Origin: a virus
Length of the DNA: 48,051 nucleotides
Reading direction: 5' to 3' (one strand)
Virus record (IMG/VR): IMGVR_UViG_3300044833_000307
Location: 1 to 48,051 of that record
This document shows, one piece after another, positions 1 through 48,051 of the stretch. The translations under genes and the position numbers were made by a program. Positions within the stretch are counted from its first letter, which is position 1; each line of letters opens with the position of its first letter. The notes below the pieces were generated by a model. The model did no database searches. It saw only the letters and a list, made by a program, of their open reading frames with translations, and was not told the DNA's origin.

Positions 1-242
1 TGCTCGTAGGTGCGGGCCTTTGGCACGTCCCCGCAGTCCCGCACGATGTGCACGACCGCCGCCTTGGCCCCCTCTTCGCCGAACATCCGCTTGACCTCCC
101 ACACGCCCCGCCAATGGTGGCGCTGCGCCCGGTGGTCGGCGGCGAACTTGCTGAACAGTTCGTCCATCCACTGGTTCACCGCCTCGTGGCGGTCGCCGAG
201 GATCGCCTGGCAATCCCGGCAATGTTGTTCAAAACTAGCCAT
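1..242 (-). CDS. hypothetical protein, C-terminus cut by window edge
   Basis: The frame is open from ATG at 242 to the left edge (80 codons seen). The start is preceded by GGGGGAC four bases upstream, a usable ribosome binding site. The protein begins MASFEQHCRDC and has paired histidines next to a tryptophan (RHHWRGVW), then HIVRDCGD followed by VPKARTYE. This pattern of an N-terminal helix, an HH motif and a C-terminal 'D-G-x-VP' segment resembles the small DUF6915-type proteins of phages and bacteria, but that is from memory and tentative. It lies just downstream of a terminator and a separately promoted leader RNA, so it may belong to another transcription unit. Confidence 0.65.
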   Translation of the reverse strand, partial: MASFEQHCRDCQAILGDRHEAVNQWMDELFSKFAADHRAQRHHWRGVWEVKRMFGEEGAKAAVVHIVRDCGDVPKARTYE

Positions 243-253
243 TTAGTCCCCCT

Positions 254-284
254 AAAACAAAAAAGCCGCCTTTTGAGGGGCGGC
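254..284 (-). terminator. Rho-independent terminator
   Basis: On the minus strand GCCGCC (284-279) pairs with GGCGGC (270-265) around an 8-base loop and is followed at once by a T-rich tract (264-254). It would end transcripts started at the promoter at 492-520. Confidence 0.8.
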
Positions 285-314
285 GGTTCGAACATCTGAT
301 CTGGCTTAAGGGTT

Positions 315-395
315 TTAGTGTTCCCAGCCGTCAGACACGAAGCCGCCGACGCGTTGCGTCGTGGTTGTAATCGTAGTCTGAGGCGTATTCATCAT
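315..395 (-). CDS. possible 26-aa peptide
   Basis: ATG ATG starts a short frame ending TAA: MMNTPQTTITTTTQ, then RVGGFVSDGWEH. It is Thr-rich in the middle and lies inside the promoter-to-terminator RNA at 254-485. There is no convincing ribosome binding site, so it may be a chance frame. It is reported because it is the only reading frame of the transcript that fits neatly between promoter and terminator. Confidence 0.3.
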   Translation of the reverse strand: MMNTPQTTITTTTQRVGGFVSDGWEH

Positions 396-491
396 GATCT
401 AGCTTGTCTCGTTTTTGGTCAGGGGGCCCAGTTTCCCGAGTCCCCTGGTTGGCGAGCGGTCAGGGTCTCCCTCAACCGCTCATCTCTGTAT

Positions 492-520
492 ACAATACTG
501 AAAGTCCACAAACTTGTCAA
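492..520 (-). promoter_or_regulatory. sigma70-type promoter
   Basis: On the minus strand TTGACA (520-515, 6 of 6 matches) is followed after 17 bases by TATTGT (497-492, 4 of 6). Transcription would begin near 485 and read the structured RNA. The promoter lies directly after the stop of the 101-aa gene at 539. Confidence 0.75.
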
Positions 521-538
521 GAACTAATTTTGAGGCCC

Positions 539-844
539 TCACCAACTCTTGGGGTCGTCCTTATACCCGTACACCAGTCGTCCGTCAACAGAAACAGGAT
601 TTCCAGATTTTTCGTTGTCTGGTTCCCCTTTGGGGTAGCGTTCGTAGTGTTCTTCCATGATGATGTCGTTCCACTCCCCGATAATCGCATTGACTGCATC
701 AATAGCGTCCTGTGCGTCTTTTCGTAGCCTCTTGACCGTGGGGCTGTTAAGATAGTCGTCCAGTATCTTCGCGCGGCGGTCGTACTCTTCGTTGGCTATT
801 TTGTCTCGTCTTTTATTGTCCGCGAGCCGTTCAGTTCTGGTCAT
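539..844 (-). CDS. hypothetical protein, 101 aa
   Basis: Begins MTRTERLADNKRRDK and is highly charged, with a predicted helical or coiled N-terminal half (residues about 1-60) and a short C-terminal tail ending in DDPKSW. The ATG overlaps the TGA of the upstream 233-aa gene by four bases (ATGA), so the two are translationally coupled. It is the last gene of the unit that starts at the promoter at 3559-3587. I see no motif that identifies a function. Confidence 0.75.
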   Translation of the reverse strand: MTRTERLADNKRRDKIANEEYDRRAKILDDYLNSPTVKRLRKDAQDAIDAVNAIIGEWNDIIMEEHYERYPKGEPDNEKSGNPVSVDGRLVYGYKDDPKSW

Positions 845-1542
845 GGTTGGGCCGACAGAACCCTGAAGGTGTCGGGGGCGGCCGCCTCGGTGGCTTCGGC
901 AAGCATGTCCCCGTCGTCGCCGTGCCGCTCGCCCGTCCCGTTCGGCGAAAACAGTACAGCGTCATAAGCCGAGTCCACCGAGAACATCCCGTCGATCTCG
1001 ATGGGGTCCAACTCGTCCTTGAGGCCCAGCAAGGCGCTGAGGGTGTCCTCGAACTCGGCCAGCCGTGCTTCCATCCCCTTGCGAGTCACGGCGATATCCG
1101 CCACCGTCTGCACCAGCGGGTGCAGTTGCGCCTCGATGTCGTCGCTCATGCGCTTCAGCCTGGCGTCGGAGGCGTTGCGGAAACACGTCAGGGCCTTCTG
1201 AAGCTCGATCTTGAGGTCGATCTTCCGTGCCCGCTCCACGGCGGCCAGCTTGGTGGCGTCCGTGGCCTCGTGCCCGAATTCCAATTGTTCGTCGCCCATC
1301 CCCATGGTCGCGGCTGGTTTATCGAGCGCATCACGGTCAAGGGAATGATTGAGGGCCTCGGTCAGCCCCGACGCGCGGCTGGCCTCGTTGGCCAGCCCGG
1401 TGTGAAGATTGTCGTCGTTCGGCCCGTGCAGGAAACTGACCTCCGGCCGCGTCCCGGCGAGCGGCTCATTGGCTTTGGTGCGCGGCACGCGCTTCCCTCG
1501 GGAAGCCACCCGCTTGACCTTGGCGTTCGCTTTCTTTGCCAT
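841..1542 (-). CDS. hypothetical protein with basic N-terminal tail, 233 aa
   Basis: The start ATG at 1542 has GGAGTAAA just upstream. The first 25 residues are strongly basic (KKANAKVKRVASRGKR), as in nucleic-acid-binding or nuclear-targeting-like tails. The rest is acidic and largely helical, with a probable coiled-coil region around residues 100-180. No recognised domain. It overlaps the following 101-aa gene by ATGA and follows the small membrane protein at 1544 without a gap. Confidence 0.75.
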   Translation of the reverse strand: MAKKANAKVKRVASRGKRVPRTKANEPLAGTRPEVSFLHGPNDDNLHTGLANEASRASGLTEALNHSLDRDALDKPAATMGMGDEQLEFGHEATDATKLAAVERARKIDLKIELQKALTCFRNASDARLKRMSDDIEAQLHPLVQTVADIAVTRKGMEARLAEFEDTLSALLGLKDELDPIEIDGMFSVDSAYDAVLFSPNGTGERHGDDGDMLAEATEAAAPDTFRVLSAQP

Positions 1543-1543
1543 T

Positions 1544-1708
1544 TTACTCCTTCTTCAATTCCTGCTTCAATTCGACCCCGGACTTGTTGTCCGTTGGCTG
1601 CTGCGTCTGGCGGTGCCAGCGGACTAGCAGCAGGCCGATGACCAACAGCCCAAGCCACGCGAAGAGCTTTGCGTACGACACGTCGCCGTGCTTGTCCCTG
1701 ATGATCAT
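1544..1708 (-). CDS. small single-pass membrane protein, 54 aa
   Basis: Starts MIIRDKHGDVSYAK and has one hydrophobic segment (LFAWLGLLVIGLLLV, about residues 15-29), then a basic and polar C-terminal half ending ELKKE. I chose the ATG at 1708 because the longer frame would run through the tRNA gene. There is no Shine-Dalgarno, but an AGTATTA box ends six bases before this ATG, as also seen at 9107 and 33782. Size and topology would fit a holin, spanin or membrane-anchored accessory protein, but nothing decides between them. Confidence 0.6.
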   Translation of the reverse strand: MIIRDKHGDVSYAKLFAWLGLLVIGLLLVRWHRQTQQPTDNKSGVELKQELKKE

Positions 1709-1714
1709 CGAAGC

Positions 1715-1721
1715 TAATACT
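1715..1721 (-). promoter_or_regulatory. AGTATTA box ending six bases before a start codon
   Basis: On the minus strand AGTATTA lies with six bases between it and the ATG at 1708. The embedded TATTAG resembles a -10 hexamer that would start transcription at or next to the ATG, giving a leaderless mRNA. The same spacing occurs at 9107-9113 and 33782-33788. Confidence 0.4.
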
Positions 1722-1728
1722 CGAAATT

Positions 1729-1805
1729 TGGCGCGCCCGGTGAGAGTCGAACTCACGTTCGCGAATTTAGAGTTCGCAGCTTTGGCCAGACTAAGCTACG
1801 GGCGC
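1729..1805 (-). tRNA. amber-reading (suppressor) tRNA, anticodon CUA
   Basis: A complete 77-nt cloverleaf with encoded CCA. The acceptor GCGCCCG (1805-1799) pairs with CGGGCGC (1739-1733), with discriminator G and CCA at 1731-1729. T8 and A9 are present. The D stem is GCTT/AAGC with a GG-containing loop. The anticodon stem is GCGAA/TTCGC with loop CTCTAAA, so the anticodon is CTA. The variable loop is GAAC, and the T arm is GTGAG, TTCGACT, CTCAC. CUA pairs with UAG. Discriminator G73 argues against tyrosine or leucine charging and is compatible with Gln, Trp, Asp or Asn; the amino acid is not decided here. It lies in the transcription unit of two genes that contain in-frame UAG (2545 and 3444). 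Confidence 0.95.
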
Positions 1806-1910
1806 GCCGAGGGCGGCAAACTGACTTAGGGTTTTCTCGGTTTAAGCCCTGCCGCCGCCGTCGCAGAGCCCCACTGTGGGGTAGCCTAATCGCCGTGCGT
1901 ACCTAGATAG

Positions 1911-1958
1911 CACGATGCCGCCGGGACAGTCCGTCTAGGGGTGTGCCCAGCATCGTGC
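1911..1958 (-). ncRNA. junction-like structured RNA element upstream of the tRNA
   Basis: On the minus strand GCACGATGC (1958-1950) pairs perfectly with GCATCGTGC (1919-1911). Between them are two smaller hairpins (GGG/CCC with loop CACA, and a GGAC/TCC stem), giving a three-way-junction shape. A TATTGT hexamer (1966-1961) lies just ahead, so transcription could begin exactly at the outer stem. Further CCCCA/TGGGG and GGCAGGG/CCC pairings occur between 1810 and 1900. It may be a processing signal, a riboswitch or a ribozyme for the tRNA precursor. I cannot assign a family. Confidence 0.4.
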
Positions 1959-1974
1959 ATACAATACCACGTCT

Positions 1975-2553
1975 TCAGAATTTAGCCACCATCCTTTTCC
2001 CGACCTTGGCCAACTGCTTGAGCTTGATCTTGAAGCCGTCGCTGTCAAGCTGCCCCAGGCGGTTGGCGTTGGAGTGGATTTCCGCGAGGCCCGTGAGAAC
2101 CAAGGACGGGGCCTCTTTGTGCAGCAAAAACGGCTCGATGGCGTCCCCCTTGACCGTGTGGGCCAGCATGTCCATGCGGATGAGTTCGCCGACCTGCCCG
2201 TCCTCCTGGGTCTCGGCGTAACGCATCCACGTGCGGTGGCTGGTTTCCGCGTGACCGGGGAAGTGCTGGCGGTTTTCCACATCCACCTCGCGACAAAAAG
2301 GCTTGCCACAGTCGTGGTACATCTGGTAGGTTCTCAAAATGTCAAGCGGCAACAACCGCTGGGCCAGTCCCGGATGCCCGACCCATTCGGGTAGACGCCA
2401 CTGCAAGTGCGTTGGAGTTCCTTGTGAAACATGTGCGTACAAATCGAGGAACCATGCGTGAACATCCAATCCGTGGTCCTTAACGGACCACGACTCCCAC
2501 TGCCAGCAGGTGCGCATCGCTTCGTCCAGTCTGTTCAGGTTTGCCTATGTCAT
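1975..2553 (-). CDS. HD-domain phosphohydrolase-like protein with in-frame UAG at codon 3
   Basis: The start ATG at 2553 overlaps the TGA of the preceding gene (ATGA) and has GGAGGAAGAAGAA directly upstream, the best ribosome binding site nearby. Codon 3 is TAG (2547-2545), after which the frame stays open to TGA at 1975: MT, amber, ANLNRLDEAMRTCWQWESW onwards, 192 codons. An HD-type metal site is suggested by YHDCGKP (H80, D81), HFPGH (H97, H101) and MDMLAH (D128, H132), the order seen in HD phosphohydrolases. If UAG were only a stop, translation would have to restart at ATG 2517, which has at best a weak GGA. The nearby CUA tRNA makes read-through the simpler reading. The substrate is unknown. 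Confidence 0.7.
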
Positions 2554-2717
2554 TTCTTCTTCCTCCATAAAGTTACAGCCCCGTGTTTTTTGCCGTGGCC
2601 GTATTCCCAATAAAAATACGCCGTCCTGCCGATTTTCAAGACCATGCGCCACGCCGGGAAATTGCTGAGCCCGATGCGCAGCCCGTCTTGCCACATGCAG
2701 TAGGGCGGGAACTTCAC
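2550..2717 (-). CDS. hypothetical protein, 55 aa, GTG start
   Basis: The GTG overlaps the TGA of the upstream 130-aa gene (GTGA). The sequence MKFPPYCMWQDGLRIG is followed by LSNFPAWRMVLKIGRTAYFY and a basic end (LWRKKK). It is rich in aromatic residues and looks like a compact beta fold. Its TGA overlaps the ATG of the HD gene (ATGA). These tight overlaps on both sides support its being real and support the HD start at 2553. Function unknown. Confidence 0.75.
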   Translation of the reverse strand: MKFPPYCMWQDGLRIGLSNFPAWRMVLKIGRTAYFYWEYGHGKKHGAVTLWRKKK

Positions 2718-3106
2718 CGCTTGCCCCAGTTCGGGTATTGCTCCCAGCCGGGGTTGTCGAACAGCGCCTTGAGTTTGTCAGGGCACTTTTCAAGCTTCCT
2801 TTGCCACGGCCGCATCTTGCGCTTGCGGGCGACGAAAAGCTCCGGCGCGTATAGAATGGTGAAGTGGTCCTTGTCCGCCGCGTCCAACGCCGCGCACTCC
2901 TCGAACGCTCTGCGGAACTCGGGGATGTCTTCTTCGGCGATTTCCTCCGCGTCCGCTCCGGGGTAGAAGAAGTCGTTGCAGTTAACGAGGAAGGTGACGG
3001 GGTCGTACCGCGGGGCGTCGCACCTCCACCAGAACGCCTCGCAATGGTCGTGCTCCGAGGCTATGGCCAGCAGTTCAAGCACTGCACCGGGGTTCTTAAT
3101 CGGCAT
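2714..3106 (-). CDS. hypothetical protein, 130 aa
   Basis: Start ATG at 3106 with GGAGGACCGA upstream. The protein has an acidic central part and aromatic clusters (CEAFWWRCDAPRYD, then VTFLVNCNDFFYPGADAEEI) typical of a phage accessory protein family I have seen only as unnamed. It overlaps the end of the PTH2-like gene by 11 bases and shares a GTGA overlap with the next gene, so it is inside the same operon. Confidence 0.8.
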   Translation of the reverse strand: MPIKNPGAVLELLAIASEHDHCEAFWWRCDAPRYDPVTFLVNCNDFFYPGADAEEIAEEDIPEFRRAFEECAALDAADKDHFTILYAPELFVARKRKMRPWQRKLEKCPDKLKALFDNPGWEQYPNWGKR

Positions 3107-3545
3107 TCGGTCCTCCTTGTTGCCAAGTCTTGTACAAGAACATGGCCTTGCGCTGCTTGGAATTCTCGATGGGGACGGTGGCGATGGCGCTCAAACCCAT
3201 GTCGAAGTCCGGCTCGACAAAAGCTTCGTGCGCGATCTTGTAGCGGATCAGTCTCTGGATGGCGGCTTCGAGGGCTGGCTTGTCGGGGAGTCCGATGACG
3301 ACCACGGAAGGAGTTTCGTCCGAAGAGACTTCGGCTTTTCTTGCGAGGCGGGACGCCATCTGGAAGGTGGCGTGATTGGTTTGAACCAACTGCTGCGCGA
3401 GAGGGAGGTCCTGCCGCACGAACACGTAAAAATAAGGGTTTACCTACGCCACGTCTGTGTCTTTCCTGCCAGGATCGGGCAGCACGTCGGTCGTATAAAT
3501 GTCATACTGGCTTTTCTTGGCCGGTCCCATGATGGTGTCTTTCAT
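3096..3545 (-). CDS. PTH2-like peptidyl-tRNA hydrolase-family protein with in-frame UAG at codon 34
   Basis: The ATG at 3545 has GAGGACAAT upstream and begins MKDTIMGPAKKSQYDIYTTD. Codon 34 is TAG (3446-3444). The same frame then continues VNPYFYVFVRQDLPLAQQ and ends in TAA (149 residues). The part after UAG matches the PTH2 fold: first strand and turn YVFVRQDL, helix with QTNHA, and a late FDMGLSAIAT segment like the D-x-G-x-T signature. PTH2 enzymes release peptides from peptidyl-tRNA. Starting after the UAG would require a GTG (3425) with no ribosome binding site and would cut into strand 1. Reading UAG as sense therefore gives the intact fold. It is the first gene behind the promoter at 3559-3587 and is co-directional with the CUA tRNA. 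Confidence 0.75.
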
Positions 3546-3558
3546 ATTGTCCTCAAAC

Positions 3559-3587
3559 AAGATACTCGAAGTCGGGACTTTTGTCAA
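3559..3587 (-). promoter_or_regulatory. sigma70-type promoter with very short leader
   Basis: On the minus strand TTGACA (3587-3582, 6 of 6) is followed after 17 bases by TATCTT (3564-3559, 4 of 6). The predicted start near 3553 leaves a leader of about eight bases (AGGACAAT) before the ATG of the PTH2-like gene, so the ribosome binding site would sit at the very 5' end. It should drive the unit containing both UAG-bearing genes and the suppressor tRNA. Confidence 0.7.
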
Positions 3588-3812
3588 TTACTTCTTGACC
3601 ATCGCCAAAACCTTCGGCGTGCAAGGCACGTAGGTGAGCGTGGTTTGGTACGTTCCATCGTGGTAGGAGTTGGTGGCGGCAAAACAGATGTCCGTGCGCT
3701 CGTCCTGAAAATAGACGATGTTGTTGGACTTAACGGGGTCCGGGGCGGAGTTCATCTGGCAGCCTGCCAGCATCATGGTTGCAACGATGGTAGCAAATAA
3801 TGGACGTTTCAT
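3588..3812 (-). CDS. small lipoprotein, 74 aa
   Basis: Begins MKRPLFATIVATMMLAGCQ: a basic n-region, a hydrophobic core and lipobox LAGC (Cys18), so it should be exported and lipidated by signal peptidase II. The mature part is short and polar, with two further cysteines (ICFAAT and VPCTPK) that could form a disulfide. The ATG at 3812 has AAAGGATAAT upstream. Its TAA abuts the promoter at 3559-3587. It could act as an outer-membrane lysis or superinfection-exclusion protein, but that is only suggested by its type. Confidence 0.8.
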   Translation of the reverse strand: MKRPLFATIVATMMLAGCQMNSAPDPVKSNNIVYFQDERTDICFAATNSYHDGTYQTTLTYVPCTPKVLAMVKK

Positions 3813-3813
3813 A

Positions 3814-3987
3814 TTATCCTTTGGGCTTGGTGGTCGCCAGTTCGTAATGTTTTTTGCACAGCCACACGGCCAATCCGTCGTCCCCCACGGCCCACGGGGC
3901 AGGCTCGTTGCAGCGGTCATATTCGCGAGCCGTCTTGGCGTCGTGGAGATAAAATCCGCCCCGCACGCTGGCCATGCATTTACGCAT
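3814..3987 (-). CDS. small Cys/His protein, 57 aa
   Basis: Reads MRKCMASVRGGFYLHD onwards to WLCKKHYEL. Cysteines at 4, 26 and 44 and His47 (CKKH) are spaced as in a small zinc-binding fold. I chose ATG 3987 rather than the internal ATG 3975 because it keeps Cys4 and because GGGGAG lies upstream. It overlaps the end of the previous gene by eight bases and ends just before the lipoprotein start. Function unknown. Confidence 0.65.
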   Translation of the reverse strand: MRKCMASVRGGFYLHDAKTAREYDRCNEPAPWAVGDDGLAVWLCKKHYELATTKPKG

Positions 3988-4270
3988 CACGGATGATTTC
4001 TCCCCGCAATTCCCCGATGAACATCGAATTCCAAACGACCATGTCCACGCCCACGGGGTCGCCCTTCTTGTCCAGCCTCACGGTGCCTTCCCAGTAAATC
4101 GTTTTGTCGGGATTGAAAGCCTTGAGGCGGTCCCCGGTCTTGAGGGGGTACAGGCCTTCGTACGACCAGCGTTCCTTGGGCGGGGGCGTGATGAAACGCT
4201 CGTCCTGGAGGGCGTACATTCCCCTCTCCACTCCCGTCTCCGTCCAGAAAAACAATGTGCCGCTGATCAT
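3980..4270 (-). CDS. hypothetical protein, 96 aa
   Basis: Begins MISGTLFFWTETGVERG and continues with a beta-rich sequence including KTGDRLKAF and YWEGTVRLDKKGDPVG. I chose ATG 4270 with GGGGGAATCCCCT before it; a longer GTG start at 4321 is possible. An 18-codon frame beginning at ATG 4323 (behind an AGTATTA box at 4328-4334) ends in TGA that overlaps this ATG (ATGA), so it could be a coupled leader peptide. Function unknown. Confidence 0.7.
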   Translation of the reverse strand: MISGTLFFWTETGVERGMYALQDERFITPPPKERWSYEGLYPLKTGDRLKAFNPDKTIYWEGTVRLDKKGDPVGVDMVVWNSMFIGELRGEIIRDA

Positions 4271-4343
4271 AGGGGATTCCCCCGGCAATCCGACCGCAGC
4301 CGTCGCAGGATGGGACACCACATGGACTAATACTGGATTTCGC

Positions 4344-6125
4344 TCAATTCAGACGCCAATAAACTCCGCCAGAAGGAAGCTCGTTGTAGTTGCCGTCGTA
4401 GGACGACAGGAAATGCCCCATGCCGTCGGCCGCCACGAAATCGGTGGCCGCCTCCGTCTCGTCGATCCCCGCTATGTCGATGGCGCGCTTCAACGTCTCG
4501 TCGCCGTAAATGCCTTCGAGGTATTCGATGGGGTCTTTCAAAAGTTTGTCCACCATCTCTTCGACCCATTGGTCGCTCGGCGGCCCGTCTTGTTCGGTCA
4601 GCGACATCTGTGCGTCGCCCTCTTCCTCCTCCCGGATGCCTTCGGGCGTCCATTCCCCGTAGGAGTCCGGGGATTCCCGCACCATCTCCTCCACGTCGGG
4701 GCGCAACGCGTCCCGCAGCCGCTCTTTGTCTATGTAGCTCTCCAGCATGCTTTGGGTGAACATCTCGGGCTCGGATTGCAATTGCTGCTCCACCATGACG
4801 ATGGCTAGCTGCTCGGCGGAGTCGTAGCTCGGGGCCACCACGTATTCCTTGTCCCCGAAGCTGACGGTGGCGAAGTTCGAGGCCTCCTTCCAGTTCCACA
4901 TGCCGGGGGCGACTTCCAGCCCATGCGCGCCCAGGTAATCCTCCTTCTTGAGGAACTCCATGACCGCCGTCACGGTCTCGGGGTCGTCGATGGCGGCCTC
5001 CACTTCCGTGCGGACGCCCAGTTCCTCGTTCTCGCTTGGCTCCGGCTCGGGTTCCGGGGCCTTGTTTTCGGGGACGGGGTCGGTGGCCGGGTGGGTGCGT
5101 TCGAGATTCGGGTCCGGCGGGTCGCCGGGTGCCGCGGTCTTGCTGGCGGTCACGGGCGGAGCGCCGAGCAAATCATTGATGGTGTTTACGCCCCCGCCCC
5201 CTTTGATGACCAGCTTCAAACCCTCCGGGGGAGGGAACTTCTCGATGAATTGCTTGAGGCGTTCGTCCGTGTGGCGGTTCGACCTGTATTTGATGTCTAT
5301 GCTGCCCGCCCCATCGGGGTCGAAATAAATCGCGCCCTGCTGGAAGGCCGTTTCCGTGTCGGCGATCTCCGGGGTGGCGTTGGAGTTCGGTTGCAGCCAG
5401 CCGCCGTAGCGCCACAGCATCTCGGGGTTGAAGCCGTGGGCGGCGGTGTGCGCGGAGGCGGCCATTTGATCCAAGTATAATTTTTCCATTTCCTCTCCCT
5501 CCGACGCCATCAGGGGGTCGGTTTTGCGGCGGTAGCGGCTTAGCCCGAGGTTTTCCTTGGGCGCTCCATCGATCCTGCGGCGGTTTCCCGGTTCGAACGC
5601 TTGCTGCATGTCCATCCCATCGACGCCGAGGTTTTCCACCCGCACGGCGTCCTCGAAGGGGCAGGCTTCCTCCCACAACTCGGGCTTGTTCTCCAAGTCG
5701 GGGACCTTGCTCCAGAACTCGTGGCCCTCGGGGACATCCGGGGCGACGACGAGGTACTTGTGGACTTTGGCGGCGATCTTTGAGGAAGCTTCACGGCCCC
5801 CGGCGGCCGAAGGGGTCAAATACCAACGCATCTGCTTCTGCTTGATGAAACCCTTCTCCTTGAGGCGGGTGACGGCGGCCCATGAATTGGTGCTGTACTT
5901 CGCGCCAGCAAACAGGGTTTTCTCGATTTCGCCCGTGGTCATCGGGCGCTGGCGGAGGGCTTGGAGAATCTTGTCTTCGTCGGGGTCGCCAGTGGTCGTG
6001 AGGAGCATGGATGTCTTTTCGTGCGCCGCCACCGCCGCCAGGGCGGCTTTGTTGACTCTGGCGGCGTTGCAGCGAATCTCGAACTTGTCAGCGGCGGTGA
6101 GGGCGTCTTTGCGGATGTCGTCCAT
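4344..6125 (-). CDS. large hypothetical protein with N-terminal winged-helix-like region, 593 aa
   Basis: The ATG at 6125 has GGAGCCCACC upstream. Residues about 50-115 (DKILQALRQRPMTTGEIEK, then AVTRLKEKGFIKQ and a basic hairpin ending WYLTP) have the order of a winged helix-turn-helix. A middle domain has repeated aromatic/acidic segments. A proline- and glutamate-rich linker (about 335-380) leads to a strongly acidic C-terminal half of about 200 residues with helices. The shape suggests a DNA-binding or host-takeover protein; no enzyme motif is visible. It lies between the tmRNA terminator and the small gene at 3980. Confidence 0.7.
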   Translation of the reverse strand: MDDIRKDALTAADKFEIRCNAARVNKAALAAVAAHEKTSMLLTTTGDPDEDKILQALRQRPMTTGEIEKTLFAGAKYSTNSWAAVTRLKEKGFIKQKQMRWYLTPSAAGGREASSKIAAKVHKYLVVAPDVPEGHEFWSKVPDLENKPELWEEACPFEDAVRVENLGVDGMDMQQAFEPGNRRRIDGAPKENLGLSRYRRKTDPLMASEGEEMEKLYLDQMAASAHTAAHGFNPEMLWRYGGWLQPNSNATPEIADTETAFQQGAIYFDPDGAGSIDIKYRSNRHTDERLKQFIEKFPPPEGLKLVIKGGGGVNTINDLLGAPPVTASKTAAPGDPPDPNLERTHPATDPVPENKAPEPEPEPSENEELGVRTEVEAAIDDPETVTAVMEFLKKEDYLGAHGLEVAPGMWNWKEASNFATVSFGDKEYVVAPSYDSAEQLAIVMVEQQLQSEPEMFTQSMLESYIDKERLRDALRPDVEEMVRESPDSYGEWTPEGIREEEEGDAQMSLTEQDGPPSDQWVEEMVDKLLKDPIEYLEGIYGDETLKRAIDIAGIDETEAATDFVAADGMGHFLSSYDGNYNELPSGGVYWRLN

Positions 6126-6164
6126 GGTGGGCTCCTACCATAAGGTTCTGATAGACTGTCCCCG

Positions 6165-6207
6165 AAAACAAAAACGCCCGCGGTCAAAGAATCTTGAGGG
6201 CGGGCGT
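6165..6207 (-). terminator. Rho-independent terminator of the tmRNA
   Basis: On the minus strand ACGCCCGC (6207-6200) pairs with GCGGGCGT (6181-6174) around an 18-base loop, followed by TTTTGTTTT. It directly follows the tmRNA coding piece. Confidence 0.85.
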
Positions 6208-6475
6208 CTTGCCGTGTTGAGGAACTCAGGCACGGCCTGAGGCTACCTTAAGCGGCAGCGGCCATTGCAAGAGGAGCAGTGGCGTTTATTGGTTTTGTTC
6301 ATTTACGGGAGTTTACTCCCCGGCCCGTGTGCATCCCACGCTTGCAGTCCGTCGAAACCAATTCGGCCCCGCAGAAGTGATACGGGGTAAATGGTGGAGC
6401 CGGGGGTAATCGAAACCCCGTCCGAAAAGCCGCTTAGGTGCCGTGACCTTCCTTGCGGAAGGGAGTTACGAGCGT
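6174..6475 (-). ncRNA. ssrA: circularly permuted (two-piece) tmRNA
   Basis: In transcription order the acceptor piece comes first. It has a CCTTCC/GGAAGG hairpin with a GCAA loop, TTTTCGGACGGGG, T-loop TTCGATT, then CGGCTCC, A, CCA ending at 6392. A 21-nt intervening segment (6391-6371) follows. The coding piece starts at 6370 with GGGGCCG and GGTTTCGACGG, the classic tmRNA 5' end. GGGGCCG pairs with CGGCTCC including the usual G-U at position 3. A tag frame, probably GCC (6283) to TAA (6248), reads ATAPLAMAAAA and ends in the small hydrophobic residues expected of a protease tag. After it comes an H-type pseudoknot (6241-6212: CTCAGG, loop CCGTG, CCTGAG, then CACGG). A terminator closes it. 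This order is the permuted form. The resume codon is inferred. Confidence 0.93.
6248..6283 (-). other. tmRNA tag-peptide reading frame
   Basis: Inside the tmRNA coding piece the frame ending at TAA 6250-6248 reads back as A-A-A-A-M-A-L-P-A-T-A. The likely resume codon is GCC after AATAAAC. An upstream TGA in this frame limits the tag to at most 17 codons. The alanine-rich hydrophobic end fits a ClpXP-type degradation signal. Confidence 0.75.
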
Positions 6476-6481
6476 ACCTGT

Positions 6482-6510
6482 ATAATACTTCAAAAGACTG
6501 GATTTTGCAA
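6482..6510 (-). promoter_or_regulatory. sigma70-type promoter of the tmRNA
   Basis: TTGCAA (6510-6505, 4 of 6) is followed after 17 bases by TATTAT (6487-6482, 5 of 6) on the minus strand. The expected start is near 6475, just before the acceptor piece. The -35 box begins right after the stop of the 374-aa gene. Confidence 0.75.
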
Positions 6511-7635
6511 CTACTCAGGAAGTCCGGGTTTCAATGGTTCCACGTCGATGGTCGGTCCCTGCCGTTTTGCTGGCGGTCTACTGTACTTACTGAGCCCAGA
6601 TTTTTGGAGATAATCCTTCAGTTCCGCTAGCGTGGTGCCCTCGCCCTTGGGCTTCTCGAACCATGAGTGTTTCCAGCCATCGGAATAAACGCGGATGGCG
6701 TTCATGGCGGCAGCCGGGGGATAGAACGTGGAATACCCGACCTTTCCCCAGCCCAAGGTGTTCATGAAGCGAACCATGTCCTCGAATTCGTCGTCAAATA
6801 TGGCGTCCGGTTCCACGGCTGCTTTATGCCGTCCTTGGCAGACGGTGCAGCGGGCTGCCAATGTTTCATCGCGATGCTCGGGGCAGGTGGGCTTGCCACA
6901 ATCTCCACAGAATTCGAGGGACATCCCGGCATCGGGATGCGTGCTCACGTGGGATTTGCAAATGTGGCAGACATCGTGTTCGATGCCCTGCTCGTCCGTG
7001 TAATGGTAGTCGAACGCGGCGGCGAACAAACGGGTTTGGTCTTTCGTCCCGATGGTGATTTGACGCTCGATATTCCGGACGATCCGCGCCTTGATTTCCG
7101 AGGCCTTTTCGTCTTCCTTATTGTCCCTCGGCTCGTACTGCGTCTCCACCTTGCCTGTCCTCTCCTCCACCCAGAAGAACGTGTACACCCCCTCGTTTCT
7201 TTTTTCCTCGGAGTCGGGGCTGAAATAAAACGCGGCGTTGTGATCCGCCCGCCGGGCTTCCTCGAACGTGTGCACCTCGATGACTTCGCCGTCCTCCACT
7301 CTGGCGACTCCCGACCAGAACTTTTGCCCCTTCCACGTGCCGCGGTTCTCCGGGCCCAGCCCATCCTCGTAAATTTTGTACGCGAGCTTCGAACGTCGGG
7401 TGTATTTGGCGATGGAGCGGACGGCTTCCTTCAATTGCCGGGGGTCGAGACCGCCGCGCTCCGCCCAAGCGCCGATGTGGCGTCCGGTGTTGCCATGGGT
7501 GCGCAGGTAGTCGGCCGCCGGACGGGCGTATCCGCTGACATAGGCCGCCCGCACGGAGACGAACAATTTCCGTGAGCCGATGGGGAACTCCTGAATGGTA
7601 GTGCGCTTGGCTTTCTTGAGGAGGAGGGAATCCAC
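6511..7635 (-). CDS. hypothetical zinc-finger protein, 374 aa
   Basis: GTG start at 7635 with AGGAG seven bases upstream; begins MDSLLLKKAKRTTIQEFPIG. The middle holds a cysteine-rich region of treble-clef or ring type: CHIC, then CGDCGKPTCPEH, then CTVC (about residues 222-270), which should bind two zinc ions. The N-terminal half is mixed alpha/beta with a KGQKFWSGVARVEDGEV segment. The C-terminus is proline-rich and basic. The stop is TAG, followed seven codons later by an in-frame TGA, so suppression would add only LQNPVF after the inserted residue. Function unknown; nucleic-acid or protein binding is likely. Confidence 0.75.
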   Translation of the reverse strand: MDSLLLKKAKRTTIQEFPIGSRKLFVSVRAAYVSGYARPAADYLRTHGNTGRHIGAWAERGGLDPRQLKEAVRSIAKYTRRSKLAYKIYEDGLGPENRGTWKGQKFWSGVARVEDGEVIEVHTFEEARRADHNAAFYFSPDSEEKRNEGVYTFFWVEERTGKVETQYEPRDNKEDEKASEIKARIVRNIERQITIGTKDQTRLFAAAFDYHYTDEQGIEHDVCHICKSHVSTHPDAGMSLEFCGDCGKPTCPEHRDETLAARCTVCQGRHKAAVEPDAIFDDEFEDMVRFMNTLGWGKVGYSTFYPPAAAMNAIRVYSDGWKHSWFEKPKGEGTTLAELKDYLQKSGLSKYSRPPAKRQGPTIDVEPLKPGLPE

Positions 7636-7668
7636 GTTGGTGCTCCTGCTAAAAGCGCAGGAATTGGG

Positions 7669-7935
7669 TTAATTTATCCTCGACGCCGGGGTCTGCGTGT
7701 CCTGGATTTGGCCCTTGTCGGTCTTGCGGTCCACGACCTCGGCGTACAGGCGGAACAACTCCGCCAAGTCGTGCCCCCGCTCCGTGACGTTGCCCAGCGC
7801 GTACATGCTGGGGGGCTCGGCCCGGAAGGCCATGCCCGCGAAAGTGACCTTGTAGTGGGTGCACAGCAGCACGAAAGTTTCGTACGCCTGGCGCAAATCT
7901 TCCGGCATGGTTTCGATGGCATTGCGCTGCGTCAT
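7669..7935 (-). CDS. hypothetical protein, 88 aa
   Basis: Begins MTQRNAIETMPEDLRQAYET and is mostly helical with an FRAEPPSMYALGNVT insert. Its ATG overlaps the TGA of the 46-aa gene upstream (ATGA). Downstream a short CCTGC/GCAGG hairpin (7646-7662) separates it from the 374-aa gene. No recognised family. Confidence 0.7.
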   Translation of the reverse strand: MTQRNAIETMPEDLRQAYETFVLLCTHYKVTFAGMAFRAEPPSMYALGNVTERGHDLAELFRLYAEVVDRKTDKGQIQDTQTPASRIN

Positions 7936-8072
7936 TTAAGCACCTTCCTGATTTTCTCCACGATTTGGTATTGCGTGTACTTCGACAGCGGGTATCTTTG
8001 CGGCCGCTCCAGATAAGTCAAAGCCTCAAAAAGCAATTCCCGCAGATAAGCATTGTTTTTCGCCAGATTCAT
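7932..8072 (-). CDS. hypothetical protein, 46 aa
   Basis: Reads MNLAKNNAYLRELLFEALTY, LERPQRYPLSK, ending VEKIRKVLK; a small, probably all-helical basic protein. Its start overlaps the TGA of the 62-aa gene and its stop overlaps the ATG of the 88-aa gene, both as ATGA. The double overlap supports real translation. Function unknown. Confidence 0.7.
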   Translation of the reverse strand: MNLAKNNAYLRELLFEALTYLERPQRYPLSKYTQYQIVEKIRKVLK

Positions 8073-8257
8073 AGACGCTTCATTGGGCACGCATATTTAT
8101 GCGGGAACGGCTCCCCTATGAAGCCCGTGCGGTTGCATTTGCTGCAACGAAGCTGGCGGCCGTCCAAGACGGTGTAGAAGAAGCCCGCATCCATCTCCTC
8201 CATCGCGGCGGTGAGTTCGGCTTCCAACTCCGGAGTCAGCTCGAATTCTTCGTCCAT
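8069..8257 (-). CDS. small zinc-ribbon-like protein, 62 aa
   Basis: An acidic N-terminal half (MDEEFELTPELEAELTAAME) is followed by CSKCNRTGF and a later YACP, a three-cysteine pattern with a nearby His (PHKYACP) that could bind zinc. ATG 8257 has GGGGGTGTGAC upstream. It is ATGA-coupled to the next gene. Function unknown. Confidence 0.7.
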   Translation of the reverse strand: MDEEFELTPELEAELTAAMEEMDAGFFYTVLDGRQLRCSKCNRTGFIGEPFPHKYACPMKRL

Positions 8258-8272
8258 GTCACACCCCCGCGT

Positions 8273-8422
8273 TTAGAAGCTCCTTGATTTCCTCAGTGGT
8301 TTAGGCAATGAATGTTCTCTTTGTGCCTTGCCCCATGTTTTGTAGTCGTCACGAGCCAAGGCGTTCAGAATAGTGGAAACCATCACTTCATCGTAATACT
8401 TCGACTTTCGCCGCTTCGTCAT
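8273..8422 (-). CDS. hypothetical protein, 49 aa
   Basis: Reads MTKRRKSKYYDEVMVSTILN, then ALARDDYKTWGKAQREH, ending KPLRKSRSF; strongly basic at both ends. There is only a weak GCCGGG ribosome binding site. A TTEEIKELLNAGV frame runs at its end in another frame (to 8261) and might be the original C-terminus after a frameshift, since it looks more protein-like than the basic tail. It sits between the structural gene at 8432 and the zinc-ribbon gene. Confidence 0.5.
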   Translation of the reverse strand: MTKRRKSKYYDEVMVSTILNALARDDYKTWGKAQREHSLPKPLRKSRSF

Positions 8423-8431
8423 ACCCGGCGC

Positions 8432-9082
8432 TTAGAACGACAATACCCAGCTAAAAATGATATCGACGCCAGCAGGCAGGATCAGGGGAGGGAGGGTCTT
8501 GTAATTTATCAACACCACGGAGTTGGGATTCGGTCCCTGCCCCGGCCCGCTGGTGCCAGCGGGGTCGAAGAACGGGGCGGTCAGCATGTTGGTCGGCCCG
8601 CCGTTGTTTATCGTGCCCCCGCCGATCAAGCCCATCTCGCGGATGCCCTGCGTGATGTTGTCGGTGGTGGCGTTGACCGTGGTTTGGAAGTCCACCATGG
8701 TGGAAAAAGTGGAAAGCGGGTTGAAATTGGCGTCCACGTAATTGACGCGGGAAAGCGGCTTGCGGAGGATTTGCTGGATCACGGCCGTCTGCACGGGCGT
8801 TGGGTCGGGCTGCGTCTCGGGTGCCCAACCGGGGCTGCCAGCACCGAGGGCCAAGCCCCACACACCATAAAACGGGTCGCTATTGGTGTCGCTGGTTTCA
8901 CCCAGTGCATACGGGGGATTGGGAGTGTTGGGAATGCTGTTGGCCATCAGCCGGGCAAACAACCATTTCACCACGTTGACGATGACGTTGTGGCCTTGGT
9001 ACAGAATTTCTTCGTTGTCCGCCCGCGTCACGCGGATATTGATGCGCGGCGTGTAGTGCGTCAAATCTTCCTTAAGCTGCAT
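8432..9082 (-). CDS. virion structural protein (tail/baseplate), 216 aa
   Basis: I chose ATG 9082 because AGGAGCGAC precedes it. An ATG at 9100 lies six bases after an AGTATTA box and could be a leaderless start adding MQLRSD. The sequence has INIRVTRADNEEILYQGHNV near the start, a Pro/Thr/Asn-rich middle (SIPNTPNPPYALGETS), and a beta-rich C-terminus ending FSWVLSF. This composition is typical of small tail or baseplate proteins. It is the last structural gene of the run that includes the baseplate J-like gene. Confidence 0.7.
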   Translation of the reverse strand: MQLKEDLTHYTPRINIRVTRADNEEILYQGHNVIVNVVKWLFARLMANSIPNTPNPPYALGETSDTNSDPFYGVWGLALGAGSPGWAPETQPDPTPVQTAVIQQILRKPLSRVNYVDANFNPLSTFSTMVDFQTTVNATTDNITQGIREMGLIGGGTINNGGPTNMLTAPFFDPAGTSGPGQGPNPNSVVLINYKTLPPLILPAGVDIIFSWVLSF

Positions 9083-9106
9083 GTCGCTCCTGAGTTGCAT
9101 CTTGCT

Positions 9107-9113
9107 TAATACT
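9107..9113 (-). promoter_or_regulatory. AGTATTA box ending six bases before an ATG
   Basis: On the minus strand AGTATTAAGCAAG is followed by the ATG at 9100, an alternative start of the structural gene ending at 8432. It lies only three bases past the TAA of the previous gene. Confidence 0.4.
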
Positions 9114-9115
9114 CG

Positions 9116-10261
9116 TTACCTTCGCGGATCGTCGAAGGCTTTCGTCATCTCGTCGGCCATCCAATGCAGCCGTTCGCCGCGGCGGCTGGCCTCGGCCTCG
9201 TTGTGCTGCCGGACGTGCTCTATTTCCGCGTCCGTGTCTTTCTGCGGCTGGAGCGCCTCCCCTCCTGTCTTGGCCGCCCCCGCTTGTCCTTCCTGCTCGG
9301 GCGGAGGGGGCGGCGGGAGCAACGTCCACTTGAAGCGGTTGCGGGGCACCGGGAAGTTCAAGCGCCGCATGTTGCGGAAAGTTGGCCGTCCGGGGAAGAT
9401 CGAGGAGCGGCCGTCGGGGAACTTCACGAGGTAGTCCTGCGGCCCATGGTACAGCGCCATGTCCACGCCCGCCACGCCCTCCGGCAGGTAGGTCATGTCG
9501 CCGACCGAAATGGTCTTGGGGATGCCGGGGGGCAGCAGCCCCATCTTCATGCTCTGCTCGTCGGGGAAGCTCATCGGCTGGATGAACTCCACGGCCGCCC
9601 TCTTGGTGGTCAGGGAGAGCAGCTTGTTCTTGAACTGCGGCCCGAGGGAGAGCGTGCCCGTGGGGCGGCCCATCTGGTCGTACACGATGACGTACAGGGG
9701 CTTGGGCTGCTGCTTCAGGCTGCGGTTGCGGTACTGGCGGATCACGCGGGCCGTGTCGCCGACGGTGGTCTTGCGCTTGGGCTCGTAGCTCAGTTCGATG
9801 TGCCGGGTCTTCGGCAGCCGCAGGATTTTCGTCGCCGCGGTGACCACCTTGGCTTGCGTCTCGTTCACGAAGGACACGGGCATCTTGAAGGTGCCCTCGA
9901 AGGTGCGCACGATGGGGTCGGCCCCGGTGCGGTCCTGCTCCTTGGCGCTGTCGGACTCCTTGCTCATGCCCTTGAAGGTGTTGAGGACCAACGCGTAAAT
10001 CTCCACGATCACGCTTTCTTCATATTCCATGCTCAGCATGAAGGTGGCCACCTCGTCCATCAGCACGTTGACGGATTCGGAGATCAGCCTGCTCATGGCT
10101 TGCGGCTGGTCTTCGACCATCGGCACAGTCATGGAAAACACGGTGAAGTTGGGGATTCCGAGGTCCAGGTTGAGGGTCACGCGGGGGTTGGCGTCCCGGA
10201 TCATGGTGATTTCCAGCAACCCGGACGGGGGCGAGACGTAGGCTTGTTTTTCGTCGCTCAT
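9116..10261 (-). CDS. virion-associated hypothetical protein, 381 aa
   Basis: Begins MSDEKQAYVSPPSGLLEITM. Residues about 1-290 look like a mixed alpha/beta structural domain (LNLDLGIPNFTVFSMTVPMV; ILRLPKTRHIELSYEPKRKT). A proline run (LLPPPPPPEQEG, about 315) then leads to a charged helical tail. No ribosome binding site stands out. Its place between two tail genes suggests a baseplate or tail-terminator role, which is not proven by sequence. Confidence 0.7.
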   Translation of the reverse strand: MSDEKQAYVSPPSGLLEITMIRDANPRVTLNLDLGIPNFTVFSMTVPMVEDQPQAMSRLISESVNVLMDEVATFMLSMEYEESVIVEIYALVLNTFKGMSKESDSAKEQDRTGADPIVRTFEGTFKMPVSFVNETQAKVVTAATKILRLPKTRHIELSYEPKRKTTVGDTARVIRQYRNRSLKQQPKPLYVIVYDQMGRPTGTLSLGPQFKNKLLSLTTKRAAVEFIQPMSFPDEQSMKMGLLPPGIPKTISVGDMTYLPEGVAGVDMALYHGPQDYLVKFPDGRSSIFPGRPTFRNMRRLNFPVPRNRFKWTLLPPPPPPEQEGQAGAAKTGGEALQPQKDTDAEIEHVRQHNEAEASRRGERLHWMADEMTKAFDDPRR

Positions 10262-10291
10262 TCTATCTATGGAGCCGCTAGTTGGCGCGTT

Positions 10292-12556
10292 TTACAGGCC
10301 GAAAACGAAGCTCTCGTCGGTGGTGATTTCCCACACTTGATCGAGGCGCGGGGCCACGAGCCCGGCCGGGTGCGTGATGTCCCAGTTGGCGACCTCGCCC
10401 GTAAGCTGGAACCCCGCCGGGGGCGATTGAAGCTGGTCCACCACCCCGATCCAGCGCGGCGGCGGCACGAGGGCCGGGGAATTGAGCGGGGCCAGCGAGG
10501 CGTCCTGCAAAATGACGTACTGCCCGCCGCGCAGCGCATAGGCGCTTTGCAGCGTCGGAGTGACCAGCCCGGCGGCCGCGCCCTCGGGGGCCGGGGCCAC
10601 GGTCTGCGCCAGCGCGATCTGGAACGTCCCGCTGGACGGCTTCTGCGGCGGGGAGAGCGCCAGCTTCACGTTTTGAATCTTACCCGTGGCGTCGAACGGG
10701 CGGGCGACCGCCGAGGCGGCGTGGATTTCCATGATCGACGCCCCGTTGGCCAGCACGAGCATCGTGGCGTTGGAGGCGACGCAGGGAAACGAGCCGTTGT
10801 TGGATGATGTCTGGAAGCCAGAGACCGTGAAGGTCAGGCCCGCGAAGGCGTTGTTGGCCCCGCCAGTCACGGTGCCCGTGTAGACGGCGTTGTTCTGCGA
10901 TACCGAGGGGGCCGCCTGCGTCAGCGCGAGGGTCCGCGTGCCGTTGGTGGTGCCCGCGATGGTGACCCGCATGCCCTCGTGCAACTGCGCCCCGGCGGTC
11001 CCCCCGGCCAAGGCGTTGAACGTGTAGGTGGCGTTCGCGCCGTCCGCCGCGGTGTTGCTGACCGTGAAGCCGATGGACGGCAAAGCCGCCCATTGCGAGG
11101 CGCTGAGCGTCGGGGCCAATAGGACCCCCCACGCGCCGACCGTGGTCGTGGGGTTCGCGATGTCGAGCACCGGGGCTTGGATGAGCATGGGGGCCTGCGG
11201 GGAAGCCTCTACTTGGCGGACGAAAATGCGAAGCGTGTCGTTGATCCCCGTGCTGGAGCAGTTCGAATTGGTGTATTGCTGCTGGTAAAGCAGCCGCAAG
11301 GCCGAAGGCAGGGCCTTGAAGGCCGACGGATTCACGGCGCTGGGCGGGATGTAGGCGACCGTGCCCTGCGCCTGCGGGCCGGACACGGGCGGGCTGAGCG
11401 GCGGGCTCACGGGCGGGCTGAGCACCACGGCCCCGGCAAAGGCGGCCGTGAACGTCGTGGGCGTGCTGGAAATCACCGTGAGCGGCTGCCCGTTCAGGAC
11501 CGCGAAACTCCCCGCGAGATTGGTCAGGGCGACTTTTTGCCCCTTCGGGAACGCCGGGGTGAACGGCCCCGCGCCCATCGTCACCGTGAGAATGCCGTTG
11601 GCCAGCGACAGGAAGCTGACGGCTGGCGATATGTTCGTCCACGTGACGCCGCCGTCCGTCGTCGGCACAGCCGAGACCATGCCCCACGCGGGGACCGAGG
11701 TGCCGGGCACGCCCGCCACGGTGGCAAGCTGCAAATTCCCGTTGGAGTCCCGCAGCAGGGTGTTGAGGCCCACGGGGTTGGAGGTCGGGGTGGAGGCTTC
11801 CCAGAAAACCGGGGGGTTGACCAGCGCGTACCCGGTCAGCGAATAAAGCGCCTGCTGCGCGGCGGTGAGGGTGGCGTATTGCTGCTGCGTGACGAAGGCC
11901 GGGCTGATGAAGCAGTCGATGTTCTCGTCCGCCCCGAATATGGTCGTGAACTCCAGCCCCACGTGGGCGGGCTTGGCGAGGTCGATGGCCCCGTAGAGGC
12001 TCTGCACGATTTGCTGGAGTTGCGTGAGGGAGGTCACTTGGTCGAGGGAGTTGGCCCCCACGCTCACGGAGACTTTTATGGAGTTGCGGTCCGACTGGTC
12101 GAACACCCCGTCGCCGATGTCCTTGTACAGTTCCTGCACTTGGATGTTGATGCCCGTGTAGGCGAAGATGACCGCCTGGATGCCCGCCACCGTGCTGCCC
12201 TGTCGGTACGCGGCGATCAACTCCACCAGCATGGCCTTGTAGGCGAGGTCGAACTGCGCGGGGCTCGGCCAGTTGGAACTGACGTACAGGGGGTCGGCCC
12301 AGCGGCGCTTGATGTCCGGGGGCGTCAAGTAGCCGGGGTTGCTGTTGACGATGTCGTACGAATAGGCGTAGTCCAGCTTCGCCAGTTCTATGGCGAGGGC
12401 GCGGAGGAAATTTCCCCACGTGCTCTGGTCGTTGCGCGTGGTGTAGAAATTCGCCATCGCCTGTAGCAGCGAATTCATGCGCGCATCTTCATATTGCAAT
12501 AAATCTTCGCGACTCCGGACGTAGAGCAAATCCGGCTGTGTGTTTTTGATCGCCAT
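10292..12556 (-). CDS. baseplate/tail protein next to the J-like gene, 754 aa
   Basis: Begins MAIKNTQPDLLYVRSREDLL. The N-terminal 200 residues are helical (LLQAMANFYTTRNDQSTWGN; LDYAYSYDIVNSNPGYLTPP; AAYRQGSTVAGIQAVIFAYT) and resemble tail protein I or gp7-type baseplate proteins that follow protein J. Then come beta modules: one contains FAVLNGQPLTVISSTPTTFT and is followed by a proline insert LSPPVSPPLSPPVSG. Smaller Ig-like segments follow, with a compact C-terminal domain. TAA stop; three bases from the J-like gene. The function is inferred mainly from position and the N-terminal helices. Confidence 0.7.
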   Translation of the reverse strand: MAIKNTQPDLLYVRSREDLLQYEDARMNSLLQAMANFYTTRNDQSTWGNFLRALAIELAKLDYAYSYDIVNSNPGYLTPPDIKRRWADPLYVSSNWPSPAQFDLAYKAMLVELIAAYRQGSTVAGIQAVIFAYTGINIQVQELYKDIGDGVFDQSDRNSIKVSVSVGANSLDQVTSLTQLQQIVQSLYGAIDLAKPAHVGLEFTTIFGADENIDCFISPAFVTQQQYATLTAAQQALYSLTGYALVNPPVFWEASTPTSNPVGLNTLLRDSNGNLQLATVAGVPGTSVPAWGMVSAVPTTDGGVTWTNISPAVSFLSLANGILTVTMGAGPFTPAFPKGQKVALTNLAGSFAVLNGQPLTVISSTPTTFTAAFAGAVVLSPPVSPPLSPPVSGPQAQGTVAYIPPSAVNPSAFKALPSALRLLYQQQYTNSNCSSTGINDTLRIFVRQVEASPQAPMLIQAPVLDIANPTTTVGAWGVLLAPTLSASQWAALPSIGFTVSNTAADGANATYTFNALAGGTAGAQLHEGMRVTIAGTTNGTRTLALTQAAPSVSQNNAVYTGTVTGGANNAFAGLTFTVSGFQTSSNNGSFPCVASNATMLVLANGASIMEIHAASAVARPFDATGKIQNVKLALSPPQKPSSGTFQIALAQTVAPAPEGAAAGLVTPTLQSAYALRGGQYVILQDASLAPLNSPALVPPPRWIGVVDQLQSPPAGFQLTGEVANWDITHPAGLVAPRLDQVWEITTDESFVFGL

Positions 12557-12559
12557 TTG

Positions 12560-15500
12560 TTAAGAAGCCGTCAGATAATTTATGGTGATGCGGCCGGGGG
12601 ACAGGAACTCAGTGGAGCTTACGGTGATGTCCGTGGCCCCGCCCTCCCCGAACACTTGGTAAGTCACGAGGTAGCTGAGGTTGCCGGGGTTCACCACGTC
12701 CTGCGGCACCACCAGCAAAACCCTCTGCGCGTACGCGTTGCCCAGGGGCGCTGCCGGGCCGATGCTGTCGTTGGTCCCCACGATGTAGAAGGAGCCGGGC
12801 GTGGCGATGGACGCGATGTGCGCCGGGCTGGTGCTGTTGCCGAGGAAGTCCTGCACGCTGGCGGCGCGGCGGAAGACCTGCCCCTCGTAGAGGAAATCGA
12901 CGATGGCGTTGTCCTGCCCGCCTGACGGGAGGGTGCTGTCGGGCAGCACGGGGAGCGCGGTTATCCAGCTATTGGACGGCACGTTCAGCTTGGCGAACGC
13001 GGGGTCGCTCTTGAGCGGAACCCAAGCCGTCCCCGTGGGCACCACCACGCCGATGTCGTAGCTGGCATCGCTCTTGGCGCATTTCAGGAGCGGCAATTGC
13101 ACGCTTTGCACCCCGGTGATGGACTGCACCTGCGCCACGAGTTCCGACTGGTGCAAAGTGTTGATGGCGTTGTCCAAGACGATGTTGATGATCGTGCGGA
13201 TCGTGGGGTCGATGGCTTCCGCCGAGGTGTTGGAGTTGAGCGTCACCGCCATGGTGATGTCCACGGGGTTGGCGACCATGGCCTTCACCAGAACGTCGGC
13301 GGCGGCGTGCTTCGTCGCGGCCAGTTGCTTCACGAGGATTTGCACAGCCGCTGGGTATTGCGTGGAAAAGTCGAAGGGCTCCAGATAGAAGTACGACACC
13401 AGCACCGTGCCGCCGTCCGGGATGGTGCCCGTGATGATGCGGGAAACCGTGGCCGTGCCGGAGATCGGATCGACGCCCAGGGCGAAGTCGATGCCCTCTT
13501 TCTTGACGATATTCGCGGTGCCGTTGTAGTACGTGACCTTGACGTACCTGGAATTGTAGGGCACTTGCGCCCCGATCAAGCCCGTGTAGCCCAGCACCGT
13601 CGTCCCGGAGAGGGCTTGCGTCGCAAGCGCCGAGCCCGCCACGTCGAGGCTGCCGTCCAGCGCGTATTGCCCGTTCCAGCCGTCGTAAACGAGGGCGAGG
13701 TACGTGGCGTTCACGGAGCCGCTGGCGAAGGGGAAGGACGGGATGCCCGCGCTGTAGCTCTGGGGCAGCCACACGTTGTTCACGAAACCTTGGTTGTCCA
13801 GCGTGGTGGGCAAAGTGCCGTTCAGTACCTGCGGCTCGGCGGGGGCGAACGAGAGCCGTTCGTACAGCACGAATTTGTTGTAGCCCACCACCACCGACTG
13901 GTTGTTTTGTATGGCGCTGCCGCTGGCCAGCCCGGTGTCCCCCGCCGTCGATTGATTGGGGGTTGTGAAGGCGACGGTGAAGGCCGTGGGCGTCGCGGCG
14001 GCCACGGGCAAGGTTTGCCCGTTCAGAAAAGTGGCGTTCAACAGGCCGCTGAAGGATATCGGCGCGCCGACCCCGAACTCATTGTTGGCCGTTATGGTGG
14101 CGACGTTGTTCAGCACGCTGACGGCGCTGATGAGGACCGAGGAGACCAGCACCCGCAACCCGTAGGTGCGGTAAGCCCCGGTGGGCACGATGCCGTAGTC
14201 GATCCCGTTTTGGTACAGCGTGGACGAATCCGTGCTGCGCACCGAAAGGACCCCCAGCGGGTTGCCGTTGGCGTCCACGGGCACGTCCATGGCCGTGTCG
14301 ATCACCGCGGGCTGGGCCAGCAGCGCCGTGACCGTGGAGGTGGCGGGCTGGCTGGCTATGTTCACTTGCACGATGTCGCCCGCGTCGTTCGACCCGCCGT
14401 CGAGCAGGAAGTCCGAGGTGTGGATCAATTGCGTGACGGCCGAGGACACGACTCCCGTCAGGCCGGACTGCCCGGCGATGGACAGGATGCTGGTGACGGG
14501 CTGAAGCGACGGCACGAGCACGAAAGGCGACTTGTAGCGGGCGAACAGCGCGAAGGAGTACGTCCCCGTGGTGGCGCTGCTGAGGGCCGAGACCACCGCT
14601 GAATTGGTGGCCGGGTTGCCGTTCAACACGAGGGGCGCTTTGACTTGGGAGACGCTGCCGCCGAGGTATTGGTACGCCATGTCCGTGGCGTTCAGGACGA
14701 TGTCCCCGTTCACGTTGTCGAACTGCGCGCGGTCCAGCCCCAGGTAAAATGAACTGCCCAAGCGGCTGACCTGAAGCTCCACGGCGTCGTACAGGGGGAA
14801 CGGCAGGCCGCCGAACCCGGCGATTTGGAATTTCATGCCGCTGACGGGGTTCAACGGGATGTAGGTGCTGGCCTGCCCGTAGGTCCCGGCGCTCCGGTAC
14901 TGGAAGAAGGCTGTCTCGTCCTGCTGGGAGGCGGTGGTCCCGCGGGTGTACACGTCCACGCAGCCGAACACGTGCTTCTGGCGGATGGGGTCCCAGTCCC
15001 TGACCATCTCCACGTCGCCCGCCGCGACCACTTGCGCCCCGACGATGCCGGGGGTGCTGAGCGCGGTGACGAGGTAGCCGTGCCGCGTTCCGGTGTCCAC
15101 GCCCGTGACGTTGCGCGCCTGGATGCGGGCCGCGAAATGGGCGTTGGACTCGCTGTCCGTGCCGAACCGCGCGGAGACGAGGTTGGTGACGTTCATGCCC
15201 GAGGGGACGTTGCTGACCACCTGGGCGATGCTGCCGCTGCCGACGCTGGTCGCGCTGCCCGCGGAGGCGCATTGCGCGGGGACATCCACGCCCCACCAGC
15301 CGTACTGGGTGTTGTAAAAAGAAGTCAGGTTGCTGACGTTGAGCAACGCCTGCCCCTGCGTGACGAACGTCAGGGCCGGGACGGTGGCGTCCGAGATGGT
15401 GGCCACCACGGCGTTCTGCGGGATCAGTATGCTTTGCTGCGGCTGCTGGTAGGTGTAGAAGGTCAGGACCACGGTGGACGACGAGGCCGCTAACCGCGTC

Positions 15501-17248
15501 AACCCCGCCTGCTCGCCGAGGATGTCGAAGCGTTCGTCGATGAGGCTTTGCGTGTCCTGCGGGCTCAGCCCGTAGGCCCGGGCCAGTTGCTGCTTGTAGG
15601 GGCTGGACTGGAACGGGTCGCTGACGCCCGTGCCCGTGGTGTCGTCCACCTGCGAGATGGCCGAGATGGACGAGCCCACGCCCGCGAACCATTCGCGCAC
15701 GCTCATGTTCGAGACTTCGATGGAGAACGGGTCGATGAACAAGTCGCGGATTTCCGAGCGCGGCGACAAGTCCAAAGTGGGGCGCTGGCGGGTGATCTGG
15801 CCGATCAAGCGGCCCGCGATCTCTTCCTTGCGGGCCAGCACGGGGAAGTCCGCGGGCCCGACCACCTGCAAATTCACGTAGCCGCAAAGCAGCGGGCCGT
15901 TCTGCACCGATTCGTACAGCACGTTGGAGCCTTGGTCCACCGCCTGCACCACCGTGGAGAACATGGCGTAGAACACGCCGCTGTTGATCAAGCTGGAGGG
16001 GATGTCCACGGAGCTAAAGTTCACCAGTTGCACCGTCTGGGTGTCGGTCACGACGTTGGTGCTGATGGTGCTGCTGGCCGTGCCGCTGTCGGGCTGCGCG
16101 TAGCTCCCCGAGTGCACGTAGCGGGCCGTGAACTGCGTGCCGCTGGAGGTGTCCACGGTCAGCGTTTGCCCGTTGAGGAACGTCGCGTTCATCAACCCCG
16201 CGAGGGTCAGCACCGTGCCCCGGATGAAGCTGTTGGCCGCCGTGACCGTGACTTCGTTGTTGTCGATGACGATGTTGCTGACGACCGCCGTGGGCACGCT
16301 GGTCTGCGTGTTGACCTGCGAGTTGACCACCACCTGCTCGGTGCTGCTGACGCTGGAGACCAAGTCGCCGAACTGGGTGAACGGGGGGTTGATGCCCGCG
16401 GGGTCGGTGCTGACCATGACCCGCACGCCCACGAAGCCGGGGAAGTCGGGGGTCACCCATTGCAGCAGGCAGTCGGTCTGGTTCTTCGCCGCCGTGATGC
16501 CGGAGGGCGGGGCGATGACGATGGACAGCCCGCTCTCGAAGGACAAAAGCACGAACTTGATGGTCGGGGTGATGGCGATGAACCCGACGTTGGCCCACAG
16601 CACCCCGCTGTCGGCGGTCACCATGTTGGCGGTGCCCGTGTCCCCCGCGGACGAATAATCGGCGTGGATGAAGGTCGCCGTGAACTCCGACGAATTGTTG
16701 GTCACGACGGTGAGCACCTGCCCGTTGAGGAAGGCGGCGCCAGTGACCCCCGACAACTGCACTTGGTTGCCGGGCTGGAGCGTGTTGGCGCAGGTGACCG
16801 CCAAAATGTTGCTGGCCAGGCTGACGTTCGAAATGGCGGCCGGGAGGCTGGCCCCCCATGCGGGCTGGAGGGAGCCGGAAACCCCCGCCCGGATGGCCGT
16901 TTGCACGTTGCCGTTGGGGTCGGCGAAATTGAAATTCAAAGCGAACGATTGGCTGGGCAGCCAAGCGGTTGTCGGATTGTAGTTCCGGCCGATGATCTGA
17001 ACGGTGGATTCCGCGACCGTCTGGTCGATGCCGACGCTGGCGGAGAAAGTGTTCTGGCCCGCGGCCGTCGTGAACGCGGTGACGGGCAGGACGGCGTTGT
17101 ACAGCGAGAGTTCGATCCGCGTGGTGTTCTGGTCAGCCGCGATGACGACGGGGAGCACGGATGAATCTATGGACAGCGTGGTGGTTCCCGCGGGAAGCGC
17201 GGGGGTGGCCAGTTGCAGGGCGGCGAGCGTGGTCTGTGGCGTGGGCAT
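12560..17248 (-). CDS. baseplate J-like protein with inserted beta modules, 1562 aa
   Basis: The core has the features of baseplate J/gp6-like wedge proteins: SEIRDLFIDPFSIEVSN, LDERF-type segment IDERFDILGEQAGL, a GSAGxxxxG-like stretch with VVSNVPSGMNVTNL, then FGTDSESNAHFAARIQARNV, where J proteins have the 'E-s-d-e-f-R-x-R' motif. Before the core (residues about 1-450) are beta domains including two FLNGQ modules (about 137-205 and 320-390). A third (TFLNGQTLPVAAATPTAFT) lies near residue 1060. The C-terminal part resembles VDITMAVTLNSNTSAEA, the usual J C-terminal wedge-interaction region. The protein is three to four times longer than ordinary J proteins. It should sit in the baseplate ring that triggers sheath contraction. 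Confidence 0.85.
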   Translation of the reverse strand: MPTPQTTLAALQLATPALPAGTTTLSIDSSVLPVVIAADQNTTRIELSLYNAVLPVTAFTTAAGQNTFSASVGIDQTVAESTVQIIGRNYNPTTAWLPSQSFALNFNFADPNGNVQTAIRAGVSGSLQPAWGASLPAAISNVSLASNILAVTCANTLQPGNQVQLSGVTGAAFLNGQVLTVVTNNSSEFTATFIHADYSSAGDTGTANMVTADSGVLWANVGFIAITPTIKFVLLSFESGLSIVIAPPSGITAAKNQTDCLLQWVTPDFPGFVGVRVMVSTDPAGINPPFTQFGDLVSSVSSTEQVVVNSQVNTQTSVPTAVVSNIVIDNNEVTVTAANSFIRGTVLTLAGLMNATFLNGQTLTVDTSSGTQFTARYVHSGSYAQPDSGTASSTISTNVVTDTQTVQLVNFSSVDIPSSLINSGVFYAMFSTVVQAVDQGSNVLYESVQNGPLLCGYVNLQVVGPADFPVLARKEEIAGRLIGQITRQRPTLDLSPRSEIRDLFIDPFSIEVSNMSVREWFAGVGSSISAISQVDDTTGTGVSDPFQSSPYKQQLARAYGLSPQDTQSLIDERFDILGEQAGLTRLAASSSTVVLTFYTYQQPQQSILIPQNAVVATISDATVPALTFVTQGQALLNVSNLTSFYNTQYGWWGVDVPAQCASAGSATSVGSGSIAQVVSNVPSGMNVTNLVSARFGTDSESNAHFAARIQARNVTGVDTGTRHGYLVTALSTPGIVGAQVVAAGDVEMVRDWDPIRQKHVFGCVDVYTRGTTASQQDETAFFQYRSAGTYGQASTYIPLNPVSGMKFQIAGFGGLPFPLYDAVELQVSRLGSSFYLGLDRAQFDNVNGDIVLNATDMAYQYLGGSVSQVKAPLVLNGNPATNSAVVSALSSATTGTYSFALFARYKSPFVLVPSLQPVTSILSIAGQSGLTGVVSSAVTQLIHTSDFLLDGGSNDAGDIVQVNIASQPATSTVTALLAQPAVIDTAMDVPVDANGNPLGVLSVRSTDSSTLYQNGIDYGIVPTGAYRTYGLRVLVSSVLISAVSVLNNVATITANNEFGVGAPISFSGLLNATFLNGQTLPVAAATPTAFTVAFTTPNQSTAGDTGLASGSAIQNNQSVVVGYNKFVLYERLSFAPAEPQVLNGTLPTTLDNQGFVNNVWLPQSYSAGIPSFPFASGSVNATYLALVYDGWNGQYALDGSLDVAGSALATQALSGTTVLGYTGLIGAQVPYNSRYVKVTYYNGTANIVKKEGIDFALGVDPISGTATVSRIITGTIPDGGTVLVSYFYLEPFDFSTQYPAAVQILVKQLAATKHAAADVLVKAMVANPVDITMAVTLNSNTSAEAIDPTIRTIINIVLDNAINTLHQSELVAQVQSITGVQSVQLPLLKCAKSDASYDIGVVVPTGTAWVPLKSDPAFAKLNVPSNSWITALPVLPDSTLPSGGQDNAIVDFLYEGQVFRRAASVQDFLGNSTSPAHIASIATPGSFYIVGTNDSIGPAAPLGNAYAQRVLLVVPQDVVNPGNLSYLVTYQVFGEGGATDITVSSTEFLSPGRITINYLTAS

Positions 17249-17251
17249 AAG

Positions 17252-17458
17252 TTAGCTGTTCTCTTCTAAGTCACGGAGTATCAACTTACGGTCTACACTC
17301 GGGGAGTTATCGGTTGGGCCTTTTCCTTGATTGAATTTAAGTTTTATCCCAAGCACCGGACACAAGTCCGGTACTATTAAGTCCGCATCTGTGATGTTGA
17401 AAGGCAAACTCATTTCTTTCGCTCTCTTCTTAGGCCTGGCCGTAGCTATGTACTTCAT
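17252..17458 (-). CDS. truncated endonuclease VII/HNH-type homing endonuclease remnant, 68 aa
   Basis: The ATG overlaps the TGA of the upstream gene (ATGA). It reads MKYIATARPKKRAKEMSLPF, then DLCPVLGIKLKFNQGKGPTD and SPSVDRK. Free-standing phage recombination-endonuclease-VII-like enzymes have this same order (RAKRKGxxFN, CPVxGxxL, PSxDR), then normally continue with a GY-GN and a VISxRAN block. Here the sequence jumps from SVDR to LILRDLEENS, so the catalytic second half is missing, as after an internal deletion. It may be a decayed mobile gene inserted between two tail genes. Confidence 0.6.
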   Translation of the reverse strand: MKYIATARPKKRAKEMSLPFNITDADLIVPDLCPVLGIKLKFNQGKGPTDNSPSVDRKLILRDLEENS

Positions 17459-18240
17459 GAATTCATCCGCAAAGTGAATCCCAGCGGCGTGGTGCTGCCC
17501 GTGTACGAGGTGCACAAGGCGCTGACCCGCACGGTGGTGGGGTCGTCGGGGTCTATGACCGCGCTCACATCGACGATGTCCTTCAATATCTCCGCCGGGT
17601 CCAGGGCCTGCACGGTGGATTGCGCCTGCTGCACCTGCTGCAAGCGGGACAACGCATTTATGACCTGCGTCTGGATGTCGGTGTCCGTAAGGTAGATACC
17701 GAGTTTCTGGCCGATGTAGGACTTAAGCTGGCAGATAAAAGTGGGGTAGAAGGGGCAACTGGAGGTGAGCAGCCACTTCAAGGCCTTCTGGGCCAGCTTG
17801 ACGTTTTGCACCACGTGCAGGAACCCCCCAGAGGACTGCTTCAAGTCGTTCAAAACGCCGAGGGCGCTGCACTTCAGGCAGTACTGCTGGCGGCTGATGT
17901 AGCTGACCTCGATGAGCGGCAGCACCAGGCGCACCGGGTGGTTGAATGCTATCTTGTAGAAAATGTCGCTGGTCACGGCGATGCGGTTCTCGTCCACGCT
18001 GACTTGCCATCCGTACGTCGGGTCGCCCGGCAGGACCTCCTCCTGGGAAATCCACATCTGGACGGAGTCGGCCCCGTTGATCGGGGCGCGGGTGTTGATG
18101 GCGGTGTTCCCCGCGTAGTTCAGGGTGCGGAAATCCGTCTGGTTGACCACGTACCGCTCGAAGGACTGCTGGTGGTCGCACGCCCCCACGGGCGTGGAGG
18201 TGCTGGGCTGTACGGTCAAAGTGTTGTAGTCGTAGCTAAT
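17455..18240 (-). CDS. virion structural protein, about 261 aa, probable ATT start
   Basis: The frame has no ATG or GTG at its natural beginning. GAGGAG lies seven bases before ATT (18240), giving (M)SYDYNTLTVQPSTSTPVG, a natural-looking start overlapping the TAG of the previous gene as ATTAG. The only other option nearby is TTG 18219 with no ribosome binding site. The body has ADSVQMWISQEEVLPGDPTY, a CLKCSALG pair of cysteines and a helical Q-rich segment. The C-terminus is beta-rich (VRVSALCTSYTGSTTPLG). Its position next to the J-like gene suggests a baseplate wedge protein; not identified further. Confidence 0.65.
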   Translation of the reverse strand: MSYDYNTLTVQPSTSTPVGACDHQQSFERYVVNQTDFRTLNYAGNTAINTRAPINGADSVQMWISQEEVLPGDPTYGWQVSVDENRIAVTSDIFYKIAFNHPVRLVLPLIEVSYISRQQYCLKCSALGVLNDLKQSSGGFLHVVQNVKLAQKALKWLLTSSCPFYPTFICQLKSYIGQKLGIYLTDTDIQTQVINALSRLQQVQQAQSTVQALDPAEILKDIVDVSAVIDPDDPTTVRVSALCTSYTGSTTPLGFTLRMNS

Positions 18241-18907
18241 GTTGAAGCTCCTCTTTGCTCACCACGGCCGCGCCGGGCTTGGCCGCGCGCCCCGCTTGCT
18301 CGATCTCCCATTGCGTGGGGGCGTCGAGTTGGTGCACGCGGAAGCGCGGTTGCGTCGATCCCGCCGGGTACACGTCCCCGGTGTCGTTCACTAGAACGGC
18401 GTCGTATTCCGGCTTCTTGAAGTAGCTGTTTATCTTGGTCAGCAGGAGCGAAAGGCTGCGCTGCGGGTGGTTCAGGGCCTCGAAGGCGTTCTCGGCCTTA
18501 TCCTCTTGTTTCTCAATGAGATTGCGGGCATGGTTCATGTGGAACACCGCCTCGTCCTGCCGTTGAAGCTGCTCCCGCATGTAGTCCTTGACCTGCGCCA
18601 TGGCGACCATCGGCAGATGGTCCTCGCGCCACTGGTAGGGGAAATACCCCTGCGGCCCTGGCTGCCATGTGGGCTTCTTGAAGGTCGGGGCCAGTGGCTC
18701 GTCGTTGAGCTTCCGGTAGAATTGCTCCAGGGCCCCCGAGGTCTTGCGAAGCTGCGCGGCGCGGATTTGATGGAACTGCTGCACGGCCGCCAGATTGCCC
18801 TTGCGGGCGTTGACCCAGTCCTGGAAGGCCGTCTGCTGGGACTGGCTGTGGTGCCCGAGGAAGTTGAACGGCGGGCCGCTGTACCCGTAGATGTAGTTGT
18901 TTGCCAT
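18236..18907 (-). CDS. virion-associated hypothetical protein, 223 aa
   Basis: Begins MANNYIYGYSGPPFNFLGHH and is then mainly helical, with a coiled region (QVKDYMREQLQRQDEAVFHM; NLIEKQEDKAENAFEALNH) and a beta C-terminus. The stop is TAG, with no close back-up stop: suppression would add roughly 170 residues in a frame that overlaps the next gene. It lies between a fibre gene and baseplate genes. Function unknown. Confidence 0.7.
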   Translation of the reverse strand: MANNYIYGYSGPPFNFLGHHSQSQQTAFQDWVNARKGNLAAVQQFHQIRAAQLRKTSGALEQFYRKLNDEPLAPTFKKPTWQPGPQGYFPYQWREDHLPMVAMAQVKDYMREQLQRQDEAVFHMNHARNLIEKQEDKAENAFEALNHPQRSLSLLLTKINSYFKKPEYDAVLVNDTGDVYPAGSTQPRFRVHQLDAPTQWEIEQAGRAAKPGAAVVSKEELQH

Positions 18908-18910
18908 TAT

Positions 18911-21247
18911 TTACTTGACGTTCAACAGCACGTTGTGCGTGTAGATGTATTTCCCCGGCCGCGCCCCGGCGGCGAAGTTGTGCCCGCCGCAGTACAAGCG
19001 GGCGACCGTGCGCATGCCCACGGATTCCGTTTCCACCAGCATCGACCACGCGGGCCCCTTGCCCACGTCGGTGACCACGTGCATCCCGGACCGCGCTTCG
19101 CTCGCGTACACCACGAGGTCGGTGATGGGCGTGCCCCTTGCCAACGTCTCGATGGTTTCCTTCGTCGGCACGGGCGTGCTGCCGCTGACCGTCACCTCCG
19201 CGCCGTTCTCGGCGACGAGGCGGTAGCACGGCTGGGTGTTGTAGTCCATGTTGATGATCTTGGCCGCCTGGACATCCGGCAGGCGTCCCGCCGCATATTG
19301 CTCCGGCCCGTCCTTGAGGGTCCTCAACGCGAAGCCCGCTTCCACGTCGTAGACATGGTGCGTGGCGTCCAAGTACATCTCGACCGCCGGGCAGCCGCCG
19401 CCCGTGCCCCCGCCCCCGCCGCTGGCGGTGAAGCTGTAGGACGTGGAACTCAGATACGTGACCGTCAGGCCGCTGGTGGAGTCGCGGGCCGTGAACCCCA
19501 AGGTCTCCCCCGGCGAGGGCGGCAGGTTGGAGGACGTGTACGTCGCGGTGAAGGTGGTGAGCCAGCCGGAAACCCCGCCCAAGGTGCCTGTGGTGCGGCT
19601 CGTTTGCGTGCCCGCCCCCACGTTGAACTGCGACCCGATGAAGGTCATGGTCACGGGGTTGTTCTGCTGCTGGAAGACGATGCCCGTCAGCGTGAGGGTG
19701 ATTGCCGTGGTGTAGCCGGGCCCGGACGGAGCCACTGAAAATGAATACGCGAGCGGCGCGCTGAAGGAAGCGCCGATGATGTTGATGGTGGCGATTTGCA
19801 ACGCGGGGCCGATGTAGTACAGGGAGCCCTGCGAGACGAAGGAAGCGCCGTTCAAATACGTCAGCACGCCCGTGACGGTGGCGGCCATGGTCGCGGTGCT
19901 GTTGGACGTGGCGCTGGGGATCGTGGCGGTCACCGTCCAGCCCGTGAGCCAGCCGCTGCCGTTATAGAAGGGCGTCACGGCCGTGACGGTGGCGTTGGTC
20001 AAACTAAAACTAGCCGACGACAATGAATTCCCCGTGGCGTATTGCGTGCCCAGTTGGCGAGGAGAAATGGGGCTGGACAAAACCGCCGTGAAATTTTGCG
20101 ACGTGCCGTTGGCGAGCGCGGTGGTGGGACTGACGGAGGAGATCGTGGGCTTCGCAAGCCACTCCACCAAAACCGTGAGGGAAGTCCCCCCGCTCCCGCT
20201 GAAGACATCGTACGTGCCGCCCGCGCTGTTGTACCAGGCGATGTCGTCCGCCGTCAGCGTCAAATTCGTGGTGTCCGCCCCGCTGGGGGCGGCGGCGCCG
20301 TTGTAGCTCAAGAGGAAATTGGTGCCGTCGAATGTGACGGAGACTCGCCCCTGCCAAGAAGTGTTGTCGCCGCTGACGACCCATGCGTTGGCCGCCGCCG
20401 TGGCTTTGTTGACCGCTTGCCCGTTGTACGCCGGGTAGTTGAAGACATTGGCGCTGGGGCTGTTGTACAGCGGCAGGCTGCCGGAGGTCCCTTGGAGCAG
20501 CGGGATGTACGGCAGGGAAGCGAAGACGATCCCGCTCACCGTCACCGTCAAGCTCTGCACGCTGCCGACATTCTTGGAACTGCCCGAAGGCGAGATGGTC
20601 AAGTTGCCCGTGCCCCCGCCGATGCTTGGAACCGCCAGCGTGGTGTTGGCGGCCGGAGGGGCCGTGCCGTCGCCCGCGTACTTGAAGAAACCACCGTCGT
20701 CCATCCACAACTGCGTGATCGAAGACGGGAAGTTGGGCCCCCCGCCGCCGATGGTGCTGCTGTTGTTGCCGCTGTTGCCCGTGCCGATGCCGTGCAGCAA
20801 GCCGACCGTGGCGGTGGCTGTTCCGGCGCTGCCGATTATTGATTGCGTGCAATATACATTGTAGTAACTGACCCCCGCGGCGGCCGTCCATTGGAGGAAG
20901 AAGTGCGTGTAGGAGGTGGTCACGGGGTGGGAAGGCCCGGTGTGCGTCCCGTCCGGGAAGACCCCGATGACCACGAAGGTCCAAAAGGTGTTGCTGTTCG
21001 CGCCCGATGCGTTGGTGGACGGGACGGTGGCCGTGAGGTCGCTCACGCCCCAGCGGGTTTGCGCCGTGTTGGAGGTGTAGGTGACGCCTTGGATGACGGC
21101 CGAGGCAGTGATGCTGTCAAGCCCGAAGTTGCTCCCCGTCCAACTCACCGGGCCGCTGGCCGTGCCGCCGCTGGGGACCAGCAGCACCAATGACTTGGTC
21201 TGCCCGTTGGCCCCTGATATGGTAACATTCACTGTTTCGTTTGGCAT
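18911..21247 (-). CDS. tail fibre-like protein with Ig-like repeats and C-terminal Hint-like domain, 778 aa
   Basis: Begins MPNETVNVTISGANGQTKSL. The first 600 residues are Thr/Ser/Gly-rich beta modules of Ig or fibronectin type, including repeated 'VTMTFIGSQFNV'-style strands. A glycine-rich linker (609-618, GGGGGTGGG) ends in Cys619, and the last 160 residues look like a Hint fold. They contain CPAVEMYLD, ALRTL, CYRLVAENGAEVTVSGSTPV (block-B-like), then LYCGGHNFAAG and a terminal THN (block F/G-like). Hint domains self-cleave or splice in inteins and hedgehog proteins, and related ones occur on phage tail proteins. The usual TxxH is replaced by GSTP, so activity is uncertain. Confidence 0.7.
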   Translation of the reverse strand: MPNETVNVTISGANGQTKSLVLLVPSGGTASGPVSWTGSNFGLDSITASAVIQGVTYTSNTAQTRWGVSDLTATVPSTNASGANSNTFWTFVVIGVFPDGTHTGPSHPVTTSYTHFFLQWTAAAGVSYYNVYCTQSIIGSAGTATATVGLLHGIGTGNSGNNSSTIGGGGPNFPSSITQLWMDDGGFFKYAGDGTAPPAANTTLAVPSIGGGTGNLTISPSGSSKNVGSVQSLTVTVSGIVFASLPYIPLLQGTSGSLPLYNSPSANVFNYPAYNGQAVNKATAAANAWVVSGDNTSWQGRVSVTFDGTNFLLSYNGAAAPSGADTTNLTLTADDIAWYNSAGGTYDVFSGSGGTSLTVLVEWLAKPTISSVSPTTALANGTSQNFTAVLSSPISPRQLGTQYATGNSLSSASFSLTNATVTAVTPFYNGSGWLTGWTVTATIPSATSNSTATMAATVTGVLTYLNGASFVSQGSLYYIGPALQIATINIIGASFSAPLAYSFSVAPSGPGYTTAITLTLTGIVFQQQNNPVTMTFIGSQFNVGAGTQTSRTTGTLGGVSGWLTTFTATYTSSNLPPSPGETLGFTARDSTSGLTVTYLSSTSYSFTASGGGGGTGGGCPAVEMYLDATHHVYDVEAGFALRTLKDGPEQYAAGRLPDVQAAKIINMDYNTQPCYRLVAENGAEVTVSGSTPVPTKETIETLARGTPITDLVVYASEARSGMHVVTDVGKGPAWSMLVETESVGMRTVARLYCGGHNFAAGARPGKYIYTHNVLLNVK

Positions 21248-21256
21248 GTGTCCCTC

Positions 21257-24200
21257 TTAAGGCGTCGTCAACTGGGTCGGCAGCGCCGCCCCGATGCGCA
21301 GGGCCCCGTCGCTGTAAATCACCCACGTAAAGGTCTTCGTGACCGTCGTGCCCGAATCCGTCACCGACACGCTCACGGTGTTGTTCCCCGGCGTGCCGTT
21401 GGCGAAGCCCGTGCCCGTCAAGCTGATCTGCGCCACGCCGCTGGCGATGCTGGTCACCGTCCCGGCGATGTTGGCGTTGCCTGTCGTCACCGCCATCTGG
21501 CTGGGCGACGTGCTCTGCACGCCCGTGGCCACGACATAGAACGACAGGTTCGGGCGGGGGTTGATGGAGGTCACTTGCCCGGATGAAACGTACCCGATGA
21601 CCCCCGTGCCGAGGCTGTCTGTGTAGTCAATACCCGAACTGAGGGCCAAACCGCTGATGACCGCGACGTTGAGGGCCTTGCTGACATTCGCGCCCAGGGT
21701 GTCCGTCACCTTAAAGGTGATAGATTGGAGAAAACCAACGGCGGTGGACGATCCGCTGATTACACCAGCAGAACTCAAGTTCAAGCCCGTGGGCAATGCT
21801 CCGGAAGCGATGCTCCAAGAATAGGGAGTGCTCACGTCTCCGGCCGCTTGCAGCGTGAAGCTGTAGGGCAGCCCGCTGACTGCCGGGGTTATGGACGACG
21901 TGACGATGGTGAGGCCCGAAGCTTGCGAAGTGAGGTTCAAAACCGCGCGGGCGATGTTCGCGGTGCCGCCGAGGCTGTCCGTGACGCGGAAGGTGATATT
22001 GCTGTTGAAGATCGCCGAGGCCGTGCCCGTGATCAAACCGCCGCCGCTCAAAGACAGCCCGGCCGCGGAAAGGGTCGCCGTGGAAGTCGCGGAAACCGGG
22101 TCGTCGATGACCCATGTGTAGGGGGAAACGCCGCCCGAGGCGGTGAGTTGCAGGTTGTACGACCCGCCGACCACGGCGTTCGGCAAAGCGTTGGTCGTCA
22201 CGGCCAAATCGGTGCTGGTGTTGAGTGTCACGAGGGCGGCGGCGACTTGGTTGAGGCTATCGACCGCCAAGACATGCACGACGTACAAATTGGTGCTGTC
22301 CGTGGCGGTGCCGACGCTTTCGGGCGGGAAGGCCACGGTCGCGGAGTAAGTGAACGATGCCTTGTCCGTCGCCACGCTCGCTATCGTGGCCGTTGCGTTG
22401 AAGTGCACCGTGCCGCTGATGGTGACTTGGTCGCCTACTTGAAACCCGAGGGCCTGTTGCGTGGTCACGGTGACGGTGCCGCTTCCGCCGTTGCCAGTGA
22501 TTTGGACGATGGACTCGGCTTGATGCGGGATGCCGAGATACGTCCCGGAAATAATCGCGTTTGCACCCAGCGTCGAAGAGTCCGCCTGCAATGTCAACCC
22601 GAGCAAAATCGAGTTGGGGATGCTGGGGGTCGGGGCGATCTGCCACTGGACCGGGGTTTGGAAGTTGCTGGAGCCGTTCAAAATCGTTAACGTGCCTTGG
22701 TATGGCACGCCACGGTTTATGACGCCGACCTTGGTTTGATCGACAGCCAAAACTGCCGCACCAGTCTTGATTAGGTAAGGAACGCCCGCTCCGTTGAAGC
22801 CGGATGAAGTGGCCGAAAGGGAATCTGTGACTGTGATGGCGAAAGACGAACTGTAGCCCGAGACGGCCGTGACCCCGGAGAAAATCCCCGTCGTCGGAAA
22901 CAGGATGGCGCTCGGCAGGGCGGGTGTGGGCGAGCCCGTGCCCTTGGTCCAACTGTACGGCGGCTTGCCCCCCGTCGCCGTCATCGCAAAACCGTAATCC
23001 GAATTCGTCACGATGGTCGGGATGCCGGGCGTCGTATTTACCAGCGAGTCGTTGAATGTCCATGTGAAAAGTTTGGACACCGTTCCGGCCACGGGTAAAC
23101 GGCTGTCCGTCATGGTTATCGTCAGCGGGCTGAGGGTAGTAAAAATGGGCGTGGGGCCGCCGGGGACGGAAGTCGGGGCCGCGGTCAATGAAATGATCCC
23201 GGTTAAGGGGTCCAAGGTCAGGACCATTCCCGCGAGCGAACCCGTACCGGAGTATGTAAATCCTGGACCTGGGAACTGCGGGGAGGACCAAGTGTACGGC
23301 GCAAGTCCTCCGAATCCCCGCAAAGCAACAATCGCGAACGACGCCGGAGCGCCCGTGCTCGACCACTGACCAAAAACAGGCAGCGGCGAGGAGGTCAGGA
23401 TGATCATTGGCTTGGCGTACCCGATGACCACCCGCTGGTAGATGTAGGAGAATTGCGCGAGGTTCGAGCTATTCTGCACCTGAATCCAAAGGTCGAAGTA
23501 ACCCGCCTCCGTGGGGGTGCCGACCAACTGCACCATGGTCTGGGTGCCGTCAAGCTGAACCGAAGTCCCCTGGACCCCGAGCGCCGTGTTGTTGGACAGC
23601 GGGTAGATGATGGTGGGGTTCGCGAGCGTTATGCCCGTGGGGGCGGTGAAGAGCGTGAGCGTCGAGGCCACTCCCATGGAGCCAACCACCACGTTCCCGC
23701 CGTTGGTCGGCTGGAAGGCGTTTTGGTACGTGGTCCAGAATATCGTGACCGTGCCGTGGATCGTGCCGCCCGCGTCGATGTATTCGATGACGCTGCTGCT
23801 GGCCGCCATGCCCACCAGCAGGCCGTAAATCAAGCCTGTGTTTTGATCCAGTGAAAGGCCGGGGGGCAGGGACGAGCCGGATTGCACACGGGCCGAGTAT
23901 CCAGAGATGGTGGCGGGAACCGTGGCCGCAGAGTTGAAGTAGGGCTTGCGGGGGTTGAGCGCCACGGTATCGACGTTCACGATATAGGGGCGGGGGGCCG
24001 CAGCAAAAGTTCCGATGTCGTTGGCGGAGGCCGAATCGTTGTGGGCGGCGAAAGTGTATTCACGAGAAACGCTTCCGAAGGCCGTGCCCGATTGCGTGAG
24101 CACCAACGGGATGCGCAACTGGGAATTCGTATAGGTGGTCGGCGGCCCGGCGGCGTTCACTTGCGGGACCGTGGCGTCGATCCCGACGACGATGCCGTTG

Positions 24201-26248
24201 CCGAGCGAGGGGGAAAGGACCGACACGGAATTCAGGACGTACCCCGCGAGGTTGCCGGATATCGGCAGGGCCACGGCCGTCGCGTCGTTGTAGTCCCAAT
24301 AGTGGCCGGGGGAGGCTTTCACGATGCGGATGTCGCTGATCTCGTTGGCTATTTGGTAGTTGACGGGGACCGGGCCGATGGTCCTCGCGTTGCTGTCGGT
24401 GACTTGCAGGTTGAAGGCGTGCCCGCCCGTCGCGGTGGTGGGGAACCCGCCGCCGCCGACCGGGGGCGAGCCCGCAGGACCGATGTGGACTTCCACCCGG
24501 CCATCGACCAATGCCGTCGTGCCGTAGGACGGGGTGTCTGCGCTCGGTGCCGTGAAAACCAGGCCGCTGTACGGGGACTGGCCGCCCCAGACCGGGACAT
24601 CCAGCTTGAATTCCTGCAACGCGAACACGGTGCTCTGGTCGATGGGGCCGAATTGCAGGGCAGCCGCTATCAGCGACATGGTGTAGGTCTGGGTGGCCTT
24701 CGCGCCGATGGCGTCCGTCACCTGCACGATGGCCGTGTAGGTGCGCCCGTAGTCTTGCTGCGAATTGTAAGTGCAGGGGTACCCGCTGATGATGCCGGAA
24801 TCGGGGTCGATGCCCAGCCCGATGGGCAGGGCCCCAGCCGGGATGCTCCACTGGTAAGGGGCCAACCCGCCCGGCGAAGCGGCGGTCGGGTTGGTGTTCC
24901 CGACTTGCATCTGGACTTTGTACGGCGTGCCGACCTGCGCGACGCCCAGCGATGTGCCGAGCGGGGGCAGGGCGGCGTTCTGCGCGTCCGTTTGCCCGGC
25001 CGCGACCTGCACCAGCAGGTCGGTGACGACCGCGAGGCTCAGCGTGGCCTCGTCGATGGAGAACGGGATGCTGCTGTCCTGCACGGCAAAGGTCGGGTTG
25101 AAGGCCCCGAGGGCCTGCGGGATGCCGTTGATCACGCCGCTGCTGCTGATGGTCACGCCCGAGGGCAAGCCGGACGCGGCCCACAGGAAGGGGTCGATCC
25201 CCGTCCCGGTCTTCGTGGTCATGGCCAGCGATCCGCCCAACGCCTGCGCGACGGACTTGCCGACGATGAGGTTCGGCAGCGTGCTGGTCCCGATTTTCAC
25301 GAGGACGGTTTCGGTCGCCGAGGTGGTGGCAAGTTCGTACACGGGGGCGATCAATTCCACGGCGTGCGGGCGGCCCTGGACGGGGAACACGTCGATGGCC
25401 ATGGTGCCGAGGAGCGAGCTTGCGTTGGAGAAGCGCGTGGTGGCGACCATCAGCTTCAGTTCATTGGTCACGGTGTCGCGCACGAATCCGCGGGCGATGA
25501 TTTCCCACGGGTTGGGAATCGCCGCGGCGCTCGATGCATCTACGATTTCAAAGCCCTGCGGGCCGCCGAAACCCAAGTCCCCCGTCAATCCGCCCGAGAC
25601 GGCCGTGGTCCCGGCCTGCTGCTGGTTGACGACGAAAATCTGCTGGGCGACTTGGCGGATCAACGACACGGGCGGGTTGTATTGGCTCCCGCTATAGTTG
25701 CGCCGGGTCTGGACGGTGATGTTCTGCGCGCCGGGGACGGAGAACGACTTGGCCACCACATTGGCGCTCAAAGGCAGCCAGCCCGTGGAGGAGTTGTCAG
25801 GCCACTGCACCTGCCATTGGTCAGCCCCGGCGTACAGGGTCAGCGTCACCGTGAGGGTTTGGCCCAAGAGCACGGAGTTGAGGCTCAGGGCGACGGACGA
25901 CGAAGCTAGCGGGTCCGGGAAGGCGCGGGGCGTGTTGACGTTGTTGGTCTGCCACGGCAGGGTGGCCGCCAGCAGTGGAGAAGCGCCGCTGAATGCCTGC
26001 ATGGAAATGCTGTGCGCCCCGCTGCTCAGGGTTTGCGTGAAGGTCTGGGTGCCAAGCAGCGTGTTCGTCGGGGCGTTGAGGAAAACAGGCAGCACTTTGT
26101 AAGTCGTGCTGGTCGTGCTATCGACGATGTTCCAGAAGGCGTACTGGGAGAACGAGCCGCTGCCGTCTGGGTACGGGGTCCAACTGAGCGTCAAATTGTT
26201 GCTGCTGTCGATTATGCCAACCGCAGGAGCAGAATTGTAAATAGCCAT
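21257..26248 (-). CDS. giant tail fibre/adhesin with He_PIG-type Ig domains, 1663 aa
   Basis: Begins MAIYNSAPAVGIIDSSNNLT. Many copies of a putative Ig module are visible by the signature 'LPxGLxxxxxGxIxG': LPSGVTISSSGVINGIPQAL, LPIGLGIDPDSGIISGYP, LPPGLSLDQNTGLIYG, LPTGLNLSSAGVISGSS. Between them lies a module with VTVTTQQALGFQVGDQVTIS related to the FLNGQ domain found in neighbouring genes. There are no cysteine-rich or enzymatic motifs. Such proteins form long flexible fibres or decorate the virion and bind cell surfaces. The start has no strong ribosome binding site; nine bases separate it from the next gene. Confidence 0.75.
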   Translation of the reverse strand: MAIYNSAPAVGIIDSSNNLTLSWTPYPDGSGSFSQYAFWNIVDSTTSTTYKVLPVFLNAPTNTLLGTQTFTQTLSSGAHSISMQAFSGASPLLAATLPWQTNNVNTPRAFPDPLASSSVALSLNSVLLGQTLTVTLTLYAGADQWQVQWPDNSSTGWLPLSANVVAKSFSVPGAQNITVQTRRNYSGSQYNPPVSLIRQVAQQIFVVNQQQAGTTAVSGGLTGDLGFGGPQGFEIVDASSAAAIPNPWEIIARGFVRDTVTNELKLMVATTRFSNASSLLGTMAIDVFPVQGRPHAVELIAPVYELATTSATETVLVKIGTSTLPNLIVGKSVAQALGGSLAMTTKTGTGIDPFLWAASGLPSGVTISSSGVINGIPQALGAFNPTFAVQDSSIPFSIDEATLSLAVVTDLLVQVAAGQTDAQNAALPPLGTSLGVAQVGTPYKVQMQVGNTNPTAASPGGLAPYQWSIPAGALPIGLGIDPDSGIISGYPCTYNSQQDYGRTYTAIVQVTDAIGAKATQTYTMSLIAAALQFGPIDQSTVFALQEFKLDVPVWGGQSPYSGLVFTAPSADTPSYGTTALVDGRVEVHIGPAGSPPVGGGGFPTTATGGHAFNLQVTDSNARTIGPVPVNYQIANEISDIRIVKASPGHYWDYNDATAVALPISGNLAGYVLNSVSVLSPSLGNGIVVGIDATVPQVNAAGPPTTYTNSQLRIPLVLTQSGTAFGSVSREYTFAAHNDSASANDIGTFAAAPRPYIVNVDTVALNPRKPYFNSAATVPATISGYSARVQSGSSLPPGLSLDQNTGLIYGLLVGMAASSSVIEYIDAGGTIHGTVTIFWTTYQNAFQPTNGGNVVVGSMGVASTLTLFTAPTGITLANPTIIYPLSNNTALGVQGTSVQLDGTQTMVQLVGTPTEAGYFDLWIQVQNSSNLAQFSYIYQRVVIGYAKPMIILTSSPLPVFGQWSSTGAPASFAIVALRGFGGLAPYTWSSPQFPGPGFTYSGTGSLAGMVLTLDPLTGIISLTAAPTSVPGGPTPIFTTLSPLTITMTDSRLPVAGTVSKLFTWTFNDSLVNTTPGIPTIVTNSDYGFAMTATGGKPPYSWTKGTGSPTPALPSAILFPTTGIFSGVTAVSGYSSSFAITVTDSLSATSSGFNGAGVPYLIKTGAAVLAVDQTKVGVINRGVPYQGTLTILNGSSNFQTPVQWQIAPTPSIPNSILLGLTLQADSSTLGANAIISGTYLGIPHQAESIVQITGNGGSGTVTVTTQQALGFQVGDQVTISGTVHFNATATIASVATDKASFTYSATVAFPPESVGTATDSTNLYVVHVLAVDSLNQVAAALVTLNTSTDLAVTTNALPNAVVGGSYNLQLTASGGVSPYTWVIDDPVSATSTATLSAAGLSLSGGGLITGTASAIFNSNITFRVTDSLGGTANIARAVLNLTSQASGLTIVTSSITPAVSGLPYSFTLQAAGDVSTPYSWSIASGALPTGLNLSSAGVISGSSTAVGFLQSITFKVTDTLGANVSKALNVAVISGLALSSGIDYTDSLGTGVIGYVSSGQVTSINPRPNLSFYVVATGVQSTSPSQMAVTTGNANIAGTVTSIASGVAQISLTGTGFANGTPGNNTVSVSVTDSGTTVTKTFTWVIYSDGALRIGAALPTQLTTP

Positions 26249-26254
26249 ATTTGT

Positions 26255-29200
26255 TTACCCTACCTGCGTGACGACGGACGAGCTAACGTCGGAGAGGACC
26301 ACGCCGCCCAAAAACGGATTCACGGTCACCGTGCGGAGGAGGACGCTGTTCGCCGAAAGGACGGCGTTCCCCGCGGTCTGGAACGTGGAGTTGACGGCGA
26401 TGCTGGAGTTCAATTGCGCCGTCACCACCACGGTCGTGGGGCCGATGTTGGTCTCATTCAACGTCCCCGTACCGTGTTGCTGCAAAGTCATTGTCGAATT
26501 GCGGGTGCCGACGAAAAACGCGCTCTGCGGGACGACCCCCGCCGGGACGACCAGGCTGTGGTTGGACGCCGTGAAATTGCACTGCGACAGTACGTGCCCG
26601 GTGCCGCTGCCGGAGAGGCTGATCGAGCCGCCGTCGAGGATGACGCTGTCGCAGCCGATGTACGCCCCGGCCTGCACGTTGTTCACCCACACGCAGTTCA
26701 CAAAGTCGATGTCTGAGTTGTAGGCGACGATTGCGGGGTTGGTGAAGCCTTGGAACTGGATGCCGCTGAGGATCACGCGGCTGGTGTCGATGTAGAACGC
26801 GGCCGTCGGCCCGTCGCCGAAGCCGTTGAAGTTGGTTGCGTCGATGACCGCGGGGCTGGTGGAGGCGGGGTCGCTCATGATGACCAACCGGCCTTCGTTC
26901 TGGATGATGCGCGAGAGGTTCCCCAGCGCGTATTGCTTGGCGCTGCGGATGAACCCGTCGCCCAGCGCGATGACCTGCAAGGTGTTCTGGAGGGCGGAGA
27001 TGGAAAACGGCCGCCCCGTGGCCGCGAGGACGATGGTGCAGGGGTCGCGCAGCACGGGCGGCAATTCGGAGAGCGCCGAGCCCAAGGTCAGCTTCGCGGT
27101 GGCGGGGGTGAGCCCGGTGTTCAGGTCGTTGCCGCTCGCGTTGTTGACGTATAGGGTGATGGGCGCTTGCGTGGATTGCAGGTTCTGCCCCAATACCGTG
27201 CGGGCGGTCGGCGCTTCGATGGCGTAGCCGAGGTGCGGGGTGGCCTGCGCGAACCCGCGCGCCCCGGCGTTGAGGAACCGCACGGTCTTGCGGGTGTCCT
27301 TGTTGACCGGGGGGATGAAGTCGTTGGTGTGCAGCGGGGCGGTGAAGGTGTGCTCCACGTTGTTCTGCCTCATGGCCACGAAATTGGAATCGAACACCGT
27401 GGCCACGGGGGAATTTTGCAGTTGCGAGTCGTTCCAGCCTTGCTGCGCTGGCAGGGTCGCGATGATGGGAAGCTCGCGGTTGTACGGGTACACGTCTGAG
27501 AGGCCGATGACCGGGGCGGCTCCCGTGCCGTTGGTGGTCACGAGCGCAGTGTCCTCGGAATGCAGGATGTCGTAGTCGCGGTTGGGCACGCCCTCGCCCT
27601 GATACGGTATGTACTGGACTTGCAGATTCAGCGTGGACGCGGGCGTGAAGGCGGGGAGGATGGAACCCACGAACAAGAACGGCTGCGCCGCGGCCCCGGC
27701 GAAGGTCACCGTCCCGCCGTTGCCCGGCACCGTCACCACCACGGTGCCCGCCCCCAAGTTGGCGGATGTGACGTTGTAGGCCGTGAGGACGCCGCTGGCG
27801 AAGCCCCAGGCCAGGCGCGTGCTGTCGTCGCCCGCTATGCCCTTGATCTGGCAGCCGTTCGCGCCCAGCACGATGGTGTTGAGGTCGGACGCGGCGTTGT
27901 AGGTGACGGATTCGACGACCACCCGCGCGTCCATGGGGAAATTGGAGTCCGAAGTGTAATTGCCGAAGAGAACCGTCTCCTCGATTTGCGTTGCCCCCTT
28001 GACGGGGGCGTTGTAGGCCAGTTGCGCCGTGTCCTGCGCAAGGACGGAAAAAACGACCGTGGAGTTCGTCTGCACCGCCCCGTTCAGCACGATGGTGTGC
28101 ACAATGCCGCCGTTGGGGGTCGATGACGACTTCATGGTGCGCGAAGTCACGTTGTAGAAATTGCCCGTGGCCAAGTCCCAAGCGCGGGTGGCGTACAGCC
28201 CGTTGATGCTTTCGTCTATCGCTTGGCAGGGGATGGCGAAGGTCGTCTGGCTGGCGCCGCTGACGGTCCCCACGATGCCCGCGCTGCCGGGGAAAACCTT
28301 CCATACCTTGGTGCCCAGCACGATGTCCGAATATTCGGGGTTGATGGCCCAGACCTGGTAGGCGTTCAGGGCGACCTGCTGGCTTTGCACTTGGTACTCC
28401 GAGACGCCGAACACCGGGAGCGTGCGGCCCGAGGCCTGATCCGCCAAGACGCCGCCTTGGATGGCGTGGGGGATCGCCACGGTCGTCATGCTGCCGCCCG
28501 CCGGGTAAGTGACGAAAACGGTGGCGTAAATATTCTGGGAGCCGGGGTCGAACGCCGTGCCCAGCAGGGGCTTGATGAAGGTCACCGTGGCGGTCGTGGA
28601 ATTCAACCCGTTGATCAGCACTTGGCCTTGGAGCAGGGCGGCCGGAGTCTTCACGCCCGTCGCGCCGTTGAGGGCCAAGACCGTCACGTCCACCGCCGTG
28701 ATCGTGGCGCGGCTGGCCCGCGGCAGGCCGATGGCGAAGGAGTCGCCCATCGCCCATGGCAGCCCGTTGGTGGGCGAGGCTTTTTGGTTTATCGTGATCT
28801 GATGCGTGGAACTGAAGGTGCGCAGGTCGCTGCTGAACCCGTTGGCGAAGCCGTCGAAAGTCCCCACCGTCTGGGCGATGCCCACTTGCGCGGGGTTGAC
28901 GGCGATGTAGTAGTCGAGCAGGGAACCCACGGCCTCGGTCTTGTTGCCCTGCGCCGCCCCGAAGCGGCTGACCGCCAAGTTCGTCCGCCCCGTGATGAGG
29001 TCCACGAAGCCCTTGCGCATCAGGTCGTCCATGTCCGTGCCCGCGAGGCTGGTGGTGGAGCGCGTGTCCACGACTTCCGACGCGAATATTTGGTCCGCGA
29101 GCTTGGAGTCGTAGCGGCCGCTGATGGAGGTGGCCAGCGTCCCCGTGTTCTGCGTGGACGAAGCGGCGGAGGCGCAGCCGTAGATGTTGTTGGTGATGTC

Positions 29201-30142
29201 GAAATTTCCGGTGTTGCGCTGGAACACCACGGCGACGGGCATGGCGTAGCTGTAGCCGTCCATGGTGCCGAGCGAGTTGTTGATGTTGCCGTCGCCGCAG
29301 CGCCACAAGCCCGTGTCGCCGTTGACCGCGCCCATGTTGGTGAATTGGTAGGTCGGCAAGCCCACCAGCGGGGAAATCCCCGGCATGGCGGACGGCTGGG
29401 CGGCCTGCCCGTATACGATGTCGCCCGGATCACCCGAACCCGTGGCGATGTAAGTCACGCCTGGCGTTTCGGCGTTCGGGTAATAAAATCCGAATTGCGC
29501 TTGCGTGAAATCGTGATCCAATGAAACCCGTTGAATGTTCAGTCGCCATTGAATCTGGGCGCGCTCGGTGGTGAACAGTCCCTGGAACGGATCGACGGAG
29601 TCGTCCGGCAGGGTCTTGGCGTTCGAGGGGTCGGGGAGGATGCCCCCGTAGGGGAAGAAATATTTCGGCCCGGGGTTCAGGGGGTCTTGGTAGTAGCCCG
29701 CCCCGGTGATGGGATTCAACGCTTGATACCAAATCTCCAAGAACACGACGTAGAGCCGGGCGTCCCCGTCCCCCGCGATTATGGCGGCGGCCGAAGGCAG
29801 GGGCACGGGGACCGGGGTCTGGATGCGGTTCAAAGTCAGGTCGGAGGATTGTTGCCCCACGATGCTGACGATCTCGTTGTTGAACAGCACGTCGAACGAC
29901 GGGATGAAAAAAGTGTTGGGGTTGCCGGATGCGTATTGGAAGGGCGCGTAAGTGGTGCCGCCGCTCGTGACGCCGTGGTCCCGTGTGAGGCTCTCGGCTT
30001 TGTAACTTTGCAAATCTTGGAGAAGATTGAGGTCGGCATCGGTAATTTCCGCATCATGACGAGCAACTACCGTTCTGAGACTTTTATTTGAAGGGTCCAA
30101 AGTCCTCGAAACAATTGCCGGGTATTGAAATGTGGATGCCAT
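26255..30142 (-). CDS. baseplate-attached fibre protein with beta-helix C-terminus, 1295 aa
   Basis: Begins MASTFQYPAIVSRTLDPSNK. The N-terminal part (RTVVARHDAEITDADLNLLQ) resembles baseplate-binding domains of large tail proteins that start with 'FDP-K-x-R...x-ELN-LQ' (DUF4815-like). The C-terminal 300 residues form a right-handed beta-helix: NDLNTGLTPATAKLTLGSAL followed by rungs such as DTSRVILSGIQFQGFTNPAI and NSDIDFVNCVWVNNVQAG, the pectate-lyase-like architecture of tailspikes. This predicts a host-surface polysaccharide-binding or degrading fibre. The ATG overlaps the TAA of the 34-aa gene (TAATG). Confidence 0.8.
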   Translation of the reverse strand: MASTFQYPAIVSRTLDPSNKSLRTVVARHDAEITDADLNLLQDLQSYKAESLTRDHGVTSGGTTYAPFQYASGNPNTFFIPSFDVLFNNEIVSIVGQQSSDLTLNRIQTPVPVPLPSAAAIIAGDGDARLYVVFLEIWYQALNPITGAGYYQDPLNPGPKYFFPYGGILPDPSNAKTLPDDSVDPFQGLFTTERAQIQWRLNIQRVSLDHDFTQAQFGFYYPNAETPGVTYIATGSGDPGDIVYGQAAQPSAMPGISPLVGLPTYQFTNMGAVNGDTGLWRCGDGNINNSLGTMDGYSYAMPVAVVFQRNTGNFDITNNIYGCASAASSTQNTGTLATSISGRYDSKLADQIFASEVVDTRSTTSLAGTDMDDLMRKGFVDLITGRTNLAVSRFGAAQGNKTEAVGSLLDYYIAVNPAQVGIAQTVGTFDGFANGFSSDLRTFSSTHQITINQKASPTNGLPWAMGDSFAIGLPRASRATITAVDVTVLALNGATGVKTPAALLQGQVLINGLNSTTATVTFIKPLLGTAFDPGSQNIYATVFVTYPAGGSMTTVAIPHAIQGGVLADQASGRTLPVFGVSEYQVQSQQVALNAYQVWAINPEYSDIVLGTKVWKVFPGSAGIVGTVSGASQTTFAIPCQAIDESINGLYATRAWDLATGNFYNVTSRTMKSSSTPNGGIVHTIVLNGAVQTNSTVVFSVLAQDTAQLAYNAPVKGATQIEETVLFGNYTSDSNFPMDARVVVESVTYNAASDLNTIVLGANGCQIKGIAGDDSTRLAWGFASGVLTAYNVTSANLGAGTVVVTVPGNGGTVTFAGAAAQPFLFVGSILPAFTPASTLNLQVQYIPYQGEGVPNRDYDILHSEDTALVTTNGTGAAPVIGLSDVYPYNRELPIIATLPAQQGWNDSQLQNSPVATVFDSNFVAMRQNNVEHTFTAPLHTNDFIPPVNKDTRKTVRFLNAGARGFAQATPHLGYAIEAPTARTVLGQNLQSTQAPITLYVNNASGNDLNTGLTPATAKLTLGSALSELPPVLRDPCTIVLAATGRPFSISALQNTLQVIALGDGFIRSAKQYALGNLSRIIQNEGRLVIMSDPASTSPAVIDATNFNGFGDGPTAAFYIDTSRVILSGIQFQGFTNPAIVAYNSDIDFVNCVWVNNVQAGAYIGCDSVILDGGSISLSGSGTGHVLSQCNFTASNHSLVVPAGVVPQSAFFVGTRNSTMTLQQHGTGTLNETNIGPTTVVVTAQLNSSIAVNSTFQTAGNAVLSANSVLLRTVTVNPFLGGVVLSDVSSSVVTQVG

Positions 30143-30246
30143 TAGACCGCCGCTCCCATCGAGGCATGGTTATGCCTGTAAATTTTTTCTATGTGGTTGA
30201 AAAATGTGTTCTCAGTTAAGTTCAATTCATTACGTTGACGTGCCAT
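30142..30246 (-). CDS. small hypothetical protein, 34 aa
   Basis: ATG 30246 is preceded by GGAGGTTAG, one of the best ribosome binding sites in the window. It reads MARQRNELNLTENTFFNHIE, then KIYRHNHASMGAAV. The TAA overlaps the ATG of the 1295-aa fibre gene, so it is coupled to it. Its start lies inside the end of the zinc-ribbon gene at 30222 in another frame. It may be a small virion or chaperone-like protein, or a device to couple fibre translation. Confidence 0.6.
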   Translation of the reverse strand: MARQRNELNLTENTFFNHIEKIYRHNHASMGAAV

Positions 30247-30647
30247 CTAACCTCCATGCAGAGCCCACAATTTCCAATCCGGCCGGAGTTCAGGTGGTCG
30301 CCCTTGACAGTGATCAAGTTTCCGCACACACATTTGCAAGCCCAAAGAGAATGACTAGCCCCACTGGGGGCCTTCTCTGATCCTGCCCGCCACACCACCA
30401 ACAAACTACCGAACCGCTTATTTGTGAGGTTGTAGCGTTTCTCCATCTTGGATTTCTTGAAGCGGTTACTGGCGCAACCGCAACTCCTCGCCCGCCCAGT
30501 CAGCAAACTGTCCTCACGAACCGATTTATCCGTGCCACAAAGGCAATGCACCATCCACATATGGTGCTTTTGCGGGCCGGGGCACTCCCCCGTGACGCTC
30601 AGGAGCCCAAAGCTCATTCCGGTCAAATTTTTACGGATTTTACGCAT
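30222..30647 (-). CDS. protein with two tandem zinc-ribbon/AP2-like DNA-binding units, 141 aa
   Basis: Begins MRKIRKNLTGMSFGLLSVTG. Two copies of one unit are visible: NLTGMSFGLLSV..., CLCGTDKSVREDSLLTGRAR, SCGC, and NLTNKRFGSLLVV..., CKCVCGNLITVKGDHLNSGR, NCGLC. This 'NLTGxxFGxLxV...C-x-C-G...SGxxxSCGC' unit accompanies homing endonucleases in phages as a DNA-binding domain. No nuclease motif is present, so it may be a free-standing binding domain or a fragment. No good ribosome binding site precedes ATG 30647. It is divergent from the plus-strand gene at 30656. Confidence 0.6.
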   Translation of the reverse strand: MRKIRKNLTGMSFGLLSVTGECPGPQKHHMWMVHCLCGTDKSVREDSLLTGRARSCGCASNRFKKSKMEKRYNLTNKRFGSLLVVWRAGSEKAPSGASHSLWACKCVCGNLITVKGDHLNSGRIGNCGLCMEVRWHVNVMN

Positions 30648-30655
30648 GTCTGAAG

Positions 30656-31264
30656 ATGGGAACAGTAGTCGGGAAACTTTTAAGAACTAACGCACTCATT
30701 GATATGGCCGCATACGACTATCTGAATCAAGTCATCGTCGCCACGGCCCTCATCCAGCCGTACGACGACGATTCCTTCTACAACCCGGTGGACAACTCCC
30801 ACAGCGGCTACGCGGCCGACGGCACGCTGTACGAAAACGGAGCGCAAATAGCGTCCCCCGCCCCCATCCCCGCGCCCTTCGCCAGCTACACGGCCTCGTG
30901 GGCGTCCGAAACCCCCGGCCCCTACCGGAGCGCGACGGCGGCCTTCCCGCAGGCAGGGTTGATTTTGCTTTCCCCCGTCGCCCTGACGATCCTTGACCAA
31001 GGCACCCCCACGCTCGACGCCGCGCAGCTTCCCCTGTGGATGCAGTTCCTACTATCAGATTTTTACCTTTTACCTAATAATTTTGATGGGGCTCTCAATG
31101 GTTGGACTCCATCGGGATTGGCGTATGCGGACGGCCTCATCAGCGTCATCTACACGCCAGACGCCGGAAACCAAACTGGAGGCACACCTCCGAACGCAAA
31201 CTCCATCATGGTTCTTACGATTGATTTTTCTCGGGACGCGGCTTACCTAGATGTTGCGGTATAA
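30656..31264 (+). CDS. virion-type hypothetical protein, 186-202 aa
   Basis: Opposite in strand to all other structural genes. ATG 30656 gives MGTVVGKLLRTNALID ahead of MAAYDYLNQVIVATALIQPY; ATG 30704 is the alternative, and neither has a strong ribosome binding site. The composition (Pro/Ala/Thr/Tyr-rich, beta-like, GWTPSGLAYADGLISVIY) fits a tail-fibre tip or decoration protein. Only 8 bases separate it from the start of the divergent zinc-ribbon gene. Confidence 0.6.
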   Translation: MGTVVGKLLRTNALIDMAAYDYLNQVIVATALIQPYDDDSFYNPVDNSHSGYAADGTLYENGAQIASPAPIPAPFASYTASWASETPGPYRSATAAFPQAGLILLSPVALTILDQGTPTLDAAQLPLWMQFLLSDFYLLPNNFDGALNGWTPSGLAYADGLISVIYTPDAGNQTGGTPPNANSIMVLTIDFSRDAAYLDVAV

Positions 31265-31282
31265 GCGGCAATTTTTCTGAAC

Positions 31283-31483
31283 GTGCGCAAACAAGACTGG
31301 AATTATTTGCTGGAGCCCGCGACAGAGGAAGAACTAGATTCCCTCTACAAATTCGTGCTGGGCACGGGGATGGAGTGCAAATGCGGACGGCAGATGTGGT
31401 TCTCCATCGAGGGCTACTGGTGCCCGCATCGCTGGTGGGGCAACTATTGGAAGCACAACCCGACCACTCGGTTTGAAATCTAA
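31283..31483 (+). CDS. small zinc-ribbon-like protein, 66 aa, GTG start
   Basis: Reads MRKQDWNYLLEPATEEELDS with GTG as the assumed start; there is no clear ribosome binding site, and the frame is open upstream to 31265. The core CKCGRQMWFSIEGYWCPH has C-x-C and C-x-H pairs 14 residues apart, suggesting zinc binding. It follows the gene at 30656 by 18 bases on the same strand and is the last gene before the repeat array. Confidence 0.6.
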   Translation: MRKQDWNYLLEPATEEELDSLYKFVLGTGMECKCGRQMWFSIEGYWCPHRWWGNYWKHNPTTRFEI

Positions 31484-31497
31484 GTCGCAAAATTTGT

Positions 31498-31527
31498 TTG
31501 GCATTTTTGCCCTATCCATGGTATTAT
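31498..31527 (+). promoter_or_regulatory. sigma70-type promoter of the hairpin-repeat array
   Basis: TTGGCA (31498-31503, 5 of 6) is followed after 18 bases by TATTAT (31522-31527, 5 of 6). The predicted start is about 31534, exactly where the first repeat begins. The GGCA and TGCC around 31500-31511 can also pair. Confidence 0.6.
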
Positions 31528-31533
31528 GTTACG

Positions 31534-32177
31534 GTTGAATTAGTATGAGCCGAAGGACTTCTTCTTCGGACTAATGCTCTTTGAGCACCAACAGATAAGT
31601 TTGAATTTAGTATCAGCCGAAGAGTATCTTCGGACCAGCCGTTGCGACGGAACAAATCCATGGTTAGTACGAGCCGAAGAGTGTCTTCGGACACCTGTTC
31701 CCTAATATCAGTTTGAATCAGTATAAGCCGAAGAATATCTTCGGACGACGGTCTTCGTCGAGCTTCCTTGGGATCGACCACCGCGTGGCCGTCGCAATTC
31801 GTCCCCTTGCCCAGCGCCCACGACTCAACCCGTCTCGATTGCCTCGATGCCCTCGACTCCAGTACCGAATGCCTGCTCACGCTGAAGTGGAAGTTTGAAT
31901 CAGTACGAGCCGAAGAGTATCTTCGGACGATGAAGTTCATTTTCTCTCAGAAATTGAGTTTGAAAGAAAATATGGCTACAAATACAAATACAAAAGCGGT
32001 TTGAATTAGTATCAGCCGAAGACTTCGGACTGGTCGAAGCAGGACACCTCCCGCTAATTGGACGTAAAGCCGAAGAGTATCTTCGGACTTGGGAAACGGA
32101 TTCGCCGCAAACTTGACCACCAGAAAAATCGTGCGCCATGAGTTTTAATTAGTATGAGCCGAAGAACATCTTCGGAC
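31534..32177 (+). repeat. array of eight hairpin repeats with unequal unique spacers
   Basis: Each unit has a left box GTTTGAAT(T/C)AGTA(T/C), two or three variable bases, then stem GCCGAAGA, a 4-base loop and TCTTCGGAC. Stems start at 31549, 31616, 31673, 31728, 31909, 32015, 32069 and 32158. The loop varies (GTAT, GTGT, ATAT, ACAT) while the stem stays; copy 1 has an expanded loop and copy 6 has lost four loop bases. Copies 3 and 7 have degenerate left boxes. Distances are 67, 57, 55, 181, 106, 54 and 89. Several spacers hold a small hairpin of their own (GCTC/GAGC, CCGT/ACGG, GACG/CGTC, CTCA/TGAG). No gene fits 31484-32201. It lies between converging gene sets behind its own promoter. Confidence 0.85.
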
Positions 32178-32201
32178 TGCTCAGTCTGGCACTGTGCAAT
32201 T

Positions 32202-32984
32202 CTAATCCAAAATTTGATATAAGTTGATCAAGCTGTCGTGCACGTAGCCGCTGCGGCAGGCGATAGAACCACGCCGAGAACAAGTATCCCAAATATACAG
32301 GGGATTACTGAGCTTGCTGCGTTCGAACGCATAATGGAGCAGCAACTGGGCCTTCGGATCGCCCGTTACCGCCGTGTCCCACAACGCAGCGCACTTGGGA
32401 TTTTGTAAATGGGCATATGCCAGCACGTCGCCCACCTCCACCGCCTGCCCCGAGGGGAGGGGCAGCACGCTGCCAACCCGGTTCTGCATCCCGCCGCTTT
32501 GCGTCACCAAGTCAAAGAAGAACGCCAGCACCCGCGTGCTGCCCAAATAGTCGGGGCAGAACTTCGCCGACAGTATTTTCGCACGCTTGAGGATTCCATC
32601 GGTGGCGATTTGGATTTGGGCGGCGACGGACTCCGGCTGGCTTAGGAACGCCACCCAGCATTGCTTGGCCGCGGGGTCGATTTCCTTGCTGCCCACGGCG
32701 ATGAAATGGTCCAGGCACCACTGGACCGCTTCATGCGGCTTCAACAGCGCGAAATGGTGGATGTCGGATTTGAAGAACGACTGGGCTTTGTCCCAGCCCA
32801 TGCGCGTGCCGATGCTTTGCAGCAGAGGCTGGAGCGACCCCTGCCCGGCGTTCCATTGCAGTATGCCCGCGCTCAGCCCCTGGCCGTCGAAATTGCCGCT
32901 GACGGCCGCGTAGGACGCCCCGCCGCCGTTCTCGAACGCCCCGCTGACCCTGACGCACGTCTCCAACAAATCTTGGTCTCCCAT
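32202..32984 (-). CDS. endolysin, lysozyme-superfamily-like, 260 aa
   Basis: ATG 32984 has AGAGG six bases upstream; begins MGDQDLLETCVRVSGAFENG. The N-terminal domain has FENGGG (probable catalytic Glu18) followed by VSGNFDGQGLSAGILQWNAG and GSLQPLL, the signature of a family of phage and bacterial peptidoglycan hydrolases distantly like GH46/lysozyme folds. No signal peptide is seen, so release would need a holin. The stop is TAG, with an in-frame TGA seven codons on. The upstream 130-aa gene ends in TAG in the same frame, so suppression there would fuse the two proteins. Confidence 0.75.
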   Translation of the reverse strand: MGDQDLLETCVRVSGAFENGGGASYAAVSGNFDGQGLSAGILQWNAGQGSLQPLLQSIGTRMGWDKAQSFFKSDIHHFALLKPHEAVQWCLDHFIAVGSKEIDPAAKQCWVAFLSQPESVAAQIQIATDGILKRAKILSAKFCPDYLGSTRVLAFFFDLVTQSGGMQNRVGSVLPLPSGQAVEVGDVLAYAHLQNPKCAALWDTAVTGDPKAQLLLHYAFERSKLSNPLYIWDTCSRRGSIACRSGYVHDSLINLYQILD

Positions 32985-33017
32985 TGCAGGCCTCTGCAAA
33001 GGGAGCGTGTAGCCACG

Positions 33018-33410
33018 CTATTGTCCGAAGTTGCGGCGTCGTTTCTTGGGGGCTTTGGCGTCGCCTGGCAAAATCGGGGCGTTCAGGCTGATCATGCGGA
33101 TGTCCATCACCCCGAAGCCGTCCTCCGCCAAGCCCATCAAGCCCCCGAGCTCGGCTTCCGACAGCCCGCACTCCACTGCCAGCCCCCGCAGCAAGGTGCA
33201 TCCCTTGGTGCCGATGGGCGAGTTGGAGGTCAAATATTCATTGGCCCACTTGGTCAACTGGGTGTCCTCGGCGTTTTGGTCCTCTGTAAGCTCCAGGCGG
33301 CCGTCCTCGTCGGCGTGCTCCTGCACCACCATGAGGACGCAAAACCCCGCCAGCACGTTGGTCGTGGGGGTTTCCTCTTCGTCCAGGATATAAACCACTT
33401 CGGGTTTCAT
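33018..33410 (-). CDS. hypothetical protein, 130 aa, ending in UAG in frame with the endolysin
   Basis: ATG 33410 overlaps the TGA of the previous gene (TGATG). Reads MKPEVVYILDEEETPTTNVL, with a helical middle (VECGLSEAELGGLMGLAEDG) and a basic tail KAPKKRRRNFGQ. It ends in TAG (33020-33018). The same frame continues through 11 codons (RGYTLPLQRPA) into the endolysin ATG. Read-through would make a fusion of about 402 residues. Function unknown; position suggests lysis or tail-lysin control. Confidence 0.7.
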   Translation of the reverse strand: MKPEVVYILDEEETPTTNVLAGFCVLMVVQEHADEDGRLELTEDQNAEDTQLTKWANEYLTSNSPIGTKGCTLLRGLAVECGLSEAELGGLMGLAEDGFGVMDIRMISLNAPILPGDAKAPKKRRRNFGQ

Positions 33411-33775
33411 CACCGGGGGCCCGTCCCCTGCATGGCTGGCTTGGACTCCTGCTCCTGCTTGGCGGCTCGATTGCCGAATCCGTGGCCCGGGCGGACGCAG
33501 GTGTAGCTGCGGTCTTCTTCGAAGCAGATATCGCACTCCGGGATGCCTCGCCGGATGTCCCCAGAGGTGGGTACTCCGTAACTCGCGGACGGGGGCTCCG
33601 GCTTGGCGGCTTTCTCGATTTCGGCGTCGGAGATGGTGGTCACGTGAACCGTGACGGCTTCCCACAAGCGGTTCACCGCCAAGCCTTCATCCGGGTGGAT
33701 GCCGCGGCTGGCGTGGGTCTCAAGGACGTGAATCAAATATTGGTGCAATACATCGGGAATCTGGATGATTTTCAT
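33410..33775 (-). CDS. hypothetical protein, 121 aa
   Basis: Begins MKIIQIPDVLHQYLIHVLET. The N-terminal 50 residues are helical; the C-terminal part has a CDIC and a later single Cys with SYTCVRPGHGFGNRAAKQ, a possible zinc site. No ribosome binding site precedes ATG 33775, but an AGTATTA box lies six bases away, which suggests a leaderless start. It follows the 1077-aa tail gene by 14 bases. Confidence 0.65.
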   Translation of the reverse strand: MKIIQIPDVLHQYLIHVLETHASRGIHPDEGLAVNRLWEAVTVHVTTISDAEIEKAAKPEPPSASYGVPTSGDIRRGIPECDICFEEDRSYTCVRPGHGFGNRAAKQEQESKPAMQGTGPR

Positions 33776-33781
33776 TTTAGA

Positions 33782-33788
33782 TAATACT
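33782..33788 (-). promoter_or_regulatory. AGTATTA box ending six bases before a start codon
   Basis: On the minus strand AGTATTATCTAAA precedes the ATG at 33775. The TATTAT hexamer is a good -10 match; no -35 box is clear. Same arrangement as at 1715-1721 and 9107-9113. Confidence 0.45.
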
Positions 33789-33789
33789 G

Positions 33790-36700
33790 TTAGGATTGAA
33801 ATACGATTCTGAACGGCAGCGTGGGCTCGAAAATAATGGTGTCCGCCCCGATGGCCCGTCCGGCGCAGATTACCCACTGGACTTCGAGTGGCGGCGACAG
33901 CGGCGGGGACAAGGGGTTGATGAGCGCGGCGTAGTTTTGCGTCAGCACGCCGCCCGGCCCCACGTACAAAAGGGCCCCGACCGTGAAGTTCGCCCCCGCG
34001 ATCTGGTACACGCCGCCGTAAGTCGTCCCGCACTCCACGACGATGGGGACGGGCGGGGACACGGGCGGGGACGCGGGGTACGCCACGCCCGCGGTGGTGA
34101 TGCCATCGACGAAGGGGAACAACACCGTCCCGCCGCTCGCCGTCCCGGTGTCCGCGACAGGGACGGGCGGGGACACGGGCGGGGACAAAACCGGATAGGT
34201 GGAAAAATCCATCGACGCCGTGAATTGCGTGGCGCTGGAAGTCAACACCACCACCGACATGCCGTTGAGGAACTTCGCCGTTCCGACACCCCAAAAGAAC
34301 ACCGTGCTGCCCATGGAAAATGGAACCGGCATGGTGTTTACGGTGACGGTGAGTATCGAGCCGGAGACCAGCACGCTCGTGATCGCGGCGTTGATGTGGC
34401 CGCGCACGACCGTGGGGTCCACGGGGGCGATGCCCCCGCCCGGCTGGAAGAAGAAAGCCGTGGGCGCGGAGGGCATGCTGGCGGCGGCCGTGAATTCCTT
34501 CGTGTTGCTGGACGCGGCGGCTGGGAGTTGCGGCGGGATGTCCGTGGGGCCGGACTGGGTCATGCCGAAGAAGCTGCCCGCGCCCACGGTTTCCGCGCCG
34601 GGGAAGGAGTGGCTGGCGAGCACCTGCACCACGTCCCCGGCGGCGAAATTCCCGTAGCCGGAGAACTGCACGTCCAAAGGCGCGGTGAAATCCGCATCGC
34701 TGGACTGCGTGTATATCGCCGCATTGTTCTGCGTCACCGTGACGGTGCGGATGCCCCCGGTGTCCGTGCCGAGCCAACGGACGGAGCCGTAGTACGCGTA
34801 CTCGCCCGTGGCCCGCACCGTGTAGGCGGTTTCGCTGGTCACGTTGCCCGTGAGGTCGAAGATGACGGTGTCGAAGGCCACGGGCACGGCCGCGGAGCCG
34901 CTGGAGACGGTGGTCACGGCGGCGTCGTCCGTGACGGAGAAGCCCACTTGGCTGGATTGGATCAGGGCGTTGGCGTTGTCGATCTGCTCCTGCAAGGAGT
35001 CCTGCACCGTCTGCCGGTATTGCAGCAATCCCGCGTAACTCAAATTCGTCCGCAGCATGGCGTTCTGCACGGGGATGGGCTGGCCTTGTATGTCCGGGCG
35101 GGCCAGGAACGCCTGCGTGTCGAACTGGATGCCCTGCCAGCCCGACGCGGTCGGGTCGGAGTTGTTCGTGTACGTGACGATTGGGGCCACGGGGACCGCG
35201 AGCGTCGGCGTGCCGGGCGTCCACGCGCGGCTGCGCGTGGAGGTGTCGGATTGCAGGGCCGCGTAGGCGGACTTGTCGCCCAGCGGGTTCAACGCGCCGT
35301 TGAGCACGGCGAAGTACGACGCCGCGAACTGCACCGTGTACGCGTCCTGCGCCAGCAGCGCCGCGACGTTGGTGTTGAAGTCCCGCCAGAATTGCGTGAA
35401 GCGGTCCACGAGCGTGGCCTCGGCGAACTGGTCGTAGACGAAGCGGTTGGACAGGCGCGGGGACTCGTACGCCGGGTCGTTCAGGATGTCGAGCGTCGCC
35501 TGCGCGACGACTTGGTTGAGCGTGGCGGCCATGGCCGTGGGGAACGTGCAAAGCACGGGGAACGCCGCCGTGCCCCGCCCCAAGGTCACCGTCGAGTTGG
35601 CGGCCGTCAACAATGTCGGGACGTAATCCAAGTCGCTTCCGGTGACGCCCGTCAGATACATCCCGTCCTGGTGGGCGTCCCAAGTCTTGGAGCGCGTGTA
35701 GCCCAGCAAGCTGGCTTCGATGTACGAAAGCTTCCACAGCAGGGTGTTCAGCGCCAGCGGGGCGAGCGAATTGAACCCGTCGATCAGGGGGATGTCCGTT
35801 GGCGTGTCGCTGACCCCCGCCCCGCCCAGCACGTTGTTCCAAGGCACGGGGGCGTTCGCCAGCGCCGCCGCGCTGGGCGCGATGTAGGCCGCGAACACGT
35901 CCTGGAACTGGCCGAGCCACCGCCCGTCCCGTCCGTTGCGGGTGGCGTTCAAATAAAATATCCACGCGGAGGTGATGTGCGGGTCGTAATTGGAACTCAC
36001 CACGGCGTCGAGGTTGATGAAATGCACCAAGGCCTTTTGCAGCGACGGCTGGCGCACCGCGAGGTTCGGGCTGCCGTAGTCGGCGTCGCCCGGCTCCACG
36101 GTGTTGCCCCGCAGGGCGGGCACGATGGACACGATGTTGGCTTGGTAGGTCTGCGGCGGCATCTGGTAGTTGGAGATGATCGTCGAGGGGTCGGGCACCG
36201 CGCCGAGCATGGAGTTGGGGTTGAACGCCGGGCCGTACACCGCCGAAGTCGTCGCCTGCATCTGGGCGCGGTACGCGGTGTCGCTCAGGTCCTGCCCTCC
36301 GGGCGGGACGCTGCCGTCCAGCGGGGGCACGAACCCCACCGTGCCGAAGGTGTTGCCGCTGTAGCTCTCCACCGAGGGCGACGGGCTGGCCGACGGGTTG
36401 CCGAAGGCGGGCAGTTGGAACTTGCACTGCTTGAAGGAGAAGTTCGGGCTGAAGGTCAGGTTGGGATGCAATTGCGAGAATTGCAGGAGCGACGAGAAGT
36501 TGAACCCGTTCCAGTTGAACAGCCCGTCGCGCAGCAGGTTCGGGAGCGATGGAAGCTGCGGCAGCCCCCAGGTGCAGATGCTGTTCAGCAGCGTCGCCAG
36601 GGAGTTGAGGTTGCGCTGCACCATGTCCGTCATGCTCGTGACCATGACCTCCAGCATCTGGATGTTGTGGGTCACGGCGTTGATCAACTGTTGGATTTCA

Positions 36701-37023
36701 AGCTGGAACTGGTTGACCTCCTTGAGGAACTTGATGGAGTCGGCGACGTACTTGATCTTGCGCGGGTTGTACCTTAGCTGCCCGTCCACCGCCACCTGGT
36801 TGATGTCGAGGGCGTGGGCGATGCGGTGCTGCCAGTACACCTTCTTCTGCAACAGCCAGTGGTTGGCGTCGGCGATGCCGCGCTCCATCCACGCCCCGTC
36901 CACCATCGTCTTGTGGTAGTACTTCTCGAAGTCGGGGTCGCCGAGCGGGCTGTGGCGGATCACCGCGCCCTTGGCCTGTATGGGCCAAAGCTGTACCTTC
37001 GCCAAATCGTCGGGGAGGGGCAT
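33790..37023 (-). CDS. large baseplate/tail structural protein, 1077 aa
   Basis: I chose ATG 37023, which overlaps the TAA of the spike gene (TAATG). Begins MPLPDDLAKVQLWPIQAKGA. The N-terminal 180 residues are helical (KIKYVADSIKFLKEVNQFQL; VTSMTDMVQRNLNSLATLL); the middle is a long alpha/beta domain. The C-terminal 250 residues are beta modules, including a FLNGQ-type copy (AKFLNGMSVVVLTSSATQFT). Three proline inserts of the same kind occur: LSPPVSPPVPV, ASPPVSPPVPI and LSPPLSPPLE. No catalytic motif. The place after hub and spike genes suggests a large wedge or baseplate-arm protein. Confidence 0.75.
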   Translation of the reverse strand: MPLPDDLAKVQLWPIQAKGAVIRHSPLGDPDFEKYYHKTMVDGAWMERGIADANHWLLQKKVYWQHRIAHALDINQVAVDGQLRYNPRKIKYVADSIKFLKEVNQFQLEIQQLINAVTHNIQMLEVMVTSMTDMVQRNLNSLATLLNSICTWGLPQLPSLPNLLRDGLFNWNGFNFSSLLQFSQLHPNLTFSPNFSFKQCKFQLPAFGNPSASPSPSVESYSGNTFGTVGFVPPLDGSVPPGGQDLSDTAYRAQMQATTSAVYGPAFNPNSMLGAVPDPSTIISNYQMPPQTYQANIVSIVPALRGNTVEPGDADYGSPNLAVRQPSLQKALVHFINLDAVVSSNYDPHITSAWIFYLNATRNGRDGRWLGQFQDVFAAYIAPSAAALANAPVPWNNVLGGAGVSDTPTDIPLIDGFNSLAPLALNTLLWKLSYIEASLLGYTRSKTWDAHQDGMYLTGVTGSDLDYVPTLLTAANSTVTLGRGTAAFPVLCTFPTAMAATLNQVVAQATLDILNDPAYESPRLSNRFVYDQFAEATLVDRFTQFWRDFNTNVAALLAQDAYTVQFAASYFAVLNGALNPLGDKSAYAALQSDTSTRSRAWTPGTPTLAVPVAPIVTYTNNSDPTASGWQGIQFDTQAFLARPDIQGQPIPVQNAMLRTNLSYAGLLQYRQTVQDSLQEQIDNANALIQSSQVGFSVTDDAAVTTVSSGSAAVPVAFDTVIFDLTGNVTSETAYTVRATGEYAYYGSVRWLGTDTGGIRTVTVTQNNAAIYTQSSDADFTAPLDVQFSGYGNFAAGDVVQVLASHSFPGAETVGAGSFFGMTQSGPTDIPPQLPAAASSNTKEFTAAASMPSAPTAFFFQPGGGIAPVDPTVVRGHINAAITSVLVSGSILTVTVNTMPVPFSMGSTVFFWGVGTAKFLNGMSVVVLTSSATQFTASMDFSTYPVLSPPVSPPVPVADTGTASGGTVLFPFVDGITTAGVAYPASPPVSPPVPIVVECGTTYGGVYQIAGANFTVGALLYVGPGGVLTQNYAALINPLSPPLSPPLEVQWVICAGRAIGADTIIFEPTLPFRIVFQS

Positions 37024-39368
37024 TAGGCGTTCTCCTCGCCGGGCGCGGGGATTTGCCCGCCTTGGTTGTTCACGATGTCCGGGGCCTCGGTCGTGTCGCG
37101 CACGAGCGACATGCTGACCTTCTTTTGCTGCGTGGAGATGTCGTCGGTCTTCGTGACGTGCAGCCGTGTGGCGCACTCGGTGATCCAGTCGCCCGTGCAG
37201 TGGTATTGCAGGTGCCCCATGTGGGTGATGTCTATGTCACCTTGGATTTCAAGCCGCAAGGCCTTGCCTTGCTTGTTGGGCTTGATCGTGATCTCGCAGC
37301 CCCCGAACAGGCTGGCCGTGACGGAGCGCCCCTGCGCGTCCGCGCCGACCGTCGCGACGAGGCCGCCGTCCGTGTCGATGAGGATCGACTGCTGGGAGAC
37401 GGGGTTGCTGCCGACGCGGATGAGCATGTCGCTGGTGGAGTGCAGGTCGAGGGACAGCCCGTGCTGGTCCATGGGCGAGTTGCCGAGCCCTGCTCCAGGC
37501 ACGGGGGTGCCGCTCCACGAAGCGATGTTGTAGGGCGGAAAATTGAGAGTCGGCTGCCCTGCGAGAGCAAGGTCGTGAAAAGCGTAGTTGCTGTCGCCAG
37601 CGCCGTAATTAGGACGGCCGGGCGAGTGAGAGTCAACGCGGTTCGGGTCGCCCACCGCATAAGGAATCTTGCCCTGCCCGTCTTGGTATCCATTTTTGAG
37701 GTGCCGTCGCTTGGCAGCAGGATTGCGACCGCCGAGGCGAACAACAGCAGCGCCGTCGAGGGCGGCACGGAGTGAGACATTTTCGGCTCCTATTTTGTTG
37801 TAGCCCTGCGCGTTCACCCCGGAATCGCCGGGGCTCAACTTCACATGGCTGCCGTCCCAGTATTGAAGTTGCCGCTTGTCGGAGGCGTCCCCCTTCTCGC
37901 GGCTCTGGGTGTGCACCGTGCGGCGGGCGTTCGGCAAAGAGGTGTCGTCCGCGCCCAAGCGGATCACTGCTTGGCCCAGCGCCTGGATGTCGAGGGCTTC
38001 TTCTTCGTCCCGGTTCTTGCCCACCACCAGCTTGGCGGAGCCCACCAGATGGGCCTCCAAGGAACGCCCCGCGCCGTGCGCGTTTTCATAAGCGCCGTCG
38101 CCTATCCCCACGTTTTCCTTGGGCAGCGTGGAGCCGATTTCCAGGCTGGTGAAGCCTTCCTTCGTCACGTCCAGCCGGGTGGTGTTGTACTCGTAGGGGA
38201 AGCGGATGCTCATGCACGAAGCGGCGAGGCGGGCCTCCACGTGGTCGGCGGATTCCGTGACGGGCATGTGGCCGGAATCCACGTCGGCCCCGAAGCGCGA
38301 GTAAAACAACGCGGGCTTGAGGACTTGCCCGTACGTGCTCTTGTCGAAAATGTTGTGGCCCACCAGCGTGCCTTGGGACTTTTCAAGGATGTAGCCACGG
38401 CGGGCGGGCGTCGCGCCTTCGGCGAGCGCCGGGCCGACGGGCTTGGTCTTGGTGTTGTACGGGTGGTCCCATTGCTGCGAAGCCATGAATGTCTGGCTGT
38501 CGCTCGCCACCTGCCCGCTGGGGGACGTGACCGTGGTGCGGGTCCACGGGCTGGCCACCGTGCCGAGGATCGCATCCAGCAGGCTCGTCTGGATGGATTC
38601 GATGGGCGGGACGTAGTCGAGGGCGAACTCCTGCACCAGTTCCGTGGCCTCGGAGAACGGGATCACGTCCGGCTTGCCGTCCACATAACGATCCGATGGC
38701 TGGGAGCCGGGCTGCAAATACGAAACGAATTCCTGCGTCCCGTCCGGCAGGGTGACGCCGGGTATGTTGGGGGCGTTGGGGCGGTTCACCGGGCCGTGGT
38801 AGCTCACCCCCGCGCCCGTGAGGCTGACGTTGCGCCCCGTGACGTGCGTGCGGGTGCGGCGATCCGCGTCCAGCTTGTCGCGGCTGAAGTCCGAGCCCAG
38901 GCGGTCCCAGTCCTGGTCGATCTTTTCCGAGTACCCCCCGGTGTAGCTGGAGGTGCGCTGCCCCGGATAGGCTTTGCGGTACGTGCCGCGCAGGCGATCC
39001 GACCAGCCCTGCATCTCCGAGCCCTCCACGCCCCGCTGGGCCACGGCGTCGATGTTGTTGATCTGGTCGCTGTTGATCCAGCTAATGATGATTACTTGGC
39101 TGAAGCCCAGGCTGTAGTTGATGTGCATCGCCACGCAGGACGAGAATTGCTCCGGCATGTTGATGTCGATGCCCGTGGATGAGGAGGTGTTCGAAGGCCA
39201 CTGGCGGATGTCCGTGTAGACGCCCTTGGTGCCCACGTCCTCGATGGCGAGGACGTGCCGCTCGTAATCGACCGTGAGCACGCGCCCGATGAAGGGCGCG
39301 AACTTGAGGGCGTCCCGCTCGCGGGCGAGCGGCCCCGGATGGTAAAGCTGCGTGTTGTCGCTAACCAT
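37023..39368 (-). CDS. baseplate central spike / gp5-VgrG-like protein, 781 aa
   Basis: Begins MVSDNTQLYHPGPLARERDA. Residues about 25-60 (FIGRVLTVDYERHVLAIEDV) look like the OB-fold of gp5/VgrG-type hub-spike proteins. The C-terminal third has the spike's beta rungs: SILIDTDGGLVATVGADAQG, RSVTASLFGGCEITIKPNKQ, GKALRLEIQGDIDITHMG. These proteins sit at the tip of the tail tube and pierce the cell envelope. The start overlaps the last codons of the hub gene, whose stop is TAG (ATGGTTAG). Confidence 0.75.
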   Translation of the reverse strand: MVSDNTQLYHPGPLARERDALKFAPFIGRVLTVDYERHVLAIEDVGTKGVYTDIRQWPSNTSSSTGIDINMPEQFSSCVAMHINYSLGFSQVIIISWINSDQINNIDAVAQRGVEGSEMQGWSDRLRGTYRKAYPGQRTSSYTGGYSEKIDQDWDRLGSDFSRDKLDADRRTRTHVTGRNVSLTGAGVSYHGPVNRPNAPNIPGVTLPDGTQEFVSYLQPGSQPSDRYVDGKPDVIPFSEATELVQEFALDYVPPIESIQTSLLDAILGTVASPWTRTTVTSPSGQVASDSQTFMASQQWDHPYNTKTKPVGPALAEGATPARRGYILEKSQGTLVGHNIFDKSTYGQVLKPALFYSRFGADVDSGHMPVTESADHVEARLAASCMSIRFPYEYNTTRLDVTKEGFTSLEIGSTLPKENVGIGDGAYENAHGAGRSLEAHLVGSAKLVVGKNRDEEEALDIQALGQAVIRLGADDTSLPNARRTVHTQSREKGDASDKRQLQYWDGSHVKLSPGDSGVNAQGYNKIGAENVSLRAALDGAAVVRLGGRNPAAKRRHLKNGYQDGQGKIPYAVGDPNRVDSHSPGRPNYGAGDSNYAFHDLALAGQPTLNFPPYNIASWSGTPVPGAGLGNSPMDQHGLSLDLHSTSDMLIRVGSNPVSQQSILIDTDGGLVATVGADAQGRSVTASLFGGCEITIKPNKQGKALRLEIQGDIDITHMGHLQYHCTGDWITECATRLHVTKTDDISTQQKKVSMSLVRDTTEAPDIVNNQGGQIPAPGEENA

Positions 39369-42042
39369 TGTTGACTATGCTCTTCAATTTCTGCGCCGCC
39401 CATTGCACGCTTGTGGGAGTGGCATTCACGTCCGGCGTGGCGGAAAGCTGCTGCTGCGCCTGCCGCGCCCCGACTTTGGGCGAAACCTGCCCACTGACTA
39501 ATACCGTGATAAGCTGCTGTTCGGTGGGGACGGTGTTGGCCAGTTGCAGGGCGGCGGCCCGATTTTGAATGTCCGGCTGGGCGGCGTTCAGCAATTGCTT
39601 GTCCCCGCCGCTCTGGGGTTGGGAGTAGTCCAGCACGATGACTGTGTCGGTCTCCGCTTGGTTCTGCAACTGGGCCAAGGCCGCGATCAGCGCATTCGAG
39701 GGGCTGTCCGTGGCCGTGGGGGTGCCCAGCCCCGCGAACAAAAACGACTCCGTGGCGTTCAACACGCTGATGTCCTGCTGGTTGGTCGTGGGGTTGCCGT
39801 TCACGTCCGTGCGCGGCGCGATGTACCCGTCCTCGGTGAATTCCTTTATCGTTTCGCGGAGGTTGCGCCAGCGGCCCCATGGGAAGGGGGCGAGCACCTC
39901 GTAGCCGTTTTTGTCGGTGAACGGGATCGTGCCGCGCTGGAGATCGACGAAGTACGAGTTGTCCACGCGGCGCGGATGGTCCCAGTAGCCGGAGCCCGCT
40001 CGCGGGCTGGACACCGGAAGGCCTAGGGAGCCGTATACCGGGGCAGCCCCGCTGTTCTTCGCCGTCCCGTGCTGGCTGGAGCCGTCCGGCACCACGACGT
40101 AGCTCGAAGTGGGGGTGTCGGGCTGCATGTTCCACGAGGACGCCAAGCGTTGCGACCGCTGGGTCTGGAGGATGTTGTCGTGCGTCGAGGGGCTGTAGCC
40201 CGGAGGGGTGGTCAGGGTCGCCGCCTGGCCCACGGGGTTGGCCGGATTGGGCGGGACGGAGAAGAGCGACTGGAAGCGGGCGAGATTGTTCCCCGAGGAC
40301 TGGTTGGGGTCGGGGCCCGTCTTGGCCGTGAAGTTGGATTTCGTGAACTGGTAGACGAGGTTCTGGGAACTCGTGTAGCGCGTGTAGGGCACGCCGTCCG
40401 TGGACTTCGCCGACTGCGGCACCAGCACGCGCTTGCGGATGGAGTCGCACACCACCGTCATGACGGCCGTGCCCCCGACTTGGTAGGCGGTGTTGACGCT
40501 CTTGATGTACCCGTACATGTCCTTGTGCGGGAAGTACATGGGGAAGCCGATCTTCAGTTCCGGGCGCATCGGGATGGTCACCGTGTAGGTGCGGTAGCCG
40601 CGGTTGGCCCGCACGGTCTCGCAGACGGCGTGGGAGAACAGCGTGACCTTGTCCTGGTCCTGAATCCACGGTATCTGCAAGGTGGGCTCCTCACGCAGCC
40701 CGAATTGTTGCAGCTTGGGTATGTCGATCCAGTCCGCGGTGCCGAGCCAAGTCTTCCCCAGCCCCATCTGGAGGGACGGCATGAGGCTGCCCTGCACCGC
40801 GCAGCGAGTCTTGCGGACGGCCGCTTCGTCCTCCGTCTCGTTCTCCGTGAGGATTTCCGACAGGTGCACGACGAAGGGGTTGGTGTTCTCATTGATTTCC
40901 GTCAGCGGGTTGCTGGCGCTGGAGTACGGGTCTCCGCTGCCCGCCTTGTCGGGCGAGGTGCTGACGTTCCGGGGGCCGAGGTCCGTGACATCGAGGTTGT
41001 ACAGCGGCGGCTTGATGATGATCTTGCCATCGATGTCCTGGTAGGCCTCGAAGGAGATAATCTGGACCAGCTTGCGCAGGTGCTCCAAGCGGGTGACAAT
41101 GCGGTTGTTCAGAAGGCTGGGCCCGGTGATCTTCGATTCCGGGGCGAAGTCGCGAATTTTCAGGTAGTACAGGTCATCCAATTTTTGGGCGGTGTTTTGC
41201 GTGGGCATGGCCGCGTTCGCCGCGGGCTGCAAGTCCTTCCCCCCGTCGCCCTGCACCTCGGATGGCTTGGTCTTGAGGCCCTCGGTGACGCGGTCCTTGT
41301 ACGACGTGCCGTAGATGTGGATGTCCTTGGCGAGGTTGTTCAAGACGGCGTTCCACTTGACGATGAAGCCGCCAGCGACCGCGCCGTGGAAGGGGTCGCT
41401 TTCGAGGCCGGGGGTGGACTGGCCGATGGCGTCCTGCGTAAAAATCGAAGTGTCCAGCGCGTCGGTCAGCATGGCGGCGATGATCTCGTAGGGGTTGTTG
41501 TCGGCGTACTTGGTGTCTTGGTACTGGATGGCGACGTTGTTGTCCACGGCGGACTGAATGGACGGGTTGAGGTTCACTTGCATCAACTCCAAGAAGTGCA
41601 TCGTCCCGTGGCACTGCACCGAAATCTCCAGGGTCTTTCCGTTGTCGTTGTAGCCGATGTGGCCGACCACGCCCTTGAACACCCGGCGGTACACCGTCTC
41701 CCCGTGGTTGGCGAGGTAGTAGCCCTTGGCGAAGACTTGGATTTCCATCATCGTGCGGATGAGGTTGTTGCCGCCGGGCATCATGAACAGGTGCTTCAGG
41801 TAATTGGGCACTTGCAGCCCGATGGACGCGCTGGGGACCATGATGTCCGTGTCGCACAGGCAGTTGAAGGCCGTCACGAAATCGTTGAAGTTGACGATGC
41901 TGTAGTGCGCCATCGTGTTGGGGTCGTCGATGAAGTAGTTCAGCAAGTACGGGAGCCCGTCGAGGTACACTACTATGTCCGGCGCGGTCTTGACGATCTC
42001 CCGCTCTTGGACGGTTTGCGATATGTTGCGGATGCCGGGCAT
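39361..42042 (-). CDS. baseplate hub protein (gp27/late-control-D-like), 893 aa
   Basis: Begins MPGIRNISQTVQEREIVKTA and has ILEISVQCHGTMHFL-type segments and a central domain with RTYTVTIPMRPELKIGFPMY, FPHKDMYGYIKSVNTAYQVG and AVMTVVCDSIRKRVLV. This is the pattern of hub proteins that form the ring joining tail tube and spike ('G-D-x-I...GxIxxV.H.....G...T.l'). A 300-residue C-terminal extension is predicted disordered (NPANPVGQAATLTTPPGYSP) and then helical, Q-rich. It is TAATG-coupled to the gene before it. The stop is TAG with no back-up nearby. Confidence 0.7.
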   Translation of the reverse strand: MPGIRNISQTVQEREIVKTAPDIVVYLDGLPYLLNYFIDDPNTMAHYSIVNFNDFVTAFNCLCDTDIMVPSASIGLQVPNYLKHLFMMPGGNNLIRTMMEIQVFAKGYYLANHGETVYRRVFKGVVGHIGYNDNGKTLEISVQCHGTMHFLELMQVNLNPSIQSAVDNNVAIQYQDTKYADNNPYEIIAAMLTDALDTSIFTQDAIGQSTPGLESDPFHGAVAGGFIVKWNAVLNNLAKDIHIYGTSYKDRVTEGLKTKPSEVQGDGGKDLQPAANAAMPTQNTAQKLDDLYYLKIRDFAPESKITGPSLLNNRIVTRLEHLRKLVQIISFEAYQDIDGKIIIKPPLYNLDVTDLGPRNVSTSPDKAGSGDPYSSASNPLTEINENTNPFVVHLSEILTENETEDEAAVRKTRCAVQGSLMPSLQMGLGKTWLGTADWIDIPKLQQFGLREEPTLQIPWIQDQDKVTLFSHAVCETVRANRGYRTYTVTIPMRPELKIGFPMYFPHKDMYGYIKSVNTAYQVGGTAVMTVVCDSIRKRVLVPQSAKSTDGVPYTRYTSSQNLVYQFTKSNFTAKTGPDPNQSSGNNLARFQSLFSVPPNPANPVGQAATLTTPPGYSPSTHDNILQTQRSQRLASSWNMQPDTPTSSYVVVPDGSSQHGTAKNSGAAPVYGSLGLPVSSPRAGSGYWDHPRRVDNSYFVDLQRGTIPFTDKNGYEVLAPFPWGRWRNLRETIKEFTEDGYIAPRTDVNGNPTTNQQDISVLNATESFLFAGLGTPTATDSPSNALIAALAQLQNQAETDTVIVLDYSQPQSGGDKQLLNAAQPDIQNRAAALQLANTVPTEQQLITVLVSGQVSPKVGARQAQQQLSATPDVNATPTSVQWAAQKLKSIVNNG

Positions 42043-43235
42043 TATTTGCCACCGAACGTGAAGGGCGCGAACAACCCGCGCAACGTCGGGCCCACGGAGC
42101 CGAGCGACTGCTGCCAGAATCCGTAGTTCACGGGGTCGGTTCGATTTTGTACGTTAGTCACAGGCGAATAATCCACGGCGGTGGGGTCGATGTTGGGCAG
42201 CGTGTTTTCGTTTTGCGCCGCCAGCACGGCCGGGGCAACAATCATGGTCGTCTCTACCTGCGGGGGCAGGCTGGGGGGCAGGGGCGGCGGGGCGGCGGCG
42301 CTTCCGGGCATCCCGTTGGCCGTGGATATCGGGGAGGCGGCGAAAGCACCGTAGGAATGCCCGCGGTGCACGTTGTTCGGGATTTGGCTGGCGTAAGGCG
42401 AGGTGGGGCGGAACCGCTCCCTCCACACGGTGAAGACGATGTTGAAGGACGCGAGGAACGGGGCGTCCGCGCTCTGCGTGACCGTCAGCGTGTCGAACAT
42501 CCCGTACCACATGAAGTTGCCGACGATGAGTTCCACGTCCTCGTGCATCTTGATGCGCCGCCGCGTGAAGTCGGCGGCCAGCGGGCCCTCCCCCGCCTGC
42601 TCGCCCTCGAAGAAATACCCGTTGTTCTCGAACACCATCTGAAGCTGTTCGAGGTTCCGGTAGGACTCCGTGAAGCGTTGGTACTGGTCGGTAAGGCCGA
42701 AGGCGAAGTACTGCCCGGCGGTCTTGCCCACGAGGGTCACTTGGAAGGCGTCCTCGCCCCACACGCCGATCTGCCATCCCGCGCGGGTCATGGCCTGACC
42801 GTCGATGGTTTGACGGGAGATGCTCACCGCCGCAGGGTTGATCAGGAAGCGGTAGACGGCCGGGGCCTTCCCGTGGTCCGCGGGGTCCTTGGATGCCGTG
42901 ACGCCGCGGTGCGGCAGCCGGACGGTCATGTAATCGACGTACGGGGCCATGAACGCGGCGTAGAAGTCGCTTTGCTCCACGAGCGCCGTGCGCTTCGAGC
43001 CCGTGGCGTAGCCCGACGTGCGCAAGCCCGTGCCTTTGCTCTTTTGGTTCGGCGCGGGCATTCCGTTGTCGTTGTACACGCCTTGGAAACCCTCCGCCAA
43101 GGTGGCGGGGTTGACGGCCGTGGGGATGACCCGTTTTTCGCCGCGGATCGGCAGCGTCGTCGGCGAAAGCTGGCCGTTGGCGTCCGGTCGGATGTCGCTG
43201 ATGTCGTCTGGCGAAGTCGGTCTGTTTACGGCCAT
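42042..43235 (-). CDS. tail/baseplate protein, 397 aa
   Basis: The ATG at 43235 has GGGAGATTAACC upstream; begins MAVNRPTSPDDISDIRPDAN. The central part contains YRFLINPAAVSISRQTIDGQ, AGWQIGVWGEDAFQVTLVGK and GQYFAFGLTDQYQRFTESYR. The 'F-x-INP-x-x-V...W-G' pattern is shared by tail-tube-associated or baseplate proteins near the hub in large phages. The C-terminus is proline-rich (PPPLPPSLPPQVE) and ends near the next start. Between transglycosylase and hub genes, it probably links tube and hub. Confidence 0.65.
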   Translation of the reverse strand: MAVNRPTSPDDISDIRPDANGQLSPTTLPIRGEKRVIPTAVNPATLAEGFQGVYNDNGMPAPNQKSKGTGLRTSGYATGSKRTALVEQSDFYAAFMAPYVDYMTVRLPHRGVTASKDPADHGKAPAVYRFLINPAAVSISRQTIDGQAMTRAGWQIGVWGEDAFQVTLVGKTAGQYFAFGLTDQYQRFTESYRNLEQLQMVFENNGYFFEGEQAGEGPLAADFTRRRIKMHEDVELIVGNFMWYGMFDTLTVTQSADAPFLASFNIVFTVWRERFRPTSPYASQIPNNVHRGHSYGAFAASPISTANGMPGSAAAPPPLPPSLPPQVETTMIVAPAVLAAQNENTLPNIDPTAVDYSPVTNVQNRTDPVNYGFWQQSLGSVGPTLRGLFAPFTFGGK

Positions 43236-43237
43236 GG

Positions 43238-44833
43238 TTAATCTCCCGCGAAAGGCGTTATCGTGCTGGGCACGGTATCGACGACTTGCCCGTCTTGAAT
43301 AATTCTCGTGCTCACGGCCGAGCCTTGCGCGGACTGGCCGGGCTCCACGAGCACAGGCTGGGCCACGACTTGGGTCGTGTCGATTTGCTGGACAACCGGG
43401 GCCACGCCGAGCGACGGGTAGTACAGCGTGGTGTACGTGCGCTCCACTTGGAAGACGAAATCGAACAACCATTGGAAGGGCTTCTCGGCGTCCATGGACC
43501 AGTTGAGGGACTTGAAGTACCCCAAGTAGACGTTGTTCTTGATCGTCATGGCCACGTACCCGCGGCTGAACACGTCGTTGTTGCGGGCGTTCTGCATGAG
43601 GGCGCTCATGCCCGTCTGCGCCGACCAGCCCGTGGGCGCGACCCGCGACAGCCCGGTCGCCATGTAGTCGGGATTGTTGAAGTACACGTTGCCGTTCATC
43701 TGGAACATCTTGAGCAGTTCCACGAAGGCGTCCTGGGCGGCCACGCGGAAGGCGTTGGCGGGGTCGCTGGACTTGTCCGTCACCTCCTGCATGACGCTGC
43801 CGTAAAGCTGCGCCGTGGTGGCGACTTGGGCGATCTGCTGCACCACGAGGCCGTCGAGAACCTGCTTCTTCATGGCGTCCGAGGCGGACTTGGTGCTCAT
43901 GAAATCCGTGAGCCCGAACTGGTTCATGAACACGCCCGTGGAGCCCCCGCCCGACAGCAGGTCGGGCTGCATGCCCCAGAAGGTGACGTGCTGCCCGGTG
44001 CGCGAGGGCGTGCGGTTGTAGACGTGCTTGCTGGCGACCTGCACGGTGGTCAGCGAGCAGTTAAGCTGCAACTGGATGGGGTCCCCGGAGGTGAGGTCCT
44101 TGAGCATCTGCCCGGTCTGCTGGTTGAGGCAAATCTTGAAGGACACGGGCTGCACGTTCTTGCGGGCGTGCGGGTTCCCGGTGACGAGGCTGTCGTCGTC
44201 GTACCACGGCAGCGCGTCCATGAGGTCGTCGGGGAGTTGCAGCGAGGCGACGACCGGATCGACCGTGACGGGCGGCGGGTCGATTGCCTGGGCCTTGGTG
44301 ACGAAGGGGGACATCGGCTGCCCAGAGTCGTTGATGGCCTTCTGCACGGCCGCGGGGGCCATGGCCGGGGGGGCGCTTTGGCCCTGCTGCGCGGCGCTCT
44401 GTATCGCCAGCCCGGTGACTTTGATGACATAATTTTGCGTCTCCGGGAACGGCGGCACGCCTCCATACTTGTTGACGTTCCCGGGCCCGGCGTTGTACGC
44501 CGCGAGCGCCACCGGCCCGTCCCCGTATTTCTGTGCTTGCTGCGAGTAATAGAACACCCCCGCTTCCATGTTCTGCTGGGGGTCGTTGATGTTGTTGAAC
44601 TTGGTCTGCCCGTTCGAGAAGGTCGTGCCTGCGGGCGCGGTCAGGCCCGCGAACGTGCTGGGTTCCAGTTGCATGATGCCCGTCGCGCCCTTTCCAGAGA
44701 CCGCGTTCTGGTTCCCGGCCGACTCCACCTGCGCCATCGCTATCACGGTGCTTGGGCTCACTCCGTACGTGTTGGCGAAGCCCGTCAGGGTCTGCTGCGT
44801 GGACGCCGGAAGCGTTATGTTGTTGTTGGGCAT
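43238..44833 (-). CDS. tail lysozyme with SLT (lytic transglycosylase) domain, 531 aa
   Basis: Begins MPNNNITLPASTQQTLTGFA. The first 150 residues are a Slt/goose-lysozyme-type transglycosylase: VIAMAQVESAGNQNAVSGKG with the catalytic Glu in VES, ATGIMQLEPSTF, then ALAAYNAGPGNVNKYGG and PPFPETQNYVIKV. It cleaves glycan strands of peptidoglycan, here probably as the tail tip enters the cell. The remaining 380 residues (for example SDPANAFRVAAQDAFVELLK) look like a baseplate/tail domain, so the enzyme is built into the virion. It follows the tape-measure-like gene, a typical order. Confidence 0.85.
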   Translation of the reverse strand: MPNNNITLPASTQQTLTGFANTYGVSPSTVIAMAQVESAGNQNAVSGKGATGIMQLEPSTFAGLTAPAGTTFSNGQTKFNNINDPQQNMEAGVFYYSQQAQKYGDGPVALAAYNAGPGNVNKYGGVPPFPETQNYVIKVTGLAIQSAAQQGQSAPPAMAPAAVQKAINDSGQPMSPFVTKAQAIDPPPVTVDPVVASLQLPDDLMDALPWYDDDSLVTGNPHARKNVQPVSFKICLNQQTGQMLKDLTSGDPIQLQLNCSLTTVQVASKHVYNRTPSRTGQHVTFWGMQPDLLSGGGSTGVFMNQFGLTDFMSTKSASDAMKKQVLDGLVVQQIAQVATTAQLYGSVMQEVTDKSSDPANAFRVAAQDAFVELLKMFQMNGNVYFNNPDYMATGLSRVAPTGWSAQTGMSALMQNARNNDVFSRGYVAMTIKNNVYLGYFKSLNWSMDAEKPFQWLFDFVFQVERTYTTLYYPSLGVAPVVQQIDTTQVVAQPVLVEPGQSAQGSAVSTRIIQDGQVVDTVPSTITPFAGD

Positions 44834-44836
44834 GGG

Positions 44837-47800
44837 TTATTGCTTCGGGGCCACCGTGTCGCCCTTGGGGCGGTCTATGGGGGATATCGCGGCGAGGGCG
44901 TTGCTCGCCACCGGGTTTTGGTTGATCGGCGCTGAGTACAAATGCCAGGTGACGTTGCCCTTTTGGTCCGTCGTCCGGTCCCTCATGTCGCCCCCCCGCT
45001 CGGCGGCGGCGATCAGGTCGGCGTTCGCTGAGACGGCCGCCGCGGTGAAGGTGGTGGTCCCCGCGAGGTCGTCCACGGACACCCCGTCCCTTCCGTCCAG
45101 CATGTTGGCCACGGCGGCGGCTCGGTCCTGTTCCGCCATGCTGCGGCCGGGTTGCGCTTGGTCCATCATCTCCCCCCGCTTGCGCCACAGGTCGTCCATG
45201 CCCAGCGGCGCGTTTTTGAGGTCGTCCATCGTGGTTTGGACTTTCCGGCGCGCGGCTTCCGCATCCGTCCTCTGCTTCGGGGTGCTTTGGGGGTTTTGGA
45301 TGATGTCGTTTTGTTCCTTGATTTTCTTCTCCAAGCCCTCCACGGAAGTCTGCAACATCTTTTGGAACGCGGGCTGGCTGGCGGAGGCGGCGGCCGCGTC
45401 GCGGTCCGCTTTGCCGCCGCCAAAAGGGTGGAGGGCGTCCAGGATTTTATTCAAAAGCCCGATGATGCTGACGAACCACGATGAGAAGGCGTTGGCGATC
45501 AATTCCCCGGTCTCTTGGGTGCGGAACCCGACCTCGGCGGCGGCCTTCATCGTCTTGTCCTCTTCCTCTTTCGACAATGGGCTGCCCGCTCTCTGCGCGT
45601 CCAAGGGGTAGTTGAACGCGGTGTTCGACCCGCCCACGAAATTCGCCATCTCCCGGCCGTGCTGCTGAAAAGCGGTCGCCAGCATGGGGGCCAACTCCCC
45701 GGTGTCGTCCGGCCCCGCTTTTAGGACTCTGTCCACGTCCTCGTCGCTGAAACCATACTTCTGGTTTACTTTCTTGTCGCTCATTTCCTTCAACAGCTTC
45801 TTGGCGGTCGCCAGCCGCAGGGCCTGCGCCTTGGGGTCCGTCTCCATGTCCATGTCGCTGAGGTTTTTCAACATTGTTTGGGAGTTTTGGCTCATCGCGG
45901 TGAAACCGGCCTCGCCTTGGTCGGCGACGTGGAACTCCATCGCCGCGGCCTTGAACTTCGGGTGGGCCGTGGCGTACGATTGAGCGCCCCCCGAATTGAA
46001 GAACTCCTCCAGGGTGCCCCCGCTCTTGGTGATGGCCGCCTCAAGATTGTTCAAGGTCTGGAGGGAGGTGTCCGTGATGTCGGCGTTGCCCACCAGCCCC
46101 ACGGACTGCTTGGTGACGCCCCCGCCCTCCAGCAGCGCCTGCCGCTTGTCGTTCCTCTGCATGAGGTTCGTCAAGGCGGCGGCCCTGTCTTTGCCTTTGT
46201 TGTCGTCGTCCGGAATGTTCTGGTTGTCGTACAGGAGCCGCTGGATCGCGGCTTGAGCGCCGGGGCCCCCGGCGAGGATCGCTTTCTTGTCTTCTTCGCC
46301 GACGTACTGCCCCGTGGAAACCTTGGCGAAGGCCTGCTCCACTTGGTCCTGCCGGATCGCTTTTTCGATTTCCGTCCGCTCGGGGGTCTGGTTCGCCTTC
46401 GAGAAGGCGGTGAGCGACGCGTCGTCCAGGCTCTTGGGGCCGCCGCCCCCGCTGATGAAGTTGAAGTAGGCCTGCAAATCCGCCGCCCCCATGCGCCCCG
46501 TCTTGCCCAGTTCGCCGAGCATTCCCAGGGTGGCGTCGAGGCTCTTGTTCATGCGGGTGAAATGCGAGTTCACGTCGTCGATGAGCCCGATGTACTTCAT
46601 GGTGGAGAGCCCGGAGGCGTCCGCCCCCTTCTTGACCTTGATGAAAAAGTCCTCGCTGGACTTCATCGTCTCGGTGTACTGGTCCAGCAGCTTTATCGTC
46701 TGCCCCACGCCCTCGGTGTCCGTCAGCCCCGCCATGCGGCCCGCGCCCACGGCGATGCGCTGGAACTGCCCGAATCCGCCCGTGCCCAGCCCCTCGCCAG
46801 CGGACTCCCCCAGCCCGCCTCCGCTGACCTCTTTCATCCCGCGGCCGCCTTCCTGCACTGCCTGCGCGATCTTCAGGTTGCGGTCCCAATTCAGGCCCAG
46901 GGAGTTGAACGCGGGGGCGTTGAGGGCTTGGCGGGCCGCGTCGAACCCCGTGCCGCCGTGGGCGAAAAGCCCGGACTTGCCGAGCCCCGCCTCCATGCCC
47001 TTGTTTTGCTTGACCTGCTTGTCGAACCCCTCGCGCAGCATCTCCAGCGCGGCGAGGGGGGCGGCGAAATCGGCGGCGAGCCCGGCTATCTCTCCCGACA
47101 CGTCTTCCATCGCACCCGCCATCTTGGAGGTCATTGTCTTGATCCCGCCCTCCAACCCGCCTTGGCCGCCGTGCTCGAACGCGCCGACTTCGTCTCCCTG
47201 CTGGAATTTCATGCGCTGGGCCCGGCTCATGCCCATGTTTTTTCCGACATTGAAGCGGGAGGCTCGTTTGGTCATGTCGAGTTCGCCCGTAACCGGGTCG
47301 ATCAACTTCGGATAGTTCTTCTTCACAAGCTCCATGGCCTTCAATTTTCTTTCCTGCGCCCCCGCGGCGTTGCCCTCCTTGCGCAGCTTCTTGTGTTCAA
47401 GAGTGGCTTGCTTGATCGCCGCGCCTTCCGTGTATTTGTCCATTTTCCGGGAGAAGTTCTTGAAGAGCCCCAAGTTGGAGAAGCTCTTGGAGATGCTGTG
47501 TATCTGCCGGGAGACGTGCCCGAGGTTCACGTTCTTGAGGACCTCCGAGAACTTGCCCGCTCCGTCGGTCAACTTGTCCATCAGTTTGACCGTCTTCTTC
47601 AACTCATCGTCGTTCATGTGCTTCAGTTTGCCGTTGGACTCCGCGATGTTGTCCTTGAACTCTTCTTGGTATTCCTTGATGAGTTTCATTCTTTTGGTGA
47701 TTTCGAAGTATTCCTTGCTCGTCTGATTCACTTGCCGTTGGTTTTTCCTGAGGGCCTCGTACGTTTTTTGCAATTCCTTGTTCGTCTTCTGGAAGTCGTG

Positions 47801-48051
47801 GCTGTCGATGGCCTCTTTTCTGGCGGCCTTGAATCCATCCGTTATTTTGTCGATCACCTTCACGTTGTTCTTCAACGAATCCCCCAACTCGTCGATTCCT
47901 TCGGTGGTTTTGGCGATCAACGCAGGAAGGGCATTGATGCCCGCATGGAGGGCATCAATGTTCGCCGTGATGTCGGCCAGTGTCTTGGCCGCATCGCTGA
48001 GGGGCACGTTGGGCGTCGGCGGCTGTGTGGGCGGCTGCCCCGCGGGGGGAG
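44837..48051 (-). CDS. tape-measure-like tail protein, N-terminus cut by window edge
   Basis: The frame is open to the right edge; upstream of the first possible GTG (48007) it reads a Pro/Gln-rich linker (PAGQPPTQPPTPNVPLSD), so the start is probably beyond the window. At least 1070 residues are visible. The N-terminal part has long coiled-coil segments (KELQKTYEALRKNQRQVNQT; ITKRMKLIKEYQEEFKDN). The middle is glycine- and alanine-rich with hydrophobic helices, and the C-terminal part is charged and low in aromatics. Order (tape measure, transglycosylase, tube/hub, spike) and composition support a tape measure that sets tail length. No chaperone genes are visible. Confidence 0.7.
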   Translation of the reverse strand, partial: PPAGQPPTQPPTPNVPLSDAAKTLADITANIDALHAGINALPALIAKTTEGIDELGDSLKNNVKVIDKITDGFKAARKEAIDSHDFQKTNKELQKTYEALRKNQRQVNQTSKEYFEITKRMKLIKEYQEEFKDNIAESNGKLKHMNDDELKKTVKLMDKLTDGAGKFSEVLKNVNLGHVSRQIHSISKSFSNLGLFKNFSRKMDKYTEGAAIKQATLEHKKLRKEGNAAGAQERKLKAMELVKKNYPKLIDPVTGELDMTKRASRFNVGKNMGMSRAQRMKFQQGDEVGAFEHGGQGGLEGGIKTMTSKMAGAMEDVSGEIAGLAADFAAPLAALEMLREGFDKQVKQNKGMEAGLGKSGLFAHGGTGFDAARQALNAPAFNSLGLNWDRNLKIAQAVQEGGRGMKEVSGGGLGESAGEGLGTGGFGQFQRIAVGAGRMAGLTDTEGVGQTIKLLDQYTETMKSSEDFFIKVKKGADASGLSTMKYIGLIDDVNSHFTRMNKSLDATLGMLGELGKTGRMGAADLQAYFNFISGGGGPKSLDDASLTAFSKANQTPERTEIEKAIRQDQVEQAFAKVSTGQYVGEEDKKAILAGGPGAQAAIQRLLYDNQNIPDDDNKGKDRAAALTNLMQRNDKRQALLEGGGVTKQSVGLVGNADITDTSLQTLNNLEAAITKSGGTLEEFFNSGGAQSYATAHPKFKAAAMEFHVADQGEAGFTAMSQNSQTMLKNLSDMDMETDPKAQALRLATAKKLLKEMSDKKVNQKYGFSDEDVDRVLKAGPDDTGELAPMLATAFQQHGREMANFVGGSNTAFNYPLDAQRAGSPLSKEEEDKTMKAAAEVGFRTQETGELIANAFSSWFVSIIGLLNKILDALHPFGGGKADRDAAAASASQPAFQKMLQTSVEGLEKKIKEQNDIIQNPQSTPKQRTDAEAARRKVQTTMDDLKNAPLGMDDLWRKRGEMMDQAQPGRSMAEQDRAAAVANMLDGRDGVSVDDLAGTTTFTAAAVSANADLIAAAERGGDMRDRTTDQKGNVTWHLYSAPINQNPVASNALAAISPIDRPKGDTVAPKQ

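Follow-up and report, generated by a model that had tools for sequence, protein, structure and literature searches.

Why would a virus encode a tRNA with the anticodon CUA on the same strand as two genes whose reading frames are interrupted by UAG ahead of the main domain? The question is raised by a 48,051-base virus record (62% GC), called the window here. Its minus strand carries, one after another, a promoter-like site, a Pth2-like gene (peptidyl-tRNA hydrolase 2 fold), two ORFs that lack such a stop, a gene for an HD-domain protein, and the CUA tRNA. We consider it very likely that both interrupted genes are explained by a translational gate operated by the suppressor tRNA; readthrough itself is inferred, without expression data.

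The two UAG-interrupted genes and the CUA tRNA of the window

The tRNA (1729..1805, minus strand), which we presume to be a UAG-reading suppressor, was called by ARAGORN, and Rfam agrees, with a match to the tRNA family (RF00005) at 63.0 bits and E 2e-11; the fold is a standard cloverleaf with a 5-bp anticodon stem, a two-base linker and an encoded CCA. The first-pass annotation of this DNA had described a complete CUA tRNA, two genes on the same strand with an in-frame UAG before the domain, and a region between 539 and 3545 in which no gene uses UAG as its stop. All of this was borne out: the two UAG codons are read at 3444-3446 and 2545-2547 (minus strand), and none of the likely genes in 539-3545 is terminated by UAG. 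Outside this region UAG does end large ORFs of the window, namely 6511-7635, 18236-18907 and 39361-42042 (-).

The Pth2-like gene occupies 3096..3452 on the minus strand and ends with UAA (3098-3096). Its 5' end reads GTG (3452-3450) GCG UAG GTA AAC CCT TAT TTT TAC, and the gating UAG (3444..3446, minus strand) is codon 3 when counted from GTG 3452. This UAG had earlier been placed at codon 34 of the protein, which is probably wrong; codon 3 is likelier, since the relative at locus L023 reads ATG GCA UAG GTT CAG CAC CCC, and GTG 3452-3450 is therefore probably the start, with ATG 3545-3543 still possible. The AlphaFold2 (AF2) model of the protein has a pLDDT of 89.6, and a Foldseek search with this model gave Pth2 structures (AF2095, MJ0051, Bit1) as the top PDB matches; the matches at E<=0.001 are all to Pth2/Bit1 or to closely related structures. 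A profile search matched PDB 24bt at E 0.002, and a Pfam search of the protein returned nothing at E 0.1. R10, D12, Q17, Q21 and H24 are invariant in the alignment with homologues; these residues were not mapped to the active site. Judged from the model, the product looks like a protein of the Pth2 fold, which points to tRNA metabolism; its enzymatic activity is inferred.

The HD-domain gene (1975..2553, minus strand; ATG 2553-2551, stop UGA 1977-1975) is preceded by a strong Shine-Dalgarno sequence, GGAGGAAGAAGAAATG, and its 5' region reads GGAGGAAGAAGAA ATG ACA UAG GCA AAC, with the gating UAG (2545..2547, minus strand) again as codon 3. The protein falls into PHROG 14850 (phrog_14850, E 5.6e-41), and its AF2 model (pLDDT 94.6) has as its best PDB match 3wfo, a tRNA processing enzyme (E 7e-3, prob 1.00). 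Both the HD motif and the fold are present, with H77 D78, H98, D125 and H129 invariant in the alignment; a nucleotidyltransferase domain linked to HD is absent, the HD domain being either stand-alone or fused to Pth2 only. As far as the model goes, the protein looks closest to the HD domain of a tRNA processing enzyme, again pointing to tRNA metabolism, with the activity inferred. HD proteins also share an invariant Met ~10 residues past the gate, which is a possible alternative start.

Between the gated genes lie two ORFs without a gate (2714-3106 and 2550-2717, together spanning 2550..3106 on the same minus strand), which had no match in family searches. A sigma-70-like promoter candidate, TTGACA-17-TATCTT, lies upstream of the gated gene set (3559..3587, minus strand); it had been put forward as the promoter that leads this set, and the 10/12 match stands, but the candidate is weak evidence because a scan finds 2 such sites where shuffles yield 1.1. 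The 10-mer TAGGYAAACC is present at both UAG sites of the window (2 matches vs 0.04 expected); it was rejected as a cis readthrough signal, being missing from L002 and L003, the sole other loci searched.

Conservation of the early stop and its match to phage tRNAs

Homologues were collected from phage isolates and from IMG/VR scans, which added 80 Pth2 loci and 80 HD loci; dereplication at 90% identity left 113 Pth2 and 83 HD genes. A gene was counted as gated if its start codon is followed 1-12 codons later by a stop and then by the domain, without ATG, GTG or TTG between stop and domain. By this definition 72/113 Pth2 genes are gated (70 by UAG, 1 by UGA and 1 by UAA), as are 55/83 HD genes (53 by UAG, 2 by UGA); over both families the gate stop is UAG in 123/127, UGA in 3 and UAA in 1. 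The gate stands at codon 2-5 in 68/72 Pth2 and 47/55 HD genes, mostly at codon 3 or 4. A Shine-Dalgarno 4-mer is found upstream of the gated start in 90/127, and the base at +4, following the gate stop, is a purine in 118/127 and T in none; this purine is the sole general context feature of the gates. The remaining 41 Pth2 genes vary in which stop comes nearest upstream (16 UGA, 14 UAG, 11 UAA). The order of start, stop and domain is conserved in two non-homologous proteins that bear the same device, and the recurrence of the same in-frame UAG in dozens of diverged homologues places it beyond chance. The gate counts are not independent events, because homologues share descent.

Among the isolates, M-A-H/Q-UAG or M-T-H-UAG is found in Kaldavass, XbC2, GAP32, CBB and the Eneladusviruses, M-L-UAG in Arash and M-T-UAG in ME3. 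HD-Pth2 fusions carry the gate only once (XacN1, RAS14 and pT24, the last from a profile search; M-K-UAG), and in XacN1 the module is ORF364, with ATG AAG UAG ACC upstream of the annotated start. Ungated HD genes of L003, L061, ME3 and the Arash group adjoin a gated Pth2 gene, directly downstream of it; we infer that translational coupling to the gated gene could serve them. Standard gene callers truncate or miss gated genes: in public annotation the Pth2 gene is shortened or missing in GAP32, CBB, SNUABM_19 and BF, and the HD gene of this group, which has an internal UAG, is split.

Some further observations at these and related loci can be added. A third gated family, with an M-T-UAG start (SVKEAAE.../DVKEAAE...), lies close to CUA tRNAs in L002 (7793-8254) and L023 (9966 onward); a search of relatives found none beyond these two related phages. 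The HD gene of Mimasvirus and Eneladusvirus (L004-L009) has a UAG within the domain (ELDTG-UAG-GDP), at a place where Arash has Val. HD homologues on megaplasmids (L201-L205; 0.7-1.3 Mb, including pMPPla107 and pBASL58) are ungated and, in the annotated records, are located near a gene called aminoacyl-tRNA hydrolase. The window encodes a phage permuted (two-piece) tmRNA (6248-6451, minus strand; Rfam RF04321, 93.8 bits), and L002, L019, L021, L023, L024, L026, L028, L030 and L031 likewise have tmRNA calls upstream of their gated Pth2 gene.

Judged from sequence, the identity of the gate stop follows the anticodon of the phage tRNA, with LR745206 and L356 as exceptions. UGA gates occur in both genes of L337 (ATG GAA TCG UGA; ATG ACA TGG TCG UGA) and in the HD gene of L281 and L282. 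The whole contigs of these three phages carry UCA tRNAs (2 in L337, 342.6 kb; 2 in L281, 184.9 kb; 1 in L282, 112.4 kb) and no CUA tRNA; the UCA tRNAs are 76-78 bases long, a length that is not selenocysteine-like. The three cases are possibly not three independent switches. CUA tRNAs, in turn, are present in the UAG-gated XacN1, GAP32, SNUABM_19, RAS14 and pT24, and also in the fetched parts of the L290 contig and of LR756511. Within the fetched neighbourhood (~8-16 kb for most loci), a CUA tRNA accompanies 49/70 UAG-gated Pth2 genes, and at many of the other loci it could sit outside the fetched flank. The same tRNA is found near 17/41 ungated Pth2 homologues, so it may have other uses there. 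No amino acid could be assigned to the suppressor tRNAs by isotype, as their bodies are too diverse.

The full genome of RaK2 encodes no stop-reading tRNA, and the annotated start of its gene is an ATG that follows the UAG. In LR745206 (L018), a complete record of 634,780 bases, both genes are gated by UAG, and the search for a CUA tRNA gave a pseudo-tRNA call at 507344 and nothing confident. In L356, a Neisseriaceae MAG contig, a Pth2-like gene (~3650) has the gate ATG CAT TAA; the pieces read of this incomplete MAG yielded no UUA tRNA.

Readings of the early stop

A CUA tRNA in the window, together with the use of code 15 by many jumbo phages (PMC13037316), would also be in line with a genome-wide reassignment of UAG (code 15 or similar), where the two genes merely happen to use this codon. 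We give this very little credence, since UAG terminates in these genomes: it ends 7/261 long ORFs in GAP32, 4/255 in SNUABM_19, 12/242 in XacN1, 15/169 in pT24 and 3/22 in the window; across LR745206 and the UAG-gated isolates that were checked, the share of long ORFs with this stop is 1.6-9%. If UAG is read as sense, the coding coverage barely shifts in most of these genomes, with gains in ORF coverage of ~0.2 to 3 points in the genomes checked and of 6 in XacN1. UAG clusters at the beginning of genes that belong to specific families, within their first few codons, and a partial scan found few other genes with a conserved internal UAG. When we scanned for a Shine-Dalgarno, a start, 0-3 codons, a stop and a 60-codon ORF without an early start, 60 UAG, 28 UGA and 19 UAA cases were obtained, and the UAG cases come mostly from the Pth2 and HD families, with the third family of L002 and L023 in addition; because the loci had been chosen for Pth2 matches, this is not an unbiased genome survey. 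UAG is an ordinary stop in these genomes, which are therefore not code 15, and no genome-wide recoding is apparent. Annotators have shortened or skipped the gated genes, as would be expected if the in-frame stops were pseudogene lesions or sequencing errors, but this can practically be dismissed: the stop is in the same position in isolates and in independent metagenome assemblies, and the domains are intact and under purifying selection.

Translation might instead begin downstream of the stop, by reinitiation or from a non-canonical start, with the short start-stop ORF serving as a leader minigene that tunes initiation. The invariant Met of the HD proteins would allow this, RaK2 and L033 have an ATG just past the UAG, and in L281, where a GTG follows immediately after the UGA, a restart is possible; there is also precedent for minigenes, among them lambda bar, with a link to peptidyl-tRNA hydrolase. 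We nevertheless find a downstream start improbable to a high degree. Homologues that all start after the UAG would have refuted readthrough, and the contrary was seen in 72 non-redundant Pth2 genes that have no ATG, GTG or TTG from the stop to the domain, with the reservation that this absence is part of the definition by which gated genes were counted. Differences between relatives from gate to domain fall mainly on third codon positions (positions 1/2/3: 317/209/586 in Pth2 and 321/182/429 in HD); pairs of relatives overlap, and the counts are thus descriptive. Within the limits of such a sequence comparison, this shows that the stretch right after the gate stop is translated and under coding selection. 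The stop of a leader, moreover, need not be UAG, nor need it be UGA in phages with a UGA-reading tRNA. A different role for the minigene is autoregulation by sensing of termination, in which start-X-UAG would give dipeptidyl-tRNA drop-off or slow termination, the Pth2/HD enzymes would act on it, and suppression and the levels of peptidyl-tRNA or release factor would jointly set expression, a scheme comparable to the autoregulation of prfB. That the gated product itself has a peptidyl-tRNA hydrolase fold fits such a loop, and so does the stop at codon 2-5, where drop-off is frequent (PMC10192219). The HD gene, which has the same gate and yet is no peptidyl-tRNA hydrolase, does not fit, and we regard the loop as unlikely while keeping it in mind; it would in any case add to a tRNA gate and not exclude it.

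The proposed gate and related systems

The reading that we favour is the gate operated by the phage tRNA. Both genes would be transcribed with ordinary ribosome-binding sites, and with the stop at about codon 3, ribosomes would terminate after 1-12 residues as long as the matching phage tRNA is lacking. After transcription and processing, and once charged with an amino acid, this tRNA (CUA for UAG, UCA for UGA) would compete with the release factor and allow the protein to be made; output would require the mRNA together with a functional phage tRNA, as in an AND gate. Because both genes and the tRNA are arranged in order on one strand, we suggest that the element in the window is probably a coherent feed-forward loop of this AND type. 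The first-pass annotation had proposed that UAG keeps the two proteins from being made in the absence of the suppressor tRNA, and this gains support from the homologues, the match of stop and anticodon, RaK2 and the codon bias, with no expression data; its further idea, a built-in delay or feedback, is an inference. The occurrence of readthrough, its efficiency, the amino acid inserted, the purpose of the gate and the dependence of expression on the tRNA are inferred only.

As to the purpose, both outputs resemble enzymes of tRNA maintenance (a peptidyl-tRNA hydrolase and an HD domain), and for this reason we speculate, without leaning towards it, that the gate holds back and doses enzymes that act on tRNA and might do harm, until the phage has a functional tRNA pool. 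Alternatively, the gate may provide feedback through peptidyl-tRNA; this is not distinguished from holding back a harmful activity. The diverse tRNA bodies suggest that the inserted residue matters less than insertion itself, which is likewise an inference. In more general terms, we think there is a reasonable case that giant phages use dedicated suppressor tRNAs to switch, in trans, a small regulon of tRNA-maintenance genes with an early stop, in an amber (UAG/CUA) and an opal (UGA/UCA) form, that their expression reports how functional the phage tRNA pool is, and that this is a widespread and previously unrecognised principle. Such a gate would link stop-codon readthrough with tRNA quality control.

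Recoding of stop codons by phage suppressor tRNAs is known as code 15 and has been described in crAss-like, Lak and jumbo phages (PMC13037316, PMC9523058, PMC7162821). There, too, a phage CUA tRNA reads UAG in phage genes and possibly times their expression; the present case differs in that UAG is a normal terminator, that a single stop lies at codon 2-5 of two tRNA-metabolism genes, and that UGA/UCA variants exist. The nearest designed analogue is a synthetic coherent feed-forward loop with a suppressor tRNA, the 'leak dampener' (PMC7969014). Its output needs transcription of a gene with a nonsense codon as well as the suppressor tRNA, and opal stops work too. That circuit was engineered, whereas in phages the gate would be of natural origin, with tRNA-related enzymes under its control; it suggests a natural counterpart of the synthetic circuit, conserved across very different jumbo phages. 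In the decoding of pyrrolysine (UAG) and selenocysteine (UGA), a dedicated tRNA likewise reads an in-frame stop in few genes, but the phage tRNAs are ordinary, with diverse bodies, and their stop lies close to the start codon, away from any catalytic residue. tRNA-Pyl is recognised by a 6-bp anticodon stem and a single base between the acceptor and D stems; with its 5-bp stem and two-base linker, the CUA tRNA of the window fails this architecture. The prfB gene (RF2) has an in-frame UGA early in a translation-factor gene and is autoregulated through frameshifting and the level of RF2. The likeness lies in an early in-frame stop that acts as a sensor in such a gene; the phage gate, in contrast, keeps the frame, and its sensor is the tRNA.

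No account of phage genes gated by a start-proximal stop turned up in searches of open-access literature, and absence there is no proof of novelty. The gate offers an answer to a published puzzle, that of phage tRNAs which read stop codons and have no identifiable target, as in XacN1 and Summit. In the XacN1 study, extending annotated genes past 18 amber stops revealed no target (PMC5852040), an approach that left out codon-3 stops upstream of annotated starts; the target is probably the gated HD/Pth2 fusion ORF364. For RsoM2USA, several targets of the suppressor tRNA have been assumed (PMC8504454), and in the report on Summit the purpose of the suppressor tRNA is given as unknown (PMC9022506). 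Summit was considered as a further carrier of gated Pth2/HD genes and rejected, as it is absent from the Pth2/HD matches and only a short ORF beginning with start-AAG-UAG was seen. This ORF, at ~49.45 kb of the Summit record MZ326862 (L199/L200), reads ATG AAG TAG GTC TAC AAG CCG CCG TAA, has a good Shine-Dalgarno, and lies just upstream of gp69 and the suppressor tRNA.

Follow-up and report, generated by a model that had tools for sequence, protein, structure and literature searches.

In prfB, the gene for release factor 2 (RF2), control of expression relies on a UGA codon and a +1 frameshift, sensed through RF2. The early in-frame stop in this gene senses the state of termination and controls the production of a translation factor (PMC13245932). 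In bacteriophages that use genetic code 15, in-frame stop codons have been proposed to prevent the premature production of late proteins (PMC10746230), and in synthetic circuits the combination of a suppressor tRNA with an amber-bearing gene acts as a coherent feed-forward loop and eliminates leaky expression (PMC7969014). Large phages with suppressor tRNAs have also been searched for the genes that these tRNAs might serve. The authors of the XacN1 genome tested 18 amber-ending genes and found no suppressor-tRNA target among them (PMC5852040), and those of the Summit genome likewise sought the genes served by its suppressor tRNA and found none (PMC9022506). The open-access literature that we searched contains no report of an amber codon in PTH2; subscription papers lay mostly outside this search, and an earlier description is possible.

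The window, by which we mean the whole 48,051-base stretch analyzed here (IMG/VR virus record IMGVR_UViG_3300044833_000307, positions 1–48,051), encodes its structural genes on the minus strand. A first-pass annotation had placed a PTH2-like gene, an amber-suppressor tRNA and a tmRNA close together in it, and ARAGORN, Rfam and homology searches agree that all three elements are real and lie on the minus strand. The tRNA (1729–1805), approximately 170 bp 3' of an HD-domain-like gene, has the anticodon CUA, G73 and an encoded CCA, and is recognized both by ARAGORN (anticodon CTA) and by the Rfam tRNA model (63 bits); by analogy with known E. coli suppressors, it would suit glutamine. The permuted tmRNA (6157–6484), called by ARAGORN and by Rfam (RF04321, 93.8 bits against a cut-off of 47), encodes the tag ATAPLAMAAAA at about 6248–6283 and bears in its acceptor stem, as read by eye, the alanine identity pair G3.U70. 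The PTH2-like gene had been listed as an open reading frame at 3096–3425; an alignment of homologues (eight, then 18), the start and Shine-Dalgarno context, and PF01981 matches in family members place its true start upstream, at the GTG in 3452–3450. The revised gene (3096–3452) reads GTG-GCG-TAG and then the PTH2 domain, with an in-frame amber as codon 3 (3444–3446, next base G), a Shine-Dalgarno-like AGGAAAG 8 nt 5' of the GTG (3461–3467, hand-counted), and a domain that is open from 3443 to the stop with no further interruption. A 130-aa open reading frame without a Pfam match (2714–3106) overlaps its end and is followed by one of 55 aa (2550–2717), whose TGA stop shares bases with the start codon (ATG) of the HD-domain-like gene (phrog_14850; 1975–2553), all on the minus strand. 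This gene, whose ATG aligns with the starts of its homologues, reads ATG-ACA-TAG and then the HD domain, and therefore also has an in-frame amber as codon 3 (2545–2547, next base G), preceded by a Shine-Dalgarno-like GGAGGA (2561–2566, hand-counted). The grouping of tRNA, PTH2 and tmRNA is beyond chance: the viral contig L002, whose PTH2 is 56% identical to that of the window, keeps the tmRNA, PTH2 and two CTA tRNAs in the window's order on one strand over a span of about 4 kb, and many unrelated phages likewise have CTA tRNAs close to PTH2.

A tblastn search with the window PTH2 returned matches in 29 phage records, nearly all of them large. The window protein itself has no Pfam match and is placed in the family by homology, with PF01981 being matched by 12 of the 18 family members in the corresponding alignment (E up to 0.1; best E 1.1e-6). 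Like PTH2 hydrolases, several phage members score at or above the Pfam cut-off of 23 bits (LR756500, 30.8; LR756511, 28.0; RaK2, 27.2; XacN1, 25.3), but the phage proteins are short and divergent, share a conserved EPDxD.G(L/F)(T/S) motif and are often paired with or fused to an HD domain, and are best described as predicted enzymes. The lysine of what we take to be the canonical PTH2 motif has apparently been replaced in them. A second PTH2 gene lies a few kb from the amber-bearing one in Pectobacterium phage CBB and its relatives (CBB_392; L006:1839-2267), and its annotation gives CBB_392 a normal start and a Pfam match to PTH2.

None of the eight PTH2 homologues in the first alignment has an ordinary start. 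The domain is preceded, in frame, by a start codon, one or two further codons and TAG, as in L002 (ATG-CAA-TAG), Pectobacterium phage CBB (ATG-GCA-CAA-TAG), Acinetobacter phage ME3 (ATG-ACT-TAG), Salmonella phage Arash (ATG-CTG-TAG) and the HD-PTH2 fusion of XacN1 (ATG-AAG-TAG), and in most of these genes a Shine-Dalgarno-type AGGA or GAGG motif lies 5–9 bases before the start. The survey was extended to phage records and 22 viral contigs, some of which are copies of CBB, GAP32, BF, ME3 or G002, and its divergent, mostly giant phages were sorted by our own grouping into 19 lineages: the window, L002, G002, the Mimas/Eneladus phages, L200, L201, L202, L205-207, ME3, Arash/L203/L204, L208-210, XacN1, RAS14/CM1, LR756511, LR756500, LR756501, Tenacibaculum phage pT24, LR756504 and LR745206. 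In all 19, PTH2 or its HD fusion is interrupted in frame at codon 3 or 4, and the stop is TAG every time, with no instance of TAA or TGA; were the three stops equally likely, such uniformity would arise by chance with a probability of about (1/3)^19. The L202 gene is less clear, with GTG-CGT-TAG followed by ATG, and the LR756501 gene has a second in-frame TAG in a neighborhood that looks unrecoded and may be a special case. In database annotations, PTH2 is left out in the SNUABM phages, SNUABM_47 among them, and truncated in CBB, GAP32 and XbC2, while the XacN1 HD-PTH2 gene has been begun at an ATG after the amber, which is why the likely suppressor target in that genome was missed.

A purine 3' of UAG favors amber suppression, as established in classical work in E. 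coli, and all 20 genes examined have A or G right after the early TAG, against 48% of TAG terminators in six of these genomes (Fisher p 1.2e-5). For the 20 codons that follow the PTH2 TAG, pN/pS is 0.094 across eight Mimas/Eneladus phages; a value for the Arash group was set aside, its alignment rows being offset by one codon. Most PTH2 members offer no ATG, GTG or TTG from the TAG up to the first beta strand. Together these observations argue that the stretch after the TAG is translated as part of PTH2.

PTH2 usually has the HD-domain-like protein (phrog_14850) encoded after it or fused to it, and the amber is often found in this partner as well. It is codon 3 in the window, and L200 and LR745206 have it as codon 4; in the nine aligned Mimas/Eneladus genes it is invariably codon 47, and in L201, L202 and L205-207 it falls in a loop near that site. 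Constraint is equal on both sides of the Mimas/Eneladus site (pN/pS 0.116 before the TAG, 0.168/0.113 after it). The protein contains the motif HD-x-GKP followed by FPxHAxxS, and its profile matches are weak (PF01966, E 0.008–0.016, in few members; TIGR00277 HDIG, E 0.0038–0.036). It resembles the HD region of CCA-adding enzymes and poly(A) polymerases in this motif and in its best matches among PDB-set profiles, which are poly(A) polymerase HD regions at a weak E of about 0.05, but differs from them in lacking an attached nucleotidyltransferase domain; kinship with the HD domain of CCA-adding enzymes is suggestive only. Fusions occur in both orders, HD-PTH2 and PTH2-HD (L008:7443-8291, L014:9455-10300, L214:9600-10552), an arrangement that suggests that the two proteins act together. 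A search of the viral contigs with the HD-PTH2 fusion alignment gave no match.

The early amber is accompanied by a tRNA able to read it. Among the 19 TAG-plus lineages, 17 yielded a CUA tRNA, mostly within 10 kb of PTH2, whereas none of five TAG-minus lineages did (Fisher p 0.0005, with shared ancestry ignored). In complete genomes, ARAGORN calls one CUA tRNA each for CBB, SNUABM_47, ME3 (which has five tRNAs), RAS14 and Arash and two for G002, and it calls two in the first 80 kb of XacN1; in six loci (among L200-L202, L205-L207 and ME3) the CUA tRNA lies 134–737 bp upstream of PTH2. The TAG-minus genomes of RaK2, Hallingskeid, Mx1 and LR745208 have none over their whole length, nor is there one among the 20 tRNAs in the 20-kb locus of L199, where both PTH2 and HD are TAG-minus. 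No clear CUA tRNA was seen among the tRNAs read in the TAG-plus LR745206 and LR756504; a few of the latter's tRNAs were left unread, and one is a candidate CUA tRNA with an atypical 8-nt loop. L195 has none within 10 kb. A plain DNA pattern was discarded as a detector of CUA tRNAs, since the control matched as many as the real one. Several of these phages also encode tRNAs with a TTA anticodon, which read UAA (L004:10647-10724, RAS14 302428-302502, L018:7629-7705 and L204), and in LR745208 such a tRNA lies just after the amber-less PTH2. L002 carries, directly after its two CTA tRNAs, a gene resembling the core of alanyl-tRNA synthetase (L002:10770-11624; PF01411, E 1.3e-24); because the alanine identity pair was not seen, on reading by eye, in the CUA tRNAs of the window or L002, we do not claim this gene as the charger of the CUA tRNA, and it is possibly linked to the charging of the tmRNA or of another tRNA.

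The mycobacteriophages form a separate case. In IkeLoa, Myrna and Shrimp (L021, L215, L217) a conserved (A/G)TG-TAG-GTG-AC precedes PTH2, and a CTA tRNA lies no more than about 500 bases away. The (A/G)TG-TAG-GTG of IkeLoa and Myrna was not counted as a gated PTH2, the GTG behind the TAG being the start that suits the distance from the Shine-Dalgarno motif. In mycophages of two genera the CUA tRNA lies near a PTH2 that is probably begun after the TAG, and the association there is not one-to-one.

The joint presence and absence of TAG and tRNA would also be expected if the early amber had been tolerated once a suppressor tRNA was available and had then made that tRNA indispensable, in a selfish or neutral lock-in without regulatory benefit. 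Ambers fixed in this manner should, however, be scattered over many genes and positions, whereas across 19 lineages they recur at matching codons in just one or two genes, and the base that follows them favors read-through. We consider this explanation improbable, and regard PTH2, often together with HD, as very probably a gene pair gated by a suppressor tRNA, in which the early UAG is read by the phage tRNA.

In the complete genomes tested, TAG is not in general use as a sense codon. Treating TAG as a sense codon (code 15) hardly changes the coding coverage of any complete genome tested, and their genes end in TAG; the comparison gives 0.88 versus 0.91 for the window, in which five of 25 long open reading frames end in TAG, and 0.73 versus 0.75 for CBB, with similar figures for the others. 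General recoding of TAG was therefore rejected, the gain in coverage being almost nil and TAG serving as a terminator. A scan for stop codons spanned by conserved protein was restricted to distant genome pairs, excluding the pair of CBB and SNUABM_47, which are so close that wrong frames are also conserved, and a site was relied on only if many genomes supported it. PTH2 and HD emerged as the TAG sites with the broadest genome support, while the corresponding scans for TAA and TGA returned a background made up mostly of neighboring genes whose ATG follows the stop. Furthermore, TAG terminates only 16 of 665 open reading frames in CBB and SNUABM_47, against 49 of 674 in RaK2 and Hallingskeid (p 3.4e-5). 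TAG terminators are hence about three times rarer in the two genomes with the CUA tRNA than in their two relatives without it. The comparison involves just four genomes; a deficit of this kind is what suppression of UAG during infection would produce.

The first-pass annotation had further predicted that CUA tRNA, tmRNA and PTH2 would co-occur in related phages. This holds strongly for PTH2 and the CUA tRNA but only in part for the tmRNA, which is present in some relatives only: it occurs in the window, L002, G002, XacN1, LR756511, LR756500 and the mycophage IkeLoa, and ARAGORN finds none in the complete TAG-plus genomes of CBB, SNUABM_47, ME3, RAS14 and Arash. The tmRNA is an optional companion of the PTH2/CUA tRNA set. 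The text of the XacN1 paper makes no mention of a tmRNA (PMC5852040). The XacN1 tmRNA is permuted (L117:17201-17621; record 37201-37621), has the tag ANANTFDYALAA and a G3.U70 pair, and is preceded, at a distance of about 1 kb, by two CTA tRNAs. In the window and in L002 the tmRNA tags are short and end in AAAA, not in the usual LAA or VAA.

This distribution bears on the rescue module originally proposed, in which suppression of normal UAG stops would generate stalled complexes to be cleared by PTH2 and the tmRNA, the in-frame TAGs being incidental. Although all three elements are grouped in the window, L002 and IkeLoa, and CUA tRNAs and the tmRNA in XacN1, the five complete TAG-plus genomes that lack a tmRNA by ARAGORN do not fit it, and it leaves the TAG at codon 3–4 of PTH2 in 19 lineages unexplained; we judge it quite unlikely. 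Since PTH2, and often HD too, is itself interrupted by an early UAG, the gene appears to be something on which the suppressor tRNA acts, and not a mere bystander in the clean-up; the original proposal is thus supported in part, but through a different link. Least credible of all, and very improbable, is that AUG-X-UAG acts as a leader open reading frame of two or three codons that tunes PTH2 by peptidyl-tRNA drop-off or re-initiation, with PTH2 begun at a non-standard codon after the TAG: the leader has the length typical of minigenes that release peptidyl-tRNA, for which the bar minigenes of lambda are the comparison, and as this is the substrate of peptidyl-tRNA hydrolase the feedback would be neat, but the leader shares the frame of the domain in every case, its stop is always UAG, most members lack any standard start up to the first beta strand while constraint begins right after the TAG, and neither the link to the CUA tRNA nor the amber in mid-HD is accounted for.

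In the suppressor-gated reading, the phage encodes an amber-suppressor tRNA together with a PTH2 gene, and often an HD gene, interrupted by UAG, which stands at codon 3–4 in PTH2 and, in HD, at codon 3, codon 4 or a position from about 47 onward. Until the tRNA is charged, ribosomes would get no further than two or three codons, or the early part of HD, and PTH2 would not be produced. Once transcribed, processed and charged, the tRNA would compete with release factor 1 and allow translation to continue, so that an AND gate would arise from two inputs, gene transcription and tRNA availability, in a natural coherent feed-forward loop. The start-proximal TAG with its purine context, the coding constraint beyond it and the association with the CUA tRNA are properties of the sequences themselves, and from them we infer that read-through takes place during infection and depends on the phage tRNA. 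With less certainty, PTH2 and HD, which are presumably tRNA-maintenance enzymes, would be made in proportion to suppression activity, and might recycle the peptidyl-tRNAs that arise from suppression-related stalling and drop-off, or keep suppression in check. PTH2 frees tRNA from peptides, and both early UAG codons and suppression promote unfinished peptidyl-tRNA, so that a link between PTH2 and suppression would either supply the hydrolase at the time of need or hold suppression back. Where present, the tmRNA may rescue non-stop ribosomes as an optional helper.

We think it likely that, across large tailed phages of varied hosts, a dedicated amber-suppressor tRNA serves as the key to a PTH2-HD operon within a standard-code genome, which would explain the orphan suppressor tRNAs reported from several jumbo phages and couple the maintenance of peptidyl-tRNA and tRNA to suppression. 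If confirmed, orphan suppressor tRNAs would gain a defined target, a natural form of stop-codon gating by a dedicated tRNA would be added to those already known, and gene callers would be seen to miss or split amber-gated PTH2 and HD genes systematically.

The closest described systems each share part of this arrangement. As in the TAG-recoded code-15 phages, such as the crAss-like and Lak phages, a phage CUA tRNA would read in-frame UAG codons, but in those phages TAGs are found in many genes, whereas here the complete genomes tested have the standard code and the conserved, broadly supported TAGs are confined to PTH2 and HD. As in prfB, an early in-frame stop lies in a translation-related gene, yet the phage PTH2 keeps its frame and the UAG would be read by a dedicated phage tRNA. 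In the synthetic leak dampener the loop of suppressor tRNA and amber gene was engineered, whereas the phage version would be a natural one, acting on PTH2-HD.

Follow-up and report, generated by a model that had tools for sequence, protein, structure and literature searches.

In a 48,051-nucleotide stretch of viral DNA (the window; IMG/VR record IMGVR_UViG_3300044833_000307, positions 1 to 48,051), a gene for an HD-domain protein carries an in-frame UAG as its third codon and is followed by a gene for an amber suppressor tRNA. Judging from comparative sequence analysis, and in the absence of expression data, we consider it highly probable that a phage using the standard genetic code here employs a dedicated suppressor tRNA that gates a conserved module of putative tRNA-acting proteins. 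It is very likely, in particular, that the in-frame stop is decoded as sense by the phage suppressor, suppression during infection being inferred. The proposed target of the suppressor, with anticodon CUA or, in some relatives, UCA, is a module of two genes, HD and PTH2 (a peptidyl-tRNA hydrolase homologue), which would be its main or only recurrent target, the matching stop interrupting at least one of the two, usually at codons 2-5. Without the charged suppressor, the ribosome would halt after one to four residues, yielding almost no product; with it, the ribosome would continue and the protein would be made.

A stop codon at the start of the HD-domain gene

The HD-domain gene occupies positions 1975..2553 on the minus strand and begins with ATG (2553-2551), ACA and TAG (2547-2545), after which the frame stays open to a TGA at 1975, for a product of 192 amino acids if UAG is sense. 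The original prediction had pointed to a Shine-Dalgarno (SD) sequence ahead of ATG 2553, an ATGA overlap with the preceding ORF and a frame running through the UAG at codon 3 into an HD domain, and each of these is confirmed. The ribosome-binding site, GGAGGA (2561..2566, minus strand), lies 7 nt from the ATG, with a calculated anti-SD duplex energy of -9.3 kcal/mol; an energy of -8 is reached by 6.6% of the 1190 ATGs in the window. The overlapping ORF is a small one of 55 amino acids (2550..2717, minus strand) that extends from GTG 2717 to a TGA at 2552-2550, and the minus-strand reading of the HD gene is open for 192 codons. When both strands of the whole 48 kb window were scanned for an SD sequence followed by ATG, at most seven codons, TAG and at least 70 open codons, the HD gene was the sole match. 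A tblastn search with the window HD protein matched 23 phage records in alignments that often start at query residue 5-7; thus, the stretch between the UAG and Met13 belongs to the HD protein. The UAG (2545..2547) is conserved in kind across relatives.

A second gene that was absent from the original prediction, the PTH2 homologue (3096..3452, minus strand), is gated like the HD gene and is its upstream partner. An in-frame UAG (3444..3446, minus strand) directly precedes the PTH2 domain, and the start is ambiguous, either GTG 3452, with UAG as codon 3, or ATG 3545, with UAG as codon 34. Between the two genes lies an ORF of 130 amino acids (2714..3106, minus strand). The tRNA with anticodon CUA (1729..1805, minus strand; Rfam tRNA, 63 bits) starts 169 nt beyond the HD stop codon. 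The window also encodes a permuted, two-piece tmRNA (6157..6484, minus strand; predicted tag ATAPLAMAAAA), which is a possible functional partner, its membership in the module being only inferred. None of ten minus-strand ORFs in window positions 2714-48007 (nine large ones of up to 1128 amino acids and the 130-amino-acid ORF) matched a PHROGs family.

Recurrence of stop-interrupted HD and PTH2 genes

Viral loci were gathered by profile search (the best 80 of 107 for HD, and 57 for PTH2), and all six frames of 147 loci were scanned, the stop codons being masked throughout; one locus that is a piece of the window (L002) was excluded from all counts. The scan produced 247 matches that collapsed into 160 clusters at 90% identity, 69 of HD and 91 of PTH2. 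We applied a strict rule, under which the closest upstream in-frame stop must have an ATG no more than 6 codons before it. Among the 69 HD clusters, the stop was UAG in 42, UGA in 3 and UAA in none; among the 91 PTH2 clusters, the respective counts were 57, 1 and 0. For comparison, 1747 other ORFs of the 110 non-redundant loci gave UAG 29, UGA 58 and UAA 62, and the 29 UAG cases include at least two canonical PTH2 genes missed by the profile (L017 and L050). Conservation of the UAG in relatives, which the original prediction had named as a check, is thus borne out, and on these sequence counts a stop at the start of HD and PTH2 genes is far beyond chance (42/69 and 57/91 versus 29/1747). The gated UAG sits at the third or fourth codon in 28 of the 42 HD cases and 47 of the 57 PTH2 cases. 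Clusters at 90% identity are not equivalent to independent events, and fused genes were counted as both HD and PTH2 even though one gate precedes the two domains, which leaves the counts for the two families partly dependent on each other.

Per locus, a gate was called when the stop lay at the beginning of HD or PTH2 or within either gene (strict, relaxed or internal). Of the 110 non-redundant loci, 91 are UAG-gated, 3 are UGA-gated and 16 have no stop in the genes found; a tRNA-CUA is nearby in 10 of these 16, and at least one of the ungated loci, L013, has a further PTH2, of canonical type, that is gated at another place in the locus. No recurrent third gated family was found in the loci. 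In-frame ORF pairs split by a single stop are scarcely enriched for UAG (56/674, compared with 193/2693 for UAA and 107/1761 for UGA), and we therefore do not claim general internal readthrough.

Agreement between stop codon and suppressor anticodon

The gating stop agreed with the suppressor anticodon in all 68 informative loci, with UAG paired to CUA in 65, UGA paired to UCA in 3 and no discordant case. Searches of whole records for tRNA patterns gave many chance matches, and suppressors were counted only if confirmed by ARAGORN; 14 suppressor entries from other parts of the record or from its twin were added to the per-locus tally by hand. The UGA gates are found in both genes of L066 and in the HD genes of L015 and L018. 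The tRNA-UCA genes in the records of these three loci number two, one and two, respectively, and none of the three records matches the tRNA-CUA pattern; conversely, no credible tRNA-UCA was detected in any UAG-gated locus within the stretches covered. In the HD tree, UGA arose at least twice, L066 falling inside a UAG clade (99/91) and L015 grouping with L018 separately. UGA, like UAG, is still an ordinary terminator in these loci. Some ARAGORN calls were set aside: the tca call in L045 was dropped by hand for a loop without U33, and the tta calls in L001 and L122, which also lack such a loop, were not used.

No tRNA-CUA was found in 26 UAG-gated loci; many of these are fragmentary, and ARAGORN overlooks some tRNA-like genes whose D-arms are odd. 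In three UAG-gated records otherwise devoid of tRNA-CUA (L150, L152 and L154), ARAGORN missed tRNA-like sequences that combine an anticodon loop reading CTCTAA and an intact T-arm with an unusual D-arm. No other tRNA anticodon is as frequent in the loci as CUA (79/608), and the median distance from tRNA-CUA to the module is 1.0 kb versus 4.5 kb for the 529 other tRNAs. The discriminator bases, which we inspected for the amino acid carried, are variable among 86 suppressors; there are no expression data for the full protein, nor data on the residue inserted.

A purine after a stop codon favours suppression. A purine follows the gated UAG (position +4) in 99 of 107 cases and T in none, compared with 85 purines after 196 ordinary UAG terminators, and the excess persists relative to the 60% of purines at the first position of codons 4-6 of other ORFs. 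This bias would be compatible with selection for readthrough, although the significance of both the +4-base and the tRNA-distance contrasts is overstated because clusters are not independent events. Conservation of the stop, its covariation with the suppressor anticodon, the bias at +4 and the neighbouring tRNA(CUA) all support the claim of the original prediction that the UAG is read as sense; the on/off control that the prediction also put forward is an inference.

The HD and PTH2 proteins

Assignment of the window gene to the HD family, already made in the original prediction, proved correct: Pfam HD (PF01966) is matched by four of nine HD homologues, though not by the window protein itself, and the structural model agrees. 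Pfam and PHROGs searches with the window HD protein alone gave no function. The model, built from a 57-sequence alignment, has a pLDDT of 97.4 and a pTM of 0.92, with helix 1 spanning residues 3-15. Residues H80, D81, H101, D128 and H132 are invariant in the alignment, and H27 and H97 nearly so; any assignment of metal binding among these His and Asp residues is our assumption. The best-matching solved structures, the five entries PDB 3wfo-3wfs (Z 14.2-14.8 over 161-163 residues, rmsd 3.0-3.2), all represent one tRNA-processing enzyme, called poly(A) polymerase by the depositors, of which the HD-like domain is aligned; the next unrelated structure scores Z 11.2. The sequence profile also supports a match to the poly(A) polymerase family (E 2.6e-4). 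Thus, the HD domain of the tRNA nucleotidyltransferase/poly(A) polymerase family shares both fold (Z 14.8 over 162 residues) and sequence profile with the phage protein, but the latter lacks the polymerase part, and its activity is only conjectural. By fold and conserved His and Asp residues, the window gene belongs to the HD-domain phosphohydrolase superfamily, phosphohydrolase activity being an inference.

For PTH2, PF01981 is matched by seven of ten alignment members, the window member not being matched on its own, and the PTH2 profile matches the solved Pth2 chains 24bt and 2zv3. The lysine of the GK motif of PTH2 is catalytic. In the divergent type, glutamine occupies the column of this lysine (Q20, invariant in the alignment), so that the window gene is a PTH2 homologue but not a demonstrated hydrolase. 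Canonical, GK-type PTH2 genes are gated in L013, L017, L050 and L251.

Stop-interrupted modules in individual phages and bacterial contigs

HD and PTH2 are encoded separately or fused in either order. Among HD genes, those of phages XacN1 and CM1 start with Met-Lys-UAG and that of LR745206 with Met-Asn-Thr-UAG, and in XbC2, CBB and BF the UAG is at HD codon 47. In these last three phages, the PTH2 genes start with Met-Ala-His-UAG, Met-Ala-Gln-UAG and Met-Thr-His-UAG, respectively; the PTH2 starts are Met-His-UAG in L001 and Met-Leu-UAG in Arash, and the PTH2-HD fusion of pT24 starts with Met-Lys-UAG. Public annotations of XbC2 (L003), CBB (L004), XacN1 (L007) and BF (L010) split, truncate or omit HD and PTH2, a misannotation caused by the stop codons. 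Acinetobacter phage ME3 has Met-Thr-UAG, with a tRNA-CUA about 0.5 kb away, and LR756511, LR756500, LR756501 and LR756504 are also gated. In LR756501, a 735 kb phage (L243, about 5000-5260), PTH2 has UAG as codon 3 and a second UAG within the domain, and two neighbouring tRNA-CUA genes lie downstream.

In mycobacteriophages, PTH2 is preceded by ATG-UAG-GTG (Breeniome, Cane17) or GTG-UAG-GTG (Myrna, Phabba, ScoobyDoobyDoo), with a tRNA-CUA no more than 0.4 kb away in all five; restart at the GTG directly past the stop is possible in these genes. No gate was found in the PTH2 genes of Hallingskeid, LR745208 and CBB_392, the last of these being one of two PTH2s in CBB, a canonical ungated one and a divergent gated one. 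Klebsiella phage RaK2, with a UAG 5 codons before the annotated start and no start codon evident ahead of it, was left unclassified.

A search of a bacterial genome collection yielded 7 loci. Three of these, on Obscuribacterales and cyanobacterial MAG contigs (L246-L248; 47-51% identity), have Met-Leu-UAG or Met-Thr-UAG and a tRNA-CUA directly downstream, as in the window. In L251, PTH2 is gated and a UAG also occurs within HD, and in L249 and L250 there is no UAG near the HD start. The HD homologue of L249, apparently free of a stop close to the start, is on a very large plasmid record, a 1.06 Mb contig of Pseudomonas serbica titled plasmid unnamed1. In Psychromonas sp. SP041 (L252, about 5990), the terminal UAG of PTH2 is in frame with HD, such that readthrough would produce a PTH2-HD fusion.

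Restart and genome-wide recoding

An alternative to readthrough is that the true start of the HD gene is ATG 2517, with ATG-ACA-UAG forming a two-residue minigene that couples translation to restart. Start-stop minigenes with a regulatory effect exist, Met13 (ATG 2517) is in frame, and in nearly all gated HD genes the stop is followed, 5-14 codons on, by a Met in the same frame. However, the anti-SD energy at ATG 2517 is only -3.0 kcal/mol, and Met13, invariant in 57/57 aligned HD sequences, lies within helix 1 of the model, most of which a product starting there would lose. Furthermore, PTH2 is gated identically, and ATG, GTG and TTG are all absent between the stop and the PTH2 domain in 53 UAG and 1 UGA of the 91 clusters, so that in these 54 a full domain cannot be produced by restart; Stenotrophomonas phage CM1 (L006) likewise lacks any of these codons between the UAG and the HD core. 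Restart also does not predict that the type of stop tracks the anticodon. We regard restart as very improbable, in line with the original prediction, which had found little support for it.

Recoding of UAG as an amino acid throughout the genome, as in code 15, can hardly be entertained: the phage does encode a tRNA(CUA), the cognate suppressor expected under that code, but the other feature, UAG as sense in many genes, is not met, given that UAG terminates 4 of the 26 large background ORFs of the window and is absent in frame from its ORFs of 1295-1663 codons, remains an ordinary terminator of 196/1747 ORFs in the 110 loci and, in XacN1 (336,800 of 384,670 bases), follows an ATG within 6 codons in 5 of 499 ORFs, the HD-PTH2 fusion being the only SD-supported case. 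Sequencing error cannot account for a UAG or a UGA that recurs across dozens of unrelated records.

Possible purposes of the proposed gate

If the UAG is, as we propose, read through by the suppressor, the likeliest purpose, which is inferred by analogy and held only tentatively, is a closed loop: the amount of working suppressor, or the extent of termination failure, would set the level of proteins acting on tRNA or peptidyl-tRNA. We favour such a loop because both folds bind or process tRNA acceptor ends. Its logic would be comparable to that of release factor RF2 (prfB), which is autoregulated by a frameshift at an in-frame UGA: in both cases, a stop near the gene start would sense decoding versus termination and set the level of a translation-system protein. 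RF2 differs in relying on a frameshift and a release factor rather than a dedicated suppressor tRNA, and for the window phage the loop is not shown. Specifically, HD and PTH2 may have the suppressor tRNA, or the peptidyl form of it, as their substrate, such that strong suppression would be self-limiting and ordinary UAG terminators would be spared. These genes are the only recurrent targets in the loci, both folds belong to enzymes of tRNA ends, and UAG remains in use as a terminator, but biochemical evidence is lacking and the divergent PTH2, with glutamine in place of the GK lysine, may not be a hydrolase; we put the probability of this feedback somewhat below one half.

Two close rivals on the question of purpose, both likewise inferences, are a rescue response to readthrough and a checkpoint of tRNA integrity. 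Under the first, suppression drives ribosomes past stops, and the module (PTH2, HD and often tmRNA) would be a readthrough-induced rescue kit sensed by the stop codon. A tmRNA is present inside 24 of the 110 loci, the window included, and a role in ribosome rescue has been proposed for a PTH2 of jumbo phages from the same protein family, in a paper whose main text, as far as it was accessible to a word search, lacks the terms 'suppressor' and 'stop codon' (PMC7824862). The other 86 loci, however, show no tmRNA in the stretch covered, and HD has no known rescue role, so we rate rescue as unlikely, if still a serious contender. Under the second, the gate would signal that the tRNAs of the phage are still whole and aminoacylated, for instance when a tRNA-cleaving defence attacks them, with the module timed after tRNA synthesis. 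The module and tRNA(CUA) are indeed located in tRNA clusters of tRNA-rich phages, but the link to a defence system is conjectural, with no data on one, and a checkpoint appears rather improbable.

Returning to readthrough as a whole, its broadest form would be a private decoding channel, natural and widespread, in which the suppressor is kept solely to unlock the HD/PTH2 module, the arrangement becomes a self-adjusting loop with the stop as sensor of the state of suppression or termination, and codon and anticodon evolve in concert, UAG/CUA giving way jointly to UGA/UCA. We give this combined interpretation only slightly less than an even chance.

Relation to known systems and implications

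Phage suppressor tRNAs and stop-codon recoding are already known. In crAss-like and Lak phages (codes 15 and 4), a phage suppressor tRNA reads an in-frame stop, as proposed here, and gating of a late gene set has been suggested (PMC7886860, PMC7162821, PMC13037316; this comparison is limited to the accessible parts of these papers). In those phages, however, the codon occurs in many, mostly late genes, whereas in the present case the code is standard and the stop is found in one small module, usually at codons 2-5, in phages of many hosts. A synthetic feed-forward leak damper, in which an in-gene stop combined with a controlled suppressor tRNA gives a tight off state and a conditional on state, has been engineered in E. 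coli (PMC7969014, according to the portion available); the phage module appears to be a natural, widespread version of this device.

Large phages without recoding carry suppressor tRNAs for which no target was found in the available text of two reports: the XacN1 paper describes two suppressor tRNA genes and 18 amber stops read through, with no target (PMC5852040), and the RsoM2USA paper merely counts UAG triplets (PMC8504454). We recognised no description of UAG-gated PTH2 or HD genes in the open-licence PubMed Central literature, as far as its text was accessible. With that same restriction, what appears to be new is a standard-code genome with a suppressor for one conserved module, the two co-evolving.

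The HD/PTH2 module provides a proposed target and a testable reason for the orphan suppressor tRNAs of phages whose hosts span Enterobacteriaceae, Xanthomonas, Acinetobacter, Tenacibaculum and mycobacteria. The gate conceals these genes from annotation, and the mycobacteriophages offer a convenient laboratory system. If the proposal is true, these phages would possess a natural gene switch that consists of one tRNA and one codon.

Follow-up and report, generated by a model that had tools for sequence, protein, structure and literature searches.

The usual explanation for tmRNA genes in phages is capture from a host, and the locus described here raises the question of whether a phage can carry a working tmRNA in a form foreign to its host lineage. 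The window, which is the whole stretch of DNA that was analysed, is a complete IMG/VR record of 48,051 bases; it lacks end repeats and is probably a fragment of a phage genome. From its letters, a sequence-only reading had proposed a phage-encoded, circularly permuted tmRNA, and the present analysis confirmed that the locus is a permuted (two-piece) tmRNA gene, encoded by a phage and equipped with a promoter, tag and terminator of its own. Judged from comparison with its relatives, it is very probably the functional two-piece tmRNA gene of a jumbo myophage resembling the isolate Tunturi_5.

ARAGORN, one of the checks that had been suggested, calls a permuted tmRNA at 6157–6484 on the minus strand with the tag ATAPLAMAAAA. 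The Rfam model RF04321 (tmRNA_permuted) gives a full-length match at 6248–6451 with 93.8 bits (E 5.5e-17) against a cut-off of 47. The subtype models that had been named for the same purpose do not support an assignment below this level: the gene scores 66.3 bits with the beta model (RF01850), under that subtype's cut-off of 84, while the alpha (RF01849) and cyano (RF01851) models have no match at cut-off and neither is the best of the clan. The one-piece model RF00023 has no match in the window at the place of the tmRNA, unlike in L282–L289, and the possibility of a one-piece gene falsely called as permuted is therefore excluded. The Rfam scan of the window returned no riboswitch.

The features of RF04321 are present throughout the gene, namely the permuted order with a spacer, a 7-bp acceptor stem with G3·U70, A73, an encoded CCA, the T-arm, a tag frame with resume codon, A86 equivalent and stop, and at least one pseudoknot, the 3' one. 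The elements lie exactly where they had been proposed, with the CCA end at 6392, the GGGGCCG start at 6370 and 21 nt between them, on the minus strand, a point that had gone unstated; the pairing of the ends, GGTTTCGACGG, the frame ending AMAAAA-stop, the H-type pseudoknot and the T-tailed terminator were all located as well (Table 1). Unconstrained co-folding of the acceptor and coding pieces restores the 7-bp acceptor stem, and the precursor is presumably cut into two pieces.

Table 1. Features of the tmRNA locus and associated genes (window positions unless a contig is named)
Feature	Position	Strand	Details and basis
Sigma-70-like promoter	6482..6510	minus	-35 TTGCAA 6510-6505, 17 nt, -10 TATTAT 6487-6482; scan
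Acceptor piece (encoded first)	6392..6475	minus	ARAGORN, RF04321, covariation; 5' end placed from the promoter
GGAC of acceptor piece	6423-6420	minus	
T-arm	6419-6403	minus	GGGGU-UUCGAUU-ACCCC
Acceptor 3' strand, then A73-CCA	6402-6396, then 6395-6392	minus	CGGCUCC
Intervening spacer	6371..6391	minus	21 nt; predicted substrate of tRNA-processing enzymes for removal
Coding piece	6212..6370	minus	acceptor 5' strand, GGUUUCGACGG, 5' hairpin, tag, 3' pseudoknot
Acceptor 5' strand	6370-6364	minus	GGGGCCG, G3 opposite U70
GGTTTCGACGG / GGUUUCGACGG element	6359-6349	minus	
5' hairpin		minus	CGGGGAG-UAAA-CUCCCG; in coding piece
Tag frame	6248..6283	minus	resume codon GCC, ATAPLAMAAAA-stop (TAA); A86 equivalent at -4, U85 equivalent at -5
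3' H-type pseudoknot	6212..6241	minus	S1 CUCAGG 6241-6236 / CCUGAG 6230-6225; S2 CCGUG 6235-6231 / CACGG 6216-6212
Intrinsic terminator	6166..6208	minus	9-bp stem GACGCCCGC/GCGGGCGTT plus inner stem, T-rich tail; -20.2 kcal/mol
Conserved virion-region gene	8432..9100	minus	landmark upstream of tmRNA; 46% to Tunturi_5 gp222
tRNA, anticodon CUA (reads UAG)	1729..1805	minus	ARAGORN and Rfam
CUA tRNA near tmRNA, L259	16513-16585		
CUA tRNAs near tmRNA, L263	14861-15140		
CUA tRNAs near tmRNA, L264	16332-16582		
CUA tRNAs near tmRNA, L265	10105-10282		

The promoter that had been claimed was recovered by a scan upstream of the tmRNA (one site found, 0.2 expected in shuffles), and the same scan gave comparably strong sites upstream of the tmRNA in L274, L276, L277 and L278. 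It was unconvincing in L275, L279, L280 and Tunturi_5, although TATTAT is nonetheless present in L279 and L280. The terminator has a loop that exceeds the length allowed in the scan that found the promoter. T-tailed hairpins 3' of the tag can also be read from the sequence in L274–L278, L280 and Tunturi_5.

Hardly any protein of the window has a match in PHROG or Pfam, and the affiliation of the window comes from the Tunturiibacter phage Tunturi_5, an isolated jumbo myophage of Acidobacteriota with a genome of 308,711 bp whose host is Tunturiibacter psychrotolerans (PMC11924767). More than ten window proteins match Tunturi_5 proteins in the same order, mostly at 35–53% identity, and on this collinear block of homologous virion genes the window phage can be placed in a Tunturi_5-like jumbo myophage group. 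The virion block also contains an ORF resembling an HNH endonuclease (30222–30647, minus strand, PHROG 374), possibly a homing endonuclease. The landmark gene at 8432–9100 matches 13 IMG/VR contigs at 58–76% identity, the longest being 332 kb.

RF04321 reveals a permuted tmRNA in Tunturi_5 itself, at PP885688.1:157899-158195 (L127 1501–1797, minus strand), in the unannotated gap between gp218 and gp219. ARAGORN missed the gene at this locus, and the paper describing the isolate counts 43 tRNAs, while the term tmRNA is absent from it (PMC11924767). Among the related IMG/VR records, six have RF04321 matches above the cut-off and two, from one phage, fall just under it; the 332-kb contig likewise holds an unannotated gene of this kind. 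About 2–5 kb separates the tmRNA from the homologue of gene 8432–9100 upstream of it in Tunturi_5, L259/L260, L261, L263, L264 and L265, an arrangement shared with the window. L275 came to light through its tmRNA pattern, not through kinship of its proteins, and is therefore only a putative member of the phage group. A bacterial contaminant or a chimeric contig might be suspected, as the window is a single metagenomic record without end repeats, but several independent contigs and the genome of an isolate carry this gene at the corresponding phage locus, which makes such an origin scarcely credible.

Other probes reached less far. BLASTN of the window tmRNA against the phage collection returned nothing, as did the neighbouring genes 6511–7635 and 4344–6125 used as probes in viral contigs, and in LR745208, a distant relative of 485 kb, RF04321 matches nothing. 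The intervening spacer varies from 4 to 36 nt among the relatives. In L276 and L277 it is only 4 nt (CTTC and CTGC), short enough that the permuted RNA might close into a hairpin.

The comparison covered nine such tmRNA genes, among them the unannotated ones in Tunturi_5 and the 332-kb contig, with stem strands and pseudoknot segments excised by hand before pairs were counted. All seven acceptor pairs form in the nine homologues, and G3·U70 and A73 are each present in 9/9. Across the acceptor stem and T-arm, the 12 pairs are 100% formed with two-sided compensatory changes at nine of them; none of 500 shuffles equalled this and slid registers came nowhere near. The 3' pseudoknot is paired in 98.3% of cells in six homologues, with two-sided changes at 7 of 10 pairs, a count made without L276 (one extra loop base) and without L279 and L280 (different 3' layout). 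The base at -4 from the resume codon, equivalent to A86, is A in all nine genes; in E. coli A86C and A86U abolish tmRNA activity and A86G lowers it (PMC2481249). Because the covariation extends across nine homologous phage genes, a chance resemblance is excluded.

These data also bear on whether the gene could be a passenger, i.e. a decaying copy of a bacterial gene that has no present function. Such a fate would fit the four near-identical matches L266–L269, probably one phage, in which RF04321 has no match at the syntenic place, so that the tmRNA is dispensable in some members of the group or located elsewhere. It would also fit the divergence of the sister copy L280/L281, which scores 43.4 bits, just below the RF04321 cut-off, and has an odd T-loop, AUGGCGA in place of UUCGAUU, so that drift may be under way in some copies. 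Against it stand the covarying stems, the invariant identity elements and the selection on the tag described below, all maintained though the neighbouring genes are only 36–77% identical, as well as the one-piece tmRNA of the sampled Acidobacteriota, which means that the gene was not recently captured from that host. A passenger is accordingly very unlikely. Near the place where relatives have their tmRNA, L266 carries an ORF with a low-complexity run of GCT/TAT codons (12655–12790), an Ala/Tyr-rich repeat. In L280 (1501–1730, minus strand), from the sister phage of the window, the 3' end of the tmRNA has the motif CCUAGUAACAGAA, which is also found in alpha-type phage tmRNAs (e.g. L007 and L013) and, set against the idea of an independent fourth permutation, hints at a possible descent from an alpha-type tmRNA.

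The tag itself provides a further line of evidence. Seven short tags share the core AP(K)AMA…AAAA: ATAPLAMAAAA in the window, VTAPKAMAFAAAA in L274 and L280, and VTAPKAMAMAAAA, AAPREMAFAAAA, ANAPKAMAAHA and AEPMALAAAA in the others, while the tags of Tunturi_5 and L275 are long and end in MAA. Differences between tag codons concentrate at the third position (0.55, against 0.16 and 0.19 at the other two), and 88 of 142 differing codon pairs are synonymous where a crude null predicts 31.6, in an alignment made by hand whose codon pairs are not independent. Since the tags differ mostly by synonymous changes, the peptide is under selection.

This selection is difficult to reconcile with a role as a decoy, whose tRNA-like domain would bind SmpB (and AlaRS/EF-Tu) and inhibit host trans-translation while the mRNA part stays idle. 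Such a role has been proposed for mycobacteriophage DS6A, which has a tag-less form of tmRNA, a similar molecule being an inhibitor of tmRNA (PMC4131195; PMC11915505), and the window phage, having no SmpB of its own, would necessarily have its RNA compete for that of the host. A decoy, however, requires neither the tag frame, stop, A86 equivalent and 3' pseudoknot, all of which are conserved, nor a selected peptide, and is quite improbable here.

The AAAA ending is unusual and typical of the window lineage. The sampled one-piece tags of Acidobacteriota end in ALAA or AYAA, and 42 of 54 distinct tags in other ARAGORN-permuted IMG/VR loci end in LAA or IAA, among the matches listed, some of which are spurious. 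None of the bacterial genomes searched showed an AMAAAA tag following a TAAAYGC motif. For ClpXP, the terminal Ala-Ala is the main determinant of recognition and the antepenultimate Leu contributes modestly (PMC7652416). The AAAA tag differs from the sampled Acidobacteriota tags yet retains this terminal Ala-Ala, and the idea that it is a non-degron was dropped for that reason. That the two-piece tmRNA and APKAMAxAAAA-like tag of this lineage take over tagging during infection of hosts with a one-piece tmRNA, and that host proteases or adaptors handle the tag differently, can be advanced as a tentative proposal, rather doubtful as it stands.

The form of the host tmRNA is central to this argument. 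One-piece tmRNA scores over the cut-off in 36 of 41 genomes of the Tunturi_5 host family (T. lichenicola G001 and 35 of 40 others), the G001 record bearing the name Edaphobacter lichenicola, which we take to be T. lichenicola. Although RF04321 was passed in 9 of 297 Acidobacteriota genomes, all nine loci proved to be one-piece on inspection and were rejected as permuted tmRNA. At such one-piece loci RF04321 reaches 49–72 bits, above its cut-off, with RF00023 at 154–198 bits in the same place, and the ARAGORN 'permuted' call in L322 was discarded as it overlaps a one-piece gene. In the Acidobacteriota genome G166, two one-piece tmRNA-like genes stand in tandem (L284, 1264–1617 and 1696–2028), the second without part of its acceptor end. 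Neighbours of this sort can raise the RF04321 score of a one-piece gene above cut-off and so give rise to false 'permuted' calls. Because the sampled Acidobacteriota have only the one-piece form, the phage tmRNA was not recently taken from that host. The landmark gene 8432–9100 used as a probe against 396 Acidobacteriota genomes gave a single weak match; by its kinship, the window phage may be taken to infect Acidobacteriota.

The sequence-only reading had further suggested that the tmRNA might manage stalls produced by UAG recoding. tRNAs with the anticodon CUA, called tRNA-Pyl by ARAGORN and possibly UAG suppressors, are indeed found close to the tmRNA (about 5 kb or less) in the window and in several of its relatives, singly or in runs of up to three. 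If these tRNAs read through UAG, the tmRNA could clear or tag the resulting stalls; one study describes tmRNA acting in recoded E. coli at UAG codons left unassigned (PMC6207430), and no member carrying a CUA tRNA has a tag that ends in UAG. However, UAG is still a stop in these phages: TAG terminates several window genes, for example 39361–42042, which overlaps the next ATG, and in the relatives' homologues of conserved virion proteins there is no in-frame stop of any kind. A UAG-recoded phage of the code 15 type was rejected as a candidate on these grounds. Tunturi_5, moreover, encodes the tmRNA, yet a scan covering 162 kb turned up no CUA tRNA there. The link that had been suggested is thus an unproven association, and rescue coupled to UAG suppression is an unlikely purpose for the gene.

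A functional two-piece tmRNA would operate as follows. A host-type sigma-70 promoter would give one precursor RNA, from which host RNase P and tRNA 3'-end processing would remove the 21-nt spacer, leaving the acceptor and coding pieces joined through the acceptor stem and a neighbouring helix. Host AlaRS would charge the molecule by way of G3·U70. The search for a phage smpB that had been advised covered the window and 15 related records, including the complete Tunturi_5, and found no SmpB; it is therefore assumed that host SmpB must serve. With host SmpB and EF-Tu, the tmRNA would enter ribosomes stalled on nonstop mRNA; translation would resume at GCC, adding Ala and ATAPLAMAAAA, and the ribosomes would be freed. 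The likely benefit would be to keep ribosomes in service during infection while mRNA is cut and turned over.

The gene keeps its position across a phage lineage, and the host lineage of Tunturi_5 has one-piece tmRNA; the phage thus seems to possess a rescue system whose form is foreign to its host. Since Tunturi_5 and its host are both in culture, one can ask by experiment whether two-piece tmRNA functions in cells of the one-piece type, whether ribosome rescue of its own is necessary to a phage and whether host proteases read the phage tag differently. A search of the open-licence literature found no report of the Tunturi_5 tmRNA, of permuted tmRNA in phages of one-piece hosts or of this tag family.

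As to tmRNA in phages more generally, the statement that it is rare needs to be softened. Two-piece tmRNAs number 53 among 18,146 phage genomes (PMC9004378), phage tmRNA sequences of all forms number 79 (PMC11915505), and tmRNA is known in huge phages (PMC7162821). A loose pattern scan of IMG/VR gave at least 120 loci, of which, among the matches listed, 77 are permuted according to ARAGORN, so that permuted genes there number at least 77.

The window gene shares with RF04321, which merges the alpha, beta and cyano families, the gene order acceptor–spacer–coding, the G3·U70 stem, the TTCGA T-loop, GGTTTCGAC and the tag frame, and its score is twice the cut-off; it differs in being phage-borne, in its short alanine-ending tag and in a best subtype (beta) that stays below its own threshold. 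The one-piece tmRNA of Acidobacteriota (RF00023) has the same function and identity elements but is not permuted, and its tag endings contrast with the AAAA, AHA or MAA of the phages. The tmRNA of Tunturi_5 is the positional orthologue of the window gene and has the same structural elements, with a 36-nt spacer and a long tag, AKNSPVVRGTAKVLSFARKFVPAVSSTRAFAMAA, ending in UAG, compared with 21 nt and TAA in the window. DS6A provides a phage-encoded relative reduced to the tRNA-like domain, whereas the window gene has a tag whose peptide is selected. Closer in kind are the Methylophilales phage Melnitz and the pelagimyophages, lytic myophages that have a complete permuted tmRNA as found here (PMC9004378). 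In that set the phage tmRNAs mostly cluster with two-piece tmRNAs of host lineages, whereas the isolate related to the window infects Acidobacteriota, in whose sampled genomes only the one-piece form occurs. Phage-borne permuted tmRNA was thus already known, and what is unusual is to find a phage whose host has one-piece tmRNA carrying the two-piece form together with a tag specific to its lineage.

Follow-up and report, generated by a model that had tools for sequence, protein, structure and literature searches.

The 48,051-nt window analysed here (the 48-kb window) is a viral record representing a fragment of a jumbo phage genome. It is collinear, in reversed orientation, with a segment (approximately 141-186 kb) of a 332-kb IMG/VR contig, with mostly 35-70% protein identity per gene. 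Two window proteins retrieve dozens more contigs of the same family, with sizes up to 463 kb. In the phage collection, two conserved window proteins match one record only, namely Tunturi_5, a cultured Tunturiibacter phage of 308.7 kb from soil in Finland. Because of this kinship, an Acidobacteriota host is plausible for the phage carrying the array described below. The homologous block of Tunturi_5 is annotated as tail-fibre, baseplate and tape-measure genes. Within this tail-fibre/baseplate region of the window, an array of hairpin repeats fills a junction between convergent genes (Table 1). The gap is bounded by a 202-aa gene and a 66-aa, Cys/Trp-rich ORF on one side and by a convergent 260-aa gene on the other. 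This slot is variable among the relatives, in which other genes occupy it. Relative to the 202-aa gene, the orientation of the 260-aa gene differs between these phages, and both arrangements occur. An assembly chimera was considered and rejected, as the flanking genes derive from one collinear phage family.

Table 1. Features of the hairpin array and its surroundings (positions in the 48-kb window)
Feature	Position	Strand	Description
202-aa protein gene	30656-31264	+	Conserved across the phage family
66-aa Cys-rich ORF	31283-31483	+	Just upstream of the array; relatives not found
Promoter-like match	31498-31527	+	Sigma-70-like, TTGGCA-18-TATTAT, TG ahead of the second hexamer; not above chance
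Repeat 1 (r1)	31532-31571	+	Variant: 8-bp stem with one G.U pair, 4-nt loop, 3 nt more between half-sites
Repeat 2 (r2)	31599-31635	+	One extra T in left box; 7-bp stem; loop GTA
Repeat 3 (r3)	31656-31692	+	Without distal left box; loop GTG
Repeat 4 (r4)	31710-31746	+	Loop ATA
Longest spacer	31747-31892		146 nt, 62% G+C
Repeat 5 (r5)	31892-31928	+	Loop GTA; highest match to the covariance model
Repeat 6 (r6)	31998-32030	+	4-nt deletion; 5-bp stem; half-sites 1 nt apart
Repeat 7 (r7)	32052-32088	+	Left box largely gone; loop GTA
Repeat 8 (r8)	32141-32177	+	Loop ACA; approximately 25 nt past where the convergent 260-aa gene stops
260-aa protein gene	32202-32984	-	Conserved across the family; faces the plus-strand genes preceding the array

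Genes for tmRNA, tRNAs and TnpB/Cas12f-like proteins were also noted in the phage family. A permuted tmRNA gene is located in a gap between two phage genes on the minus strand of the window (6248-6451; ARAGORN 6157-6484; Rfam RF04321, 93.8 bits, E 5.5e-17) and encodes the tag ATAPLAMAAAA. Permuted tmRNAs were also predicted by ARAGORN in two related phages, with tags ANAPKAMAAHA (L052) and ANSNVALPIAA (L148). A tRNA with anticodon CTA, thus of the amber-suppressor type, lies at 1732-1805 on the minus strand (Rfam 63 bits) and has an encoded CCA. Related phages also encode such CTA tRNAs (L185, twice in L052, and L148); TAG nevertheless continues to serve as a stop codon in the window. Related jumbo phages encode dozens of tRNAs per contig, with several clusters grouped by amino acid (L043-L059, L145-L156, L185-L199). 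Three related jumbo phages (G018, G023 and G008) have open frames resembling TnpB/Cas12f, 354-382 aa in length (PF07282).

Repeat detection identified one family of eight hairpin repeats at 31532-32179, all oriented along the plus strand. The unit of approximately 37 nt can be written as GTTTGAATYAGTAYNAG-CCGAAGA-NNN-TCTTCGG-AC, i.e., a left part followed by the stem CCGAAGA/TCTTCGG enclosing a 3-nt loop and then AC. The AGCC of the successive hairpins begins at 31548, 31615, 31672, 31726, 31908, 32014, 32068 and 32157, corresponding to start-to-start intervals of 67, 57, 54, 182, 106, 54 and 89 nt. The core GCCGAAGANNNTCTTCGGAC has six plus-strand matches in the 48-kb window, together with six mirror readings on the minus strand, and all of them are located within the array; the expectation from shuffled sequence is 0.20 ± 0.47 matches. 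Perfect 6-bp hairpins are likewise enriched in the array region (13, against a mean of 1.06 and a maximum of 6 in shuffles). A covariance model was built from seven copies, with the eighth left out, and searched across the window. The left-out copy was recovered at 34.6 bits. All eight copies score 34.6-55.5 bits, the highest match outside the array scores 14.7 bits (E 0.1), and no further copies were found by the model in the 48-kb window. The hairpin array is real and non-random, with all repeats in one orientation, and the number and place of the repeats that had been read from the sequence alone are confirmed.

The copies differ in their loops and not in their stems: among the copies of the array, 0 of 84 stem positions are changed versus 4 of 18 loop positions (Fisher p = 7e-4), as the sequence-only reading had described. 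Its further suggestion of selection on a structure was not confirmed. The stems are invariant and the loops are free, but the stem letters are identical in seven of the eight copies, so that mostly a sequence is conserved and compensatory information comes from r1 only. The only compensatory event is the 8-bp stem with 4-nt loop of that copy, a paired insertion whose G.U pair belongs to the plus strand, since the minus strand would be mismatched there. Invariant stems with varied loops could result from gene conversion or from duplication followed by selection. The half-site distances of r1 to r8 are 8, 5, 5, 5, 5, 1, 5 and 5 nt. In both r1 (+3 nt) and r6 (-4 nt) a hairpin still forms, although that of r6 is weak (-4.4 kcal/mol), and r6 may simply be a dead copy. 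The conservation of the flanks is one-sided: to the left of the hairpin stand AGTANNAG and a GTANNAG consensus, to its right an invariant AC. The region as a whole folds slightly better than shuffles (z = -1.8 for the plus and -2.8 for the minus strand), and the identical stems of different copies can also pair with one another.

These observations bear on whether the array is read as DNA or as a folded strand. Palindromes clustered in a non-coding gap could be operators for a phage protein involved in partition, replication, packaging or genome compaction, and irregular spacing is possible in parS clusters. The constant half-site distance of a dimer operator was not found, and distances of 8, 5 and 1 nt are unsuited to one dimer; a hairpin can accommodate a changed distance, which would be awkward for a single dimeric DNA-binding protein. 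Conservation of the flank on one side also speaks against operators. Moreover, an essential cis site should persist in the family, and no relative, including Tunturi_5, has the array. We consider such a DNA-binding array rather improbable. The half-site changes that still allow folding, together with the one-sided flanks, are more in keeping with a folded, directional strand than with a dimer operator. With the contrast between loops and stems and the tolerated length changes, the simplest such strand would be a plus-strand RNA that is read by a protein. The roles proposed at the outset thus separate to some extent: those based on a folded strand (small RNAs or a sponge) are mildly favoured, the DNA-binding array less so.

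The spacers are unique and measure, in array order, 27, 21, 18, 146, 70, 22 and 53 nt, in line with the unequal spacing noted beforehand. No spacer has a significant match in the 3.3 Mb of sequence fetched, mostly related phage DNA, and the longest one has none in the window either. The private mini-hairpins that the sequence-only reading had assigned to several spacers are not significant when the eight downstream 24-mers are compared with shuffles (combined p = 0.12). The intervals of the array share neither a helical phase nor a reading frame. A promoter-like sequence does point into the array, and it matches at 10 of 12 positions, but one such match was found where 1.3 ± 1.4 are expected per region in shuffles. 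Because the match is at chance level, the description of the array as promoter-driven is unsupported. The left box was also considered as a phage promoter and rejected, with GAATNAGTA being absent elsewhere in the window. Terminator-like U-tract sites (a GC stem followed by a T run) do not occur within the array on either strand, and the array is accordingly not a set of intrinsic terminators, as had been proposed.

Since the phage has a tRNA of the amber-suppressor type, TAG was also tried as a sense codon. The array could be a coding remnant whose units specify short peptides, repeated from unit to unit and read from the minus strand (SEDTLRLILIQT) or, with TAG readthrough, from the plus strand (NQYEPKSIFG). 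The units are open in those frames, TAG and CAG alternate at the same codon, and a CTA tRNA is encoded by this phage and again by relatives. Against this, the intervals modulo 3 are 1, 0, 0, 2, 1, 0 and 2, stop codons occur between the units, and TAG terminates 5 of 25 ORFs examined. The 260-aa gene itself ends at TAG (LD-stop), with its C-terminus where the relatives end too. Coding was rejected as main explanation based on the inconsistent frames, the stops between units and the use of TAG as a stop, and we regard it as very improbable.

Related arrays were searched for in viral and prokaryotic sequences. The exact hairpin pattern had no match among IMG/VR viral contigs. In 25 related contigs, no array was detected by pattern or by covariance model R1, which gave weak single matches (E 0.09-0.44); the one match that was inspected (contig G011) has no array around it. 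The array was not found in Tunturi_5 either, bringing the total to 26 related jumbo-phage records. A scan for repeated 9-mers in nine largely fetched relatives revealed no hairpin array; its k = 11 version recovers the array of the window itself. The few clusters from the relatives' scan were judged by spacing and motif and mostly have multiple-of-3 spacings or tRNA-arm-like motifs. Among 84,980 prokaryote genomes, the exact hairpin gave 11 matches, one per genome and without left box, which we judged to be isolated chance matches. R1 gave one isolated match of 26.8 bits, without surrounding repeats, in 397 genomes of one Acidobacteriota order, likewise judged to be chance. Left-box patterns yielded 23 and 20 single matches, none with a hairpin, which apparently are coding or chance. 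The unit had only chance matches in phage and plasmid collections and nothing near threshold in Rfam. The array is therefore private to this phage in the collections searched. Absent related arrays and dispersed copies had both been named beforehand as observations that would speak against that first reading; related arrays were indeed not found, yet the copies are not dispersed in the 48 kb.

A private palindromic repeat may also have arisen as a REP-like hairpin, whose copies spread locally through the non-coding junction of the convergent genes by template switching or duplication. Such an array would have at most a generic 3'-end effect, i.e., a block of 3'-5' exonucleases or a slowing of polymerase for both convergent genes. 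The array shares with REP/BIME elements (PMC3733652; RAYT, PMC2817692) its short, palindromic and extragenic repeats and their position between the 3' ends of genes, and both r1 and r8 are within approximately 50 nt of a stop codon. The unit is palindromic, of REP-like size and absent from all relatives searched, and the degraded left boxes of r3 and r7 and the indels of r1, r2 and r6 resemble decay. In contrast to REPs, which alternate in BIMEs, the repeats keep one orientation throughout. The flanks of the unit lack the GTAG/CGTC tag, the Y1 transposase (Y1_Tnp, PF01797) is absent from the window and 24 related contigs, no additional copies occur across the 48 kb, and the invariant stems with free loops suggest selection. 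The relatives' junctions that were read (about 480 to 1200 nt) do not contain any hairpin array, so that none is needed there, which also counts against a 3'-end effect of this kind. A REP-like origin is unlikely in itself, and we consider it almost as likely as the decoy RNA discussed below.

A regular CRISPR, already dismissed in the sequence-only reading, is contradicted by the degenerate left boxes and by spacers of 18-146 nt; near-identical repeats and near-constant spacers were not found. No matches to defence families were detected in 10 window proteins and no Cas12f/TnpB domain in the window, which is part of a much larger genome. The array could instead be a CRISPR-repeat mimic or a degenerate type V-like array, in which repeats of 36-37 nt with a 3' hairpin occupy a host Cas protein in a Racr-like manner or serve as irregular guides. 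In its length and in the hairpin at its 3' end, with AC after it, the unit resembles tracrRNA-independent Cas12 repeats, a resemblance that serves as a lead only. Phage solitary repeat units (SRUs) are described as lacking cas genes and directly following a promoter, and candidate Racrs that target type V-A are functional (PMC10651486). Huge phages carry compact CRISPR arrays with a median of six repeats (PMC7162821). Similar to Racr/SRU elements, the array is phage-encoded and intergenic, with a hairpin unit of CRISPR-repeat size, no nearby cas genes and a promoter-like match upstream. It differs in having eight units rather than a solitary one, in the chance-level promoter, and in that neither CRISPR-repeat similarity nor a host match was found: the unit gave isolated chance matches in prokaryote genomes, no array in the 397 Acidobacteriota-order genomes and nothing near threshold in Rfam. 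With the CRISPR arrays of huge phages it shares a jumbo phage genome, unique spacers and compactness (eight repeats here), whereas the broad range of spacer lengths, the degenerate repeats, the lack of cas genes in the window and the lack of spacer targets in the 3.3 Mb of fetched sequence set it apart. The idea of a mimic is attractive by its architecture and lacks sequence support; we consider it quite improbable.

Overall, the array departs from CRISPRs, REPs, terminators and dimer operators in at least one tested feature each, and membership of the Racr class cannot be shown. Two further systems consist of repeated hairpins. CsrB/RsmZ are multi-hairpin protein-sponge RNAs, and their resemblance to the array lies in the many identical hairpins on a single RNA, with the potential to titrate a protein. 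The loops of the array lack GGA and are its variable part, and an Rfam match was not found, in contrast to these RNAs. The PeSL cassettes of T4-type phages (Arbiol 2010 and Comeau 2014, cited in PMC4503421) are likewise repeated stem-loops in variable regions of large phages. As these cassettes are outlined by the citing paper, the array differs in having no promoter per loop, one array instead of scattered copies and no genes in its spacers.

Since a folded single strand is favoured, our best guess is a multi-site decoy RNA: tentatively, and with low confidence, we interpret the array as a transcribed multi-hairpin non-coding RNA acting as a protein decoy (sponge). The plus strand would yield one non-coding RNA, or processed pieces thereof. 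Each unit of approximately 37 nt would offer a single-stranded box (AGTAYNAG), followed by a hairpin of 7 bp with a 3-nt loop that ends in AC. Eight copies with free spacers would make an RNA with many identical binding sites, and these repeated sites could titrate an RNA-binding protein or a nuclease, from either the host or the phage. We infer transcription, its strand, protein binding and titration as the purpose of the array. The single orientation, the invariant stems, the tolerated half-site changes, the one-sided flanks, the lack of a helical phase or frame and the variable accessory slot favour a decoy RNA. Against it stand the chance-level promoter match, a region that folds just slightly better than shuffles, and the near absence of covariation among seven identical stems, for which recent duplication or gene conversion could be an alternative cause. 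The absence of the array from relatives further implies that its function is not one conserved across the phage family. It is more doubtful still that the array represents an undescribed family, namely a dedicated eight-hairpin jumbo-phage RNA for titrating a host protein of defence or RNA processing, possibly as a multi-copy CRISPR-repeat mimic.

If the array is transcribed and bound by a protein, it would broaden the small set of known phage decoy RNAs, which are single CRISPR-repeat mimics, to include multi-copy hairpin arrays. The jumbo-phage group to which it belongs includes a cultured Acidobacteriota member, in which such a role could be tested. Even if the array is inert, it indicates that private hairpin arrays arise in the tail-region accessory slot of these phages.
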